From positions 1 to 64,000 of the forward strand of contig NZ_FMBL01000001.1 in the NCBI RefSeq assembly GCF_900094885.1: DNA of 64,000 bases. Reading direction: 5' to 3'. Below are positions 1 to 64,000 of this stretch, one piece after another. The notes under the pieces are model-generated. The model searched no databases. It was not told where the DNA came from and saw nothing but the letters and a program-made list of their open reading frames with translations. Source of the stretch: Bifidobacterium commune. GTDB lineage: Bacteria; Actinomycetota; Actinomycetes; Actinomycetales; Bifidobacteriaceae. Every line of letters begins with the position of its first letter. Position 1 is the stretch's first letter. The translations under genes were made by a program, and so were the position numbers.

Positions 1-881
1 CCGTGCATGTTGGTGGTGTTGGTGGTGTTGAAGTGGGTGAGATCGAGTGATGCCAACAACTTGCAGTCGTCGAACATGTAGCTCATGTCGGTGGTTTGGC
101 TGGTTTCGAACCCTGCGGGGTTGGTGCCGGTGAATGCAGTAAGGGCGGAATCCTCATTGAACAGTGAGGCTGCGGCTTTTTGGGAGAGGTGGAGTGTGCC
201 GTCGATCCGCACCTCACTCAGCTCGGGCATGTCTCGGAACGCACCGAAGCCGGGGTAGAAGCGGTAGGTGGTGTGGAGTGTGAGGTTGCCGTCGATGTGG
301 ATTGTGGTGATGGTGTTGCGGTACGCGTCCCATGGGAATTTGTAGTTGAAGCCCCCGTAGTCGGGTGAGGTGCCGTGGTGGATGGTGAGGGTGCATTGGC
401 TGTCGATGTCCCATTGGACGGTGCCCGGGTCCCTGTCGGGCACGTTGTTGACGAGGGTGTCGGTTGCGGGTGTCCCCCATGTTCCGCTTGTGGGTGTGCA
501 GGTGCCGTCCTGTGGTCCGATGGCGTTGTGTGTGATGCTGGTTCGGTTCTGTGATTCGGTTGCGTTGATGCGTGGTGCGGCCGGTGCGAGTGGTGCGGTG
601 GGTGATTCGGTGGGTGCGCCCGTGGCTGCGGTGTCGTGGTGGATGGGTGGTGCCGTCGGTTCCGATGCGGGTCCGGCTTGTCCCGGCTTGGTTCCGGGTG
701 TTCCGGTTGTTTCGCTGACGGGTGTGGCGTGCGGTGTCGTGCTTCGTTGCGTGGACGTGCCGGGATTGGCGGCTTGCTGCGTTTGCGTTGTTCCGATTGC
801 GTGTTCTCCGGAGGGTTCCGGAGGTATCGCCGTCATGGTTACGCATACAGCGACGCTTACAAGAATGCTGAAAATACCCAA
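1..881 (-). CDS. BspA-like (DUF285) surface protein, 5' part only
   Basis: The minus-strand frame is open from the proposed start to the window edge, so the C-terminal part is missing. The first residues form a signal-peptide-like hydrophobic stretch (GIFSILVSVAVCVTM) ending near AIPP. A Thr/Pro/Ala-rich linker of roughly 100 residues follows, then a compact domain (CTLTIHHGT, YRNTITTIHIDGNLTL). At the window edge comes a typical DUF285 repeat, MSYMFDDCKLLASLDL, then THFNTTNTTNM. DUF285 repeats are leucine-rich-repeat-like units of bacterial surface proteins. Start: no ATG or GTG precedes the hydrophobic segment, so I chose TTG at 881 with AAAGG upstream; ATG at 836 would remove the signal peptide. 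A broken paralogue lies at 62.2-63.1 kb. The family call is firm; ligand and anchoring mode are unknown. Confidence 0.75.
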   Translation of the reverse strand, partial: MGIFSILVSVAVCVTMTAIPPEPSGEHAIGTTQTQQAANPGTSTQRSTTPHATPVSETTGTPGTKPGQAGPASEPTAPPIHHDTAATGAPTESPTAPLAPAAPRINATESQNRTSITHNAIGPQDGTCTPTSGTWGTPATDTLVNNVPDRDPGTVQWDIDSQCTLTIHHGTSPDYGGFNYKFPWDAYRNTITTIHIDGNLTLHTTYRFYPGFGAFRDMPELSEVRIDGTLHLSQKAAASLFNEDSALTAFTGTNPAGFETSQTTDMSYMFDDCKLLASLDLTHFNTTNTTNMH

Positions 882-1254
882 GGTACCCCTACCTTTGCTG
901 AGTTTTGGCCGGATCGCGCGTCCGAGCGCGATGGTCTCCCGGACTGTATATGCAACATAATAATAAGACGTGTCTAATACATAGGTTAAGTCGGTGTGTT
1001 ATGTCGTATGACTTGGCGCGTGTTTTCGGCGTGGCGAAGCGAGCTGCGGGGCCGCATGTCGGCCACTGGCATGCGTGATCAGTCGGCGCCGGCGCCTCCC
1101 CCCCCTCCACACACACGTCGTACGGCAAGTCCAGAACGCGTTGTGGGCGCTGGTTTCGGGTGCGGTGTTTCGTCGCGCGGCCGTCTGTGTGACGATGTGT
1201 GCTGCGGGGCTGGTTTTCAGACGTTCTTGCCTGCGGTGCCGGTGTGGTTGGTTT

Positions 1255-1392
1255 TCATCTGGTCGGGGGGGGGGCAATTGCCACAATGATGCACAGTGTG
1301 ATGCTGATGATGGTGTTGAGGATGCCTACGGTGGCACTACCTCCTCTTGTTTCGCCGTCCGGTCCGTGCGTTCGATGCCCGTCGAATGTCAT
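1255..1392 (-). pseudogene. Remnant of a surface-protein 5' end (signal peptide, then C10 tract)
   Basis: A 45-codon frame starts at ATG 1392 and contains a clear membrane/signal segment (VGILNTIISITLCIIVAIA) followed by prolines encoded by a run of ten C on this strand. It then stops at once (TGA at 1255-1257). The segment resembles the start of the gene at 881 (TLGIF..SILVSVAVCVTMTAIPP), so it is probably the 5' remnant of another DUF285-type gene. Changing the tract to nine C would open a longer frame reaching position 999. It could be a dead gene or an off-phase variable one; the sequence alone does not decide. Confidence 0.4.
1265..1274. repeat. Homopolymer of ten G (plus) / C (minus)
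   Basis: Ten consecutive G on the plus strand directly follow the sequence encoding the signal segment of the remnant ORF at 1255-1392. Runs of this length are prone to slippage. A second run of eight C lies at 1098-1105. The rest of 882-1530 shows no convincing gene. Confidence 0.85.
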
Positions 1393-1530
1393 TGTGGACC
1401 GTTTTCTATCACAATGCGATAGGCGGAATGTAGTGTAGATAGTAAATTCGCGTGTGGCTATGGGGTTTCATGATGGTGTTGGCGAGAAGATATGAAATGT
1501 GTGTTGATGGCACGAACTGCCGATAGAAAG

Positions 1531-1603
1531 AGCCGCTTGACAGAATCGAACTGTCGACCTTCTCATTACGAGTGAGACGCTCTACCAACTGAGCTAAAGC
1601 GGC
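1531..1603 (-). tRNA. tRNA-Thr (anticodon CGT)
   Basis: The reverse complement folds as a 73-nt cloverleaf. The acceptor stem GCCGCTT pairs with AAGCGGC and leaves T as discriminator. The D-arm TAGCTCAGTTGGTAGAGC and the T-loop GTTCGATTC are standard. The anticodon loop between TCTCA and TGAGA reads CTCGTAA, giving anticodon CGT for ACG codons. CCA is not encoded. Confidence 0.95.
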
Positions 1604-1643
1604 GATGCTCGGAAGGTGTATGCCACCCGCGCACGAAATAAGA

Positions 1644-1673
1644 ATACTACCTGATGGTGTCGATTTTGTCCAA
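1644..1673 (-). promoter_or_regulatory. Possible promoter of tRNA-Thr
   Basis: On the minus strand TTGGAC (1668-1673) and TAGTAT (1644-1649) are separated by 18 nt and lie about 40 nt upstream of the tRNA. They resemble -35 and -10 boxes. The call rests on the motifs alone. Confidence 0.35.
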
Positions 1674-1899
1674 GGCGGCGGTGTTTGGCTGTGTTGGGGG
1701 AACCTTTGTCGGTATTGAAGCGTGTTGAATTGTGCTTGAATATACCAGACTCGATGGTGCTTGTTTTCGCCGGATAGTAAGTGCCTCCGTGCAGGCGTTT
1801 CCACCCATGCCGTCCGTGTCTTGAAGCGGTTGATGGCAATGACAACGGGCTGAGCGAGAATAGGGGGAGCAAGCACGCCATGCGACCGGACGATTGGGG

Positions 1900-3234
1900 A
1901 TGTGCACGTTGAACGACATCATGCCGCAGACACCGAATCAAGGTGACAATTTCATAGATTTCTATGCCGTCATTCCTGCGGGCGGCACCGGTTCGAGGTT
2001 GTGGCCGCTCAGCCGCGGGGCGAGACCTAAGTTCCTGTATGACCTGATGGGGAATGGCCGTACGCTGATTCAGTCCACATTCGACAGGCTTGCGCGCCTT
2101 GCCGGTCCCGATCGCGTTCTGGTGAGCACCGGTTGGCGGCATGTGGCGGCGGTGGAGGCGCAGCTTCCTGAGCTTAAGGCATCCAACATTCTTGCCGAGC
2201 CGGTGCCTCGTGATTCGACGGCGGCCATTGCGCTGGCGACGGCGGTTCTGGCGCGGCGGCATGGCGACCATATTGTTGTCGGGTCGTTTGCGGCCGATCA
2301 CGTTATCCGTGGCAAAGAGTCGTTTGCTGATGCGGTGGCTCAGGCGGTGGTGGCGGCGCGCGCCGGGTACGTGGCGACCATCGGCATTGCGGCCTCGCGT
2401 CCGTCCACGGCGTTCGGTTACATCCATCAGGGCCGCTCGCTCGGCGCGGAAATTGCGGGCGCGCCGAGTGCCAGGCTGGTGGAGCGCTTCGTCGAGAAGC
2501 CGGATTCCGCCACGGCGCAGGCTTACCTTTCCACGGGCGAATATCGTTGGAACGCCGGAATGTTCGTGATGCGGGCAGATGTGTTGCTTGAACATTTGCG
2601 TGAATACAAGCCGCAGCTGTACGATGCCGTTTCGCACATCGCCGATGCATACGCGGCGGTTGACGGGCAAAACGGGTCGGCGGCGGCCTCCAGTGAGCAG
2701 ACCGCAGCGGCCCAGCGTGTGGCCCAGAGCGAGAATCGTACCGACGGCCGGTTTGCTGATGGGGCTGGTGAGGGCGGCGCTGGTGATAACGCTGCTCCCG
2801 GTGCTGATGCTGATACCAACGTCAACGCGGCTGCGATTGACGAAGCGATGGCGACCTACTGGCCCGGCATCGAAAAAATTGCCTTTGATTACGCGGTTGC
2901 TGAGCCGTTGAGCGTGGCGGGGGGCGTGGCGATGGTTCCCGGCGATTTCGGCTGGGACGACATCGGCGACTTCAACTCCGTGGCCGTGCTGCTGCCGAGC
3001 ACTGGCTCGCGCAACATCAAGATTCTGGGCGATACAGACAAAGTGGTGAGCCTCGACAGCGCCGGCGATGTGGTGATGCCGCTTTCCGACCGCACCATCG
3101 CGCTGCTCGGAGTCAACGACATGGTGATTGCCGACACGCCTGACGCGCTGCTGATTGCCCCGCGCGCCCGCAGTCAAGAGGTCAAGGATATGGTGGCGTA
3201 TCTCGATGGCGAAGGACGAGATGACATCCTCTAG
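1900..3234 (+). CDS. Mannose-1-phosphate guanylyltransferase family protein
   Basis: This is a nucleotidyltransferase that would couple NTP to a hexose-1-phosphate, most likely GTP to mannose-1-phosphate to make GDP-mannose for surface glycans. The signature AGGTGSRLWPLSR lies at about residues 27-39, FVEKPD near 197, RWNAGMFVMRAD near 210 and FGWDDIGDF towards the C-terminus, all typical of ManC/GMPP enzymes. An Ala/Gly/Asp-rich low-complexity insertion occupies about residues 253-310 and is unusual for the family. ATG 1900 and ATG 1921 are both possible starts; neither has a good ribosome-binding site. The 3' end overlaps the downstream membrane acyltransferase gene, which suggests one transcript. 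Substrate specificity is inferred from family only. Confidence 0.8.
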   Translation: MCTLNDIMPQTPNQGDNFIDFYAVIPAGGTGSRLWPLSRGARPKFLYDLMGNGRTLIQSTFDRLARLAGPDRVLVSTGWRHVAAVEAQLPELKASNILAEPVPRDSTAAIALATAVLARRHGDHIVVGSFAADHVIRGKESFADAVAQAVVAARAGYVATIGIAASRPSTAFGYIHQGRSLGAEIAGAPSARLVERFVEKPDSATAQAYLSTGEYRWNAGMFVMRADVLLEHLREYKPQLYDAVSHIADAYAAVDGQNGSAAASSEQTAAAQRVAQSENRTDGRFADGAGEGGAGDNAAPGADADTNVNAAAIDEAMATYWPGIEKIAFDYAVAEPLSVAGGVAMVPGDFGWDDIGDFNSVAVLLPSTGSRNIKILGDTDKVVSLDSAGDVVMPLSDRTIALLGVNDMVIADTPDALLIAPRARSQEVKDMVAYLDGEGRDDIL

Positions 3235-4543
3235 TGTTTCCGTGGCCGCGCCCGCGTCTGCCGCACCGGCACGCCGTCGCATGTTTTCCGTTGAACTGCT
3301 TAGGCTGCTGGCTATCTGCGGCATTGCTGTGTTTCACGCGTTTCTGCCCATCTTCGAGCAGATGGTGGTGCTGGGGCCGCAGGCCTCGGTGTTGCAGGGT
3401 GGCGCCGGAGCGCCCGTTTCGGATGTCGCGGTTTTGGCAGCATCCCGACCTTTGGTGTGGGTTTTGGCGCTTTTGCAATTGTTGGGATCGTGGGGCAATC
3501 ATGTCTTCTTCATGATTTCCGGGTTCTTTCTCATTCCGTCCGCTGCTGAACGTTCGCGCGAGCCGCACTTCTGGTCGGCGCAGGTCCGTTCGACGGCCTG
3601 GCGTGTGGTGAAAGTGGTAGCCGCGGTGGCGTTCTATGTGCTGATATTTGTTGCCGTGAACCGTTGGCTTATGCCAGTTGAGGACATTGGCAGCGTGTGG
3701 TGGGTGACCTACAACATCGAATTCGTGTGGCTCTATATGTTCTTCATCGCCCTCGCGCCGCTGATCGGTTGGGTGGTCGCGCGCTGCGGCAAGCGCTGGC
3801 AGGCATGGCTGGCGGGTGGTGTGTTACTGGTGCTGTATGCGCTCAATGTTTACGTTGCGCTTACGGCACGAGGAGATTTCGGCCAGCTGACTGCCGCGAG
3901 TTGGCGCAAGCAGATTGGGGCGGTGAGCTATTTTGTTTCGTTTGTTCTTGCCGGCGTTTTGGGAATCATGATTCGCAGGGCACATAGGGGTGAGAGGGCC
4001 GAGAAGTCCGACGGGTCGCCTGTGGAACGGTATGTGTGGATGTTGCGTGGATTCTGGCTTTCCATCATCGGATGCGTGGCGGCGCTGGCGATGTTGCTCG
4101 CCGCCGTGTTCACGATGCGTCGTGACTACGGGTTGCTCTCAGCGTTGTCGTTCAAGTCGACCTCGCCGATTTCCTTTGTTCTTGCGGTTGCTGCGTTAAT
4201 GGTCGCCGTCTGCTCTCGAGGTGTCCGTAATCACGAAGCCGGCACGCGAGCTGCCAAGAAGGGCAAGGCTCTAATCGAGATGCTGACATCGGGCATTTTG
4301 GGCTATTACATCGCCCAAGCCCTGGGCTACGGCGTCATGCGCGTTATCCAAAACCGACTCACCGCCCCGTCGCTAAGCCGCGCGTCGGCGGCTGCCCTCG
4401 CCGGTTCCGCGCTCGAGTGCGCCGGTTGGCAATTAGCCTGGTGCCTGTCCGCAATATTCGCCGCATTGGCTCTGGTTGTCATCATCTGCCTGATCGACCG
4501 CCTCATCCGCCAACCCCTGCTGCGCCAAGTCAAACTCGCATAG
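3206..4543 (+). CDS. Acyltransferase 3 family integral membrane protein
   Basis: The N-terminal motif FSVELLRLLAICGIAVFHAF is characteristic of the acyltransferase 3 (OafA/YrhL-like) family, whose members O-acylate exported or surface polysaccharides. About ten hydrophobic segments follow through residue ~440. The gene overlaps the upstream nucleotidyltransferase by about 29 bp in another frame, indicating translational coupling and possibly a shared role in surface-glycan synthesis. Start choice: ATG 3206 is given; ATG 3221 is an alternative with GAAGGA upstream. The acyl donor and acceptor cannot be told from sequence. Confidence 0.75.
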   Translation: MAKDEMTSSSVSVAAPASAAPARRRMFSVELLRLLAICGIAVFHAFLPIFEQMVVLGPQASVLQGGAGAPVSDVAVLAASRPLVWVLALLQLLGSWGNHVFFMISGFFLIPSAAERSREPHFWSAQVRSTAWRVVKVVAAVAFYVLIFVAVNRWLMPVEDIGSVWWVTYNIEFVWLYMFFIALAPLIGWVVARCGKRWQAWLAGGVLLVLYALNVYVALTARGDFGQLTAASWRKQIGAVSYFVSFVLAGVLGIMIRRAHRGERAEKSDGSPVERYVWMLRGFWLSIIGCVAALAMLLAAVFTMRRDYGLLSALSFKSTSPISFVLAVAALMVAVCSRGVRNHEAGTRAAKKGKALIEMLTSGILGYYIAQALGYGVMRVIQNRLTAPSLSRASAAALAGSALECAGWQLAWCLSAIFAALALVVIICLIDRLIRQPLLRQVKLA

Positions 4544-4786
4544 CGGCCGCAGATTTCGACCGGCTAACAACGTTTGTTCGATTCAATGCTTGGAAGAGTG
4601 TGGTCCGAGTTGAATCTCGGTCGACACGCGGGTAGGGGTGGGATGCGACGACGCTTTTTTGTGCAGTTCTGTCCGCTTTTGTGAGTAAGTTGGGAGATGT
4701 AGCAGGCGGTGGAAACAATGCCTTGGAAGAGCAACGTTAAGGCTGCAAAACCACTGCCGCACGTGATGAAAGGACCTTACCGAATT

Positions 4787-6481
<1,695 letters not shown>

Positions 6482-6540
6482 AGCGGCTGCTGGCTTGCGC
6501 GAACACCGATAGGCAATGGGCGCCCGCCAGTTTTGAATCA

Positions 6541-6590
6541 CACCCCGATTGTTGGACAATGGAAATTCTGTTCGATGATCGGGGTGTTTT
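6541..6590 (+). terminator. Probable terminator after pgi
   Basis: CACCCCGAT (6541-6549) can pair with ATCGGGGTG (6578-6586), followed by TTTT. The loop is long (about 28 nt), so the structure is moderate. The remaining sequence to 6813 shows no gene or other clear feature. Confidence 0.5.
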
Positions 6591-6813
6591 CGTGTCCTTT
6601 GCGGCAATGTACGCACGCTGCAGCAGTGCTTCGTTCGGTGGTGTCAGTGACGGCTCGAACGGTGGCGGCTTCGGTGGCTGTTCCGGAGGCGGATCGTTCG
6701 GAGGTGGCTGATTTCGGTATTAGTTGTCTCCGCCGAATGGTGTCTGGCGTCGGCACTGTCGTCGCCCCTGTCGAACGTTGTCTGTTTCGTCAGGAGTAGC
6801 TCGGTTTCCGTGT

Positions 6814-8511
6814 TTACTTGTCGGCGTCGTCCAAGGTGAGCTTGTCGTCGTCGGAGTCGTAGTCGAAGAGCTCGCCGTAACGACCCCAGGTCACTGCGAT
6901 GTCGAACTGCTGCTGAGCCTCCTCATCGGTGTGCTGGCTGCGCAGCAAATCGAGAATCAGCTCGCCGCGCAGATCCTTGTCAGGATTGTTGTGCAGGGCC
7001 CGGTCGATGGTGCGCACCAACGGTGCGTGGTCCATGACGAGCTGGGCGAACATCTGTTTTGCCTCCAAGACGCCCGCGTGGCACCAGCGGTCGCCTTCCT
7101 TGGTGATGGAGCAGTGGCCGTTGTTCACCGTCAGCAGGCTGAGCATGGTCGCCGCGTCGATCAGAGGGAAGAGGTCGTCGACCTCGAATGACAGGTCGGC
7201 CGCAAGATCCGACAAATCTACGCCGTCCTGGTAATTGGACACCACGTCGAGCAGGCCTGCCAGTCCGCCGGGGGTGGCGTTCGGCAACAATTCGGTGCCT
7301 GCGTCGGTGTTTTTGGCCTTGGTGTCGTTCTCGTGAGCCGTCAGTTTTTCGTTGGCCTTCGCTTGTGTGGCGTCATGCGTCTTGCGTCCGTCGGTCGTCT
7401 GCTTGCCGGCCACATCCTGGTTTCTCTCGTCCTTGCTGTTTTGCTTATCGCTGGCGTTGGCGCCGCCTGCGTCCTCCGGCGTTTGAGGATTTTCGTCGGT
7501 CTGGGATGTGGCAGCATCGCTTGCGGCTGCCTCCTTCCGTTGGATTGCGGAAGTTGATTGATCGGCAGGGGCATTGTCGCTGCTCTCTTCCGCATTTTCG
7601 TTGTTGTTCTGTGATTCCTGGCCGGTGAGGATGGTATAGAGCTTGTCCACCATCGCTTCGAACTCAGGTGTGTGCTTGTCGCGTGGTCGCGGCAGGTCCA
7701 CTGGTACCTGCGCGATGAGGTGTCCGGGGTGCGAGCCGAGCACGACCACGCGGTCGGCCATCTGTACGGCCTCTTCGATGTTGTGTGTGACGATGAGGAT
7801 GGATTTGATGCCGCTTTGGTTGTCGTTCCAAAGCTTCAGGACCTCTTGACGCAGGTTTTCGGCGGTGAGTACGTCCAGTGCGCTGAACGGTTCGTCCATG
7901 AAGAGGGCGTCCGGTTGCAGCACCAGCGCGCGTGCGATGCCGATGCGCTGCTTCATGCCGCCGGACAGTTCCTTGGGGTAGGCGGATTCGAAACCGTCCA
8001 GGCCGATGGCGTCGATGGCTTCCAGTGCCATTTTCTCGCGCTGTGCCCGAGGTATGCCGCGTGCTTCGAGGCCGAGCTCGACGTTGTCTTTCACGCTCAA
8101 CCATGGCATTAGCGCGAAGGTCTGGAACACCAGCGCCACTCCCGGATTCGGCCCGTTGAGTTCCTTGTCGCGATAGGATACCTGACCGGTGCTCGGCGGA
8201 ATCAGACCGGCAAGAATGCGTAGAAACGTCGATTTGCCGGCGCCGCTGCGACCAAGAATCGCCACGATTTCACCTTCGTGCAGGTCGAAGGAGATGTCGT
8301 CGAGAACGGTGGTTTCATTGCCCTTTTCCGAGGTGAAGCTTTGGCTGATGTGGCTCGCTTCGATGACGGTGCCGGCGTTGTCGGCGTCCAGGTCGACGAA
8401 GTGCGGATTGACTGGCCTGTGGTTGTGTTTGTGCTCGCGGGTGTCGATTGTGGTGATGGTGTCTGCTTCGGTGTCGCCGGTGATGGCCTTACGCAGTTTG
8501 TTGAAGTTCAT
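6814..8511 (-). CDS. ABC importer ATPase, NitT/TauT type, with AAA-associated C-terminal domain
   Basis: This is the cytoplasmic motor of an importer whose permease is encoded just upstream. Walker A GRSGAGKST is at residues 87-95, the signature LSGGMKQR near 182, Walker B LFMDEP near 203-208 and the switch histidine in VTHNIEEA near 243. About residues 293-410 form a hydrophilic Asn/Gln/Asp/Glu/Lys-rich linker. Residues ~412-565 look like the AAA-associated C-terminal domain found on some nitrate/sulfonate-type ABC ATPases. ATG 8511 has AAAGGA upstream. No substrate-binding protein gene is adjacent, so the substrate is unknown. The linker is longer than usual for such fusions. Confidence 0.85.
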   Translation of the reverse strand: MNFNKLRKAITGDTEADTITTIDTREHKHNHRPVNPHFVDLDADNAGTVIEASHISQSFTSEKGNETTVLDDISFDLHEGEIVAILGRSGAGKSTFLRILAGLIPPSTGQVSYRDKELNGPNPGVALVFQTFALMPWLSVKDNVELGLEARGIPRAQREKMALEAIDAIGLDGFESAYPKELSGGMKQRIGIARALVLQPDALFMDEPFSALDVLTAENLRQEVLKLWNDNQSGIKSILIVTHNIEEAVQMADRVVVLGSHPGHLIAQVPVDLPRPRDKHTPEFEAMVDKLYTILTGQESQNNNENAEESSDNAPADQSTSAIQRKEAAASDAATSQTDENPQTPEDAGGANASDKQNSKDERNQDVAGKQTTDGRKTHDATQAKANEKLTAHENDTKAKNTDAGTELLPNATPGGLAGLLDVVSNYQDGVDLSDLAADLSFEVDDLFPLIDAATMLSLLTVNNGHCSITKEGDRWCHAGVLEAKQMFAQLVMDHAPLVRTIDRALHNNPDKDLRGELILDLLRSQHTDEEAQQQFDIAVTWGRYGELFDYDSDDDKLTLDDADK

Positions 8512-8644
8512 GGTGGTTTCCTTTGCTTGGCGTTTCCAAACGGTTCATTGTGTGTGGGTAATCGGTTGATGCGTCAACGGTCGATGTTGTGGGAACCGGT
8601 TCATTGTTGTTCGACTTGTCGTGCTCATCGGATGCCTCCTTGGC

Positions 8645-10402
8645 TCAGGCGATGTTGAAACGACGGGCGGCCAGACGCTCCAGCGGGTTCCAGAAGAGAT
8701 AGTTGACGGCGACCACGAAGATGGCCATCACGGTCACCCCGATGATGGTCTTCATGCCTTCGGCGTGGGCAGTCGCTTCCGCGATGTAGGAACCGAGGCC
8801 CTTTGCCACCAACGTATGGTGTCCGTAGCTCACAATTTCGGAGACGATGGATGCGTTCCATGCGCCGCCTGCAGCGGTGATGCCGCCGGTTACCCACGAG
8901 CCGAAAACGGCCGGCAGGATAAGGGTTTTCCATTTCATCCACCCGGTGATATGGAAGTTCCGCGTCATTTCCACCAAATCATCGGGAATGGCGGATGCGC
9001 CGGCGATGACGTTGAAGAGGATGTACCATTGCGTGCCGAGTGCCATCAGTAGGATTGAACCCCAGTTGATGCTGATATTCCAGAGCACGAACACCATCAC
9101 CACGAACGGGAAGATGAAGTTCGCCGGGAAGCTTGCCAGTACCTGCACCAACGGTTGAATAAGGCGCGAGACCTTCGGGTTCATGCCGATGATGGCCCCC
9201 ACCGGTACCCAAACGATGGAGCACAGGGCGGTGAGCAGGGCGACGCGCAGGAAGGTGATGCTTCCCAGTCCGAAAGCGGTGCCAAGCTCCGCCAAGCCGG
9301 TCGTTCGGGCGATGGAAATCATCAGTTCCGCAGTGCCTGCGATGACCAGAATTCCGATGATCGCAGCAAAAACGATGTCTCCGGCGCGGCGACGACTGGG
9401 TTTGGCACCCCACTTCGAGCCGGTACGGCCGAGCGGGCGTGTGATCCAATCAAGGAACTGGCCCAAGGGGCGCAATATGCGCGCGAGTAGATCATCGATG
9501 TGCGACTGGCGAATCAGCGTCAGCACGGCGCTGCGCTTGGGCTCGGTCGATTCGCTTTGCGTGATGCGGAATTTTTCGGCCCAAGCGGTGAGCGGTTTCC
9601 ATACAAGGATATCGATGGCGACCACGACGATGACCATGGTCAAAATGGCCCAACCGATTTTGTCCGGCTGTTGCTCGGCTGCCGCGGCTTCGACGTAGCT
9701 GCCGATACCGGGAAGTGCATACGTGCGGTTGTTTACCGAAATCATTTCGGATGCGGTCAGGAAGAACCAGCCGCCACCGACGCTCATCATCATGTTCCAC
9801 AGCAGCGGAATCATGGAATTGGGCACATCGAGCACCCAGAAGCGCTGCCAATGCGAAAGCCGCAGGTTGCGCACTGCTTCGTCGAGTTCCTTGGGTTCGC
9901 TTTGCAACGAGCGGTAGAATGCGAACGTCATGTTCCAAGCCTGCGAGGTGAAGATGGCGAAGATCGACGCGGCCTCAACGCCCATCATGGAGCCGGGGAA
10001 AAGAGCCAGCCAGATGGTCACTGTGGCTGAAAGGAAGCCCAGGATCGGCACGGACTGCAGGATGTCGAGTAGGGGGATGAGAATCTTGCCGAGCCGCCGT
10101 GACCGTGCTGCCGCCAGGCCGTAGACGAACGTGAAGATCAGCGAGATGAACAGCGCGATGGCCATGCGAAACACCGAGCGCAGGGCATAATAAGGCAGGT
10201 TGGACGGGTCGGTCGAGACGGTGGATGGAATGCCTTCCGGTCCGACTGGCGCGTCGATGGCCGGCAGGATCCAAGCGATAAGGCCGAAAAGGGCCAAGAC
10301 GCCGACAGTCACCACGCAGTCGGAAACCAGACGCCTGGTGAAGCTGACATCCGACCGTGCGTCAGGTGCGGCGCGGTTGAAATTGAAGAAACGGTTGGTC
10401 AT
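8645..10402 (-). CDS. ABC importer permease with two fused transmembrane domains
   Basis: The 585-residue protein contains two binding-protein-dependent permease domains in one chain. The first, about residues 75-270, contains EPKELDEAVRNLRLSHWQRFW, an EAA-type loop that contacts the ATPase. The second, about 340-585, contains DLVEMTRNFHITGWMKWKTL, a second EAA-like loop. The N-terminus has an extra membrane segment (VVTVGVLALFGLIAWIL). It lies 133 bp upstream of the ATPase gene in the same direction, so the two form an operon. ATG 10402 has GTGAGGA upstream. The domain pattern matches the NitT/TauT family; the substrate is unknown. Confidence 0.85.
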   Translation of the reverse strand: MTNRFFNFNRAAPDARSDVSFTRRLVSDCVVTVGVLALFGLIAWILPAIDAPVGPEGIPSTVSTDPSNLPYYALRSVFRMAIALFISLIFTFVYGLAAARSRRLGKILIPLLDILQSVPILGFLSATVTIWLALFPGSMMGVEAASIFAIFTSQAWNMTFAFYRSLQSEPKELDEAVRNLRLSHWQRFWVLDVPNSMIPLLWNMMMSVGGGWFFLTASEMISVNNRTYALPGIGSYVEAAAAEQQPDKIGWAILTMVIVVVAIDILVWKPLTAWAEKFRITQSESTEPKRSAVLTLIRQSHIDDLLARILRPLGQFLDWITRPLGRTGSKWGAKPSRRRAGDIVFAAIIGILVIAGTAELMISIARTTGLAELGTAFGLGSITFLRVALLTALCSIVWVPVGAIIGMNPKVSRLIQPLVQVLASFPANFIFPFVVMVFVLWNISINWGSILLMALGTQWYILFNVIAGASAIPDDLVEMTRNFHITGWMKWKTLILPAVFGSWVTGGITAAGGAWNASIVSEIVSYGHHTLVAKGLGSYIAEATAHAEGMKTIIGVTVMAIFVVAVNYLFWNPLERLAARRFNIA

Positions 10403-10735
10403 GATGATTCCTCACGAATATCGTATCGCGATATCGGTGGACCGTGGATTCGGGAGCGGTATGGCGCTGCGCTGGCAATGGTGAGGGCCGGTGGTCGATG
10501 ATCCCACGACGTTGCCTGTCAGCTGTTTGGCAGATCGGTGCGAGTCGTAGGAACTGTCTGATTTGACAGGTATCGCTTGCTCTCGAGCCTCTGGTTTTAT
10601 CTGGTCGGATACGTTGGGACGAATGAAAACGAAAAACTGGGAACGACCGCATCGGCGCGGTTTGAGGAATATGCTCTGCTTCGTCTTATGCTCGTAGCGT
10701 GACGAATAAGAATCAAATGTACCTTTTATCCGCGG

Positions 10736-10819
10736 TCAGACTGTCGTGACGAGGTAAGGTCGAACACAGCCGGACAAATGATGCAGATCGCTGATACTGC
10801 TAGGGAGATCGTCAGCCAT
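10736..10819 (-). CDS. Short 27-residue ORF in the leader of the ABC importer operon
   Basis: ATG at 10819 is preceded by AAAGGAGGTGAGGATC, an essentially perfect Shine-Dalgarno match at good spacing. It sits about 47 nt downstream of a likely transcription start. The frame encodes MADDLPSSISDLHHL and 12 more residues, ending in TTV before TGA. There is no hydrophobic segment and no run of one amino acid that would mark a classical attenuator. The importer permease starts about 330 nt downstream on the same strand. It may be a regulatory leader peptide or a small protein; no family is recognised. Confidence 0.5.
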   Translation of the reverse strand: MADDLPSSISDLHHLSGCVRPYLVTTV

Positions 10820-10873
10820 GATCCTCACCTCCTTTGATTCGGTGCGTTTGGCGCAGAAAGTGCTAACGCCCTT

Positions 10874-10902
10874 AAGATAGAGGTCTTGAAGAGACTTGTC
10901 AA
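10874..10902 (-). promoter_or_regulatory. Strong promoter ahead of the short ORF and ABC importer
   Basis: TTGACA (10897-10902) and TATCTT (10874-10879) on the minus strand are separated by exactly 17 nt. They would start transcription near 10866, followed by the short ORF at 10819 and then the permease gene. This is one of the best consensus promoters visible in the window. Confidence 0.65.
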
Positions 10903-11227
10903 ATCCGTATTGACTATTTGTCGTACGTCAGCGGTGGACTTCCAGACTTGCCGATTGATGCATACCGACGCGGAAAAGCCTGAAACGTATTGCATAGCTG
11001 TGCTGGCAGCAAGGCCGTGGCGACGATGTAAAGTCTGTTGTGCTGTGTCTCGGTTGGTCTGATATCGTGCTGCTCTGGCTTTGTTTTCTGTCGCTGTAGT
11101 TGACTAAAATCGAACCCTGTTATGCCAAGAAGCGGGCTGCCGCATGGGTTCGCTTCTTCATTAGGGTTCAGCCGCTTGGTGCCATCCGTTTGTTTGGGTA
11201 CATACTTTTTGCGGCGAATCGGCAACA

Positions 11228-11297
11228 TTCCGCCGGGTTTCGGCGGAAACGGTAGTGGGTGCGTTCGGCTTTGTCGGCCGTTGGGCACGAAAGTGCC
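11228..11297 (+). promoter_or_regulatory. Hairpins in the rplS leader
   Basis: TTCCGCC (11228-11234) pairs with GGCGGAA (11242-11248). GGCAC (11284-11288) pairs with GTGCC (11293-11297) around a GAAA tetraloop. Both lie in the 120 nt upstream of rplS. Ribosomal-protein leaders often carry autoregulatory structures, but I recognise no known class. The rest of 10903-11227 shows nothing I can name. Confidence 0.4.
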
Positions 11298-11346
11298 GCG
11301 CCGCCCCCGATATGTACGCTGATATGCGGCAGCGACAGGTGAAACA

Positions 11347-11715
11347 ATGGTTAACGCTATTGAGGCATTTGATGCCAAGCATATGAAGCCTTCGGATGAG
11401 ATTCCGGAGTTCCGTCCGGGCGATACCGTCGAGGTCAACGTCAAGATTCAGGAAGGTAACAACTCCCGTCTCCAGGCGTTCACCGGCGTGGTGATTGCTC
11501 GTAAGGGCACTGGTCTGCGCGAGACGTTCATCGTCCGCAAGATCAGCTTCGGCACCGGTGTTGAGCGCCGCTTCCCGCTGCACTCCCCGTCGATCGATTC
11601 CATCAAGGTCGTTCGTCGTGGCCGTGTTCGCCGCGCCAAGCTCTACTACCTGCGCGCACTGCGCGGTAAGGCTGCTCGTATTGTCGAGCGCCAGGACAAG
11701 AGCGCCAAGGCGTGA
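11347..11715 (+). CDS. rplS: 50S ribosomal protein L19
   Basis: This is a component of the large ribosomal subunit at the subunit interface. The 122-residue product shows the family core [48 protein letters not shown] and the basic [14 protein letters not shown]. It appears monocistronic: structured leader upstream, hairpin terminator at 11736-11782 downstream. The C-terminal ERQDKSAKA tail is a short variable extension. Confidence 0.97.
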
Positions 11716-11735
11716 ATGCCGGCCTAGAAGGCTAC

Positions 11736-11782
11736 ATGAAGAACGGCGGTTGGGCTTGCAAAGCTTGGCCGCCGTTTTTCAT
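11736..11782 (+). terminator. Rho-independent terminator after rplS
   Basis: AACGGCGG pairs with CCGCCGTT around an inner GCTTGC/AAAGC hairpin, followed by TTTTT. The outer ATGAA/TTCAT can extend the stem. Confidence 0.75.
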
Positions 11783-11915
11783 GAAGGAACATCGTCGCGT
11801 AGCGAGCGTAGCTTGCTTGCCGTCGGCGGTATCATGAACTAAGAAGTCGTCGTTGCACAGCGAACTGGCAGAAGCCGCTGCGGGACGAGATATAAAAGGA
11901 TTGTCTGGAGGTCTC

Positions 11916-12617
11916 ATGGCATCGGAAGAAGTGCGGCGGAGTACACAAACTGGCAAGGGGTTGAGCTACCGCGCAAAGCATGCCAAGCGCAATGGTTCCA
12001 GCTCGTCCGCCGATCGTGAGATGGTGCACTATGCGGTTGAGTTTGTGGCGCTTCTGCTTGTGTTGGTGCTGCTGCGCATGTTCGCCATCGGAGTCTATGT
12101 CATTCCGTCCAGTTCGATGGAAGATACCATCGCGATAGGCGACCGTCTGATTACCAACCGTCTTGCTGGTCCGCTCAAGACCGTCAAACGCGGCGATGTC
12201 GTTGTGTTCAGTGACCCTGCCCGCTGGCTTGTCGGCAAGCAAAGCCATGGTTCGGACGACCTTATCAAACGAGTTATTGGCATGCCTGGCGACATGGTGG
12301 AATGCAAGGGTGGCGGCGCTCCCGTCACCGTCAACGGTGTGGCCATAGATGAATCCGTTTATCTTAAACCCGGTGTCGAGCCCAGTATTTTCCCGTTCAG
12401 TGTCAAGGTGACTGCCGGCAATGTCTTTGTGATGGGTGATAACCGTGCAAATTCCGCGGATTCTCGATACCATGCTGATGACGGCAACGGCGGACTGGTG
12501 CCGATGAAGAACATCATTGGGGTGGCCATGCTCACGTTCTGGCCGTTCGCCCATTTCAGGACCATGAATTCGCACCATGAGGTGTTTGAATCAGTGCCGG
12601 ATGCTCCGAAGAAATAG
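11916..12617 (+). CDS. lepB: Signal peptidase I
   Basis: This membrane-bound serine protease removes signal peptides from secreted proteins. A basic N-terminus is followed by one transmembrane helix (about residues 42-62) and the catalytic box YVIPSSSMED, with Ser67 as nucleophile. The general-base lysine is in DDLIKRVIGMPGD (Lys118). The C-terminal box VFVMGDNRANSADSR is the third family signature. ATG 11916 has GGAGG at ideal spacing; a longer frame from 11853 lacks this. The 233-residue length is normal for actinobacterial type I peptidases. rnhB follows. Confidence 0.95.
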   Translation: MASEEVRRSTQTGKGLSYRAKHAKRNGSSSSADREMVHYAVEFVALLLVLVLLRMFAIGVYVIPSSSMEDTIAIGDRLITNRLAGPLKTVKRGDVVVFSDPARWLVGKQSHGSDDLIKRVIGMPGDMVECKGGGAPVTVNGVAIDESVYLKPGVEPSIFPFSVKVTAGNVFVMGDNRANSADSRYHADDGNGGLVPMKNIIGVAMLTFWPFAHFRTMNSHHEVFESVPDAPKK

Positions 12618-12762
12618 CCAGGCTGTTGGCTGCGGCTTATTGCAGCCTTGGGAACCATCACAGTGTAATTAATGGGCTCGTGGTCAGTGTTAAACGGTGT
12701 GCGTTGTGTTGCCGGTGATGGCCGATGTAGATGATGACCGAAATCGTGGAAAGGTCGCATGG

Positions 12763-13614
12763 ATGAGTGTGGATGCAACCTCAGCTTCGGACTGCGAAGA
12801 TTTGACCATAGGCTCCAAACGTGGGGGCTCACATGCTCGCATTACGCCCACCTTGGAACTCGAGCGTGAATTGGCAGGACAGGGTTTCGATCTCATTATC
12901 GGTTTGGATGAGGTGGGGCGTGGTGCCCTTGCCGGACCCGTGATGGTGGGAGCGGCGGTGGTGTGGTCGTGTGATGTCGGAGTGCTTGGCATACCGGAAG
13001 GCGTGACTGATTCCAAGTTGCTTACCGAATATAAGCGCGAGGCGATGTTCGATGGTCTGCTCTCATGGTGCGCCGCCAGCGCGGTCGGGCAGGCCAGCAA
13101 CACGGAAATCGACGAATGGGGTATCTCCTATGCGCTCGGCATTGCGGCCCTGCGTGCGATTAACGAAGTCGAACGAGAACTGAACATCGGCGTTGCATCC
13201 GCGGCTTGCGACGCGGAAACGAGTTCCGGGTCTTCTGTCGCCGTGTCTGTTGACAGTGGTCTTTCTTCGGGATGCTTTTCGGGTTCCGACCGGCCTCGTG
13301 TCGGTGCCATTCTTGACGGACCTAATAATTACATTTCCAAGGTTGCCGGAACCTTTGATGCTCCGGGCGTGCCGATTTTGCCGGATGTGACCACTAAGGT
13401 GAAGGCCGACCAAAGCTGTGTCCTTGTCTCGGTTGCGTCGGTTATCGCCAAGGTCACCCGAGATCGGCTGATGGTTGCGCTGGCCCAAGGCAATCCGAAC
13501 TACGCGCCCTATCAATGGAAGCGGAACAAGGGTTACGGTTCGACCGCCCACCGTGAGGCCATCGCCCAGTATGGCGCGACTCCGTTGCATCGTGTTAGCT
13601 GGCATTTGACCTGA
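12763..13614 (+). CDS. rnhB: Ribonuclease HII
   Basis: The enzyme cleaves RNA in RNA-DNA hybrids and single ribonucleotides in DNA. The catalytic GLDEVGRGALAGP is at residues 47-59, VTDSKLL at 81-87, ILDGPNNY near 183-190, KADQSCVLVSVASVIAKVTRD follows, and the C-terminal GYGSTAH block is intact. A Ser/Ala-rich stretch at about residues 145-178 separates two catalytic blocks and is longer than usual. ATG 12763 has GGAAAGG at 8 nt spacing; starts at 12697 or 12718 are possible but less well supported. Confidence 0.93.
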   Translation: MSVDATSASDCEDLTIGSKRGGSHARITPTLELERELAGQGFDLIIGLDEVGRGALAGPVMVGAAVVWSCDVGVLGIPEGVTDSKLLTEYKREAMFDGLLSWCAASAVGQASNTEIDEWGISYALGIAALRAINEVERELNIGVASAACDAETSSGSSVAVSVDSGLSSGCFSGSDRPRVGAILDGPNNYISKVAGTFDAPGVPILPDVTTKVKADQSCVLVSVASVIAKVTRDRLMVALAQGNPNYAPYQWKRNKGYGSTAHREAIAQYGATPLHRVSWHLT

Positions 13615-13754
13615 GCGGTGTAATCGTAGCGGAGATGCGGCCTGCAGTGGTCGGTGTTGATAGGCGATGTCGGGTAAACTCGTGAACGAGCACCGGACGC
13701 CACTGTCGTAAAGAGATGTCAAGGCAAACCGATCGGTCATTGAGGGAGGCAAGT

Positions 13755-14870
13755 GTGGGTGCGGAACGCAGACAGCAGAAACGACCGTCGATGTTCGAAG
13801 TCGCCAAGATGGCAGGGGTGAGTCATCAAACCGTATCGCGTGTCATCAACCATTCTTCCGATGTTTCCGAAACCACACGAACCCGCGTCCAACAGGCCAT
13901 CGACGTGCTGGGATACCGTCCCAGCAATTCGGCCAGAACCCTTGCATCGCAACGTTCCCGCACCATCGGATTGATTGCCGGTGGTCGGGATTTCCTCGGC
14001 CCTCTTTCGGCCATCTCAACCGTTCAGGAGACAGCTCGACGTCACGGCTTGTTTCTTGCGGTTTCCATGGTGCATGAGGCACTGTGCACGCAGCAGGAAT
14101 TCGAAAATCTTTGTCGTACGTTCGAAGAGCAGAATGTTGACGCCTTCATCTTTTTGACCCCGACTGATGTCATGCTTTCCGCGGCATGTCGTACCCGTTT
14201 GTCCGAGCCTCGCGTGCTGGTCACGTCCACTCACGGCAATCTTTCGATGAGTCGTGCAGGTGGGCTGATGGATCCCGAAGGACGCAAGCGCACGGCCATC
14301 GTCGGTGTTGATCAGTGGGGTGCGATGCGAGAGGTGGCCGGTTTGGTTGCTCGTTTGGGCCACCGCTCGGCGCTGTATTTTTCTGGGCCATTGCAATGGC
14401 GCGATGCGGCGACGCGACTGCTTGGTTGGCGTAAGGCTTCAGCGGCCCAACTGATCGAATCGCGAGAGATACAGTGTGATTCGTGGGATTCCTCCGAAGC
14501 ATACGCGCGTATGAACCATGAGCTCGAGAGCATCGGATCGTCCGGCGCTCGCAAACCCACCGTCGTGGTGACCGCCAATGACGCGCAGGCAATCGGTGTG
14601 GTGCGGGCCTTGCATGAGCATGGTATTCGCGTGCCACAGGATATCAGCTTGGTGGGGTTCGATGATATGGCAGGTGTGAGCGATCTATGGCCGCCATTGA
14701 CCACCGTGCGTCCCGATTTTGACGACTTGGGCACTGCCGCAATGCGTGAGGTGCTGCGTTTGCTGGGTGCCGGAGGTGAAACCGCGTTCGTGGCGAGTGC
14801 TCACGGGGCTGGCCTGATTCATGCCGAACTGATTCAACGCCATTCGCTGGGGCCTGTGCCGAGAGTGTAG
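13755..14870 (+). CDS. LacI-family transcriptional regulator
   Basis: The N-terminal helix-turn-helix (SMFEVAKMAGVSHQTVSRVIN) is followed by the hinge helix region SNSARTLASQRSRTIGLI and a periplasmic-binding-protein-like sugar-sensing domain to about residue 370 (VVTANDAQAIGVVRALHEHG, ISLVGFDDMAGV). Such proteins usually repress sugar-use genes until an inducer binds. No transporter or glycosidase gene is adjacent, so the regulon is unknown. I chose GTG 13755 with GAGGGAGG upstream; ATG 13716 in the same frame would add 13 residues. Confidence 0.85.
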   Translation: MGAERRQQKRPSMFEVAKMAGVSHQTVSRVINHSSDVSETTRTRVQQAIDVLGYRPSNSARTLASQRSRTIGLIAGGRDFLGPLSAISTVQETARRHGLFLAVSMVHEALCTQQEFENLCRTFEEQNVDAFIFLTPTDVMLSAACRTRLSEPRVLVTSTHGNLSMSRAGGLMDPEGRKRTAIVGVDQWGAMREVAGLVARLGHRSALYFSGPLQWRDAATRLLGWRKASAAQLIESREIQCDSWDSSEAYARMNHELESIGSSGARKPTVVVTANDAQAIGVVRALHEHGIRVPQDISLVGFDDMAGVSDLWPPLTTVRPDFDDLGTAAMREVLRLLGAGGETAFVASAHGAGLIHAELIQRHSLGPVPRV

Positions 14871-14910
14871 TTGCGCCCTGTCTGCGGCAAGGGCGATTTG
14901 AGTGTCGAGT

Positions 14911-16038
14911 TCAGTCCTGCCTATGTTCTGGACGGGCGTCGCGGATGCTTCCGATGATGATGGCGGTGCGCAGCACGTAGGCATCCCTTGGGTCGTTGGC
15001 GTCCCAGCCGGTGGTGTCCGCAGTGCGCTTGATGCGATAGCGCACGGTATTTGGATGTACGTTAAGCGCCTTGCCGGCGATGTCGAGTGATCCACCGGAA
15101 TCCAGGAATGCCGTGATTGTTTGCAACGTAGGGTCGCTGTCGTTATTGCTTTTCAGGCTCTGGTAGACACTGTGGTACAGCTCGTCGATTGCGTCGGTGT
15201 CGCCAATCAGAGCTCGCTCGGGTAACACATCCGTTGCGCGGACTGGCCTAGGCAACGGATGAATGGCCGGTATGGCGAGGAAGGTGGATAATGTGGCGCG
15301 CAAAGTGCTCACCGCTCCGTCGAGATTGCGTCGCGTGGGTCCCAGACATATTGGTTTGTCGGGGTCAAACGCCGGCATTGCGGCGGTGCAAGTCACTTCT
15401 GGGGTCGCTGCACCTTGTACGACGATGATGGCGACGGTCAGATCGTTGCTGCGTCCGACCAGACAATGCTCGCTGCCGAGGTCGCGCGCTCTATGCTTGA
15501 TTGTCAATTTTGCCTGTTCGAAGTTGAGTGCTGCCGTTCCGCCGATTGCGAAACAACTGAAATGTTCCGACCAGCCAAGCACATGAAGCAACGAGGTCAC
15601 GCGGCGGTCACTCAGGCCGTGCACGAGGCTCTCAAAGGTAATGTTTTCGAGCGTTTCGCGATTGCCGAGCATCTCAGTTGTTTCGGTTTGTTCATGGTCG
15701 TTCGCGTGCTTGGTGGGGTGCTGCCGTGCCGGCCCTGCAGCGCCGCCATCCGAACCGTTGCTGACGGTGGGGTGCGAGGTGTCGTTTCCGCTTTGGTTGC
15801 GGCTGATTGGCGGTAACCATGATGGCAGTCTTCGTTTGGAAGCGGGGGAGTCGGATTTGCCGCGGCTGCGACTTGTTTTCTCTTCGACCTCCGCGACCAT
15901 CTCGCTTCCGACGAGATCAAGAAAATCGGCGGAGTTTTGCGGTTGGCGCTCATCGTCGATACCGTTTGTGTTGACGGCATCGAAGGATGCGTCGAATCTG
16001 CTCCGGTCGGAGGTTTTGACGGTATCTTGTGTATTCAT
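14911..16038 (-). CDS. PucR/CdaR-type helix-turn-helix regulator
   Basis: The C-terminal ~60 residues match the PucR-family DNA-binding domain: TITAFLDSGGSLDIAGKAL, then NVHPNTVRYRIKRTADTTGW. The middle (about residues 140-300) is a divergent sensory domain, and the first ~130 residues are low-complexity and polar. The gene lies near and opposite to the birA-acc-fas genes. In Streptomyces a PucR-like protein, FasR, activates fatty-acid synthesis genes, so a similar role is plausible here, but that is inference from family and location. A conserved Ser/Pro-rich N-terminal extension of unknown role is also visible. Confidence 0.8.
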   Translation of the reverse strand: MNTQDTVKTSDRSRFDASFDAVNTNGIDDERQPQNSADFLDLVGSEMVAEVEEKTSRSRGKSDSPASKRRLPSWLPPISRNQSGNDTSHPTVSNGSDGGAAGPARQHPTKHANDHEQTETTEMLGNRETLENITFESLVHGLSDRRVTSLLHVLGWSEHFSCFAIGGTAALNFEQAKLTIKHRARDLGSEHCLVGRSNDLTVAIIVVQGAATPEVTCTAAMPAFDPDKPICLGPTRRNLDGAVSTLRATLSTFLAIPAIHPLPRPVRATDVLPERALIGDTDAIDELYHSVYQSLKSNNDSDPTLQTITAFLDSGGSLDIAGKALNVHPNTVRYRIKRTADTTGWDANDPRDAYVLRTAIIIGSIRDARPEHRQD

Positions 16039-16108
16039 GACTATGAGTTTAGTCCGATGGCGTGCAGCTTTGCCAGAAAATGGCTATCGGCGTTTGTGTG
16101 TTTGGTAA

Positions 16109-18352
16109 CTATCGATGTTGATGCGAAGGCTGCGTCGAATCTGGGACGGATGTGTCTGGGGCCGCCCGCCTTGATTGCAGCCAGAAAGTGAGGAGTACGA
16201 AACTGAGCGTGAAGACGACGGGAAGCATATGACGCTCGAAATTATTGGCAGGTGCCATAATCATGACTCCCATCAGCAGCAACAGCGGTAGATTCATGAC
16301 CAGCGTGCGCCAGCGCCGAAGAACGACCTCGGCCGCACCGATCAGCAGTGTGATGATGACATAGGTGTTGCCGTGAATAAGCCAACCGATTATCGGTTTT
16401 GAACTCCAATTCTTAACGAAATCAGTCACCGTTTTGCGCCAACCGCTGCACCAGTCGCCAATCCAGTCAGTAAAATTCGGATTCTGCGCGGACGTAACGT
16501 AATATGTCATGTCGATGTATGGCTGGTCTTGAATGTCAAAATATCCGTAGCTCTTTGAAATCAATGCGTCCATGGCGATGCGCGGGTTGGCTTTGACGAT
16601 TTCGAGCCATGCGGAGTTGAAGTTTTTCATATCGGCCTCGGTGACCGTACGCCAGCGATAGCTTACTTTTTTGGCTTGGATGCCCGAAGACTTCACCGGA
16701 TCCGCATCTTGCTGGGAGTATGCGTCGGCCATTTGATCAAGGTTGAAAATTGGCGCGAGTTTGTCGCGTGCGTCCTGCGGGATGCCGTTCGGATTGAGAG
16801 CGGCGACGCGGGCGATTTGTTGTAATTGAACGCCGTGGCTTTCGATCGGGTCACCGGTGATAATCAGGCCGTCGCGTACAGCAAGGTTGAACACGCCCTC
16901 AAAAAGGATAAGAGGCAGTAGCATTCCGATAACGTAGGTTTTCCAACGTTTGTTATCGGCAATCAGAGCAACGATTACCTCGAAGGCGACGATGTACATC
17001 GCGTATTTCGCTGAAATCAGCATTACCAACGTCGAGAGAATGAGCGCGATTTGCGTACGTTTGCGTACCTGCCGGGCCGGTTTGGTGCACGAGTGTGAAA
17101 TACGGGAACGGACTTCCGTGGTTTTGTGACTGCGGCTTGCGATTGCAGCGAGGTGTCCGGAATCGGTGGCGGCTGTATGTGTTGTTGCAGTGCTCAGCAG
17201 CTCATAGCCGATGCCGAACCACCAAACGAATGCGAATGCGAAAAGTGGTGATTTCGTAAGGCTGATGGTGGAAAACAGAACAAGCGGGCAGGTGAGGAAA
17301 AACAGGAGTATACCGAATCGCGGTAGAGCTCCAATGTTGCTTGCCGAACTGGTGGAACGTTGGTGTGATGCCGATTCAGCGGTGCCTGCTGTGTCTTCCG
17401 CCGTGTCAATGGCGATGGAGTTGAGCCACGGACAGTTGAAGAAGCGGTTCATGGTGGCCGCCACGCAGAAGGCGGCGAAAAGGAACTGTGATGAGGCGAG
17501 TGCGGCCAGACCCCAATCGTTTGAGCCCGTGAAATAGCGCGAGATGGTGCCTACCCCGCCGTAGATGAGTGTGAGGACGATGTTGTGCTGATCTGTTAGA
17601 TACACTGGGTGATCGGGCCAAAGATAGTGTGCGGTGGGGTAGATGTCCATCGGGACGAACGAGAAGAAGCCGATGTAGGGTTGTTTAAGACCGGTCCACT
17701 GATTCCATGCCCAGCTGAACTCGCGGAATTGGTTGTGAATATCCGCCCCGAACGCCGTCACCAGGGTGGTTGGCACCCATAGCCAGCCGATGATAAGAGT
17801 CAGCATGATTACCCAGCTGCGATTTGTTATCCTCATCAGGAATAATCGCGAAACCGTTGCGAATCGAGAGATGAATCGTTTCACCGGTTGCCTCGCTGCT
17901 TCGCCACGGTGTGCCGGATGACGGGTGCATTTGGGTTTGAACCCGCTGATGCAACGGCGCAGCGAGGAAAGTAGGTTGTGAATCAGATCTGTTAGCTGGC
18001 GAGGAAGCAGACGCTGACCACGTGCGAAACGGACGAGTTCGACGACAACAAGGGAATAGATAATGAATGCCCTGGCGAACAGTGCCGCATTGTTCCATGA
18101 GAACGAGGTGATTGTGGCTGCGCTCGGATTGTAATAGAACTGCCAGTAGATTGGCCCCAGCGCCGTACAGCCGGCCAGCCAAAGACATGCGGCGATCGCC
18201 AGTGCCCAGCGCAATGCGCTGCCAATGGACCCGAAACGGGATGTCTTCGACTTGGGGGCAGTTCCGGCCCGCTCGGTCCGTTGCTCATCCGAACGCGCTT
18301 TTGGGCCGTCGGATTGCCGGCCGTCTGCGTTCGAGGGATGGCAATTGCTCAT
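16109..18352 (-). CDS. Large multi-spanning membrane protein (DUF6020-like)
   Basis: The 747-residue protein has a polar N-terminus (~40 residues), then about a dozen hydrophobic segments. A loop motif, MDIYPTAHYLWPDHPVYL followed by TDQHN, and the topology resemble GT-C-type or DUF6020 membrane proteins that may move lipid-linked sugars. The large loop between about residues 500 and 650 is predicted extracytoplasmic. It is followed by the PucR-type gene in the same direction, 70 bp apart, so they may be cotranscribed. The function is not established; membrane location is clear. Confidence 0.7.
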   Translation of the reverse strand: MSNCHPSNADGRQSDGPKARSDEQRTERAGTAPKSKTSRFGSIGSALRWALAIAACLWLAGCTALGPIYWQFYYNPSAATITSFSWNNAALFARAFIIYSLVVVELVRFARGQRLLPRQLTDLIHNLLSSLRRCISGFKPKCTRHPAHRGEAARQPVKRFISRFATVSRLFLMRITNRSWVIMLTLIIGWLWVPTTLVTAFGADIHNQFREFSWAWNQWTGLKQPYIGFFSFVPMDIYPTAHYLWPDHPVYLTDQHNIVLTLIYGGVGTISRYFTGSNDWGLAALASSQFLFAAFCVAATMNRFFNCPWLNSIAIDTAEDTAGTAESASHQRSTSSASNIGALPRFGILLFFLTCPLVLFSTISLTKSPLFAFAFVWWFGIGYELLSTATTHTAATDSGHLAAIASRSHKTTEVRSRISHSCTKPARQVRKRTQIALILSTLVMLISAKYAMYIVAFEVIVALIADNKRWKTYVIGMLLPLILFEGVFNLAVRDGLIITGDPIESHGVQLQQIARVAALNPNGIPQDARDKLAPIFNLDQMADAYSQQDADPVKSSGIQAKKVSYRWRTVTEADMKNFNSAWLEIVKANPRIAMDALISKSYGYFDIQDQPYIDMTYYVTSAQNPNFTDWIGDWCSGWRKTVTDFVKNWSSKPIIGWLIHGNTYVIITLLIGAAEVVLRRWRTLVMNLPLLLLMGVMIMAPANNFERHMLPVVFTLSFVLLTFWLQSRRAAPDTSVPDSTQPSHQHR

Positions 18353-18568
18353 GTTTGGATTCTATCGTGCCGCGTCAACCAAGTCGCAGGTGTCAAAACC
18401 GGATTGATGCTTGCTTTTCGATGACCCGCGGATGGGGGTGCGTGCGGAGTTTGAAACGGTTTTCAAACGTGCCTTGTTTCGTTGTTGTGGAGACTTCGGT
18501 ACTGGCGTACACAAATTTGTAGGGAATGACAACGGCAAGGCGGACGGATTGCGAATACAGTGGTTCGT

Positions 18569-19663
18569 ATGACCAATGAAAGCAGTGATATGACGATGAT
18601 CCAGCGTATCCGTGATACCGAAACGCAGTATGCCTCGTTTGCGCGGCAGGTAGGTGCGGTAGTGCCCGAACTGTCCAGAACCAAGGCGACAGCCGATGAA
18701 ACGATTGCGCTGGCTGCTGTCGATTCCACGAATATTCTGGCCAGAACCTTGCTTGCCACCGGTGAATTGCAAGTTGTCGGGGCGAATGGTTGTGCACGGA
18801 TGGCGGCAATTTGCGCCGATGCGCAGACCGCAGGTCATGGCAGGCTTGGCAGGCAATGGAGCGCTTGGCCGGAGGGAGCCTCATTTTTGGTCACCTATGT
18901 TACGGCCTTGCCTCGCCGGTTGGTGACTGATCCGGCGTGCAACGGTTGGTTCACCATCGCGGCCGGTCTCGCTTCGCTTGACGCGCTAAATTCGGTTCTC
19001 GCGCAATGTGGAGCGAAACCTTTGGATGGCGCCCATCAATTGGCGCTCAAATGGCCCAATGACATCTTTTGCAATGGTCGTAAGCTTGGCGGTATCTTGG
19101 CCGAAGTGGTCGAATTACCCCATGACGGCAATGGCATGGTGGTGGCTTCCGGCGTTTCGGGAGTTTCTGTGGACCCGGATGGTCGTTCGGCTGCTCCATA
19201 TGCCGTCGATCACGTGCTGTTGGGCGATGAAGGATCGAGCGCAGCAACGCTTTCAGAGTCGATACGCGATTGTGCCCTTGGTGTGATGTTTGGCATCGGC
19301 ATAAATCTCGACATTGCGCCTGAGCATCTGCCCACGCCGATTTCGACATCACTTCAGTTGCTGTATGGCCCATTGCCGGACCCACCGACAATGCGCGATA
19401 TGATCGCCGCAAAGTTGACGGAATCGCTGCGCTCGCGACTGGCGATTCTAGTCGATGGGGGTCAAGAGGCCTTCGAGGATTTGCGCGATGAGACCGGCGC
19501 TGTTTGCTGGACGTTGGGGCAACAGGTTGAGGTACGGTCCACCGATGGCTCGTCGGTGCGGGGCGAAGCGTTGTCGCTCAACGCCGATGCATCGCTGACT
19601 GTGCGGGATGAATCCGGCATCTCCCATGTCGTGAGAACCGGCGATGTCGGAGTGCTAGCGTAG
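18569..19663 (+). CDS. birA: Biotin--[acetyl-CoA-carboxylase] ligase
   Basis: This enzyme activates biotin with ATP and transfers it to the lysine of biotin carboxyl carrier domains, here presumably Lys568 of the neighbouring AccC. Key blocks are VDSTN, GHGRLGRQWSAWPEGASF, ALKWPNDIFCNGRKLGGIL and GIGINLDI, followed by a C-terminal SH3-like domain (LGQQVEVRSTDGSSVRGEAL). It lacks an N-terminal DNA-binding domain, so it is a non-repressor (group I) ligase. A variable insertion lies at about residues 190-225. ATG 18569 is used; GTG 18560 is the only nearby alternative. accC follows, consistent with a shared pathway. Confidence 0.92.
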   Translation: MTNESSDMTMIQRIRDTETQYASFARQVGAVVPELSRTKATADETIALAAVDSTNILARTLLATGELQVVGANGCARMAAICADAQTAGHGRLGRQWSAWPEGASFLVTYVTALPRRLVTDPACNGWFTIAAGLASLDALNSVLAQCGAKPLDGAHQLALKWPNDIFCNGRKLGGILAEVVELPHDGNGMVVASGVSGVSVDPDGRSAAPYAVDHVLLGDEGSSAATLSESIRDCALGVMFGIGINLDIAPEHLPTPISTSLQLLYGPLPDPPTMRDMIAAKLTESLRSRLAILVDGGQEAFEDLRDETGAVCWTLGQQVEVRSTDGSSVRGEALSLNADASLTVRDESGISHVVRTGDVGVLA

Positions 19664-19788
19664 CGGGATGGGTGTTACCCGGCAATTGCCTTCAGTGGTT
19701 TGTGGCATCTTGTCGGGAGATTTACTGTGATATCCTTGTTTTCCTTGGAATTCGAACGATTTCTGCTTTTTCTATGAGGTGAGTTTGT

Positions 19789-19845
19789 ATGAATCTACAA
19801 AAGGGGTCGGGCGATTTTGTCGATTGCGGGGGTACCGCTCGCTGA
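19789..19845 (+). CDS. 18-residue ORF upstream of accC
   Basis: ATG 19789 follows GAGGTGAG at about 6 nt spacing and encodes MNLQKGSGDFVDCGGTAR before TGA. It ends 23 nt before the accC start. The ribosome-binding site is better than that of accC itself, so ribosomes would translate it first. It may be a leader peptide that couples or tunes accC translation. Alternatively, accC could begin at the overlapping GTG 19779. Confidence 0.4.
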   Translation: MNLQKGSGDFVDCGGTAR

Positions 19846-19868
19846 CATATGGCGATAGGTTGGAACCT

Positions 19869-21803
19869 ATGGTCAACAATGTCAATAAACTGCTGGTCGC
19901 GAACCGTGGTGAGATCGCACTTCGGGTCATTCGAACGGCCCATGAGATGGGGATTGCGACCGTAGCGATTTACGCTGAGCAGGACAGGGATGCGCAGTAT
20001 GTGCAGATGGCCGATGAGGCATATCTGCTCCATGGCGATTCCTACCGTTCCTATATGGATGAGGATCTGATCATCGATGTGCTGCGCCGCAGCGGTGCCG
20101 ATGCTGTTCATCCCGGTTATGGCTATCTTTCGGAAATCGCGTCGTTCGCCGACAAAGTGATGAAGGCCGGTGCGACATGGATTGGCCCGAGTCCCACGGC
20201 TTTGACCGATTTGGGCGACAAGATCACCGCTCGGCGCGTGGCCAAGCGCGCGCACGTTCCTCCGGTACCGGGCATTTCCGAGCCGGTGAGCAACATGCGT
20301 GAACTGTTGACGTTCGCACAAATCAATGGTTATCCCGTGATGATGAAGCGTACCGATGGCGGCGGCGGAAAAGGTATCACTCTAATACACGACGATGACG
20401 AGTTGCGCAGCTTCTATATGAACCATGACGCGCTTGAAGGCGGCGACCTGGACGAGTACTTCGTCGAGGTGTTCATCGACAAGGCCCGCCATGTCGAAAC
20501 GCAGTCCGGCCGCGATTCGCATGGCAACTTCACCGTGTACTCGACGCGAGATTGCACCGTGCAGCGTCGCAACCAGAAACTTATCGAGGAAGCTCCGGCA
20601 CCCTTCCTAACCGACGACGAGCGAGAACAGCTCGAACGCTACTCGCGCAACTTGTTCAGCGCTGTCGATTACATCGGTTTGGGTACTTGCGAGTTCATGG
20701 TCACCGAGCAGCACAAGGTCTATTTCCTCGAGGTCAATCCTCGTCTGCAGGTGGAACACACCGTTTCCGAGCAGGTGTGCGGGCTGGACCTTGTGCGTGA
20801 GCAGATCAACATCGCCAGAGGCGATGAACTGACCAAGGCCCCGCAAAGCCATGGTCATGCCTTCGAACTGCGCATCACAAGCGAGGATCCGGAAAAGAAC
20901 CTCACCCCCAGCGGCGGCACGCTCATCCGCCTCGATTGGCCCAGCGGCCCAGGCATCCGCATCGATTCCGGCGTGAAGATCGGCGATGTGGTCTCCCCGA
21001 AGTTCGATTCGATGATGGGCAAGCTCGTCGTCACCGCACAGGACCGGCCTACCGCCGTGGCTCGTGTGAGGCGCGCGTTGAAGGAATTCAACCTCGAAGG
21101 TGTGCCGACTCCCAAGTCGCTGTTCGAAACGGTGTTCAACGATCAGGAATTCACTGCCGAAGACCATCCTTACAGTGTGTATACCAAGTGGCTTGAGCAC
21201 AAGTACCTCAACCGCAAGCCCAATGCCGCCGGCAGCGGTCAGCCTGCCTCGATGAGCGGATCGGATGAGCAAATCAGGAAGCAGGAGACCGATTCCTTCG
21301 TGATCGAAGTTGACGGCAAGCGCGTCAAACTCACGGTTCCTCGCGATATCGTCGACAACTTCACCGGTTCCGCCCGCGCCCGCGGCGTGCGGCGACCGAC
21401 TCAGCCTTTGCGTGGTTCCTCGTCGGGAGCCGTGCAGGAACGCACGAAGGGCAACGACGGAAAGTCCGGTGTGATTGATTCGCCCATGCAGGCCATCGTC
21501 ACCCGTGTCAACGTTGCCGAGGGGCAGGAAGTGAGCAAGGGTGATCTGTTGGCTGTGCTGGAAAGCATGAAGATGGAGAACTACGTCTACACACCTGTCA
21601 ACGGCACCGTGTGCAAGATTCTCGTCGGGCCTTCCGATTCGGTCGATGCCGGCACCACGTTGATGAATATCGACGTGGAAGGTGCGTCCAACCGCGAAAA
21701 ATCCGGTGCGAACAACGTGGATGGCAGTGAAAAGAAGTCGCATGATGGCGACTCGCAGACCGCTTCGCTTGCCGATGAAGCTGATGAGAAGGGGAGGGGC
21801 TGA
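19869..21803 (+). CDS. accC: Acyl-CoA carboxylase alpha subunit (biotin carboxylase plus BCCP)
   Basis: This subunit carboxylates biotin using ATP and bicarbonate and carries the biotin itself. The biotin carboxylase begins with LLVANRGEIALRVIRTA and has the ATP-grasp glycine loop TDGGGGKG near residue 160, then FLEVNPRLQVEHTVSE. After a variable linker the carrier domain has ESMKMEN with biotinyl-lysine 568, close to the C-terminus. This fused form is typical of actinobacteria. A polar tail of about 50 residues follows the carrier domain. The stop overlaps the accD start (TGATG), so the subunits are translationally coupled. ATG 19869 was chosen because the family core begins at once. Confidence 0.94.
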   Translation: MVNNVNKLLVANRGEIALRVIRTAHEMGIATVAIYAEQDRDAQYVQMADEAYLLHGDSYRSYMDEDLIIDVLRRSGADAVHPGYGYLSEIASFADKVMKAGATWIGPSPTALTDLGDKITARRVAKRAHVPPVPGISEPVSNMRELLTFAQINGYPVMMKRTDGGGGKGITLIHDDDELRSFYMNHDALEGGDLDEYFVEVFIDKARHVETQSGRDSHGNFTVYSTRDCTVQRRNQKLIEEAPAPFLTDDEREQLERYSRNLFSAVDYIGLGTCEFMVTEQHKVYFLEVNPRLQVEHTVSEQVCGLDLVREQINIARGDELTKAPQSHGHAFELRITSEDPEKNLTPSGGTLIRLDWPSGPGIRIDSGVKIGDVVSPKFDSMMGKLVVTAQDRPTAVARVRRALKEFNLEGVPTPKSLFETVFNDQEFTAEDHPYSVYTKWLEHKYLNRKPNAAGSGQPASMSGSDEQIRKQETDSFVIEVDGKRVKLTVPRDIVDNFTGSARARGVRRPTQPLRGSSSGAVQERTKGNDGKSGVIDSPMQAIVTRVNVAEGQEVSKGDLLAVLESMKMENYVYTPVNGTVCKILVGPSDSVDAGTTLMNIDVEGASNREKSGANNVDGSEKKSHDGDSQTASLADEADEKGRG

Positions 21804-23410
21804 TGACCGACATCATGACCAGTTCGGCCGTTGAAAAAGCCATCGCCAGCAGCAAACCGCTCGATCAGCAGCCGCTTCGCACCGCTGTCGCGCGCGCGGC
21901 CGAGCTGGCACGTGACGCCGAGAGCCTTGCTCGCACGCGCCAGAGCGCCAAAGGAAAATTCACGGCCCGCGAGCGCCTCGATTTGTTGTTCGACACCGGC
22001 ACGTTCCAGGAGATCGGCCGTTTTTCGGGTGGCAACATCAACAAGGGTGTGGCCGGTTCTGCGGTTATCACCGGTTTCGGTGACGTCTATGGCCGCAAGG
22101 TCGCGGTGTACGCACAGGACTTCTCGGTGCGTGGCGGTACGCTGGGCCACGCCGAAGGTGAGAAGATCTGCCACCTGATGGACATGGCACTCGACCTCAG
22201 GATTCCTGTCGTCTCGCTGATCGATTCCGGCGGTGCTCGTATTCAAGAAGGCGTAGAGGCGCTTACCCAGTACGGGCACATCTTCCGCAAGACCTGCGAG
22301 GCTTCGGGCCTCGTCCCTCAGATTTCGCTTATTTTGGGGCCCTGCGCAGGCGGTGCTGTCTATTGCCCGGCTCTGACCGACTTCATCATCATGACCCGTC
22401 AAAACTCCAATATGTTCGTCACGGGTCCGGACGTGATCAAATCCGTCACCGGAGAGGCCATATCCATGGAGGATCTCGGCGGAGGCAGGGTGCACAGCAC
22501 TGTCTCTGGAGTCGCGCACTATCTGGGTGAGGATGAAGCCGATGCCATCGATTACGCGCGTACGGCGCTTGCTTATTTGCCGTCGAGCTGTGACGAGATG
22601 CCGCCGACTTACGCCTATGCGGCCACCCGTGCCGATCGTGCGGTGGCTGAGCGTTTGGGGGATATCGTTCCCGACAACGACCGCCAGCCTTACGACATCA
22701 ACGAAGTGATTCGCGGCATCGTCGACTACGGTGAGTTCGTGCAGGTGCAGGAGCTGTACGCCAGATGCGCTGTGGTTGGTTTTGCTTGCCTTGATGGACA
22801 TCCGGTCGGTATTGTAGCGAACCAGCCCAACGAGCAGGCTGGTATTCTCGACGTCGATTCCAGCGAGAAAATCGCCCGGTTCGTTCGTCTTTGCGACGCG
22901 TTCAACCTTCCGGTGGTCACCTTGGTGGACACCCCCGGTTACAAGCCGGGCAGTGATCAGGAACACGCCGGCATCATCCGGCGCGGAGCCAAGGTCATCT
23001 ACGCTTATGCCAACGCACAGGTGCCGATGGTCTCCGTCGTGTTGCGCAAGGCTTTTGGCGGTGCCTACATCGTTATGGGTTCGAAATCGATTGGTGCCGA
23101 TGTCAATTACGCGTGGCCTTCAAGTCAGATCGCAGTGCTGGGTGCCGCGGGTGCGGTCAACATCATCCATCGCAAGGAGCTGCACAAGGCCAAGGAACGT
23201 GGAAAGGACGTTGAGGCGTTGCGCCAGCAATTCGTCGAACAGTATGAGACGGAGACGCTCAACGCAAATCTTTCGCTGGAAACCGGCCAGATCGACGCGA
23301 TGATCGACCCAGAGCAGACGCGCGACGCCATCGTTGAATCTCTGCGTCTCCTACGCGACAAGAAGCGCGTACGCCGTACTTCGAAGCACCACGGCAACCA
23401 GCCTATGTAG
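21803..23410 (+). CDS. accD: Acyl-CoA carboxylase beta subunit (carboxyltransferase)
   Basis: This subunit transfers the carboxyl group from biotin to acetyl-CoA (or propionyl-CoA), giving malonyl-CoA for the adjacent FAS. The 535-residue product is PccB/AccD-like: TARERLDLLFDTGTFQEI at the N-terminus, LIDSGGARIQEGV and GPCAGGAVYCPALTDF in the first crotonase-like half, and VDTPGYKPGSDQEHAGIIRRGAK and LRKAFGGAYIVMGSKSIGAD in the second. Its ATG shares one base with the accC stop. No separate epsilon subunit gene is seen. Acetyl- versus propionyl-CoA preference cannot be fixed from sequence; genomic context favours acetyl-CoA. Confidence 0.94.
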   Translation: MTDIMTSSAVEKAIASSKPLDQQPLRTAVARAAELARDAESLARTRQSAKGKFTARERLDLLFDTGTFQEIGRFSGGNINKGVAGSAVITGFGDVYGRKVAVYAQDFSVRGGTLGHAEGEKICHLMDMALDLRIPVVSLIDSGGARIQEGVEALTQYGHIFRKTCEASGLVPQISLILGPCAGGAVYCPALTDFIIMTRQNSNMFVTGPDVIKSVTGEAISMEDLGGGRVHSTVSGVAHYLGEDEADAIDYARTALAYLPSSCDEMPPTYAYAATRADRAVAERLGDIVPDNDRQPYDINEVIRGIVDYGEFVQVQELYARCAVVGFACLDGHPVGIVANQPNEQAGILDVDSSEKIARFVRLCDAFNLPVVTLVDTPGYKPGSDQEHAGIIRRGAKVIYAYANAQVPMVSVVLRKAFGGAYIVMGSKSIGADVNYAWPSSQIAVLGAAGAVNIIHRKELHKAKERGKDVEALRQQFVEQYETETLNANLSLETGQIDAMIDPEQTRDAIVESLRLLRDKKRVRRTSKHHGNQPM

Positions 23411-23503
23411 CGCTGTCCTTTGATGAGAGCCGGTTTTGCCGGTGGCGCGCAACAAGTTTCATAACCGTATCCATGAGAATTTCAACCAACCAGAGGAAAG
23501 ACA

Positions 23504-26500
23504 ATGACTGAAACCACTTTCTTTTTGAATCGCCTGAGTGCCGAGCCGCATGCGCTCGTCTTCGGCGGTCAGTCCACGCCGTGGGTCAGTGCCTTGGCGG
23601 ACGAGTGCACTGACCCGACGCTTGTGCAAAAGCTGAAGGCACACGCTGAGGCTTCGAGCCGTTTGCTTTCGGCGGTCACTCCTGATCTGCTGGCCACCAT
23701 GGGCGGCACGGTTGATTTGTTCGGCTTTGAAGCCAATTCAGCCAAGCTTGGACCTGCGGCCGAGTCCGCCGCCAGCGTGCCGGGCATTGCCTTGACTCAG
23801 CTGGGAGCGCTCATCGACGCAGAGGACCTTGGTTACAGCGTCGCGCAGGCCAATCCGGTTGCCGCTCTTGGTCATTCTCAGGGCATCATCGCAGAGCACA
23901 TGGTCGAGGCCATCCAGGCGGCCGGGTCCATTGAAGCCGCCGGCGATGCTATTGATGAGATTCTCGCCATCGCGCGCCTGATCGGCGCTGCCGGAACCCG
24001 CCAGTCCCGTTTGCTTCCCGTTTCCACCAGATCCGGTGAGGCCACCCCGATGCTTTCGGTGCGCGGCGCGACTAAGCGTCAGATTGAGACGCTGGTCGAC
24101 CGTGTGGTCAAGCCCCGTGGTCCCATCGCTTTCGCGGTGACCAATGCCTCCGACAACTATGTTCTTTCGGGCCATCCCGAAGATCTTGTCTCCTTCGCGA
24201 TCGAAGTCGGCAAGGAACATCGTCGTCAGGCCAAGCTGCGCGACGAAAAGGTGCGCGGCGGCGAGGTCTTCGATCCCACGCTTGAATATCTTGAGGTCAC
24301 CGTTCCCTTCCATTCCCCGCTGATGTCCGATGCCGTCGAATATACCGTCAAGTGGGCGCAGGCGTGCGGTCTGGATGCCGATCGCGCCCGTACATTGGCC
24401 AGTGAGGTGTTGGTCAGCCACGTCGATTGGGCCGCTCGTACCGATGCGTTGCTCAAGAGCACCGACCCGACCAAGCTGTGGATCGTGGACATGGGCCCGG
24501 GCAACACCGTCGGCAAGCTCGTTGGCGCTCTGGTGCAGGGTACCGGTGTCGGCGTGGTCGAGGCTGACAGTGAAGAGGCTCGAGCCACACTTTCCACCAT
24601 GGAGCAGGATCCGGCCCGTACGCAGGATTGGCGCAAGTTCGCCCCCAAGGTCATTTCCACCCCCGCAGGTGACAAGATTCGTACGAAGTTCAGTGATCTG
24701 ACCGGCAAGCCACCCGTGCTGCTTGCGGGCATGACTCCTACAACTGTCAATGCCGATATCGTCGCAGCGGCGGCCAATGCCGGCTATTGGACGGAAATGG
24801 CGGGCGGTGGTCAGGTGACCCCTGCCGTATTCGACCGCAACGTCGCCGAGCTCGACAAGCTGCTTGAAGAGGGTCGCACCATTCAGTTCAACGCCATGTT
24901 CATGGATCGCTACCTGTGGAACATGCAGTTCGGTCCCGCCGGCATTGTCGCCAAGAAGCGTGCTTCCGGCACTCCGATCGACGGCGTTGTCGTTTCGGCT
25001 GGCATCCCCGAGCTGGACGAGGCCAAGCAGTTGGTCAGTGATTTGCGCGCTCAGGGTTTCCCCTACGTTGCTTTCAAGCCGGGCACAGTCGATCAGATTC
25101 GCCAGGTTGTGCACATTGCCAAGGCCGTGGCTCCCGTCTGCATCATCATGGAAGTCGAAGGCGGTGCCGCCGGCGGCCATCATTCCTGGGAATCCCTTGA
25201 TGTGCTGCTGATGGATACCTATGCGGACGTTCGCGCCTGCGACAACCTCGTACTCGTCGCCGGTGGTGGCATCGGTACGCCTGAACGTGCCGCCGATTAT
25301 ATTTCCGGTCAATGGTCGCGTGCCTATGGCAAGCCTGATATGCCTGTCGACGGCGTGCTGATTGGCACCGCTGCAATGACGGCCAAGGAGGCCCATACCA
25401 GCCCCGATGTCAAGCGCATGCTGGTCGAGACTCCCGGCATTTCGCCCACACCCGACGATTCCGACCCGTTCGCGCCACTTGGCGAGAACTGGGTTCCGGC
25501 CGGGGAGGTAGCTGAGGGCGGCGTGGCCAGTGGCCTGAGCCATCTGCACGCCGACATCTACGAGCTGGAAAACGCATCGGCCCGTTGCGGTCGTCTGCTG
25601 GTGCGCGTGATGAAGCACCCAGAGGAACTGGAAAGCCGTCGCGACGAAATCATTGCCGCACTTGACAAGACCTCGCGTCCCTACTTCGGCGACCTTGACA
25701 AGATGACCTACGTCGAGTGGGCGCAGCGTTTCGCCGAGCTCTCCTTCCCGTGGGCCGATCCGACCTACGCCGACCGTTTCCTGCACTTGCTGCAGCGTGC
25801 TGAATCGCGTGTCTGTGACCAGGAATCCGGCGAGTTCGCTTCGCTGTTCAACTCTCGCGCCGATGTGGAGAACGACCCGCAGGCTGCCATCGAGAAGTTG
25901 CGGCGTGTCTACCCGCGTGCCGCCGAAGTCACGGTCACTCCAACCGACGTGGCTTGGTTCCCGACCTTGATTCACGAGTATCACAAGCCGATGCCCTTCG
26001 TGCCGCAGATTGACAATGACCTGTTGCGCTGGTGGGGCCAGGACCAGCTCTGGCAGTCCGAAGATTCCCGATATTGCGCCGATTCAGTGCGTGCCATCCC
26101 CGGCCCGATTTCTGTGGCCGGCATCACCACCGTTGACGAACCTGTCGGTTCCATCCTTGGCCGCTTCGAGGATGCCGCGCTTGAACGCACCCGCGAACTC
26201 AATGGACAGACCGAGCCGAAGCAGGCCTTCGCCGAACTCGATGCCGCGGTCGACGCGGAGGAGTTCATTCGCAAGTGCCCGAACATCTCGTGGGTTGGCC
26301 ACTTGATGGACAACCCCGCTTTCGGCACCCCGATGGGCGACAAGTACTACGAGATTCGCCATGTGGGCGACGAGGACGGCACGCAGATGTTCGACCTTGA
26401 TATCCACCTCGATACTTTCTGGGACAACGATCCCGACGGAGGCCTGAGCAAGCACGCCGTTCGTGACATCGTCATCCCGCTCAACGTCCGACCAAGCGAA

Positions 26501-29500
26501 TCCGGCCTCTTCCCGGTGGTCGATCGCGAGCGTCTGCCGCGCCATGTCTACGAAATGCTTGCCGACACGGCCGGCATCGGCAACGTCGCCATCACCGGAG
26601 ACAAGCTCGAGCACATGCCTGAAATCGTCGAAGCGGATGACAAGCAGGCCTTCCCGTATGGTCAGGCTCATACCAGCTACACGCTTTCCGGCAATCTAGG
26701 TTACGACCATGAAGCGGCGACCGCCGGCGACATGCCAGGCTCGCTCAACGCTTCGCGCATCGTGCCTGATGCCTTGGTCGGTCCTGCCTGGCCGGCGATC
26801 TACGCCGCACTTGGTTCGGTATACGTCCACGGTTACCCAGTTATCGAAGGCCTGCTCAACGCGGTGCATCTCGATCATCAGATGGAGTTGGAGATCACCG
26901 AGGAAGATCTGTTGAGCTATGTTGGTGAAACGGTGAATCTCACCAGCTGGGCCGAAGCCTACGCAGAGTCCGCGTCCGGCCGTGTGGTGACCATTCATGT
27001 CACACATACTGCAACGGATGGCACCGTTCTGGCGCACGAGGTCGAACGCTTTGCTGTGCGCGGACGCTCCTATTCCGACGAATTGCCGGTCGATGTGCCT
27101 GACTATGGCGACTATCTTGCCTATCGCAAACACGATACCGGTGCCGGAACCCCGTTTGCCGATGGTGAGGGTGCTGAGGAAGACCAGGTCGTGGACACCC
27201 CGCGCCGTATGCTTCGCCGGGTCATGTTGACCGCACCGAGCGAGATGACGGCCTTTGCACGTACTTCCGGCGATTTCAACCCGATTCACACTTCGCATCG
27301 CGGCGCCGCCGTCTCTGGCCTTAAGGCACCGCTCGTGCACGGCATGTGGCTTTCCGCCGCCGCTCAGCACGTTGTGCAGGCGAGCGACGACAAAGGTGCT
27401 CACTACGAGATCGCCGGTTGGACCTACAACATGTACGGTATGGTACAGCTCAACGACGAGGTTGAGATCAGCGTCGAACGTATCGGCAAACTGCGCCACG
27501 GCGGTATGACCCTCGAGGTCACCTGCCGTATCGACGGTGGTATCGTCTCTCGCGGCACCGCGGCTGTTCGTGCGCCCCGTTCGGCCTATGTCTACCCGGG
27601 CCAGGGCATTCAGCAACAGGGCATGGTGCTCGACGAGCGCGCCAAGTCTGCCGCCGCTCGCGAAACCTGGGAGCGTGCAGACAAGCTCACCCGTGAGAAG
27701 CTCGGCTTCTCGATACTGGCCATCGTGCGTGACAACCCGACGACCCTGACCGCCAACGGCGTGACCTATCATCATCCGGACGGACTGCTCAACCTGACGC
27801 AGTTCACCCAGGTGGCGCTTGCCACCGTCGCCTATGCTCAGACCTCCCGCCTGCGCGAAGCCGGCAGCGATATCTGGCCCGCCTACTTCGCAGGTCATTC
27901 GCTGGGCGAATACAACGCCTTGAGTTCATTCGCCGGCATCATTCCCTTCGAAACGGTGCTTGAGCTGGTGTTCCAGCGCGGCTCTGCGATGAATAGTCTG
28001 ATCGATCGCGACGAGCAGGGTCGGTCGAACTACCGCATGGCCGCTTTGCGCCCGAATCAGTTCGGTCTGGGTGACGACGGTGTGGATGAGTATGTAAAGT
28101 CCGTGAGTGAGGCGAGTGGCGAGTTCCTGCAAATCGTCAACTATAACCTCTCCGGACAGCAGTATGTCATCGCCGGCACGCTCAAGGGTCTTGAGGTTCT
28201 GAATGCTGACTGCGCACGCCGTGTCAAGGAATATGGCGGCAAGCCGGCACTGATGTATGTGCCCGGCATTGATGTGCCGTTCCACTCCATGTTGCTGCGC
28301 AAGGGCGTTCCCGACTTTCGCGACAAGCTCGACGCATTGTTGCCGGAACATATCGACTATCAGCGTCTAGTCGGTCGTTACATCCCGAATCTGGTAGCCA
28401 CGCCGTTCGAGATGACCAAGGAATTCGCGCGCAAGATCGTTGATGTCGTACCTTCCACGCGCATTCAGGAGGCACTTTCCGATTCTGGTGTGTGGGATTA
28501 CTACGCAGCCGACGAACAGAAGCTTGGTCGACTGCTCTTCACCGAGCTTTTGGCTTGGCAGTTCGCATCCCCAGTACGTTGGATTGAGACGCAGGCCATT
28601 ATGTTCGGCGACCGTGCGCAGGGCGGTCTCGGTGTGGAGAGCTACGTCGAGGTCGGTCTTGGTAATCAGCCGACGCTCGCGAACCTCGCCACGAAGACCT
28701 TGCGGCTTCCTGATTTCTCAGGTAGTGAGGTTGCCGTCTACAACCTGGGACGTGACGAGCAGCGTGTCTACATGACCGATTCGGATTCCCTTGCTCAGGA
28801 ACAAGACGAGGAGTCCGACGGACTTTCCGTTTCCGGTGGAGAGAGAGATGTGGTGAGCCCGAATCGGCAGGAATCAGCTGCGGCGGATATCCAGAATGTC
28901 GCTGTTGCGGCTCCGGTTGCGCCCGTTGCGTCCGGCGAGCGTCCGGCCGATTTGTCGTTCAAGGCATCCGACGGCATTGCGATGCTGCTGGCCTATGCGG
29001 CGAAGGTGCGTCCCGATCAGATCGGCGAGAGTGACACCACAGACACCTTGACCAACGGCGTTTCTTCGCGTCGTAATCAGCTGCTGATGGACATCAGTTC
29101 CGAGCTGGGTGTGGCCTCGGTTGATGGCGCTGCCGAAGCGTCGATCGACGACCTTTATGCCTTGGTCAATAAGGTGGCCCCGAACTATAAGCCGTTCGGT
29201 CCAGTGCTTTCCGACATCGTGCGTGACCGCATCCGTGATCTCTTTGGCGCCGCCGGCGTCAAGATGGCCCAGGTTGAGAAGCGCATCACCGACACCTGGC
29301 AGCTTGGCCGGGGCTGGGTTGATTGCGTGCTGAGCACTTTGGTGCTAGAGACCCGGGAAGGCACGTCCTCGCGTGGTGACGATCTGGCCGGCCTCGGTAG
29401 TGAACAGGTTTCCAATGTCAGCGCCGCAAACACGTTGATTGACGCGGCTGTGCAGAAAGTCGCGGCTGATCATGGCGTGGCCGTCGCGCTGCCCAGCGCC

Positions 29501-32500
29501 GGTGGTGCAGGTGGTTTGGTGGTTGATTCCGCAGCTCTCGACGCTTTCGCTGCGAAAGTCACCGGAACTGACGGTGTGCTTGCCAAGACTGCGCGCTTCG
29601 TTCTCGATGAGCTCGGCATCAAGGCTCCAGTCGCCGATAAGGACGAGGATGAGGATGCCGTCGTGGTTGAGACGGTCAAGGCGGAACTTGGCAGCGATTG
29701 GGTTGATCAGGTCGCTCCCCGTTTCGACGAGCGCAAGGCGTTGCTGCTCGACGATCGCTGGGCCACCGCGCGTGAGGATCTCGCCCATCTTTACTACAAC
29801 CATGATCAGACGGTCACGTCGCTGAGCTTTGTCGGTGCAGGTCCCGAAGTCGCCAACCAGGCTGAATGGTTCGCTTCCAAGTCCGAGGCGGATGGCGATG
29901 TGATCACGGCCTCCGCTTTCAACCGCATCGCGGTCGAGGCGCGTTCCGATTCCAAGGCCAACCAGAAGGCGTCCCGCTTCTGCGATGATGTCGCCGTTGT
30001 CACTGGTGTGGCTCCCAACTCCATCGCTGGACAGGTCGTTGAAGGGCTCCTGGCCGGAGGTGCGACGGTAATCGCCACTTCCCACAGTTTCAAGGATTCC
30101 GTGAAGGCTTGGGCGAAGCAGGCCTATCGCGAGCATGCAGTGGGCGAGGCCAAGCTGTGGCTGGTGCCGGCAAACCTTTCGAGCTACCGTGACGTCGATG
30201 CGCTGGTCAAGTGGGTCGGCACAGTGAGCAAGAAAACCACCGGTGCTACCACCACGATTCTCAAGCCGGCCTATGAGCCGAGCCTGTTCTTCCCGTTCGC
30301 GGCTCCTCCAGTGCATGGCACGATGGCTGATTCCGGCGAACTCTTCGAGTCGCAGGCGCGCCTGATGCTCTGGGGTGTCGAACGTGCAATCACCGGATTT
30401 GCGGCCATCGGCGGTGACACCGACGTGCAGCACAAGCTTCATGTCATCCTGCCCGGTTCCCCGAACCGAGGTGTGTTCGGCGGCGACGGAGCATACGGCG
30501 AGGTCAAGTCTTCGTTCGACGCCATCGTCACCCGTGCCCGTGCAGAAAAGGATTGGTCCGGCAGGGTCACTTTCGCTCACCCGCTGATTGGTTGGGTGCG
30601 CGGCACAAGCCTCATGGGCGGCAACGACCCGCTGGTCGATGTGGTCGAACGTCACGGCATTCGTACCTATTCCACTGCTGAAATCTCTCAGCAACTGCTG
30701 GATATGGCAGACACGGAAGCCCGCAAGAAGGCTGAACGGGCCCCGCTTTGCGCCGATTTGACCGGCGGGCTTGGCAGCGAACCCATCGATATCGCCGCCT
30801 TGCGGGCCGAGGCCGAAGCCGACAAGGCCAACTCAGCTGCGGCGGACATGGGCCACTCCGCCGAAACCGACAGTGCAAAGAAAGGCAAGATGACGCTTAT
30901 CAAGGCGCTGCCTACTCCGAACCCGCCACGCCAGGCAGCAGTGAACTTCGCCGACTGGCAGAACGTCACCGCCGAACCTGAAGACCAGATTGTCATCGTC
31001 TCCATCGGTGAGCTGGGACCGTGGGGCTCAGGTCGTACCCGTGCCGAGGCTGAGCTGGGCATTCATTCCAACGGCAGCGTCGATCTGTCCGCCGGTGCGG
31101 TGCTCGAACTGGCCTGGAACATGGGCCTGGTCACTTGGCAGGACAGCCCGAATGCCGGATGGTATGACGTCGACGGCAACCTAGTGCCCGAAGAGGATAT
31201 CGCCGAGCGCTATCACGACGAGGTCGTGGCGCGTTCCGGCCTGCGTCCCTTCGAGAACGGCATGGGAAGCGGCGACTATCAGGACGATACGGCCAGCGGT
31301 GAGGTTGAGATCTATCTCGACCACGAGGTGACCTTCAACGTGCCGAACGAGGAAATCGCCCAGCAATATGTCGTCATGGACTCCGAACACACCCTTGTGG
31401 TCCAGGACGAGGAATCCGGCGAGTGGAGCGTCGCCCGCCAGCCCGGTTCAATGATTCGCGTGCCCAAGCGCTTCGCGATGACCCGTACCGTGGGCGGTCA
31501 GTTCCCCAAGGGCTTCGATCCGGTCAGGTGGGGCATTCCTGCCTCCATGCTCGGTGAGGTCGATGAGATTGCGCTCTGGAACATCGTCACCACGGTTGAT
31601 GCCTACCTTTCGGCCGGCTTCACGCCTTCCGAGGTCTTGCAGACGGTTCATCCCTCGATGGTCGCCTCCACCCAGGGCACCGGTTTCGGCGGTATGGCCA
31701 GCATGCGCAAGCTCTACCTCGACCGCTTCCTGGGGCATGAAATTCCGACTGACATTTTGCAGGAAGCCCTGCCGAACGTCGTTGCCGCGCATGTGATGCA
31801 GTCCTACATAGGAGGTTATGGCAACATGGTCCAGCCGGTTTCGGCCTGCGCCACGGCTGCGGTTTCGCTTGAGGAAGGCGTCGATAAGATCGCTCTGGGT
31901 AAGGCCGACTTCGTGGTCACCGGTGCAATCGACGACATCGGCGTAGATTCGGTGATCGGTTTCGGCAACATGGGTGCCACCGCTGATGCGAACGTCATGT
32001 ATGGCAAAGGTATTTCCGACCGCTTCTTCTCTCGTTCCAACGATCGTCGCCGCGATGGCTTCGTTGAGAGTGAGGGCGGCGGCACGATCTTGGTCACCCG
32101 TGGTGACATTGCGTTGAAGATGGGCCTGCCGGTGGCGGCTGTAGTAGGTTATGTTCACAGCTTCGCAGACGGTGCGCATACCTCCATTCCGGCGCCCGGA
32201 CTCGGAGCGTTGGCTGCGGCTCAAGGTGGCAAGAATTCTCAGCTGGTCCGTCAGCTGGCTGCACTCGGCGTCACCCCGGACGATATCGCCGTGGTCTCTA
32301 AGCACGATACCTCCACCAACGCCAACGATTCGAACGAATCCGAGCTACACAACTCCGTCCAGCATGCCATTGGGCGCAACGATGGCAATCCGCTGTTCGT
32401 CATCTCCCAAAAGAGCTTGACTGGACATGCGATGGGCGGCGCCGCAATCTTCCAGATCGATGGCATCACGCAGTTGTTCAAGTCCGGCGTCATCCCTGCC

Positions 32501-32908
32501 AACGCAGCGCTTGACTGCGTTGATCCGAAGATGCGCAAGGACGACCACATGGTCTGGCTGCGCAAGCCACTGAACATCGGTTCTGTCAAGGCCGGCTTGG
32601 TCACCTCGCTCGGTTTCGGCCATGTTTCGGGCTTCGTCGCCCTCGTGCATCCGGGTGCCTTCGAAGCGGCCGTTGCCAACGAGTACGGCCAAAACGCGCT
32701 GAACGAATGGCGTAAGCGAGCCAACGAACGTTTGGCCCGAGGCGAGCGCAGGCGTCTGCTGGGCATGATGGGCGAGGCGCCTCTCTACGAGGAGGTCGAC
32801 AACCGTCGCTTCCACGAAGACAGCAAGTCCTACAACGCCCACGACGTAGAAAAGGCCATGCTTCTCAACCCGGACGCCCGCCTAACTGCCGACGGCTACT
32901 TCGAGTAA
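23504..32908 (+). CDS. fas: Type I fatty-acid synthase, single polypeptide
   Basis: This 3134-residue cytosolic megasynthase makes long-chain acyl-CoA from acetyl- and malonyl-CoA. Domain order and landmarks: acetyltransferase with GHSQG (Ser125); enoyl reductase from about residue 400 (AGMTPTTVNADIV, EMAGGGQ); dehydratase/hot-dog region to about 1350 (SGDFNPIHTSHRGA near 1255); malonyl/palmitoyl transferase with GHSLGEY (Ser1466); acyl carrier region with GVSSRRNQ (probable phosphopantetheine Ser1854); ketoreductase from about 2160 (VAVVTGVAPNSIAGQVVEGL); ketosynthase with VSACATAAVS (Cys2782), KHDTSTNAND (His2934) and KSLTGHAMGGA (His2975). The order matches mycobacterial FAS-I. ATG 23504 has GAGGAAAG upstream. 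All catalytic residues I looked for are present. A strong hairpin follows. Confidence 0.97.
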   Translation: MTETTFFLNRLSAEPHALVFGGQSTPWVSALADECTDPTLVQKLKAHAEASSRLLSAVTPDLLATMGGTVDLFGFEANSAKLGPAAESAASVPGIALTQLGALIDAEDLGYSVAQANPVAALGHSQGIIAEHMVEAIQAAGSIEAAGDAIDEILAIARLIGAAGTRQSRLLPVSTRSGEATPMLSVRGATKRQIETLVDRVVKPRGPIAFAVTNASDNYVLSGHPEDLVSFAIEVGKEHRRQAKLRDEKVRGGEVFDPTLEYLEVTVPFHSPLMSDAVEYTVKWAQACGLDADRARTLASEVLVSHVDWAARTDALLKSTDPTKLWIVDMGPGNTVGKLVGALVQGTGVGVVEADSEEARATLSTMEQDPARTQDWRKFAPKVISTPAGDKIRTKFSDLTGKPPVLLAGMTPTTVNADIVAAAANAGYWTEMAGGGQVTPAVFDRNVAELDKLLEEGRTIQFNAMFMDRYLWNMQFGPAGIVAKKRASGTPIDGVVVSAGIPELDEAKQLVSDLRAQGFPYVAFKPGTVDQIRQVVHIAKAVAPVCIIMEVEGGAAGGHHSWESLDVLLMDTYADVRACDNLVLVAGGGIGTPERAADYISGQWSRAYGKPDMPVDGVLIGTAAMTAKEAHTSPDVKRMLVETPGISPTPDDSDPFAPLGENWVPAGEVAEGGVASGLSHLHADIYELENASARCGRLLVRVMKHPEELESRRDEIIAALDKTSRPYFGDLDKMTYVEWAQRFAELSFPWADPTYADRFLHLLQRAESRVCDQESGEFASLFNSRADVENDPQAAIEKLRRVYPRAAEVTVTPTDVAWFPTLIHEYHKPMPFVPQIDNDLLRWWGQDQLWQSEDSRYCADSVRAIPGPISVAGITTVDEPVGSILGRFEDAALERTRELNGQTEPKQAFAELDAAVDAEEFIRKCPNISWVGHLMDNPAFGTPMGDKYYEIRHVGDEDGTQMFDLDIHLDTFWDNDPDGGLSKHAVRDIVIPLNVRPSESGLFPVVDRERLPRHVYEMLADTAGIGNVAITGDKLEHMPEIVEADDKQAFPYGQAHTSYTLSGNLGYDHEAATAGDMPGSLNASRIVPDALVGPAWPAIYAALGSVYVHGYPVIEGLLNAVHLDHQMELEITEEDLLSYVGETVNLTSWAEAYAESASGRVVTIHVTHTATDGTVLAHEVERFAVRGRSYSDELPVDVPDYGDYLAYRKHDTGAGTPFADGEGAEEDQVVDTPRRMLRRVMLTAPSEMTAFARTSGDFNPIHTSHRGAAVSGLKAPLVHGMWLSAAAQHVVQASDDKGAHYEIAGWTYNMYGMVQLNDEVEISVERIGKLRHGGMTLEVTCRIDGGIVSRGTAAVRAPRSAYVYPGQGIQQQGMVLDERAKSAAARETWERADKLTREKLGFSILAIVRDNPTTLTANGVTYHHPDGLLNLTQFTQVALATVAYAQTSRLREAGSDIWPAYFAGHSLGEYNALSSFAGIIPFETVLELVFQRGSAMNSLIDRDEQGRSNYRMAALRPNQFGLGDDGVDEYVKSVSEASGEFLQIVNYNLSGQQYVIAGTLKGLEVLNADCARRVKEYGGKPALMYVPGIDVPFHSMLLRKGVPDFRDKLDALLPEHIDYQRLVGRYIPNLVATPFEMTKEFARKIVDVVPSTRIQEALSDSGVWDYYAADEQKLGRLLFTELLAWQFASPVRWIETQAIMFGDRAQGGLGVESYVEVGLGNQPTLANLATKTLRLPDFSGSEVAVYNLGRDEQRVYMTDSDSLAQEQDEESDGLSVSGGERDVVSPNRQESAAADIQNVAVAAPVAPVASGERPADLSFKASDGIAMLLAYAAKVRPDQIGESDTTDTLTNGVSSRRNQLLMDISSELGVASVDGAAEASIDDLYALVNKVAPNYKPFGPVLSDIVRDRIRDLFGAAGVKMAQVEKRITDTWQLGRGWVDCVLSTLVLETREGTSSRGDDLAGLGSEQVSNVSAANTLIDAAVQKVAADHGVAVALPSAGGAGGLVVDSAALDAFAAKVTGTDGVLAKTARFVLDELGIKAPVADKDEDEDAVVVETVKAELGSDWVDQVAPRFDERKALLLDDRWATAREDLAHLYYNHDQTVTSLSFVGAGPEVANQAEWFASKSEADGDVITASAFNRIAVEARSDSKANQKASRFCDDVAVVTGVAPNSIAGQVVEGLLAGGATVIATSHSFKDSVKAWAKQAYREHAVGEAKLWLVPANLSSYRDVDALVKWVGTVSKKTTGATTTILKPAYEPSLFFPFAAPPVHGTMADSGELFESQARLMLWGVERAITGFAAIGGDTDVQHKLHVILPGSPNRGVFGGDGAYGEVKSSFDAIVTRARAEKDWSGRVTFAHPLIGWVRGTSLMGGNDPLVDVVERHGIRTYSTAEISQQLLDMADTEARKKAERAPLCADLTGGLGSEPIDIAALRAEAEADKANSAAADMGHSAETDSAKKGKMTLIKALPTPNPPRQAAVNFADWQNVTAEPEDQIVIVSIGELGPWGSGRTRAEAELGIHSNGSVDLSAGAVLELAWNMGLVTWQDSPNAGWYDVDGNLVPEEDIAERYHDEVVARSGLRPFENGMGSGDYQDDTASGEVEIYLDHEVTFNVPNEEIAQQYVVMDSEHTLVVQDEESGEWSVARQPGSMIRVPKRFAMTRTVGGQFPKGFDPVRWGIPASMLGEVDEIALWNIVTTVDAYLSAGFTPSEVLQTVHPSMVASTQGTGFGGMASMRKLYLDRFLGHEIPTDILQEALPNVVAAHVMQSYIGGYGNMVQPVSACATAAVSLEEGVDKIALGKADFVVTGAIDDIGVDSVIGFGNMGATADANVMYGKGISDRFFSRSNDRRRDGFVESEGGGTILVTRGDIALKMGLPVAAVVGYVHSFADGAHTSIPAPGLGALAAAQGGKNSQLVRQLAALGVTPDDIAVVSKHDTSTNANDSNESELHNSVQHAIGRNDGNPLFVISQKSLTGHAMGGAAIFQIDGITQLFKSGVIPANAALDCVDPKMRKDDHMVWLRKPLNIGSVKAGLVTSLGFGHVSGFVALVHPGAFEAAVANEYGQNALNEWRKRANERLARGERRRLLGMMGEAPLYEEVDNRRFHEDSKSYNAHDVEKAMLLNPDARLTADGYFE

Positions 32909-32965
32909 GGGGTAGCTTGTTACACCCCCTCGTGGGATGGGCTAACAGGTTGGTCGTTCGAATCT

Positions 32966-33005
32966 GTGCCGACCCTGCCAATCATGTTGTTGGCAGGGTC
33001 GGCAC
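32966..33005 (+). terminator. Hairpin after fas
   Basis: GTGCCGACCCTGCCAA (32966-32981) pairs perfectly with TTGGCAGGGTCGGCAC (32990-33005) over 16 bp with an 8-nt loop. There is no clean T-run after it, so it may terminate weakly or act mainly as an mRNA 3'-end stabiliser. Confidence 0.6.
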
Positions 33006-33014
33006 ATGTATAAT
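32987..33014 (+). promoter_or_regulatory. Possible acpS promoter inside the fas hairpin
   Basis: TATAAT (33009-33014) is a perfect -10 box. TTGTTG (32987-32992), 16 nt upstream, could be the -35 box, lying in the loop and 3' arm of the hairpin. The acpS start codon is about 165 nt downstream. Confidence 0.45.
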
Positions 33015-33182
33015 GTATATGGGAGTCGTGTGTTCATGGTGGTTCGCAACAATTGGTCCTGCAACGCTTTCGTTTTGTGGTGCAGCACTCTGCATATTTC
33101 TTCTCGGCCCGATAGCATGAACGGTATGGCGATGGATGAATCTGCGGCTTGATACTCAGTCGGCATGAACGAGGAGAATACA

Positions 33183-33767
33183 ATGCCCCCTAATTCGTAT
33201 GCAGCGGTACTCGGGCTGGGGCATGACGTTGTGGATGTTGGCGGGTTTGCAGCGCAGCTCGATCAGCCGGGATCTCGTATGAGGAGACTGTTTTCGGCGA
33301 GGGAGCTGCGACAGTCCGCGATGCGTGCCAATGCCAAGCACGATGATGAGGCGGCGCATCTGGCGGTCCGTTGGGCAGGGAAGGAAGCAGTGCTCAAGGC
33401 ATGGTGCGAGGCGCTGGGGGAGCGGGCGAATCCGTACACTCTGGATGATTTCCCTTGGTCGGAGGTGGAAATCCTTGACGATTCGCACTCGCGGCCGCAT
33501 GTGATGCTGAGTGCGCAGTGTGATGCGATGCTGCGGGAGTCGTTGTGCGTGTTGACTTCGCACGAAGTGAAACCGGCAAGGAGGGAGCGTTCTGTTACGA
33601 ATGCGAGCATATCGGTCGATGAGAAGGGGTCGGAAACATTTTCTGAGGGTTCTATCGTCGGTGATCGGGTCACTGCTTTCGATGCATCGTTGCGTTGGCA
33701 TATCTCGTTGAGTCACGATGGCACGATTGCCTCTGCCGTTGTGATTCTGGTATGTGTCGGGGCTTAG
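33183..33767 (+). CDS. acpS: Holo-[acyl-carrier-protein] synthase
   Basis: This transferase moves 4'-phosphopantetheine from CoA to a carrier-domain serine, here most likely in the FAS encoded just upstream. The metal-binding LGLGHDVVDV is at residues ~9-18, WAGKEAVLKAW lies near 62-73 and WHISLSHDGTIASAVVI near the C-terminus; all three are family signatures. A Ser/Glu-rich insertion of about 40 residues precedes the last block, making the protein longer than the usual 120-130 residues. ATG 33183 has GAGGAG at good spacing; ATG 33165 is the alternative. The pairing fas-acpS is typical of type I FAS bacteria. Confidence 0.9.
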   Translation: MPPNSYAAVLGLGHDVVDVGGFAAQLDQPGSRMRRLFSARELRQSAMRANAKHDDEAAHLAVRWAGKEAVLKAWCEALGERANPYTLDDFPWSEVEILDDSHSRPHVMLSAQCDAMLRESLCVLTSHEVKPARRERSVTNASISVDEKGSETFSEGSIVGDRVTAFDASLRWHISLSHDGTIASAVVILVCVGA

Positions 33768-33865
33768 CTGAACCGGTTGAGCGCCGTTGCGTTTGTGTCC
33801 TGTGGTGAAAACCGTGAATCTTCATCCGGACGGCGAAAAGAAAAATCAGTATGCTAGAATTTTGA

Positions 33866-33883
33866 TTACCTACCGGTCGGTAA
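33866..33883. promoter_or_regulatory. 18-bp palindrome, operator candidate for the GH3 gene
   Basis: TTACCTACCGGTCGGTAA is a near-perfect inverted repeat (8 of 9 pairs). Its form resembles operators of TetR-family repressors. It sits just downstream of a possible -10 box (TAGAAT, 33855-33860) and about 100 bp before the GH3 start, so a bound protein could block initiation. No regulator gene is adjacent. Confidence 0.55.
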
Positions 33884-33985
33884 CTAAGTGGTTACGGAGA
33901 TCGATTCGGGAGTAAGCCAAACGAACATAGACATGTCGCGCATAGCTCAGAGATGAGCCGTCGCGAAGTATGGAAAGGTTGCAGC

Positions 33986-36232
33986 ATGACCAATCAAGTG
34001 ACAAGCGCCAAGGAGCTCAGTGTTGAGCAGCAGGCCGCGTTGACCAGCGGTACCAATCCGTGGAGCATCGGCAAGGTCGAGGAAAAGGGACTGCCGAACT
34101 ACACGATCACCGATGGTCCTCACGGACTTCGCAAGGCCAAGAACCTCGATGGCATGGATGTCGATAAGGCCGTTCCGGCCACGTGTTTCCCGCCGGCTGC
34201 CGGCATGGCTTCGAGCTGGAACCCGGGTCTGGTGCGCGAGACCGGCGAAGCAATGGCTGAGGAATGTATCCAGGAACAGGTCGCCGTCATTCTCGGCCCC
34301 GGTATCAACATCAAGCGCAATCCTCTGGGCGGCCGTTGCTTCGAGTTCTGGAGCGAGGATCCGTATCTGGCCGGACATGAGGCGGTCGGCGAGGTCGAGG
34401 GCATTCAGTCGAAGGGTATCGGCACATCCCTGAAGCACTTCGCAGTGAACAATCAGGAGACCGACCGCATGCGTGTAAGCGCCAACGTTTCTCAGCGTGC
34501 GCTTCGTGAGATTTATCTGCCAGCCTTCGAGCACATCATTAAAACCGCCCAGCCTTGGACCGTCATGTGTGCCTACAACAAGGTCAACGATGTGTACGCT
34601 TCTCAGAACAAGTGGCTGCTGACCGACGTCCTGCGCGATGAGTGGGGCTTCGAGGGCATCGTGATGTCAGACTGGGGTGCGGTGCATAATCGTGCTGCCG
34701 CTCTGAACGCCGGCCTGAATCTTGAAATGCCGCCGACCAATACCGATGACGAGGTAGTGCATGCAGTGCGTGATGGCGAGCTCAAGCCGCAGCAGCTTGA
34801 GAAAATGGCTCAGGGCATGATTGATCTCGTCACGAAGACGCGACCGGCGATGGAGAAGGGCCAGGCCGGCTACCGTTACGATATCGACGCTCACGACGAT
34901 GTCGCTCGTCGCGCCGCTCATGAGGCCATGGTGCTTTTGAAGAACGAAGATGGCCTGTTGCCGGTGAAGCCCGGTACCAAGCTGGCCGTAATCGGCGAAT
35001 TCGCACGCACCCCGCGCTATCAGGGCGCCGGATCATCGCTGATCAACCCGAACAAGCTCACCAGCTTCCTTGACGCGTTGAACGAGCGCGGCATCGAGGC
35101 GGACTTCGCGCCTGGTTTCACGCTTGACGACGCCGATCAGGATCAGTCGCTCACCGATGAGGCCGTGAAGACCGCCGCTGGTGCCGAGACTGTGCTGCTG
35201 TTCCTCGGTCTGCCGGCCGCCGCAGAATCCGAAGGTTTCGATCGCACCACGCTCGATATCCCGGCCAAGCAGGTTGAGTTGCTCAAGGCCGTTGCCGCTG
35301 CGAACAAGAACGTTGTGGTCATTCTTTCCAACGGTTCCTCGGTTTCCATGCCGTGGGTTGACGACGCCAAGTCGGTTCTCGAGGCATGGTTGCTCGGACA
35401 GGCCGGTGGTGCCGCAACCGCCGATGTCGTCTTCGGTGACGTCAACCCGTCCGGCAAGCTCGCGCAGACCATTGTTGATGATTTGAGCAACGATCCGACC
35501 ATGCTGAACTGGCCGGGTGAGGAAGGCCATGTCGAGTACGGCGAAGGCATTTTTGTTGGCTACCGTTACTACGACACTTTCGACAAGCCCGTAACCTACC
35601 CATTCGGTTATGGTCTGTCCTACACCAACTTCGAGGTATCCGGTGCGAAGGCAGAGAAGACCGGTCCGCAGTCCGCACGCGTTACCGCCACGGTGAAGAA
35701 CACAGGTTCCGTTGCCGGCGCCGAAGTGGTGCAGTTCTACGTTGCCCCGCCGAAGGTGGCTGTCGCCCGACCGGTTCACGAGCTTAAGGGCTTCGAGAAG
35801 GTCTATCTTGAGTCCGGCGAATCCAAGGAGATCTCCATCGATTTTGATTTCCGTGCGTTCGCCTACTGGTCCGAGCGCTTTGAGGGTTGGAAGGTCGAGG
35901 CCGGCCGATACGGGATCGAGGTCGCCACGTCTTCCCGCGACATCGCGGACACCGTCTTCGTTGATCTCGAGGACGATGGCAAAGCTGCGAATCTCACCGA
36001 ATGGTCCACACTCAAGGAATGGAAGGAAGACCCTGTCGGCGGTCCGATCGTCGATAAAGTCGTTGCCGATCTCGACAAGCGCTTCGGACGCAACATCATG
36101 CCTGACAGCCAGCTGGCGGTGATGTTCCTCAACAGCTGTGTGGTCGGTGGCATGTCGATGCTGCTGGGTGTCGATGTCGGTCAGGCTCTTCGTGAAGAAC
36201 TGTTGGCAGAGTACGCCAAGGTCACCAAGTAA
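33986..36232 (+). CDS. Glycoside hydrolase family 3 beta-glucosidase-like enzyme
   Basis: The enzyme would release terminal beta-linked glucose (or a related sugar) from oligosaccharides or plant glycosides. The N-terminal TIM barrel contains TDGPHGLRK, LKHFAVNNQETDR and the nucleophile Asp229 in GIVMSDWG. The second domain (about residues 320-540) and the C-terminal fibronectin III-like domain (about 580-660) follow the usual GH3 plan. There is no signal peptide, so it acts in the cytoplasm on imported substrates. The C-terminus adds about 70 residues. ATG 33986 has GGAAAGG upstream. A palindromic operator candidate lies upstream; exact substrate is unknown. Confidence 0.9.
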   Translation: MTNQVTSAKELSVEQQAALTSGTNPWSIGKVEEKGLPNYTITDGPHGLRKAKNLDGMDVDKAVPATCFPPAAGMASSWNPGLVRETGEAMAEECIQEQVAVILGPGINIKRNPLGGRCFEFWSEDPYLAGHEAVGEVEGIQSKGIGTSLKHFAVNNQETDRMRVSANVSQRALREIYLPAFEHIIKTAQPWTVMCAYNKVNDVYASQNKWLLTDVLRDEWGFEGIVMSDWGAVHNRAAALNAGLNLEMPPTNTDDEVVHAVRDGELKPQQLEKMAQGMIDLVTKTRPAMEKGQAGYRYDIDAHDDVARRAAHEAMVLLKNEDGLLPVKPGTKLAVIGEFARTPRYQGAGSSLINPNKLTSFLDALNERGIEADFAPGFTLDDADQDQSLTDEAVKTAAGAETVLLFLGLPAAAESEGFDRTTLDIPAKQVELLKAVAAANKNVVVILSNGSSVSMPWVDDAKSVLEAWLLGQAGGAATADVVFGDVNPSGKLAQTIVDDLSNDPTMLNWPGEEGHVEYGEGIFVGYRYYDTFDKPVTYPFGYGLSYTNFEVSGAKAEKTGPQSARVTATVKNTGSVAGAEVVQFYVAPPKVAVARPVHELKGFEKVYLESGESKEISIDFDFRAFAYWSERFEGWKVEAGRYGIEVATSSRDIADTVFVDLEDDGKAANLTEWSTLKEWKEDPVGGPIVDKVVADLDKRFGRNIMPDSQLAVMFLNSCVVGGMSMLLGVDVGQALREELLAEYAKVTK

Positions 36233-36336
36233 GGACCTGAAGTAATCGAGCCATGTCGTCCGTGTTCGTTGCGGGTGGCGTGGCTCGTTCCATGCCTCGT
36301 GTATACTGGCCTTATCGCTGCGTTGGCAGACGACAC

Positions 36337-36410
36337 GCGGATGTAGCTCAATGGTAGAGCCTCAGTCTTCCAAACTGATTACGCGGGTTCGATTCCCGTC
36401 ATCCGCTCCA
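36337..36410 (+). tRNA. tRNA-Gly (anticodon TCC), CCA encoded
   Basis: The acceptor stem GCGGATG pairs with CATCCGC, followed by T and an encoded CCA. The anticodon loop between TCAGT and ACTGA reads CTTCCAA, giving anticodon TCC for GGA/GGG. The T-loop GTTCGATTC is standard. A TATACT box lies about 35 nt upstream. The 3' end is partly repeated at 36470-36484. Confidence 0.95.
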
Positions 36411-36469
36411 CTCCGCAGGGTCGCGGAAACGTTGAGATTCCAAGCAAAACAGACTGCAAACAATGGCCT

Positions 36470-36484
36470 TTCCCGACATCCGCT
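36470..36484 (+). repeat. Partial copy of the tRNA-Gly 3' end (possible att scar)
   Basis: TTCCCGACATCCGCT matches the tRNA 3' segment TTCCCGTCATCCGCT (36393-36407) at 14 of 15 positions, 77 bp downstream in the same orientation. Integrative elements that insert at tRNA 3' ends leave such duplications. No integrase gene remains, so this would be an old scar or chance. Confidence 0.4.
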
Positions 36485-36492
36485 ATCAATAG

Positions 36493-36553
36493 ACAATATG
36501 CCTACTTTCGGCCACAATAGGCTACTTTAGATCAAGATAAGCTACACCGTAGG
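36493..36553 (+). repeat. Three degenerate tandem units of about 20 bp
   Basis: Units start at 36493, 36514 and 36534. The first two share ACAATA and CTACTTT; the third keeps ATAAGCTAC. A further GGCTACACC lies near 36605. Together with the tRNA 3'-end copy they occupy the whole 36411-36650 spacer, in which I see no gene. Confidence 0.35.
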
Positions 36554-36706
36554 TCATAAAACGAGCCTTTTTGGCTGCGACGAGTGTGACCGGTTACATC
36601 TTTGGCTACACCTATATTTGAAGGAACTTGGTATTAGGATGAGTCCCGTTTGAGACGCTCGCGAACTGAGCGTGCGACGTGGCAGACAGGCAGGTGCGGA
36701 GGAAAC

Positions 36707-37441
36707 ATGACGGATGATGAGAGCAATGCAAGTCCCGAATCCACCAACGGCGTGTCTCGGGACGATGCTTTTTCGAGCAATCCGAATGAGGTTGTCGAAA
36801 TCATTGAAGGTAAGGTCGAGAAAGTCAGCGTTTCCAAGCATCCCGAGGCTTCGATTCCCCGGACCGAACTTTCTTTGGCGGATATCAAGCGCAGTCAGTC
36901 TCATCCGATGCGTTGGGTGGTCTATCTCATTGTTCTGCTGGCCGCCATCATCGCCCCGTATTGGCTCGGTCGTGTTCTGGCCGTGGAACGCACCGCGCAA
37001 GTGGTGAAGATTCTTAGTCATTTCTCACCGCAGGGTGTGGCCCTTATTTCCTGGACCGTTACCGTTTTCGCCCTTGCCACTTTCGCGCTTTCATTCGTGG
37101 AGTCGCATGCGTGGCTTTGGCGAAATCTGTTCCTGCTTTCGTTGGCGTTGGGGCAGCTCATCGGTGGTGTGAGCCTTCTAAAGTTCCGCTTCTGGTATTC
37201 GACCTACGTGGTTTACAATTCCTCTTCGGTACTTGTGAATGCCGCCAATCTGGGCATTATCGCGGCGTTGCTGGCCGCAGGCCTTTATGCGGCGCTGTTC
37301 GTCGGGCTGCTCATCGGCGTCAAGAAGGATTCGCCTCTGAACATCCTGACTCGCAGCTGGGTCTCGTTCCTCATGTTCTTCATCGTCGAGGCAATAGCTT
37401 TGCTGATCGTTCTTTTCACCAACCTCATTATCGCGTTCTAA
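36707..37441 (+). CDS. Hypothetical four- to five-span membrane protein
   Basis: The protein has 244 residues. The first ~75 are polar and acidic and probably cytoplasmic. Hydrophobic segments follow at about residues 76-97, 112-140, 145-165, 178-205 and 222-244. No motif ties it to a known family. ATG 36707 has GGAGGA upstream at correct spacing. It lies between tRNA-Gly and rpsO, both on the same strand, and seems to be an independent gene. Confidence 0.7.
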   Translation: MTDDESNASPESTNGVSRDDAFSSNPNEVVEIIEGKVEKVSVSKHPEASIPRTELSLADIKRSQSHPMRWVVYLIVLLAAIIAPYWLGRVLAVERTAQVVKILSHFSPQGVALISWTVTVFALATFALSFVESHAWLWRNLFLLSLALGQLIGGVSLLKFRFWYSTYVVYNSSSVLVNAANLGIIAALLAAGLYAALFVGLLIGVKKDSPLNILTRSWVSFLMFFIVEAIALLIVLFTNLIIAF

Positions 37442-37729
37442 CGCGGTTGATCGCACGTAATCTGCCTCGATTGACTTGTGTTCATGAGATGCAAAGTGTG
37501 ACGCAGTGGTTTGTGTGATAACTCCTGTTTTGTATCGCGATGGCGGCGAGGATTAGGGTATTGAGCTCGCATTTTCGCCGATTCCTCATTATTGCCAACG
37601 TTCCGAGCATGTGTGGTTGTGTTCATCCTTACCCATTAGTACAATTGGGCTTGGCGTGGATTCGCCCGCGGATAGAGAGCGCTCCGGCACAGGGCCGACA
37701 GCACCGCGCAGCAACCAGAGGAGGATGCC

Positions 37730-37999
37730 GTGGCACTTACGGCTGAGCAAAAGAACGAAATTATCACGCAGTACGCGACGCACGAGGGCGATACGGGATC
37801 TCCCGAGGTTCAGGTCGCGCTGCTGAGCAAGCGTATCTCCGATTTGACCGAGCATCTCAAGACCCACCAGCACGATCACCACTCCCGTCGTGGTCTGCTT
37901 TTGATGGTCGGTGATCGTCGTCGTCTTCTCGATTACCTGAAGAAGGTCGACATCAACCGTTACCGCTCTTTGGTCGAGCGTCTTGGTCTTCGTCGATAA
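37730..37999 (+). CDS. rpsO: 30S ribosomal protein S15
   Basis: This primary 16S rRNA-binding protein of the small subunit has 89 residues, the standard length. [15 protein letters not shown], the [13 protein letters not shown]-binding loop and [13 protein letters not shown] are conserved. It starts with GTG 37730 behind AGAGGAGG. pnp follows at 38337, the same order as in many bacteria, but with a terminator-like hairpin at 38009-38034 and a long spacer. Confidence 0.97.
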
Positions 38000-38008
38000 C
38001 TGTTGTAT

Positions 38009-38034
38009 GCCCGGGCCCAGCGCTCGGGCTTTTT
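38009..38034 (+). terminator. Terminator after rpsO
   Basis: GCCCG (38009-38013) pairs with CGGGC (38025-38029), extended inward by G-C and G-U pairs, followed by TTTTT. It separates rpsO from pnp, so read-through or an internal promoter must supply pnp mRNA. Confidence 0.65.
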
Positions 38035-38102
38035 CAGATGTCGAGAATGAGAGAGTATGGCGGTGGCCCGCCTGAAACATATTCGCGTGTGAAGAAAACC
38101 GA

Positions 38103-38235
38103 CGGTCCTAAGGTGAGGACCGATAATTGAAAAGATCTGAGTGGATTTCGGTGTGATTTGCCGAAGACGTCACTTCAGACTGAGAAGTGAAATCGGCATG
38201 ACGGCGTGGATGCTGTGTGGCTGGGTATGCCACAC
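38103..38235 (+). promoter_or_regulatory. Three successive hairpins in the pnp leader
   Basis: Hairpin 1: CGGTCC (38103-38108) with GGACCG (38117-38122). Hairpin 2: GCCGA..CACTTC with GAAGTG..TCGGC (38160-38197). Hairpin 3: GTGTGGC (38215-38221) with GCCACAC (38229-38235). In Escherichia coli the rpsO-pnp spacer carries an RNase III-cut hairpin through which PNPase controls its own mRNA; these structures may serve a similar role. Confidence 0.5.
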
Positions 38236-38336
38236 GGGAGTGCAACCGGGCAATATTGATTGCAGCAGAAAAGCCAGAAGCCGACGAAGCATTTTGCAGT
38301 ATGTTGGAAATAGGAATTTAAACAAAGGAGGAACCC

Positions 38337-41045
38337 TTGGAGGGTCCCGAAATCAAGGCCGTAGAGGCTGTAATTGACAATGGTTCATTTGGTAAGCGTA
38401 CCTTGCGATTCGAGACGGGTCGTCTCGCGCAACAGGCTGACGGCGCTGTAGCTGCCTACCTCGATGACGATTCGATGGTCCTTTCGACCACCACCGCAGG
38501 TTCAAGCCCGAAAGAAAACTACGATTTCTTCCCGCTCACCGTTGATGTGGAAGAGAAGATGTATGCAGCGGGCAAGATTCCCGGCTCCTTCTTCCGCCGT
38601 GAAGGCCGTCCCTCGAACGACGCCATTCTGGCCTGCCGTATCATCGATCGCCCGCTCCGCCCCCTCTTCCCGCACACGCTGCGCAATGAGGTTCAGGTCG
38701 TTGAGACGGTGCTTTCGTGCAACCCTGATGATGCTTATGACATGATTGCCCTGAACGCGGCGTCCGCGTCCACCATGATTTCCGGCCTGCCGTTCGACGG
38801 CCCGGTCTCCGGTGTGCGCCTGGCGCTGATTGACGGCCAGTGGGTCGCCTTCCCACGTTGGAGCGAGCGTGAACGCGCGGTCTTCGAGCTCGTTGTGGCC
38901 GGCCGCGTTGTCGAGAACGGTGATGTCGCCATCGCTATGATTGAGGCAGGTGCGGGCAAGAACGCTTGGAACCTCATTTATGATGAGGGTCAGGTCAAGC
39001 CGGATGAGGAAGTCGTTGCCGGTGGTCTCGAGGCCGCCAAACCGTTCATCAAGGTCATCTGCGAAGCTCAAAACGAGCTCAAGGAGAAGGCCGGTAAAAC
39101 CAACGACAAGGAATTCCAGCTCTTCCCCGAATACACCGAAGAACTGTACAAGCGCATTGACGAGATTGCTCATGCCGATCTCAACGACGCTCTTTCCATC
39201 CCGGCCAAGCTGCCGCGTCAGGAACGTATCCACGAGATCAAGGAAGACGTCCGTGCCAAGATCATCGACGAATTCACTGAGATGGACGAGGCCGAGAAGG
39301 AGAAGGAACTCGGCAACGCCTTCAAGGAACTGCAGCGTCAGATTGTCCGTCGTCGAGTCCTGACCGAGAACTTCCGTATCGATGGTCGTGGTCTGCGCGA
39401 TATTCGTACGCTTTCCGCCGAGGTCGGCATCGTGCCTCGCGTGCACGGTTCCGCTTTGTTCCAGCGCGGCGAGACCCAAATCCTGGGTGTCACTACGCTC
39501 AACATGCTCAAGATGGAGCAGATGCTCGATTCCATCTCCGGCCCGCAGACCAAGCGCTACATGCACAACTACGAGATGCCGCCGTATTCCACCGGTGAAA
39601 CCGGGCGTGTGGGTTCCCCCAAGCGTCGTGAAATCGGCCATGGAGCCCTCGCTGAAAAGGCCATCGATCCCGTGCTGCCAAGCCGTGAGGACTTCCCGTA
39701 TGCCATCCGCCAAGTTTCCGAGGCTATCGGTTCCAATGGTTCGACCTCCATGGGTTCCGTCTGCGCTTCCACGCTTGCGTTGCTTGACGCCGGTGTGCCG
39801 CTGAGGGCCCCGGTGGCCGGCATTGCCATGGGCCTGGTCTCGGGCGACGTCGATGGCACGCACATCTACAAGACCCTGACCGATATCCTGGGCGCTGAAG
39901 ATGCGTTCGGCGATATGGACTTCAAGGTTGCCGGTACTTCCGAGTTCATCACCGCTCTGCAGCTCGATACCAAGCTCGACGGTATTCCTGCCGACGTACT
40001 GGCCGCTGCTTTGCAGCAGGCGAAGGAAGCCCGTACCACGATTCTCGAAGTCATCAACGAGTGCATCGATGCTCCGGCCGAGATGAGCCCCTATGCCCCG
40101 CGTATCATCACCACCACCGTTCCGGTGGACAAGATCGGTGAGATAATCGGCCCCAAGGGCAAGATGATTAACCAGATTCAGGAAGAGACCGGTGCAGACG
40201 TCAGCGTTGAGGACGACGGCACCATCTACATCGCTTCCGAAGGCGGCGAGGCGGCGGAGAAGGCCAAGACCACCATCGATGCCATCGCGCATCCGCACGT
40301 TCCCGCCGTCGGTGAGAATTTCAACGGCAAGGTCGTCAAGACGACAAGCTTCGGTGCATTCGTTAACCTGACTCCGGGCACCGACGGATTGCTGCACATC
40401 TCGCAGATTCGTAACCTTACTAACGGTGAGCGAATCGACGCGGTCGAGGATGTTCTCAAGGAAGGCGACACCGTGGAGGTCACTGTCCAGGGTGTCGACG
40501 ATCGCGGTAAGATTTCACTGGCAATTCCGGGTTTTGAGGACCAGGAGTCCGGTGCTCGCGGCGGTGGACACGGACCGCGTCGTGACCGTGACGACCGTGG
40601 TGATCGCGGTGGCTACCGCGGCGGACGTGGCGGCTACCGTGGCGACGATGATCGTGATGATTTCGGTCGCCATGATCGCAGGTCGAACCGTGGCCGTGAC
40701 GAGCGCATTGAGCGTAATGATGCTGATTTTGAGGATCGCCCGCGCCATCGTAATGAGGGTCGCGATGAACGCGGTTCCCGTCTGTCACGTGATGATCGTG
40801 ACGTTCGCCATGATGATGCTGATTTTGAGGATCGTCCGCGCCGTCGTCGTGAGGATCGTGACGATTACCGTCGCCGCGATCACTCGGACCGCCGTGGCGG
40901 AGGCTACCGTGGGGGACGTCGCAACGACCGCAACCCGCGTTATGCCACCGACGATCACTATGAGGAGTACCGCGAAAGCCGTGAAGAGCGCAGCGAGCGT
41001 CCGCGCCGCCGTGTCCGTCACGACTTCGACCCGTTCGAGGGCTGA
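38337..41045 (+). CDS. pnp: Polyribonucleotide nucleotidyltransferase (PNPase) with an Arg/Asp/Gly-rich tail
   Basis: This phosphorolytic 3'-5' exoribonuclease degrades mRNA. Two RNase PH-like halves ([33 protein letters not shown]) flank a helical domain. A KH domain ([20 protein letters not shown]) is followed by an S1 domain ([23 protein letters not shown]) ending near residue 735. The last ~165 residues are disordered, rich in RGG, RDD and RDR, and absent from E. coli-type PNPases. The start is TTG 38337 behind AAAGGAGG. A 96-bp internal duplication (around 40718 and 40814) lies in the tail. A perfect hairpin terminator follows. Confidence 0.96.
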
Positions 41046-41133
41046 TCGTCAGGTGTCGAGCGTGATTGATCATGTCTGAAAGTCGCTGACTCAATAGCTG
41101 ATCGCGTTGGACGCTGTTAATTGACGTTGATGG

Positions 41134-41171
41134 AAGTTGGCCCGCAACTGTTACCGGTTGCGGGCCAACTT
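41134..41171 (+). terminator. Perfect 15-bp hairpin after pnp
   Basis: AAGTTGGCCCGCAAC pairs perfectly with GTTGCGGGCCAACTT around TGTTACCG, then GTTATTTC. It separates pnp from the Tad cluster. Confidence 0.75.
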
Positions 41172-41303
41172 GTTATTTCAGCCGGTGTCTTCTTCGGTCA
41201 TCGTTGCCCGTTATTTGATTACTGTCCACTTACTTGGCCCATGGTGCCGAGTCTTTGAATGGACATGGACGGCTCGAGTCTTCCGACCTCGACACGCTTC
41301 AAA

Positions 41304-41332
41304 TGTGGATAAATAGAGCGTTCGACCACAGT
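41304..41332 (+). promoter_or_regulatory. tadZABC promoter with 14-bp element shared with flp
   Basis: An extended -10 (TGTGGATAAA, 41304-41313) is followed after 5 nt by CGTTCGACCACAGT (41319-41332). The identical 14-mer follows a similar -10 upstream of flp at 45108-45121. This places the transcript start inside or just before the repeat and argues that tadZ begins downstream of it. Confidence 0.55.
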
Positions 41333-41368
41333 ACCCGTTTTTCCTTGCTTATCAAGAGCGGAGATGGG

Positions 41369-42703
41369 TTGAATGGTTGTATGAAAAATACGTTACCGAT
41401 GGCAATGAGTCGGGACTTTGATGGTCCTTTTGCGTGGCACAAGCGGGTGCTGTTGCCTGATGAGGTTCGCGGCAAACCTGTCCGAAGACCGAATTCGGTG
41501 CAACTGCTGCAACCTGCCCGGTCTTTGATGCGGACAGCGCCTGCATCGACAAGCGTCATGCCTTCGCCGTACGGTTTGCAATATCCGCTGCCTGTTTCGC
41601 AGTCCCGTTCATTTGGTGGGCATATGAATGCATCCCAGCCTCGCTCGCCGGTGTCGCAGGATATGGTCATACGCCGGCCTCGCCGTGAGACCGCGGTGGT
41701 GTCGTCTGCTGCACCTCCAAAACCCAGAGATATTGCAGTAAGCCCACAACGTGATGTGGCTACTCATACAAGGAATACAGTGGGACTGACGTTCGCCAAG
41801 CGTTCGGTTCTGTATCTCTCTGCCACCGGCGGAGTCGGGCTTAGCGCCCTCTGTGCGCTGACATCTTTGACATTGCACGGCAACGGTGTGCGGACCGTTC
41901 TGGTGGATGCGGATTTTGACGCCGGAGGTCTTGACATTCTTCTCGGTCTTGAAAACGACAAAGGTCTGAGATTCGGCGAATTGAATGCGCCGCTGGGAAG
42001 GATCGACGGTGAGGTGTTGCTTCATCGCCTCCCTTCCTGGGAGGGTGTGCCTGTTTTTGCTTACGATTCTTGGAACAGCGAGATACCCGAATGGTGGCAG
42101 GTTCAGGCTGCGATAGAAGCACTCGCACAATCGGCGGATACGGTGTTGATTGATGCGGCCCATGGGTGTGTGCTGGGAATGGTTCCGCATTTACGTCTGG
42201 CGCCGGTTGTGTTGGCAGTGGAGCTGTCGGTGCTCGGGCTTGCACGTGCACGGACGTTGCTGGGCAGACTTTCGATGCCGATTGCTCAATCGTCAGCCAC
42301 TTGTGTGTGTGCCAGCTATGGCGGTTCGTTCAGCGCGCAGGACAGTTCTTCGGTGAGTTTTGGACTGGACGGTGGGGCAGCAGGGTCCTTGGATGTTCAG
42401 CACGATGGAGAACTTCTGAACCATGAAGGTATCGGAACATCTGAAACGTTGCGAAGCCGTCAACTGCTGGCAATCGTCGGCATGGAGCCGAGAAACATGT
42501 CTCGAAGGCGCGGTCTGGTGAACATCGAGGATGCCGAAACCTATCTCGACCATGAAATCATCGGTCCGCTGGCTGTTGACAATGCGAGAGCTAGCGATGC
42601 ATTGGAAGGGCTTGGGCTCAAGGTCGGCAAGACCGACCGAACGGTGCTCGGCAAGCTTGCCCGGCTCATCGCGGAACGTGGTGAAGGTGGTGAGCGGCAT
42701 TGA
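41369..42703 (+). CDS. tadZ: TadZ/CpaE-like pilus-localisation ATPase
   Basis: TadZ proteins place the Tad secretion machine in the cell. The C-terminal ~270 residues are a MinD/ParA-like fold: LYLSATGGVGLSALCALTSL (deviant Walker A, lysine missing), TVLVDADFDAGGLDILLGLE and TVLIDAAHG. The first ~140 residues are Pro/Arg/Ser-rich and variable. The start is uncertain: TTG 41369 has GGAG upstream, ATG 41381 lies 12 nt later, and an upstream TTG at 41234 would precede the probable promoter. The stop overlaps the tadA start. The degenerate Walker A matches other TadZ proteins, which often bind ATP weakly. Confidence 0.75.
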   Translation: MNGCMKNTLPMAMSRDFDGPFAWHKRVLLPDEVRGKPVRRPNSVQLLQPARSLMRTAPASTSVMPSPYGLQYPLPVSQSRSFGGHMNASQPRSPVSQDMVIRRPRRETAVVSSAAPPKPRDIAVSPQRDVATHTRNTVGLTFAKRSVLYLSATGGVGLSALCALTSLTLHGNGVRTVLVDADFDAGGLDILLGLENDKGLRFGELNAPLGRIDGEVLLHRLPSWEGVPVFAYDSWNSEIPEWWQVQAAIEALAQSADTVLIDAAHGCVLGMVPHLRLAPVVLAVELSVLGLARARTLLGRLSMPIAQSSATCVCASYGGSFSAQDSSSVSFGLDGGAAGSLDVQHDGELLNHEGIGTSETLRSRQLLAIVGMEPRNMSRRRGLVNIEDAETYLDHEIIGPLAVDNARASDALEGLGLKVGKTDRTVLGKLARLIAERGEGGERH

Positions 42704-43692
42704 TGTTTGGACCTTTGGAAGAGCTTAGTCATCAGTCGGGGCTGACGGATATTGCGGTGACCTGCGAGGGGCGTGTATGGATTGATTGCGGGCGTGGAAT
42801 GGCTGAATACCATCCCGCAGTTCCGTTCCGTTCGCCTCAGGTCGTACGTGAATACGCGACCCAGTTATGCGCTCAGCTGGGCAAAAGACTTGATGACGCA
42901 TGCCCGATTGCGGACGCGTCAAGCGTGGAGGGTATCCGCGTTCATGCCGTGATTGCACCGCTCGTACCCACTGGTGCCAGCATCTCGATACGGTTCCCAA
43001 GTCTTGTGATGCCTTGTCTTGCTGATTTGGGAACGCAGGGGTTATTTCCGGCTCCCTGGTTTCCGTTGCTGTGCGCGCTGGTCAGTCGACATGCGACGAT
43101 TCTCATCACTGGCAACACGGGGGCAGGCAAGACCACTTTGCTCAAAGCTCTGCTGTCTCAGGCCGACCCTACGGAACGCGTCGTCAGCGTTGAGGAGGTT
43201 CGAGAACTGGGAATGCTCGGACGCGGTAATCATGTTGCTCTCGTGGCGCGGGAGGCCAATGTTGAGGGTGCCGGTGCCATAGGACTGCCGGACTTGGTCA
43301 AAGCGACGTTGCGTATGCGGCCCGACCGCATCATTTTGGGGGAATGCCGCGGTGAGGAGATCGCTGATCTCCTGCGTGCTTTCAACTCCGGCCATCACGG
43401 GGGAATGGCCACCCTGCATGCCGATGGCGTTGATCGTGTGCCTTCTCGATTGGTTTCACTGGGGTTGTTGGCGGGGCTGAATCGCGAGGCGCTGACGATG
43501 TTGGCGGCCGGCGCGTTCGATGTAGTGCTGCACTTGGAACGGCGTCATGGTAAACGACGGATTGTTGAGATAGGGCGGCTGACGGCTGATCCCGAACACT
43601 TTTCCGGTGAGTCGGTGGCTACATGGGACGGGACCGGGCTGCCTGTTCCTGCGCCGGCATGGGTTCCGTTCGTGAGCCGGTGGATGGAGTAA
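42703..43692 (+). CDS. tadA: TadA/CpaF-type secretion ATPase
   Basis: This hexameric cytoplasmic ATPase drives Tad pilus assembly. Walker A GNTGAGKTT is at residues ~137-145. The Asp-box VSVEEVREL, the Walker B region RMRPDRIILGECRGEE and the His-box GHHGGMATLHADG are conserved. At about 329 residues it is shorter than full-length CpaF because the N-terminal domain is compact (ITDIAVTCEGRVW-like block at the start). ATG overlaps the tadZ stop (TGATG), so the two are coupled. It belongs to the tadZABC transcript. Confidence 0.93.
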   Translation: MFGPLEELSHQSGLTDIAVTCEGRVWIDCGRGMAEYHPAVPFRSPQVVREYATQLCAQLGKRLDDACPIADASSVEGIRVHAVIAPLVPTGASISIRFPSLVMPCLADLGTQGLFPAPWFPLLCALVSRHATILITGNTGAGKTTLLKALLSQADPTERVVSVEEVRELGMLGRGNHVALVAREANVEGAGAIGLPDLVKATLRMRPDRIILGECRGEEIADLLRAFNSGHHGGMATLHADGVDRVPSRLVSLGLLAGLNREALTMLAAGAFDVVLHLERRHGKRRIVEIGRLTADPEHFSGESVATWDGTGLPVPAPAWVPFVSRWME

Positions 43693-43695
43693 TAC

Positions 43696-44388
43696 ATGGG
43701 ATGGTTGCCGCTGCTGTCTTCGCTGTTTGCCGGCTTGACCGTTATCCTGTTCGGCTGGCACAGCAAAGCCGCGCTGTTAGAGCTTCCCGAAGGCAAGGTC
43801 CATGCAACCGTTTTGAAACCCAAGCGAACTATCGGCATCCTTTCGGTTATCGACTCTCTGCGGGCTCATGTGAAGGCAGGTGGATCGTTGGAGGAGGCGT
43901 TCGCCGATCAGACGGACGGCGAACCGATTGCCCTCACTCCCTGTATGCCGAATCGTGAGCAATTGCAGGACATGATGCGCACTCGTCTCGATGCAAAGGA
44001 GACATGTGAGCAAGCCGATCAAGCGGCAGCTGAACTTGACCTGGCATGCCGGTTAATTGGTGTGCTCGGTTGTGAGGCTACCCATTGCCTCGATGCGGTG
44101 GCCTCGTCCTACCGGCGCAATCGCATGCTCAAAACGTTGAAAGACAGTGCCTTTACCGTGCCTAAATCCACCGTGAAACTTCTTTCCCTGTTGCCGCTAG
44201 CCACACTCGTTTTGGGTGAGCTGGTGAGTGCTTCGCCGATTGCATTTCTTGTTGGCAAGACGGCAGGGCATGTTTGCTTGGCGCTGGGAATGGGATGCTA
44301 CATGCTGGGAATGCTATGGATGCGAACGCTGATGGATGGCGTTGCGGCAGCCGGTCAAGGATATGGCGACTCGGGGGGAAGCGGATGA
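43696..44388 (+). CDS. tadB: TadB-like inner-membrane platform protein
   Basis: The 230-residue protein has an N-terminal membrane helix (LLSSLFAGLTVILFGW), a cytoplasmic T2SF domain core (SVIDSLRAHVKAGGSLEEAF, SSYRRNRMLKTLKDSAF) and two C-terminal helices (LLSLLPLATLVLGEL, LALGMGCYMLGMLW). TadB and TadC form the platform on which TadA acts. Its start lies 3 bp after the tadA stop and its own stop overlaps the tadC start (ATGA), so translation is coupled through the operon. Confidence 0.88.
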   Translation: MGWLPLLSSLFAGLTVILFGWHSKAALLELPEGKVHATVLKPKRTIGILSVIDSLRAHVKAGGSLEEAFADQTDGEPIALTPCMPNREQLQDMMRTRLDAKETCEQADQAAAELDLACRLIGVLGCEATHCLDAVASSYRRNRMLKTLKDSAFTVPKSTVKLLSLLPLATLVLGELVSASPIAFLVGKTAGHVCLALGMGCYMLGMLWMRTLMDGVAAAGQGYGDSGGSG

Positions 44389-45032
44389 GCGCATGGATTT
44401 CGGGATGTCTGGTGATGGTTGCCGCACTGGTTTGGTTTCTGCCCGTTGAATCTTCGGCTCGACGGTTGCATGCGACGAGTTCGTCATTCGAGGCCAAACC
44501 ATCACTTACGGTCATTCTGGAAATGCTGGCTGTAGCTATGCGTGAAGGTTCGTCGATTCCATACGCGCTTGAGGTCATCGGTTCGATTGTCGGTGAATCG
44601 CTTGGTGCGGGCTTGTGCAAAGCCGCAAATTCGCTGATGCAGGGCTACTCCTGGCAAGATGCATGGTTGGCTGCTTCGCTTGCTTGTCAACAACAGGAAG
44701 GGTGCGAGAATCTGTCGAATGCGATGAAGCATTCCGGTAAATCAACTTCTAAATCGCGCGATGGCAATGATTGTGTGTCCAACGTTCCCGTCGTGGATGA
44801 GGGGGCGTTGGCAATTATCCGTGATGCGCTGGAACCCTCTTGGTCTCGTGGTGTTTCGCCTGTCGGGCCGCTAGACAGTGCGGTGGAACAAATGGATGCG
44901 CATTCGCGTGCTTCGATCGAGCAATCGGCGCAACGACTGTCGGTAAAACTGCTGCTGCCGACTGGTCTTTGTTTTTTGCCCGCTTTCATACTGATAGGCG
45001 TTATTCCAGCCATCGGCTCGTTCATGGGTTAA
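44385..45032 (+). CDS. tadC: TadC-like inner-membrane platform protein
   Basis: The 215-residue protein starts with a membrane helix (ISGCLVMVAALVWFLPV), then the T2SF-type segment EMLAVAMREGSSIPYALEVIG and C-terminal AQRLSVKLLLPTGLCFLPAFILIGVIPAI, a typical closing hairpin of the family. A polar Ser/Asp/Lys-rich insertion lies in the middle. The ATG shares bases with the tadB stop. It is the last gene of the first Tad transcript; flp follows behind its own promoter. Confidence 0.87.
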   Translation: MSAWISGCLVMVAALVWFLPVESSARRLHATSSSFEAKPSLTVILEMLAVAMREGSSIPYALEVIGSIVGESLGAGLCKAANSLMQGYSWQDAWLAASLACQQQEGCENLSNAMKHSGKSTSKSRDGNDCVSNVPVVDEGALAIIRDALEPSWSRGVSPVGPLDSAVEQMDAHSRASIEQSAQRLSVKLLLPTGLCFLPAFILIGVIPAIGSFMG

Positions 45033-45091
45033 AACGGTATGTTGATGTTCGGTGGATGACTCGGTGGGTGAAAACGACAACACGCCCGAAT

Positions 45092-45121
45092 TGTGTATAA
45101 CACCCATCGTTCGACCACAGT
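45092..45121 (+). promoter_or_regulatory. flp-tadEF promoter with the shared 14-bp element
   Basis: An extended -10 (TGTGTATAAC, 45092-45101) is followed by CGTTCGACCACAGT (45108-45121), identical to the 14-mer upstream of tadZ. The flp start codon lies 110 nt downstream. A separate pilin promoter would let flp be expressed above the assembly genes. Confidence 0.55.
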
Positions 45122-45230
45122 GGCTGAAATTTCTCGGACGAAATGCAAAACGCTGAGAGACTGAAACCATCGCAATCCAATCGTTGCGATGAAGAGCAAT
45201 CAAACAATATCAACTATCAAAGGAGCAATC

Positions 45231-45518
45231 ATGGATAAGGAACTGGCAATCGTAGAGCAAAGCAATCGTGGCGTCATCGGGCGCTTCGGCAATCGTATGG
45301 TCGAACGAGGCAGGCAGCTGAAAGGACAGGCGTGTGTGCTCGATGCCCGAGTGCGTTCAGTGCTTGAACAGCCGGATGAGGGCGCGGCCACCGCCGAGTA
45401 TGCAGTGGTCCTTGTGGCGGCCACCGGCTTCGCGGCGGTGCTGGTGGCGTTGCTTAAATCCGGCGCAATCAAGACGCTGTTGGAGGCGCTGGTCAAGAAG
45501 GCGCTCAAGGTGGTCTGA
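45231..45518 (+). CDS. flp: Flp-type pilin (DUF4244-like)
   Basis: This is the likely major pilin subunit. Residues ~48-57 read PDEGAATAEY, a prepilin site with cleavage after Gly51 and Glu/Tyr at mature positions 5 and 6, the Flp hallmark. A hydrophobic helix (AVVLVAATGFAAVLVALL) follows, then a short Lys-rich tail. The leader before the cleavage site is long (51 residues). ATG 45231 has AAAGGAG at good spacing. The mature pilin would be only about 44 residues. Confidence 0.9.
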   Translation: MDKELAIVEQSNRGVIGRFGNRMVERGRQLKGQACVLDARVRSVLEQPDEGAATAEYAVVLVAATGFAAVLVALLKSGAIKTLLEALVKKALKVV

Positions 45519-45563
45519 GCCGGCCGTGGATATGAGGAATCATCTCGAAAGGAGGGTATGGAT

Positions 45564-46118
45564 ATGCCGGGTCAAAATCGTTCGTCGGCAATCACGATTC
45601 ATTCACCATTCATGTGGTTGCGGGCTTGCCGCGTGCAATATCGCCGTCATCATGGGCAAACCGTGAGTGTTGATTGCGCGAAACGTACCGAAAACTCGGA
45701 TTGCACAGGTCATGCCTCCAACACACGAGATGGTGTCGCTTTCTTGTCCCCGCGGCCAAAAAGCTGTCGGCAACACGGTCATCATGGCGGTGATGAAGGT
45801 GCGGTCACTGCGGAATTCGCGGTCGTTCTTCCCGCAGTGATGGTGATGGCCGTGTTGCTGATGATGCTGGCTCGGACGGTTACCGTCGAAATGAGCTGTC
45901 AGGATGCGGCCTCCGCTGCCGCCCGTGTTGCAGTAGTGTCGGGTGATGATGACGAAGCGCGTTCCGCGGCTGAGAATGCCGCGGGCGAAAAGGTTGATGT
46001 TTCGATCAAGCGTAGGTTCAAGCAGGTCAATGTCGTTGTCAGCTGCCGTGTAGTGCCCGATCCGCTTCATGTCCTGCCGATGGCAGTAATCGGCAAGGCG
46101 ACGGGGGTGGTCCAATGA
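45564..46118 (+). CDS. tadE: TadE-like pseudopilin
   Basis: The 184-residue protein has a prepilin-type site, DEG then AVTAEF, with cleavage after about Gly79 and Glu5-Phe6, followed by a hydrophobic helix (AVVLPAVMVMAVLLMML). The C-terminal ~70 residues are soluble (AARVAVVSGDDDEARSAAEN), as usual for TadE. The leader is very long and rich in His, Arg and Cys. AAAGGAGG lies 8 nt before ATG 45564 but only 2 nt before ATG 45558, so the former is preferred. It overlaps tadF by 4 bp. Confidence 0.88.
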   Translation: MPGQNRSSAITIHSPFMWLRACRVQYRRHHGQTVSVDCAKRTENSDCTGHASNTRDGVAFLSPRPKSCRQHGHHGGDEGAVTAEFAVVLPAVMVMAVLLMMLARTVTVEMSCQDAASAAARVAVVSGDDDEARSAAENAAGEKVDVSIKRRFKQVNVVVSCRVVPDPLHVLPMAVIGKATGVVQ

Positions 46119-46753
46119 TTAATTTCGGATGCCGTCGGCTTCTTCGTCGGTCTCCGCATTCGTGTGGCCCCGGCGCCAACTCCACAGGTTGGTTGCGGAC
46201 GCGGTATAGACAAGCGCTTTGCGTTATGAACAAGCCGATGGCAGTATTGGCTCAATACCAATTTTGGCGAACAAGTCGTTTTTGGAGCGGCTACTGCATA
46301 CCCTCTGCATCTTGCAAGGATATGTTTGGCAATGCTGATTCCAAACGATTACATTTTCCACGGTTTTCATACTCTGCGTTTTGTAAGGGTGTGCCCAGTA
46401 ATGTGGGAGGAGACTGTGATGAAGGTTCCGGCACCATAAACGGGGTAATGCTTATCGCCGTCGCGGCGGTGCTGATTTCGGCGATAGCAGCCGGCGGCAA
46501 TGTACTGCTGTGTATCTCGCAGGCTCGTTCGGCAGCGGACCAAGCGGCCATTGCCGGAGCATATTCCGCCAGTGATGGTGATTTCGATCCGTGCCTTAAA
46601 TCCCGAATCACCGCCTCCTTGAACGATGCCGCGGTGGTTAGTTGCACCGTTGTCGAGGAGGATGTCACTGTGAAAGCGGAAGTAAAAACGGCGGTGCCGT
46701 TCGTTCCGTCGGTTTCGAGGATGGCTCGTGCCGGACCGGTAGAATGTCATTGA
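46115..46753 (+). CDS. tadF: TadF/TadE-like pilus protein (Rv3654c type)
   Basis: The C-terminal part shows DEGSGTING, then a helix (GVMLIAVAAVLISAIAAGGN) and SQARSAADQAAIAGAY, the pattern of Rv3654c-like TadE relatives encoded in actinobacterial Tad clusters. Unlike flp and tadE, mature position 5 is not Glu. The first ~100 residues are an odd Arg/Trp/Cys-containing stretch, so the true start may be internal, for example at ATG 46226. The given ATG overlaps the tadE stop (ATGA), which favours coupling. Confidence 0.75.
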   Translation: MINFGCRRLLRRSPHSCGPGANSTGWLRTRYRQALCVMNKPMAVLAQYQFWRTSRFWSGYCIPSASCKDMFGNADSKRLHFPRFSYSAFCKGVPSNVGGDCDEGSGTINGVMLIAVAAVLISAIAAGGNVLLCISQARSAADQAAIAGAYSASDGDFDPCLKSRITASLNDAAVVSCTVVEEDVTVKAEVKTAVPFVPSVSRMARAGPVECH

Positions 46754-46895
46754 AGGTGAAGTGGGTGCGGTCCTATTGGGCATAGGTTTCGGCACTTGGG
46801 CCTTGGTTCCGATGAGGCGTGTACGGCTTGGTTCAGGACGCAATGCAATTGCTGGAATCTCCTGAAAATAGCCGGGTGAAGGTAGGTTAGAGAAC

Positions 46896-49706
46896 ATGGC
46901 ACTTGCATTGTATAGACGGTATAGGCCGGACACGTTTGATGGCATTATCGGTCAGGATCAGGTTACCGTTCCACTTTCCCGAGCCCTGGATGAAGGCAAG
47001 CTTACCCACGCCTACCTGTTCAGCGGGCCGCGTGGTTGTGGCAAGACCAGTTCTGCGCGTATCCTTGCTCGATGCATCAATTGTGAGAAAGGACCGACTT
47101 CGCATCCCTGTGGAGAATGCGAAAGCTGCAAGGACCTGGCTACAGGCGGTTCCGGTTCGATTGATGTCGTCGAAATCGACGCGGCCAGCCATAATGGTGT
47201 CGAGGATGCAAGGGAGCTGCGTGAACGTGCCGTATTCGCCCCCGCACGCGACCGTTTTAAGATTTTCATTCTCGACGAGGCCCACATGGTCACACAGCAG
47301 GGATTTAATGCCCTGCTTAAGATCGTCGAGGAACCGCCGGAACATGTCATGTTCATCTTCGCTACCACAGAGCCCGATAAGGTCATTTCGACGATTCGTT
47401 CGCGTACCCATCATTATCCGTTCCGTTTGGTGCCTCCCGAAGTCATGGGCCCCTATCTTGAGCAGGTGTGCGACAAGGAACATATCGAGCCTGAACCGGG
47501 TGTACTGAAACTTGCGATGCGTGCCGGCGGCGGATCGGTGCGCGATACGCTTTCCGTGCTCGACCAGCTCATGGCCGGTGCTAATGATGGCGAGATATCG
47601 TACGATTCCGCTGTTGCACTGCTTGGTTTCACACCGGATGAACTCATCGGCGAGGCCATTGATGCGGTTATCAGCAAGGATGGCCAGCGACTCTATGCGG
47701 TTGTCGAGAAAGTGGTCGTCGGAGGCTTTGAACCAAGACGTTTCGTAGAGGATTTGCTTGCCCGTGTTCGTGATTTGCTTGTGCTGACGCTGGGCGGGGA
47801 AAAAGCTGAAAGCGTTTTGAACGATGATGCCACGCCTGAAGATATGAGTGACATGCATCGCCAGTCTTCCGCGTTGGGACTGTCTACCTTGACGGCAATG
47901 GCCGAGACGATCAATGGCACCTTGGACAACATGACCGGTGCCATCTCGCCGCGTATGCGTTTGGAGCTGCTCGCCGCGAAGCTGCTGGCCGGTCGTGAAA
48001 ATGGCCCTGCTCCGGCGCTTGCGGCCAGTGCCCCAGTAGTGCAAAATCCGGGTGTGCGCTCGCAGACTGCAGTCAGCAGCGCTCGTCAGGCAAATGGTGG
48101 TTCGCAGGCACGTGGCGGTTTTATTGGATCAAGCCGAGGCGCATCGAACGCTTGGCGTGGGACGGGCTCTCCAGGAGGCACAACCACAGCTGCTGAACCA
48201 CAGGCTCCGAACCAAAATAACGAAGCGCAGGGTTCGAGGCCTTCTGTCCTCGAGGAGGCTTCCGGCAATCCAGCCGTGAGCACGCCCGATCAGCGGTCGG
48301 GCGAAGTGTCTGATTCCAAGGCGATAAACATCGATCCAAGTGCCACCGTCGAGGAAAAGTGGGATGCGGTGCTCGATTTGATGCCGGAGAATGTGCGTGA
48401 ATACATCGATCATGCCAAGGTTCCCAAGGTTTCGTTGGCGACGAACAACGAGGGTCGGTCTCGTCTGTCGATGACCTTCGACTGTGCGCTGAGCCAGCAT
48501 GCTTTCGCGTTGGCTCTTGCTTCGGATGCCGAACATAATGGGCAGAAGGCAGCCAATGTAGTGCTGGACGGTGTGCGTTCGGTATTCGGTCCCCGAACAA
48601 TGATCATGCCCACTGGTGTGGCTGCGAACGGGGAGAAGGTCATCTCCACCAAGCGGATGCAGCCCGAAGAACTTGCCAAGGTCAAGCACGACATCGCCAT
48701 CGCCAAGGTCGGTGCCACCGGAGGGCTTGGTGTGGCCGGCGGCCAAGGTGGGCATGACGCCTCCCAGCCGAAGGAGCAGAAGAAGCCATCCAAGGAAGAA
48801 GGCGGCGATTCTGATGGCTCCACTCACCGGGCGGGTGCAAGTCAGTCCGAACAAGGCGTCGATGGTGACTCGAACCGTTCCGGTGACAGTGTTAATCAGT
48901 CTCATGCTGTAGCGCCTACTGCGCACGGCGATGGGGTGTCTCATCAGGTTGATGATGACGATTATGACCCGTGGATGCATCCTATGCCGGTTCGCCGAGC
49001 CGCCAATCGTGAAGAGAGCGGTGGCCACACTGGACAGACTCAGGGTGTGCAGCAGGCGGATGTCGAAGATCGTCACGTATCTGCCGACGGTTCGTCCGGA
49101 TCGGCCCAAGGGCAGCGCAAGAAGGATGTGTCGGTACCTGATATCAGCGACGGCATTGATCCTTGGGCTATGGCTTCGACGGCAACTGAAACTGACCGGT
49201 CACTCTCTGCGAACGCTGGGCAGCTCAGTACCGATGCCGGTTCATCGGCAGGAGTCAGTGCTTCCAACGTAGGTTCGCAAAGCCAAGGTGTTGCCGATTC
49301 TGGTGAAGATGATTCCCGGCAAAAACCGGCTGTAGACGCATCCTTGGGCAATCAGGGAAACTTGGGAAGCGCGCGGGCCGATGCTGTGGCAACGACGATA
49401 AATGATGAGCAAGCAGTTCCCTCCGCGAGTCAGGACGAATCCACGGCGCAACCGGACAGGGGAGAGGTTGCCGCCCGATTCGTCAATGTCGAGAACGACA
49501 GTGAGCCCGAACCTCCGGAAGTGGCTCCCGAGGAAGATGACTATTCGCTTAATGACCAGTCGCTGGGCGATGCCGTGTCTGTGAGTATGGAGGAAATGTC
49601 AAAGCTCTTTGAAGTCAAAAAAATCGAGACGTTTACCGCCGACGACCCCAAAAATCCGAAAAACATCAAGCCGGTCAACAAGAATCAGGAAGAAGAAAGG
49701 AGATAG
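46896..49706 (+). CDS. dnaX: DNA polymerase III subunit gamma/tau
   Basis: This clamp-loader ATPase of the replisome has Walker A GPRGCGKTSSARILA at residues 44-58, zinc cysteines in CINCEKGPTSHPCGECESC, Walker B FILDEAHMVT and the sensor EPPEHVMFIFATTEPDK. Domains I-III end near residue 365. A polymerase-contacting region lies around 480-600. The remainder to residue 936 is low-complexity Ser/Gly/Asp/Gln-rich sequence, longer than in most bacteria. No slippery A-run with a short-form stop is seen, so only tau is probably made. recR starts 3 bp after the stop. Confidence 0.95.
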   Translation: MALALYRRYRPDTFDGIIGQDQVTVPLSRALDEGKLTHAYLFSGPRGCGKTSSARILARCINCEKGPTSHPCGECESCKDLATGGSGSIDVVEIDAASHNGVEDARELRERAVFAPARDRFKIFILDEAHMVTQQGFNALLKIVEEPPEHVMFIFATTEPDKVISTIRSRTHHYPFRLVPPEVMGPYLEQVCDKEHIEPEPGVLKLAMRAGGGSVRDTLSVLDQLMAGANDGEISYDSAVALLGFTPDELIGEAIDAVISKDGQRLYAVVEKVVVGGFEPRRFVEDLLARVRDLLVLTLGGEKAESVLNDDATPEDMSDMHRQSSALGLSTLTAMAETINGTLDNMTGAISPRMRLELLAAKLLAGRENGPAPALAASAPVVQNPGVRSQTAVSSARQANGGSQARGGFIGSSRGASNAWRGTGSPGGTTTAAEPQAPNQNNEAQGSRPSVLEEASGNPAVSTPDQRSGEVSDSKAINIDPSATVEEKWDAVLDLMPENVREYIDHAKVPKVSLATNNEGRSRLSMTFDCALSQHAFALALASDAEHNGQKAANVVLDGVRSVFGPRTMIMPTGVAANGEKVISTKRMQPEELAKVKHDIAIAKVGATGGLGVAGGQGGHDASQPKEQKKPSKEEGGDSDGSTHRAGASQSEQGVDGDSNRSGDSVNQSHAVAPTAHGDGVSHQVDDDDYDPWMHPMPVRRAANREESGGHTGQTQGVQQADVEDRHVSADGSSGSAQGQRKKDVSVPDISDGIDPWAMASTATETDRSLSANAGQLSTDAGSSAGVSASNVGSQSQGVADSGEDDSRQKPAVDASLGNQGNLGSARADAVATTINDEQAVPSASQDESTAQPDRGEVAARFVNVENDSEPEPPEVAPEEDDYSLNDQSLGDAVSVSMEEMSKLFEVKKIETFTADDPKNPKNIKPVNKNQEEERR

Positions 49707-49709
49707 GAC

Positions 49710-50312
49710 ATGGCTTTGGCTTACGACGGCCCGGTTCAACGTCTTATTGATGGGTTTGCGGGGCTGCCCGGCATTGGCCCCAAAGGTGCGCAGCGCATTG
49801 CTTTCTATCTGCTTTCAGCCAGTGATGACGAGGCTCAGGCGCTGGCCGACGCCATCCGTGAGGTAAAACAGAAGGTGCGGTTCTGCGAAATCTGCGGCAA
49901 TGTGTGTGAGGCCAGCCCGTGCCCCATCTGTTCCGACCCAAGGCGCGACCGATCTGTTGTTTGCGTGGTCGAAGAACCCAAGGACGTCATGAGTATCGAA
50001 CGCACCCGTGAGTTCCACGGGCTCTATCACGTTCTGGGTGGCGCCATCAACCCGATGGCCAATATCGGTCCGAGTGACCTGGCTATCCCGAAACTGCTGG
50101 ATAGGCTTAAATCCGACGAGGTCGAGGAGATCATTTTGGCGCTCGACCCGAATATCGAGGGTGAAGCTACCGTGACCTACCTGAGTCGCCTGCTTTCCCC
50201 GTTGAAAATCAAGGTCACACGCTTGGCCAGTGGTTTGCCGGTCGGCAGCGACTTGGAATACGCCGACGAGATTACTCTTGGCCGTGCGTTGCAGGGACGC
50301 CGGGAGGCATAG
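49710..50312 (+). CDS. recR: Recombination protein RecR
   Basis: RecR works with RecF and RecO to load RecA on gaps. The N-terminal helix-hairpin-helix ([20 protein letters not shown]) precedes a four-cysteine zinc motif (Cys59, Cys62, Cys71, Cys74) and a Toprim domain ([30 protein letters not shown]). The 200-residue length is standard. It follows dnaX after 3 bp with AGGAG inside the dnaX end, a conserved gene pair in bacteria. Confidence 0.96.
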
Positions 50313-50543
50313 CGAATCGGCGTGGTGTTCATCCAAGCAATTAGACCAATAGGCGCAAGTGGCGCTTTGACCGAATGTTGGAGAGCGCTAAAGCGTCGGC
50401 ATGAAGCTACCGTATAATTCAATCATTACTGACAGAAGTCGTTGTGGTTTTGTGCTGATTTGTTCTGCACAAAACGCACAGCCGACGTGAGCATAGGCAA
50501 CACATGGCTAACCTCGTGTGAAACCCGAAAGACAAGGACAATC

Positions 50544-51311
50544 GTGGCACTTATCGTGCAGAAGTATGGCGGATCTTCCGTTGCTGATGCGGAATCGCTC
50601 AAACGTGTCGCCAAGCGCATTGTGGAGACGAAACGCAAAGGTAACGATATAGCGGTAGTCGTTTCCGCGATGGGTGACACCACAGATGACCTGATTGACC
50701 AGGCCATGAGCCTTGATTCGAATCCGCCTGCTCGTGAGATGGACATGCTCATGACTGCAGGGGAGCGTATCTCAATGAGCCTTCTGGCGATGGCTATTCA
50801 CGCCGACGGTGAGCATGCATACTCCTTCACCGGCTCGCAGGCTGGCTTTATGACCGATGCGCAGTTCGGTGCCGCACATATCCGAGCGGTTAAGCCCAAG
50901 CGTGTGGCTCATGTCCTGAGTAACGGCAAGATTGCCATCATCGCCGGATTTCAAGGTATCAATGTAGATGGCGATTACACGACGCTCGGTCGCGGCGGTT
51001 CGGACACTTCCGCGGTGGCGCTCGCGGTGGCGCTTGGCGCCGATATCTGCGAGATTTACACTGACGTGGATGGTATTTTCACCGCTGATCCACGCATTGT
51101 TCCGACCGCTCGACGCATTCCCACCATCGGTTATGACGCCATCCTCGAAATGGCCGCGTGCGGTTCGAAGGTGCTGGCATTGCGTTGTGTCGAATACGCG
51201 CAGCGCTTTAGCATGCCGCTGCATGTGCGTAGCTCGTTCTCGCATCGCATGGGTACCTTGGTCGTGCCGGATGGCATCGATGCTCGCACCCTGCCGAATA
51301 TCGATCAATGA
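50544..51311 (+). CDS. lysC: Aspartokinase, catalytic subunit
   Basis: The enzyme phosphorylates aspartate, the first step towards lysine, threonine, methionine and diaminopimelate. The 255 residues cover only the kinase domain: [11 protein letters not shown] at the start, [41 protein letters not shown] and [14 protein letters not shown]. No ACT domain is fused; it is encoded separately downstream. GTG 50544 ([10 protein letters not shown]) has AAGGA upstream; a frame from 50442 adds unrelated residues. A TATAAT-like box lies near 50412. Confidence 0.93.
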
Positions 51312-51408
51312 TGGCATGGAATCTAACAGCGAGTAAGTGCACAAACAGATAGCGCTCATGAGGGTCAACATCAATACGAGTATGAATGAAACACAGCAAA
51401 GGAAAACG

Positions 51409-52059
51409 ATGATGAGCAGTGAGAACGTAGCGAATGGGAGTGAAGGAAGCGACGATCTGTGCAGGCACGCCACCGGTCAGGCAAATCGGACTAAGGCGTC
51501 GACCGAGAGTGGGTCGATGGGTGATATTTTCCCGGATCTCGGTCCTGAAACTCCGGTAATTTCCGGTGTGGCGCATGACCGAACCGAATCGTTGGTCACT
51601 CTCAGAGGCGTTCCCGATAGGCCCGGTGTCGCGGCTCAAGTTTTCACTGAATTGGCGAAGAGCGGCATCAATATCGACATGATCGTGCAGGCAGGGGCGT
51701 CCACCGGTAAGGTCGATGTCTCCTTCACTATGCCGGATTCGATGGTGAAGGCGGCGAGAAAGGCACTTGATGACAAGCTGTCTTCGATTGGCTACGAGTC
51801 TTATTTCGTTGACATGAATGTTGGCAAAGTGGCTGTGGTGGGTGTGGGCATGAAAACCCATTCCGGTCTTGCCGCGAAGTTCTTTGAAGCGCTGAGTGCT
51901 CAGCGGATCAACGTGATCATGATTTCCACCTCTGAGATTCGTATCGCGGCACTCGTTTCACTCGATCAGCTCGATGACGCCGTGCGTGCGTTGCACACGG
52001 CATATGGTCTTGACGCCGATCAGGTGGAAGCTGTCGTCTACGGCGGCACCGGTCGCTGA
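51409..52059 (+). CDS. Aspartokinase regulatory (ACT-domain) subunit
   Basis: After a ~55-residue polar N-terminus come two tandem ACT domains: LVTLRGVPDRPGVAAQVFTEL with INIDMIVQ, and VAVVGVGMKTHSGLAAKFFEAL with INVIMISTSEIRIA. These match the C-terminal half of standard aspartokinases, where lysine and threonine bind for feedback inhibition. It follows the kinase gene at once and would form an alpha2beta2 enzyme. ATG 51409 has AAAGGA close upstream; ATG 51412 is equally possible. asd follows, as in other actinobacteria. Confidence 0.88.
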   Translation: MMSSENVANGSEGSDDLCRHATGQANRTKASTESGSMGDIFPDLGPETPVISGVAHDRTESLVTLRGVPDRPGVAAQVFTELAKSGINIDMIVQAGASTGKVDVSFTMPDSMVKAARKALDDKLSSIGYESYFVDMNVGKVAVVGVGMKTHSGLAAKFFEALSAQRINVIMISTSEIRIAALVSLDQLDDAVRALHTAYGLDADQVEAVVYGGTGR

Positions 52060-52273
52060 GTTGTCGCGCGGTTGGATGTTGTCTGTGCTCTCGCGTGTCT
52101 GAGCTCGTGATTCGATATTCCGCATAGTTGCATGCGACCAACGGCCGTGCGTCACCTCACGCTATGATGTGGCACATAGTCTTGCAACGTCCAATGCCCG
52201 GACTTGCGTGAATTTGCATAAGGTCGCAGTGGCGTCAGCCAAGGGCGATCGATTACCGAAGAGGAGGACCGGC

Positions 52274-53347
52274 ATGGCCGAGTCAATTCAACCGCAGCAG
52301 CACAGAGTCAACGTAGCAGTGCTGGGGGCCACTGGCCAGGTCGGTATGGTTATGCGCCGCATACTTGACGAGCGGAATTTCCCGGTCAACGACTTGCGTT
52401 TTCTTGCCTCCGCGCGTTCTGCCGGTACCGTAATCAAGTGGCGTGACCGTGATATCGCCGTCGAGGATGTGGCCAAGGCCAATCTCAGCGGCATCGATAT
52501 CGCGATCCTCTCGGCCGGCGGCAGCACTTCGAAGGTTTGGGCGCCGAAATTCGCCGAGGCCGGTGCCTATGTCGTGGACAACTCCTCGCAATGGCGTATG
52601 GATGACGATGTTCCGCTGGTTGTGGCCGAGGCAAACCCCGACGACCTCGACGATATACCGCGCCGTATCGTTGCCAACCCGAATTGCACCACCATGGCCT
52701 GCATCCCCGTGCTCAAGCCATTGAACGATCGGTTCGGTCTCAAGCGTCTTATTGTCAGCTCCTACCAAGCCGTCTCCGGAGCAGGACGTGGCGGTGTGGA
52801 GCAGTTGATGAACGAAGCCGCAGCTGCGGTCGAGCAGGGTGCCGACAAGCTCGTTTTCGATGGCAACTCCATCGATCTCCCCGAGCCAACCAAGATTATT
52901 CGCACCATTGCATTCAATGCGGTCCCGTTCATTGGTTCCATCGTCGATGACGGCAGCGAGGAGACGGACGAGGAGCAAAAATTGCGCAATGAGGGCCGCA
53001 AGATTCTCCACCTGCCGAATCTCGCAGCATCCTGCACCTGCGTGCGTGTTGGCGTATTTACTTCTCACGGCATGTCCGTTAATGCCGAATTTGAACGGGA
53101 TGTTACACCCGATATGGCTCGCGAGGTACTCAAGAATGCACCGGGCGTTGAGTTTGAGGACATCCCGACTCCGCAGTCGGCTGCCGGCAAGAACCCGAGC
53201 TTCGTTGGCCGCATCCGTCAGGATCAGGCGGTCGATGGCAAGAAGGGTCTTGCGTTCTTCATAGCGAACGACAACCTGCGTAAGGGTGCTGCCCTGAATG
53301 CGGTGGAGCTTGCCGAGATTGTCGCTCGCAAACATTTTGGTGCGTGA
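52274..53347 (+). CDS. asd: Aspartate-semialdehyde dehydrogenase
   Basis: It reduces aspartyl phosphate to aspartate semialdehyde with NADPH, the step after aspartokinase. The Rossmann start VAVLGATGQVGMVMRRIL, the catalytic Cys138 in NPNCTTMAC, the QAVSGAGRGG loop and RVGVFTSHGMSVNAEF with the catalytic His are all present. The 357-residue length is normal. ATG 52274 has GAGGAGG. It lies third in the lysC-ACT-asd cluster on one strand. Confidence 0.96.
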   Translation: MAESIQPQQHRVNVAVLGATGQVGMVMRRILDERNFPVNDLRFLASARSAGTVIKWRDRDIAVEDVAKANLSGIDIAILSAGGSTSKVWAPKFAEAGAYVVDNSSQWRMDDDVPLVVAEANPDDLDDIPRRIVANPNCTTMACIPVLKPLNDRFGLKRLIVSSYQAVSGAGRGGVEQLMNEAAAAVEQGADKLVFDGNSIDLPEPTKIIRTIAFNAVPFIGSIVDDGSEETDEEQKLRNEGRKILHLPNLAASCTCVRVGVFTSHGMSVNAEFERDVTPDMAREVLKNAPGVEFEDIPTPQSAAGKNPSFVGRIRQDQAVDGKKGLAFFIANDNLRKGAALNAVELAEIVARKHFGA

Positions 53348-53403
53348 CATTCCTAATTTTGATTCGGCATCACACTTAACGTGAGGCTTTGCTGAATCGG
53401 CTG

Positions 53404-53433
53404 CTGACCGACATCATGAGCAGGTGACATACT
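53404..53433 (+). promoter_or_regulatory. Promoter giving a probable leaderless transcript
   Basis: CTGACC (53404-53409) and an extended -10, TGACATACT with CATACT at 53428-53433, are 18 nt apart. The ATG of the next gene begins at 53440, 6 nt after the -10, so transcription should start at or beside the start codon. Confidence 0.5.
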
Positions 53434-53439
53434 GTAGGT

Positions 53440-54060
53440 ATGTCGAAGGCATCAATACAAGCGCAAAAGCAATTGGACCGTATCGTCGCGTTGGGGTACC
53501 CTGATGTGGCCGATATGAGCGCGGAGGCGTTCCGCGCACTTGCCCGTCCTCTGATCGATGCTTTGAAAGACAGCGATTTGGGCGAGAATATCCTTTTGGT
53601 CCCCACTCACGAACTGGTGAGCCCCGAATCGCTGATCGCGCGAACGAGCATCAATCGCATGGCCGGATTCACCACCATGCCCCCGCGTGATGTCGCCAGT
53701 TTCCTGCCGCAGGATGGTTGCGAGCCGCCAGAGGGCCCGTTCTATCTGGTTGTGGATCCGCATACGGGCACAGCCTATGTCAACCGCGAACCAGACGTGG
53801 CGCGCAAACTCATCGATTCCGACGAACATATGCCCCTGACCCTCGAAGAAGGGCTGGCGATCGCGACTCAGCACCCGGACTGGCTGGTGAAGAAAAATGG
53901 TTTCAATCTGCTCGGCTCGCGCAGTGCCGATGGCCGTGTGCCCAGCATCTGGATGAGTCAGAATGCACCCCGTCTGGGTTCGGTATGGCCGACTTCTCGC
54001 CATACCTGGCTTGGTAACGCATATTGCCAGGCGCGCCGCGGACTTTCGTTGTTTCGTTGA
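53440..54060 (+). CDS. DUF5701-family protein
   Basis: The 206-residue soluble protein has the DUF5701 pattern: QKQLDRIVALGYPDVADMSA, GENILLVPTHELVSPESLI, PFYLVVDPHTGTAYVNREPD, LTLEEGLAIATQHPDWLVKKNGFNLLGSRSADGRVPSIWMS and a Trp/Arg-containing end. No enzyme motif or membrane segment is visible and no function is established. The gene lies alone between asd and leuA, behind what looks like a leaderless promoter. Confidence 0.75.
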   Translation: MSKASIQAQKQLDRIVALGYPDVADMSAEAFRALARPLIDALKDSDLGENILLVPTHELVSPESLIARTSINRMAGFTTMPPRDVASFLPQDGCEPPEGPFYLVVDPHTGTAYVNREPDVARKLIDSDEHMPLTLEEGLAIATQHPDWLVKKNGFNLLGSRSADGRVPSIWMSQNAPRLGSVWPTSRHTWLGNAYCQARRGLSLFR

Positions 54061-54343
54061 GTGAGCTGCTGGATCACTTGATATTTGAGAACGCAGACGC
54101 TCTTATAGCCCGAAATGCGCCCCAACGAGCTAGGCACAGCGAGTGCGGTCTGAGCTCGCACTTGAAAAAATGAACCGTGCCTTTGAATTATGGACACAGC
54201 GTACGCCGGTTTTGCTTTATTGACTACTATTATGCCAAGCAGCATGTGTCTTGGCAATGAGCTACCGACGCATACTGGTATCTCATCATCTGTTCACACC
54301 GCGGCGCAACCGGCGACGCGAGACATGAAGAAAAGGAGGAGTG

Positions 54344-56254
54344 ATGGGTCAGGATCAACAATCATCGGTGTTTGATCTCGCGCAAGTCGCGGCACAATCC
54401 AATGGGGGCAACAATGACCTGCTGCTGCCTCCCGCTCGTTTCATCGGTGAACCGCAAAAGCCGAGCAAGATGCCGTATTCGAAGTACGTGGCATACGACA
54501 AGCAGATTCCCTTCGATTGCCCCGAACGCACATGGCCGAACAAGCGGCTTCAGCGTGCGCCTCGCTGGTGCTCGGTCGATCTGCGTGACGGCAATCAGGC
54601 GTTGGTTAACCCCATGGATGCCGAGCGTAAACTGCGGTTCTGGAATCTTCTCATTTCTATGGGCTTCAAGGAAATTGAGGTCGGTTTCCCCTCAGCTTCC
54701 GACACGGATTACGATTTCGTCCGCCTGCTTATCGAGCGCGAGCTCATTCCTGATGATGTCACCATCGTTGTGCTTACACAGGCCCGTGAGCACTTGATTC
54801 GCAAGACGTATGAGTGCCTGCGCGGAGCCAAGCGCGCTGTGGTGCACTTCTACAATTCAGTTTCCGTGCTGCAGCGCGAGGTCGTTTTCCAAAAGGATAA
54901 GGACGGCATCAAGAAGCTGGCGACGGATGCGGCGTGGCTGTGCAAGGAGCTTGAAGGCGAGGCCGAAGGTACTGAACTGTATTACGAGTATTCGCCTGAG
55001 TCCTTCACCGGCACCGAGCCGGATTACGCCGTCGAGGTGTGCAACGCCGTCATTGATGTCATTAAGCCGACGCCTCAGCACAGAATGATCATCAACCTTC
55101 CGGCCACCGTCGAAATGACTACGCCGAACGTTTTTGCGGATCAGGTCGAGTATGTTTCCAATAACCTGAAAGACAGGGAATCAATCGTTCTTTCGCTCCA
55201 TCCTCACAACGACGAAGGTATGGGTGTAGCCGCTGCCGAACTGGCTTTGCTGGCCGGCGCCGACCGCATCGAAGGCTGCCTGCTCGGCAACGGTGAACGC
55301 ACGGGTAACGTCGATTTGGTCACGTTGGGGCTCAATATGCTCACGCAGGGCATCGACCCGCAGATCGATTACTCCGACGTGCCCAAGATTCGTCAGACGG
55401 TTGAATATTGCAATCAGCTTACTATTTCCGAGCGCCACCCCTATGCCGGCAATTTCGTGTTCACTGCTTTCTCTGGTTCCCATCAGGACGCCATTAAGAA
55501 GGGCCTCGAGATGCGTCAGGCCGCGGCCGAGCGCGCGGGCGCAAGCCTTGATGACTTCCTGTGGCTTGTGCCGTACCTGCCGATCGATCCAAAGGATATC
55601 GGTCGCAGCTACAAGGCCATCATTCGTGTCAACTCGCAGTCCGGCAAGGGTGGCATGGCCTATCTGCTTAAGACCAACCACAATCTGGATTTGCCCAAGC
55701 GTTTGCAGATCGAGTTCGAAAAGGTCGTGCAGAATTACGCCGACAAGACCGATAAAGAGGTCAAGGATGACGAGATCTGGCGTCTGTTCAAGGACGAGTA
55801 CCTCCCGATTGACGAGGACGGCGTATTTGATGCCAGCAGTCTTGTGGGCGATCAGCGGGACGGCGACCTGCAATCTTGGGGTCGTCTCAAGCTGCTCAAT
55901 ATTTCGGTCTCTTCCGGCGAAGATGGATCCGATACCGTGCTGAAGGCCAAGCTGCTCGACCGCGGCGCTGAACCAGGGGCGGATCCGATCGAACGTCAGG
56001 TTTCTGGCACCGGCAATGGCCCGCTCGACGCATTCCTCAATGCGCTCGGTTCCATTGGTATCACGGTTAGTGTGATGGATTATGCCGAGCATGCGATGAC
56101 CGCAGGTACTGACGCGATGGCGGCGTCGTACGTCGAATGCCAGATCGGTGGAGAGGCCAATCGGAGGATTATCTGGGGTGTAGGAATTGATTCGTCGATT
56201 ACTACCAGCTCCCTCAACGCGATCATTTCCGCAATCAATCGTTCGATGCGCTGA
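54344..56254 (+). CDS. leuA: 2-isopropylmalate synthase
   Basis: It condenses 2-ketoisovalerate with acetyl-CoA, the first committed step of leucine synthesis. This is the long actinobacterial form (~636 residues): an N-terminal extension, the TIM barrel with WCSVDLRDGNQALV and LSLHPHNDEGMG (metal ligands), GCLLGNGERTGN, and a C-terminal LeuA dimer/regulatory domain from about residue 490 for leucine feedback. ATG 54344 lies just after AAAAGGAGGA. The upstream 280 nt show no clear leader peptide rich in Leu. A perfect bidirectional terminator follows. Confidence 0.96.
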   Translation: MGQDQQSSVFDLAQVAAQSNGGNNDLLLPPARFIGEPQKPSKMPYSKYVAYDKQIPFDCPERTWPNKRLQRAPRWCSVDLRDGNQALVNPMDAERKLRFWNLLISMGFKEIEVGFPSASDTDYDFVRLLIERELIPDDVTIVVLTQAREHLIRKTYECLRGAKRAVVHFYNSVSVLQREVVFQKDKDGIKKLATDAAWLCKELEGEAEGTELYYEYSPESFTGTEPDYAVEVCNAVIDVIKPTPQHRMIINLPATVEMTTPNVFADQVEYVSNNLKDRESIVLSLHPHNDEGMGVAAAELALLAGADRIEGCLLGNGERTGNVDLVTLGLNMLTQGIDPQIDYSDVPKIRQTVEYCNQLTISERHPYAGNFVFTAFSGSHQDAIKKGLEMRQAAAERAGASLDDFLWLVPYLPIDPKDIGRSYKAIIRVNSQSGKGGMAYLLKTNHNLDLPKRLQIEFEKVVQNYADKTDKEVKDDEIWRLFKDEYLPIDEDGVFDASSLVGDQRDGDLQSWGRLKLLNISVSSGEDGSDTVLKAKLLDRGAEPGADPIERQVSGTGNGPLDAFLNALGSIGITVSVMDYAEHAMTAGTDAMAASYVECQIGGEANRRIIWGVGIDSSITTSSLNAIISAINRSMR

Positions 56255-56383
56255 TCGACTTGCCCCCCCGCCTGCAGTGCATTTTGTGTTGTGTGCAACC
56301 GCAGGTGGAGTGCGTTCGTCCTGCTTGGTCTGTGCGGGAGGTGGATGGAACGAACACGCGGACCGTTCTACGCTTGATTACCG

Positions 56384-56429
56384 AAAACGGGTTTGCATTC
56401 TTGATAGGCAAGAATGCAAACCCGTTTTT
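56384..56429. terminator. Bidirectional terminator between leuA and the PBP gene
   Basis: AAACGGGTTTGCATTCTTG pairs perfectly with CAAGAATGCAAACCCGTTT around a short loop, with A-runs and T-runs on both sides. It serves the two converging genes. Confidence 0.9.
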
Positions 56430-56524
56430 CCAATGTCCGGCGTGATTTCAATCGTATCGACTGCCTGGTGTGCCGACCGCGAATCGCAAATCATGCAGGC
56501 AGATCACCCCGTGTATCGTGCTGG

Positions 56525-58825
56525 CTATTGACCGCCTCTGTTGGCCTGCTGTTGTTCGGGGCCGCCGTTAGATTCGTGACCGCCGTTATCCGGTGTTTGG
56601 TTGGTCGCGCCGGTGCCGTCCCCCTTGTTCGTCTTCGCATCGCCCGAACCGCCGTCGTTGCCGTTCGTTGACTGGCCATTCGAACTATTTTGGTTGTTGT
56701 TCTGATAATTCCTGCGGTTGGAGTTCGAATTGGAAGACCTTCCGCCTCCGCTGCCCCAAGTGCCATCGGGACCACCGATTTTACCGTCATCATGGGCGAC
56801 GGGGAACGTCTCGTTCGGCTGATCGGCAAGGGCCTGCTTCATGTATTCGGTAAACAGATGGGCGGGGTACTGCGCTCCGGAGCCGTATCCACCGCGCAGC
56901 GGCGGAATTTCCTGCGGCTTGCCATCCGCTCCCGGGTTCCACATCGCGAAAACGGTGACCATGCTGGGTGTAAATCCGACGAAACTGCCCGCTGTGGAAT
57001 CGTTTGCTGTACCCGTCTTGCCTGCGATGGTCTTGCCGACCTTGCGTACTTCGGTGGCAGTGCCGAATTGTACGGTGCCTGTCATGGCCTTGGCCACCAG
57101 CGCCGTGTCGTTGGCGTTGAACACTCGCTCGCTGTCGGTGGGCGCGCGATACATGTCCTTGCCGTTCGAATCCTTCACGCTCGCTACGATATGCAGGGTC
57201 GGTTTGTTGCCCTGGTTGGCGATGGTGGCGTACGCCTGCGCGACGTCGGAAACGTGCACGCCGTCGTTGCCTAGCACGGTGAAGGGGTTGTCGCCGGGCA
57301 CAAGCTTGGGGTTCATGCCCGCGGCCTGGGCGGTCTGTGCCACTTTCTTGGCGGTCAGATGCCCCTGCAAATCCATATAAACCGTGTTGACCGAGTGTGC
57401 CGTGGCGTTGTACAGGTTCGTATAGCCGAACTGTTCGTTGCCGAAGTTCTTGACCGGCTGGGCGATGCCGTTGTATGTACGCGGTGAATTGCCGTTGAAC
57501 GTTGTGTTCAGGTTCACCCCGTCCTGCACGGCCGCCAGCAGGGCAAACGGTTTCATGGTCGATCCGAGCTCGTAGGTGGCCTGAGTGGCGTTGTTGAGCT
57601 GCTTGGTCAGGTAGTCGTCACCGCCGTAGAAGGCGATGATGGAGCCGTCTTTGGGGTTGACGCTCATCGCGCCCGTCTGCATGCCTTGACTGAGTGTTTT
57701 GGAGTTTTCCGGAGTGGAGGGGCTTGCGGTGTTGTGCATCAGCTCCTGCTTGCCCTTGTCGATGGTGGTAACGATGGTATAGCCGCCGCTATCGATGTCA
57801 TCAGGAGTGAAATTGCCGCTGCCGATGAGCTCGTCGCGAACCATCTGCAGTATGTAGCCGTTCGGTCCCTTATATGAACTTTGTTGGGACTGCACGGGTA
57901 TAGTTTGCGGCATTTGTGCGGCTTTGGCGTCCTGTTCGGAAATGTAGCCCTGCTTTTCCATAATGCCGATGACGCGCGTAAAGCGCTGCTCGGCGCGCTT
58001 GGGATTAACCGCTGGATCCCACGCCGACGGTGCCGGGATGATGCCGGAAAGCATGGCTGCCTCGGGCATGGTCAAATCCTTGGCATCCTTGTTGAAGTAG
58101 GCTTTTGATGCCGCTTCGATGCCGTATGCGCCGCGTCCGAGATAGATCGTGTTCATATAGTTGCACAGGACCGTGTCTTTATCCTGCGATTTGGTGATTT
58201 TCATCGCTAGAATCGCTTCATGCACCTTGCCTGAATACGAATGGGTATCTCCCATGTAATATCGCTCTGCGTACTGCTGCGTGATGGTGGAGGCGCCTTG
58301 GCGGCTGCCGCCGCTGACGTTGTTGAGCAGTGCGCGTGCGATGCCCTTGAAATCAACACCAGTGTCTTTGTAGAACGTCTGGTTCTCTGAGGCGACTATT
58401 GATTCTCCCACGTATTTTGGCAGGGCTTCGCAGCTGATAATCTCGCGATTCTGCGTGGCGAAACTGCCGATTTCCGTGGAGCCGTCGTTGTAGTAGACCT
58501 TGGTCTTCTCGGCCATGGCGATTTTCTCGGGCAACGGGATTTCGATGGTGGCATACAGATATGCGAATGTGCCGGCGCCCGCAAGAATGAGAAGAGCGAT
58601 AATGCCCAGTGCCCATCTAAGGATGCGGCCGAGCAGGCTGCGTTTGCGTTTGGGCTGTTCGCGCGGGTCGCGTTTCGGGCCTCGTTTATTGCTTGGCCCG
58701 CCCGTTTTAAGGTTTTTGCCCGGGGTTTGGTTGAACGTGTTTCGCGTGTTTGTGTAGGTACGTCTCACCTTGACTCTCCCCGAGCCGATGGAACGTGCCG
58801 AAACTCTGCGGTTCTCTCTGACCAT
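56525..58825 (-). CDS. Bifunctional class A penicillin-binding protein
   Basis: It polymerises and cross-links peptidoglycan. A basic cytoplasmic N-terminus is followed by one membrane helix (about residues 68-92). The GT51 glycosyltransferase has the catalytic Glu147 in VASENQTFY, QGASTITQQ and a later YLGRGAYGIEAAS. The transpeptidase has SxxK (Ser412, Lys415 in GSTMKPFALL), SxN (468-470) and KTGT (593-596). The last ~90 residues are a Gly/Asn/Gln/Ser-rich extracellular tail. The catalytic-Glu block reads ASENQTF rather than the usual AxEDxxF. It converges on leuA and shares its terminator. Confidence 0.95.
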   Translation of the reverse strand: MVRENRRVSARSIGSGRVKVRRTYTNTRNTFNQTPGKNLKTGGPSNKRGPKRDPREQPKRKRSLLGRILRWALGIIALLILAGAGTFAYLYATIEIPLPEKIAMAEKTKVYYNDGSTEIGSFATQNREIISCEALPKYVGESIVASENQTFYKDTGVDFKGIARALLNNVSGGSRQGASTITQQYAERYYMGDTHSYSGKVHEAILAMKITKSQDKDTVLCNYMNTIYLGRGAYGIEAASKAYFNKDAKDLTMPEAAMLSGIIPAPSAWDPAVNPKRAEQRFTRVIGIMEKQGYISEQDAKAAQMPQTIPVQSQQSSYKGPNGYILQMVRDELIGSGNFTPDDIDSGGYTIVTTIDKGKQELMHNTASPSTPENSKTLSQGMQTGAMSVNPKDGSIIAFYGGDDYLTKQLNNATQATYELGSTMKPFALLAAVQDGVNLNTTFNGNSPRTYNGIAQPVKNFGNEQFGYTNLYNATAHSVNTVYMDLQGHLTAKKVAQTAQAAGMNPKLVPGDNPFTVLGNDGVHVSDVAQAYATIANQGNKPTLHIVASVKDSNGKDMYRAPTDSERVFNANDTALVAKAMTGTVQFGTATEVRKVGKTIAGKTGTANDSTAGSFVGFTPSMVTVFAMWNPGADGKPQEIPPLRGGYGSGAQYPAHLFTEYMKQALADQPNETFPVAHDDGKIGGPDGTWGSGGGRSSNSNSNRRNYQNNNQNSSNGQSTNGNDGGSGDAKTNKGDGTGATNQTPDNGGHESNGGPEQQQANRGGQ

Positions 58826-59110
58826 GCCAACTACCGTAACGGTTACCCCTGAAAAACTGCTGAACGGTTGGTTGAAACCATTTCAAATGTGTGGTTTTTG
58901 AAATAAAAACACGGCGAATATTCGCAGGTTTTCTCTTGCCAGGGCTTTTTGGGTGTTCTCTCGACGCCTGTCGGCGTACTCATCCGCAAAAGCGCCATAA
59001 TCCCGGTCTGTTTCGGTAACGGCGAACGCTTTTGACGCACGGCCTGTCCTTTTCTTTATGAGGGGCTAAACTCAGATATGGAATTTTGCACGTGAAATAA
59101 AGGAGTCGAT

Positions 59111-60253
59111 ATGAGCATTCGCGTGGCGGTCGCAGGCATTGGCAACTGCGCCTCGTCCCTGATTCAAGGGGTGGAGTACTACAAGGACGCGCAGGATGAT
59201 GAAAAGATTCCTGGCCTGATGCACAACAACTTCGGTGGTTACCGGGTTCGTGACATTGAGTTCGTTGCGGCGTTCGACGTTGATGCACTCAAGGTGGGCA
59301 AGGATCTTTCCGAGGCCATCGGCGCTTCCCAGAACAACACCTACAAGTTCTGCGACGTGCCGAACCTAGGTGTTGAAGTGATGCGCGGACCGACATACGA
59401 CGGGCTTGGTGAGTATTACCGTCAGATGGTCGATGAGTCCGAAGCTCAGCCGGTCGATGTGGCGCAGGTGCTGCGCGACGCGAAGGCCGACGTTCTGGTC
59501 AGCTACCTGCCCGTCGGTTCCGAGGAAGCGGACAAGGCCTATGCTCAGGCTGCAATGGATGCCGGCTGCGGTTTTGTCAACTGCCTGCCCGTCTTCATTG
59601 CTTCCGACCCGGAATGGGCCCAGAAGTTCCGCGATGCCGGTGTGCCGATTGTCGGCGACGACATCAAGAGCCAGGTCGGTGCCACCATCACGCACCGTAC
59701 GATGGCCCGCCTATTCGAGGACCGTGGCGTGCGTCTCGACCGCACCTACCAGCTCAACGTCGGCGGCAACATGGACTTCATGAACATGTTGCAGCGCTCG
59801 CGTCTTGAATCCAAGAAGATCTCCAAGACCCGCGCCGTCACCTCCATCGTGCCTCACGAGATGGCCGAGCGCGATGTGCACATCGGTCCGTCCGATTACG
59901 TGGCATGGCTCGACGACCGCAAGTTCGCCTTCGTGCGTCTTGAGGGCACGACCTTCGGCGATGTGCCGCTGAACCTGGAATACAAGCTTGAGGTTTGGGA
60001 TTCCCCGAACTCCGCCGGCATCGTCATCGACGCCGTGCGTGCGGCGAAGATTGCGCTTGACCGTCATCTTGCCGGTCCGATCCTCGCTCCCAGCTCCTAC
60101 TTCATGAAGTCTCCGGCAGTTCAGCATGAGGATACCGAGGCCCGCCAGTTGGTGGAGAAGTTTATCAAGGGCGAGGTTGAGGGCGACGAGGCCGCTCTCG
60201 ATGCCGACGTGAAGGCCGCCAAGGACAGCGGCAAGGATGTCTGGCACGCCTGA
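59111..60253 (+). CDS. ino1: Inositol-3-phosphate synthase (actinobacterial Ino1 type)
   Basis: It converts glucose-6-phosphate to inositol phosphate using NAD, the start of phosphatidylinositol or related glycolipid synthesis. The NAD-binding [17 protein letters not shown] is at the N-terminus; [29 protein letters not shown] and [20 protein letters not shown] are family blocks. The 380-residue length matches the short bacterial form. ATG 59111 has AAAGGAG upstream. It appears monocistronic and ends in a perfect hairpin. Confidence 0.94.
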
Positions 60254-60284
60254 AAACGCGCAGCTGCACGCCTGTAGCTGAGAC

Positions 60285-60333
60285 ATGAAGAATGGCTGCC
60301 ACCCGCAACGAGCGGGTGGCAGCCATTCTTCAT
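60285..60333. terminator. Perfect 22-bp hairpin after ino1
   Basis: The arm starting ATGAAGAATGGC (60285) pairs perfectly with the arm ending GCCATTCTTCAT (60333) around an AACGA loop. It separates ino1 from the converging glf gene and may act on both strands. Confidence 0.8.
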
Positions 60334-60514
60334 GCTGTGGTGAGTATTCGCTTTGACTAGCAGGTCTCGGCTTGAGGTCAGGTGAACTTTTGTTTCCGCC
60401 CGATAAACGGTCGAAATTAGTCGGGCTGTTCTACTCGCCGGTTGGTTTGCTAATCTGTCCGATTCGACGTCTCGTATCCGTCTATCTGACTGACCTACTT
60501 GCCAATTGGTCTAC

Positions 60515-61696
60515 TCACTTGTGCAGCAGCGGACCAACTTGCTTCTCGTAGGCGATGAGAGCTGAATTGATGACCTGATGCATGTCGTAGTAGGCGTAGG
60601 TGCCCAAGCGGCCGCCGAAGACGACCTGCGGTTCCTGCGCTGCCAGGTTCTTGTACTCCTGATAGAGCTTCTGGTCGTCGCTGGTGTTGATGGGGTAGTA
60701 GGGCTCGTCGTCTCGTCCGGCTGAACGGCTGTACTCCTCCCAAACCACGGTCCTGTCGGGGTTCTGCTGCTCGCTACGCTCCGGGTTGAAGTTCTTGAAC
60801 TCGATGGCGCGGGTGTACGGCACGTCCGCATCCACGAAGTTCATCACCGGGCAGCCGAAGTGGTTGTCCTCGTCGTAACGCTGCTCCTTGAAGTCCACGG
60901 TTCGCCATTTGAGGTCACCGAGTGAATAGTCGAAGTAGCGGTCAACTGGACCGGTGTAGACGATCGGTACGCGGCCCACCAGTGCCGCCTTGTTAAAGGG
61001 CTGGGATTCGTCGAAGAAGTCGGTGTCCAGGGTCACATGGATTTTCGGATCGTCGATCATGCGCTCCATCCAAGCGGTGTAGCCGTCCTTGGGTAGACCC
61101 TCCCACGTGTCCTTGAAGTAGTGGTTGTCGTAGTTGAATCGCACCGGCAGGCGCTTGATAATCGAAGCGGGAAGCTCGGCGGGGTCGGTCTGCCACTGTT
61201 TGCCCGTGTAATTCTTGATAAACGCCTCATACAGCGGACGGCCGATGAGCTGAATACCCTTGTCGTTGAGGTTTTCCGGATCCGTGCCGGCCAGCTCGCC
61301 CGCCTGCTCCTTGATGAGTTCCTGGGCCTGCGCCGGGGTGTAATGGGCATGGAAGAACTGGTTGATGGTCCCTAGGTTGATCGGCATGGGAAAGACTTCA
61401 CCGTCGTGTGTGGCGTAGACGCGGTGCTGGTAATCGGTGAACTCGGTGAAGCGGTTGACGTAATCCCACACACGCTTGTTGGAGGTGTGGAAAAGGTGAG
61501 CCCCGTACTGATGGATTTCCGCGCCCGTCTCCTCATCGGTGTAGGAGTAAGCGTTGCCGCCAATATGCTTGCGAACATCGATGATCTCGACGGTGTGCCC
61601 GTTCTCGGCAGCCTGCTGTGCCACGGTCAGTCCGAAGAGTCCCGCTCCCACCACGACCAGATCGGGCAGCGCCGCGTTTCTTTCGTTGTTAGCCAT
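60515..61696 (-). CDS. glf: UDP-galactopyranose mutase
   Basis: This flavoenzyme interconverts UDP-galactopyranose and UDP-galactofuranose, the donor of Galf in cell-surface glycans. The FAD-binding VVVGAGLFGLTVAQQAAENG and IIDVRKHIGGNAYSY lie at the N-terminus; GAHLFHTSNKRVWDYV, KNYTGKQW, VYTGPVDRYFDY and FGGRLGTYAYYDMHQVI are family blocks. The 393-residue length is normal. ATG 61696 has AGAGGAAA upstream. No glycan cluster is adjacent. Confidence 0.95.
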   Translation of the reverse strand: MANNERNAALPDLVVVGAGLFGLTVAQQAAENGHTVEIIDVRKHIGGNAYSYTDEETGAEIHQYGAHLFHTSNKRVWDYVNRFTEFTDYQHRVYATHDGEVFPMPINLGTINQFFHAHYTPAQAQELIKEQAGELAGTDPENLNDKGIQLIGRPLYEAFIKNYTGKQWQTDPAELPASIIKRLPVRFNYDNHYFKDTWEGLPKDGYTAWMERMIDDPKIHVTLDTDFFDESQPFNKAALVGRVPIVYTGPVDRYFDYSLGDLKWRTVDFKEQRYDEDNHFGCPVMNFVDADVPYTRAIEFKNFNPERSEQQNPDRTVVWEEYSRSAGRDDEPYYPINTSDDQKLYQEYKNLAAQEPQVVFGGRLGTYAYYDMHQVINSALIAYEKQVGPLLHK

Positions 61697-62163
61697 CTGT
61701 TTCCTCTCAAAATACGGAGATATACCATCCGCGGCATCCGGTTCTGCTACCCGTTGCCACGTTAACCTGTCCTCATTCTACGCAAAGGTGTGCTCTGCGC
61801 CATACGAACCGTCGCAACGCGCGCCGCGCATTGCCGCTCGTCAATATTGCGGGGGGGCATAGAGGTACGCCGCAGCGCACCGATGCTTAGCTTCAAAACG
61901 GAGGCAACCGCTCGTAAATCAGCAACTCATGCAAAATATGATGCCGGGCGTCTACACGTGGGCGTTTTGGGTGTTATTTCCGTGCGGGCGTCCGGCTGTG
62001 TGTTTCTGTCCGGTCCTAGGTTTTGGGCATATGGGCCGGGGGGATAGTTGTGCCGCCGCCGGCTGTAGGGTGGCAGATGTGGATGGTGTCGGTGGGGTTG
62101 TTGGGTTTGGCGGCGCTGCTGATGATGACCTGTTGGTGTTGGGGTTGCGGGATGCGGTGATGC
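61697..62163. other. Gene-poor spacer with decayed 3' end
   Basis: No intact gene is visible. On the minus strand, one frame just beyond 62164 reads Pro/Thr/Ser-rich sequence (NPTTPPTPSTSATLQP) that could be the wall-spanning tail of the decayed DUF285 gene. A run of seven G (61851-61857) and one of six G (near 62038) are present. Confidence 0.4.
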
Positions 62164-63117
62164 CTATGGGGCTGTCGAGGAGTGTCCATCAGGCATGAGG
62201 GTGACGATGGTGCGTCCTTGTGCGTCAGTGGTACCGAGGTTGGTGTTTACGGGCGGTGTGCCGGTTCCTGTTCCGGTTTGGTAGTTGATGGTGATGATGA
62301 GGGAGGCGCGCACGTAGTGGCCTGGGGGCGTCCGGAGTTGCGTGCGGTGCGTGCCATCAAGCTGAGGACCGGCGTTTGATCGCCTGTTGCGGGCAGCTCC
62401 ACCAGCCGGTGTCGTGGCCGAAGACATATTGATTCGCCGCTTCGGTTGTCGAGGTAGGTGTTGGGTCCGAGCCGCAGCTCCCGCAGCTTCGAACAGCCGA
62501 AGAATATGAAGGCCATGTTGGTGGTGCTGAAGCTGTTGAGGTTGTATCTGTCTGTGGTGCGGAGTGTGAGGTTGCCGTCGATGTGGATTTTGGTGATCTG
62601 GTTGCGGTACGTGTCGCACGGGACGTAGTAGCTGTGGCAACAGTCGAGTGTGGTACCGCGGTGGATGGTGAGGGTGCATTGGTTGTTGATGGTCCCATTG
62701 GACGGTTCCTGGGTCCCTGTTGGGTACGTTGTTGACGGTGGCGTCGTTTGCGGGTCGTCCCCATGTTCCACCTGTGGGTGTGCAGGTGTTGTCTTGTGGT
62801 CCGATGGCGTTGTCGTCCTGTGCCATGTCGATTTGGTCTTGGATGCCGGTTCCGTGGTTGGTAAGTGGTGCGGATGCGGGGTTGAGCGGTGCCGCGGGTG
62901 CCGTCGGCGATTCGAGTGTAGCGTCTACCAGCATTGGTATCGGGTTTTCTGATTCCGGGTTTGGTCCGGTGTCGGTACCGGGGGTCGTTTCGCTGGCAGT
63001 GTGTGATGTCGTGCTTTGTTGCGCGACCGTGCCGGAAGTCTTGGGCGTGAGGTTGGTAGTTTGTTGTGTTCGTGGTGTGCTGGTTAGTGGGTTTTCAGTT
63101 GGTCGCGGGTGCTTTTA
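62164..63117 (-). pseudogene. Decayed DUF285 surface-protein gene, paralogue of the one at 1-881
   Basis: Reading the minus strand, one frame gives a Thr/Pro linker and NAIGPQDNTCTPTGGTWGRPA, then VNNVPNRDPGTVQWD, closely matching the gene at the window start. After an extra base near 62691 the homology continues in another frame (QCTLTIHRGT, YRNQITKIHIDGNLTLRTT, MAFIFFGCSKLRELRL). Further frame changes are likely around 62400-62450, and the last part (IITINYQTGTGTGTPPVN) returns to the first frame. There is no signal peptide: an in-frame TAA lies at the 5' end. The gene is short, with about one DUF285 repeat left. Confidence 0.8.
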
Positions 63118-63252
63118 TGACGGTTCGGCAGGTGCTTCGGTGTATTGTGCCGGCGAATGTCAGTTGTTGTGTGTGAGTTTGAGAGTCGCTGACCGGGTTG
63201 CGGGAAATGCTTGTTTGATCAGAGAGTGAATCGTTGTTATCGAGGGGTGGGG

Positions 63253-63258
63253 TATACT
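63253..63258 (+). promoter_or_regulatory. -10 box of the SRP RNA gene
   Basis: TATACT lies 6 nt before the likely RNA 5' end. A -35 box near 63231 (TCGTTG) is weak. Confidence 0.5.
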
Positions 63259-63263
63259 GGTTA

Positions 63264-63350
63264 GGCCTTCACGTGGCGTTATGTCACCCAATCCCCCCAG
63301 GGCAGGAATGCAGCAAGGGTAAGTGGCCTCTGTCGGGTGCGTGAAGGTTT
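63264..63350 (+). ncRNA. ffs: Small signal recognition particle RNA (4.5S type)
   Basis: The ends pair (CCTTCACG with CGTGAAGG). The apical domain has the conserved GGCAGGAATGCAGCAAGGGT core that binds Ffh, flanked by CCCCCCA and TGGCCTC. A T-rich run (TTTTCTTTT) follows the closing stem as terminator. The short form without an Alu domain is normal in actinobacteria. The RNA works with Ffh and FtsY in membrane targeting. Confidence 0.92.
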
Positions 63351-63473
63351 TCTTTTACTTTGGCATCCGGTTGGCGCTGAGGCCGACTGTTGACGTTGTG
63401 ATTCTCCAATTGATTGTTGATTTCATTAAACGCTTTGTGGGACTACACCGGCATTTAAACTGGGGGAATGGCT

Positions 63474-64000
63474 ATGGATGAGAATGGCACCTTGGATTCC
63501 GTTGGAAATGCTGCTATGGATGCGGTGAAGAAGCTGCTTGATGCGCAGGTTGCTGCAGGTGGCGACCGGACTCATTCGCTGCTTGTGGCGGGGCCTCCAT
63601 GCTCGGGGAAGACTGAGTTTGCGGTGGCGGCGACACTTGAAGGCATTTCGCGGTTCGGGGATGCCAAGGTGCTGATGGCGGTCTCGGGGCGGCAGACGGC
63701 CGACAGGCTTTCGGACAGGGTTATTCGGGCCGTCGGTTCCGTTTCGAGTGCGAGACCGGTGACCACGCTTTCGGCCATTGCTTTTCGGCTTCTCTCTGCG
63801 GTGCGGGAGAGTCGGCGCGAACCGTTACCGAAACTGTTGAATGGTGCGGAGCAGGATGCACTGCTGCGGCAGGTAGTTGCGGTGCATGTGCGCCATGTAC
63901 AGGCCGGGGAATTGTGTGGCACGTGCGGGTTGATGCGTCAATATTTCGCTAATAAAGACTGGGTTAACACCGTTTATGACGCGACGGGCGGCGAAAAGGG
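63474..64000 (+). CDS. UvrD/AdnB-like DNA helicase, N-terminal part
   Basis: The frame is open to the window end, so only about 175 residues are seen. LLVAGPPCSGKTEFAV is a Walker A motif, followed by KVLMAVSGRQTADRLSDRVIRAVG and VTTLSAIAFRLLSAVRE, the motif Ia/Ib pattern of UvrD-like (AdnA/AdnB type) helicases of actinobacteria. ATG 63474 has GGGGG 7 nt upstream; ATG 63468 lies too close to it. A nuclease domain, as in AdnB, would be outside the window. Confidence 0.8.
   Translation, partial: MDENGTLDSVGNAAMDAVKKLLDAQVAAGGDRTHSLLVAGPPCSGKTEFAVAATLEGISRFGDAKVLMAVSGRQTADRLSDRVIRAVGSVSSARPVTTLSAIAFRLLSAVRESRREPLPKLLNGAEQDALLRQVVAVHVRHVQAGELCGTCGLMRQYFANKDWVNTVYDATGGEK

Follow-up and report, generated by a model that had tools for sequence, protein, structure and literature searches.

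A predicted promoter element shared by Tad pilus and putative DNA-uptake genes suggests a competence regulon in Bifidobacterium

Results

Two copies of a 14-bp sequence in the tad locus of B. commune

The window, which is the whole stretch of 64,000 nucleotides from the start of Bifidobacterium commune contig NZ_FMBL01000001.1, contains a tad pilus locus with a tadZ unit and an flp unit (Table 1). Orthologues of tadA are present in 112 of 112 genus genomes, and no match to the prepilin peptidase profile PF01478 was found in the B. commune genome sequence, which is ~95% complete. The flp start codon (ATG, 45231) is preceded by AAAGGAG from 45219, and the tadZ transcript is predicted to be leaderless because its ATG lies at +61 from the G of GTTCGACC. 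Rfam models identified two tRNAs and one SRP RNA in the window.

Table 1. Features of the tad locus, in coordinates of the window
Feature	Position	Strand	Remarks
Upstream box ACACGCT (consensus ACACGCC)	41292-41298	+	21 bp before G of GTTCGACC
DnaA-type box TTATCCACA, read on + as TGTGGATAA	41304-41312	-	'extended -10' of the initial annotation
Core CGTTCGACCACAGT, tadZ copy	41319-41332	+	model match 41292-41376, E 3.0e-13
Predicted -10 TTGAAT, tadZ promoter	41369-41374	+	predicted
tadZ	41381-42703	+	NCBIfam CpaE_hom_Actino, E 3.3e-19, under curated cut-off
tadA ATPase	42700-43692	+	TIGR03819, E 9.5e-95, under curated cut-off
tadB-like ORF	43696-44388	+	named by position only; no NCBIfam match
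tadC-like ORF	44385-45032	+	named by position only; no NCBIfam match
Upstream box ACACGCC	45080-45086	+	22 bp before G of GTTCGACC
DnaA-type box TTATACACA, read on + as TGTGTATAA	45092-45100	-	
Core CGTTCGACCACAGT, flp copy	45108-45121	+	model match 45080-45158, E 4.6e-14
Predicted -10 GAGACT, flp promoter	45157-45162	+	predicted
flp pilin	45231-45518	+	by eye and position; no NCBIfam match
Two further ORFs of the flp unit	45558-46118, 46115-46753	+	tadE/tadF-like by position

The initial annotation of this DNA had described an identical 14-bp element before tadZ and flp, and a scan of the window verified both exact copies of CGTTCGACCACAGT on the same strand. It had also placed them at an equal distance from a preceding 9-mer, TGTG(T/G)ATAA; the measured distances are 6 bp and 7 bp. 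Both upstream boxes (ACACGCT and ACACGCC) were absent from that description. Eight further matches to CGTTCGACCACAGT in the window carry two or three mismatches each, and the resulting total of 10 at up to three mismatches is ordinary (7.6 expected). A search for more copies in the 1.63-Mb B. commune genome yielded five exact ones, which is beyond chance, and 29 with up to two mismatches compared with nine for the reversed control pattern. As many as 14 exact copies of the 13-mer were counted in a single genome of a relative, and the control pattern gave one match over all genomes scanned.

Layout and phasing of the full element

Judged from its surroundings in relatives, the repeated 14-mer is the core of a larger promoter element that comprises ACACGCC, a spacer of 12 or 22 bp, GTTCGACCACAG, a -10 hexamer and often an ATG at ~+61. 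The two spacer classes differ by one helical turn. A genus-wide composite scan, in which spacings of 2-26 bp were allowed, returned 139 composites, spread over 36 of 112 genomes, and only three control matches; 138 of the 139 spacings between ACACGCC and the core are 10-14 or 20-24 bp and the remaining one is 3 bp. Viral contigs, scanned as background only, gave 48 matches (11-24 bp allowed) with 27 in the phased ranges, close to the expectation of 9/14, and phasing is thus absent from them.

For the analysis of downstream positions 270 cores were pooled, mostly from loci fetched for matching the element, and 113 of them that lacked a phased box, some lying inside coding sequence, were excluded from the -10 and ATG counts. 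In all 157 phased copies from this element-selected pool a T occupies position +53 or +54 from the G of GTTCGACC; at other neighbouring position pairs from +40 to +62, T occurs in 20 to 102 of the 157. The hexamer ending at the fixed T is loose (TANNNT in 37/157, nAnnnT in 112/157). Many tadZ orthologues have TTCAAT or TTGAAT at the -10 position, and flp orthologues have AAGACT, CAGACT or AGAAT. An ATG at +60 to +62 is found in 76 of the 157 copies: 68 of the 120 with the long spacing, for which two control offsets gave 8 and 1, and 8 of the 37 with the short spacing, for which they gave 0 and 2. Since ~36-40 bp separate the end of the core from the predicted -10 downstream, the element appears to be of the activator type.

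This geometry makes it very unlikely that TGTG(T/G)ATAA is an extended -10 box, as had been proposed: the fixed T lies downstream of the 14-mer in 157/157 copies, and both it and the start codon, by predicted starts, are ~55-70 bp downstream of the 9-mer. By sequence the 9-mer is a DnaA-type box, and both window boxes conform to TTATNCACA, the 9-mer that flanks the organism's own dnaA. TTATNCACA occurs 45 times in the B. commune genome against 13 for its reverse, in clusters to either side of dnaA and also before parA- and dnaB-like genes. A DnaA-type 9-mer lies between the upstream box and the core in 97 of 120 long-spacing copies. In addition, a half-site composed of ACACGCC-N4-TGTGGATAAC without the 14-mer precedes dnaB in G000, G004 and G118, three of the four genomes that were searched singly or as a small set. 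All of this would fit a regulon governed by DnaA or the replication state, with DnaA on TTATCCACA as main regulator and the 14-mer as an auxiliary site. We consider that arrangement improbable, as TTATNCACA is found within 75 bp of the core at only 2 of 12 B. commune sites, no short-spacing copy (0/37) has the 9-mer between its boxes, and nothing of the dnaB half-site type is among the model matches listed for G099. Just upstream of ACACGCC, short-spacing copies have the 9-mer in 8/37 and a shorter TCCACA in 22/37.

Genes downstream of the element in B. commune

An element model was built from 46 rows, which include both window copies, so that these match by construction, as well as other Tad promoters; its E-values are rough. 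Of its 14 matches in the B. commune genome, one within a pheT-like reading frame with a B3/4 domain and the dnaB half-site were rejected as regulon sites. The core is present at all of the other 12, which precede genes or a gene remnant. Eight of these sites head tadZ, flp, comEA-comEC, comF, recA, yraN-comM-dprA, a second ssb and a gene for a CpaB-like SAF protein, which places a common element upstream of DNA-uptake and DNA-processing genes. The remaining four precede an M23 gene, a DUF4192-like gene, a membrane protein gene and the remnant. The two B. commune ssb copies share 100% and 29% identity with the query, which also finds the housekeeping ssb (matches in 112/112 genomes, 110 of them strong at E 8.1e-24 or better).

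The full composite occurs only at tadZ and flp, which speaks against a simple picture. At the other ten sites the core stands by itself, with neither ACACGCY nor TTATNCACA within 75 bp upstream, and these sites score more weakly (roughly E 1.6e-9 to 4.6e-3); near-variants of the upstream box are seen at ssb (ACGCGCC) and comF (TTTTGCACA).

comEA-comEC, comF, dprA and a second ssb constitute the classic late-competence set. The suggestion of the initial annotation that pilus assembly and pilin expression are controlled together fits the comparative evidence, although its scope exceeds the pilus, as the core also precedes comEA-comEC, comF, recA, yraN-comM-dprA, the second ssb and others. The M23, DUF4192-like and membrane proteins, which have no known role in DNA uptake, speak against a simple competence picture.

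The presence of recA in the set of G000, G004, G118 and (by eye) G018, together with ssb, raises the question of LexA/SOS control, and the GTTCGA of the core resembles a LexA half-site. Such control is very improbable: the palindrome GAACN4GTTC is nearly absent, with a single occurrence among 270 windows of 160 bp that surround cores, which led us to reject a LexA box at the element, and orthologous promoters exchange GTTCGA for CTCCGA or TGGAA with ACCACA kept.

Conservation across the genus

A model match (E<=1) was found in 109 of 112 genus genomes under stricter filters; three genomes have none and several small genomes have one weak match only. Gene names in relatives were assigned by eye except where profile-tested. 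In G004 and G118, copies or model matches precede tadZ, flp, comEA, comF, ssb, recA, yraN and SAF genes, and in G099 they precede comEA, tadZ, flp, SAF and M23 genes with the core mostly changed to CTCCGACCACA. The layout is seen 183-222 bp before the ATG at 15 of the 17 ssb loci read (of 30), and is absent from the two others, L158 and L160. Genes resembling AbiEi, toxin-antitoxin and type VII secretion genes, which likewise have no known part in DNA uptake, also lie downstream of the element in relatives. The AbiEi-like and HicB-like proteins identified there by eye, whose genes are under the element, may bind DNA.

For an independent test, a profile was made from 43 non-Tad copies, chosen by eye so that locus and coordinate placed every row away from tadA, and was run on the best 80 named tadA loci (71 from Bifidobacteriaceae, 9 outgroup). 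It gave 78 matches of at least 8 bits and none on reversed sequence, and at 5 bits 104 matches against seven. Of the 78, 67 lie within the tadZ and flp promoter zones, which cover ~8% of strand-bases and were defined after the matches were known. Among these best 80 loci, zone matches occur at 40 of 71 from Bifidobacteriaceae, 25 of them in both zones, and at 0 of 9 from the outgroup, where one Demequina locus has a stray match of 8.2 bits. Neither zone has a profile match at the other 31 of the 71, among which are the loci of Gardnerella and Alloscardovia and part of those from the B. asteroides group. In other Tad clusters the element is kept at the 40 of 71 loci given above, so that the lack of conservation in close relatives by which the initial annotation would have been refuted was not observed.

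That the sequence recurs by chance, or belongs to a dispersed mobile repeat, is almost certainly the wrong explanation, and nothing but the two window copies would speak for it. As far as sequence evidence goes, the excess of exact copies in B. commune and relatives rules out a coincidence of two copies, and orthologous positions in many species, together with a fixed distance to the -10, rule out a mobile repeat; the reversed controls are nearly empty.

Discussion

A candidate competence regulon with the Tad pilus as a member

Layout, phasing, conservation and gene content, all observed directly, suggest that Bifidobacterium has an unrecognised program for the uptake of foreign DNA in which the Tad pilus takes part. 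We regard it as probable that the 14-mer forms the central part of a promoter element, here termed the com-box, that defines a competence regulon including this pilus. The inclusion of the pilus is argued by analogy, because transformation of Micrococcus luteus is Tad-dependent. Joint control of the pilus genes agrees with the reported behaviour of stationary B. lactis A6, in which the tadZ and flp units increase together 7-12-fold and tadV 1.5-fold (PMC8876546). We infer that a DNA-binding protein would occupy GTTCGACCACAG ~48-60 bp upstream of a transcription start that is often leaderless. A second protein bound to ACACGCC, often with a DnaA box, may add to activation at many of the promoters, and the two proteins would be on the same face of the helix since their sites are 12 or 22 bp apart. 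In B. commune these additions would operate at tadZ and flp only. One program could thereby switch on the Tad pilus (tadZABC, flp-tadEF), the CpaB-like SAF protein, comEA-comEC and comF for DNA translocation, and genes acting on single-stranded DNA (the second ssb, yraN-comM-dprA and recA), with the Tad pilus as the putative DNA-uptake pilus of natural transformation. More tentatively, such a transformation program with Tad as uptake pilus may extend to most of Bifidobacterium, with a new dedicated activator on GTTCGACCACAG and DnaA as a second input at many promoters.

A shared regulator could also serve a program for surface life (adhesion, biofilm or stationary phase), in which the com genes would provide DNA for nutrition or repair without any transformation. 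According to the available text of the studies, tad genes rise alongside mucin adhesion in stationary B. lactis A6 (PMC8876546); they also rise, together with recA, in biofilm stage S3 of B. longum and fall in a B. bifidum luxS mutant. M23 in the regulon and the type VII secretion-like and toxin-antitoxin-like genes of relatives would suit surface life as well. We nevertheless judge this program rather unlikely, given that the core precedes comEA-comEC, comF, dprA and the second ssb, and adhesion needs neither dprA nor ssb.

If a competence regulon is involved, the shared element would provide a reporter, a bait in the hunt for the regulator and a list of co-regulated genes for transcriptome checks. 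It would also give a new, testable role to the Tad pilus of gut colonisers, so far viewed as a colonisation factor, and may link replication with DNA uptake. Bifidobacterium is a genus that is hard to engineer, and its genetics would become easier if cells can be made competent. Competence control in Actinomycetota is described as an open question in the accessible part of PMC12849477. Searches of the open-access PMC literature turned up neither a report that bifidobacteria undergo natural transformation nor an earlier description of the element or program, also in the portions available of PMC13091076 (in which 'promoter' and 'natural transformation' each occur 0 times), PMC2928729 (which treats the com genes of Gardnerella), PMC5815585 and PMC4121622.

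Comparison with known regulatory systems

The late-competence regulon of Streptococcus depends on ComX/SigX and the CIN-box, and resembles the present case in having a single short element before scattered operons with com, ssb, dprA, recA and pilus genes. However, the CIN-box is a sigma-factor site, whereas the com-box core ends ~36-40 bp before the predicted -10 and the pilus is of the Tad/Flp type. In Bacillus subtilis, dispersed com genes plus recA and ssb are likewise driven by an activator, ComK, whose boxes are A/T-rich dyads. DnaA-regulated promoters share the TTATCCACA boxes, as upstream of the organism's own dnaB and parA, but here the core is the constant part and the DnaA box is missing from many copies (10 of 12 in B. 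commune). WhiA sites contain GACAC, as stated in excerpts of PMC3781837, and G precedes ACACGCC in 113 of 120 long-spacing copies. It does so in 14 of 37 short-spacing copies, and A stands there in 23 of the 37, so that ACACGCC is the constant part of the box.

A parallel in gene content is M. luteus, for which the consulted portions of the literature report that homologues of the ComK cascade are absent and that loss of any tad gene except tadB abolishes transformation (PMC4322843), that deletion of a SAF/CpaB gene lowers it 10^4-fold (PMC8467076), and that no regulatory cascade has been identified (PMC12849477). The tad and SAF/CpaB genes required for transformation there have counterparts under the element here, and the difference is the lack of a known regulatory cascade in M. 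luteus.

Copies of the element and the genes beneath them

The 14-mer core in the promoter regions of the two Tad pilus units is exact before both tadZ and flp, as the initial annotation had stated, and lies on the plus strand in each case. Its distance from the preceding 9-mer TGTG(T/G)ATAA, which had been described as equal at the two sites, is off by one (6 bp for TGTGGATAA and 7 bp for TGTGTATAA). The suggested search of the B. commune genome for more copies gave five exact occurrences of the 14-mer and 29 with at most two mismatches versus 9 for the reversed pattern. A sequence-only model built from 46 copies gave 14 matches in this genome, 12 of which place the core upstream of a gene or gene remnant; the remaining two are one match within a pheT-like frame and a dnaB half-site.

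Core sites and related features in the B. commune genome (C3, a contig of that genome)
Feature	Position	Comment
Core upstream of tadZ	41319-41332 (+)	Upstream box ACACGCT
Predicted tadZ -10, TTGAAT	41369-41374
tadZ ATG	41381
Core upstream of flp	45108-45121 (+)	Upstream box ACACGCC
Core upstream of SAF (CpaB-like) gene		SAF family
Core upstream of M23 gene		M23 family
Core upstream of second ssb		SSB family
Core upstream of comEA-comEC		ComEA-type HHH_3 and ComEC families
Core upstream of recA		RecA family
Core upstream of DUF4192-like gene		Match below Pfam cut-off
Core upstream of yraN-comM-dprA		UPF0102, Mg-chelatase-type ComM and DprA families
Core upstream of comF		TIGR00201, E 1.9e-8, below curated cut-off
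Core upstream of membrane-protein gene opposite glgE-like gene		By eye
Core upstream of remnant that is itself upstream of tmk		tmk by Tmk family
DnaA-type 9-mer clusters on both sides of dnaA	C3 91.3-94.0 kb
dnaB half-element locus (L356)	C3:251511-251604	Extra DnaA-type boxes
Three TTATCCACA boxes upstream of surface/pilin-precursor-like gene (L366)	C3:108660-108775	Gene by eye

Across 112 Bifidobacterium genomes, TadA is present in all and an ssb strongly like that of the regulon in 110. In relatives, AbiEi-like proteins of ∼320 residues, one family by eye, recur under the element, several per genome (loci L010, L012, L027, L082, L084, L090, L340, L345, L425, L430 and L433; weak AbiEi_4 match in L012). 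Small toxin-antitoxin- or DUF4160-like genes lie directly under it in L021, L035, L076, L335, L344, L427 and L442. Genes similar to those of type VII secretion, for WXG100-like and membrane proteins, lie under it in genomes G025, G034 and G099 (L034, L036, L077, L085, L336). Both classes were assigned by eye.

Architecture of the promoters

Copies from relatives share a composite order comprising ACACGCC, often the DnaA-type 9-mer, C-GTTCGACCACAG-T, a weakly conserved CCCGTTTTGGCTTG-like stretch, and the -10. Such composites number 139 in 36/112 Bifidobacterium genomes (controls, 3). In 138 of them ACACGCC and GTTCG are separated by 10-14 or 20-24 bp, the remaining one having a spacing of 3. 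This preference is absent from 48 unrelated viral matches, 27 of which fall within those ranges. The difference of one helical turn would reflect a requirement for two proteins in contact on one face of the DNA. In B. commune, ACACGCC or ACACGCT is missing at the ten core sites other than tadZ and flp, the ssb site having ACGCGCC.

The 9-mer had been interpreted as an extended -10 box. However, counted from the G of GTTCGACC, every one of the 157 copies whose upstream box is phased has a T at position +53 or +54, whereas other neighbouring position pairs between +40 and +62 have T in 20 to 102 copies. The hexamer ending in this T is a full TANNNT in 37/157 and nAnnnT in 112/157. An ATG occurs at +60 to +62 in 68/120 long-spacing copies, against 8 and 1 at the control offsets, and in 8/37 short-spacing copies, against 0 and 2. 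From the fixed T and the ATG positions, the -10 would lie on the downstream side of the 14-mer, and leaderless mRNAs are predicted. The tadZ transcript is predicted to be of this type, and that of flp to have a leader of ∼60 nt with a Shine-Dalgarno sequence.

The complement of the 9-mer, TTATCCACA/TTATACACA, is a DnaA-type box that, besides flanking dnaA, occurs upstream of parA- and dnaB-like genes in B. commune. It lies between the two boxes in 97/120 long copies versus 0/37 short copies. TTATNCACA occurs within 75 bp at just two of the 12 B. commune sites, those of tadZ and flp; the comF site carries TTTTGCACA. A half-element, ACACGCC-N4-TGTGGATAAC without the 14-mer, precedes dnaB in B. 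commune and in genomes G004 and G118 (dnaB identified by Pfam in B. commune and G118 and by eye in G004), and no such site is among the model matches of G099. Extra DnaA-type boxes accompany it in all three genomes (L356, L349 and L350).

Conservation across species

Over 80 named tadA loci, a profile built independently from 43 non-Tad rows gave 78 matches of at least 8 bits versus none in reversed sequence; 67 of the 78 fall in tadZ or flp promoter zones. Conservation in other Tad clusters is partial: 40/71 Bifidobacteriaceae loci have a match there (25 in both zones) and 31/71 have no copy detectable by this profile in the two zones; of the outgroup loci, 0/9 have a match there. The Bifidobacteriaceae loci with no detectable copy include those of Gardnerella, Alloscardovia and some of the B. 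asteroides group. Between species the core drifts (GTTCGACCACA, CTCCGACCACA, TGGAACCACA), ACCACA and the layout being constant; at ssb promoters the layout is kept in 15 of the 17 examined and not in two. At E≤1 the model matches 109/112 genus genomes and none of the other three, and the 14 genomes with nearest ssb have 14 to 29 matches each. In an order-wide sample, 10/198 genomes match at E≤0.01: seven of the same genus, two of another genus of the family and one, weakly, elsewhere. Weak matches from another genus of the family are L370 (G134; E 3.0e-4) and L372 (G177; E 7.6e-3).

A proposed competence regulon

We propose that an activator bound to the core would turn on a single program of pilus, translocation channel and single-stranded DNA processing, which from the sequences is the most likely way in which the element works. 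In many promoters a partner on ACACGCC, and perhaps also DnaA, would join it. A possible regulator is the HTH_3 gene of L361 (G118), which follows cinA and precedes the element and recA; CinA and HTH_3 are both Pfam assignments. In published reports, the Micrococcus luteus Tad/Flp pilus can act as a transformation pilus (PMC4322843), its SAF/CpaB protein matters for transformation (PMC8467076), and the tadZ and flp units shift together in Bifidobacterium transcriptomes (PMC8876546, PMC12436685). The available text of PMC8876546 and PMC7917626 makes no mention of competence or ComE, so co-regulation of the com genes is neither supported nor excluded by it. Against the competence reading, some regulon members have no known role in uptake, the core stands alone at ten B. 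commune sites, and 31/71 Bifidobacteriaceae Tad loci have no detectable copy in the two zones. Non-Tad pili could serve as uptake pili in some species, for example type IVa pili, genes for which are reported in B. pseudocatenulatum (PMC4121622).

Competence regulons defined by a shared box are already known. Searches of the open-access PMC literature yielded none from Actinomycetota that combines a Tad pilus with an activator-type composite box.
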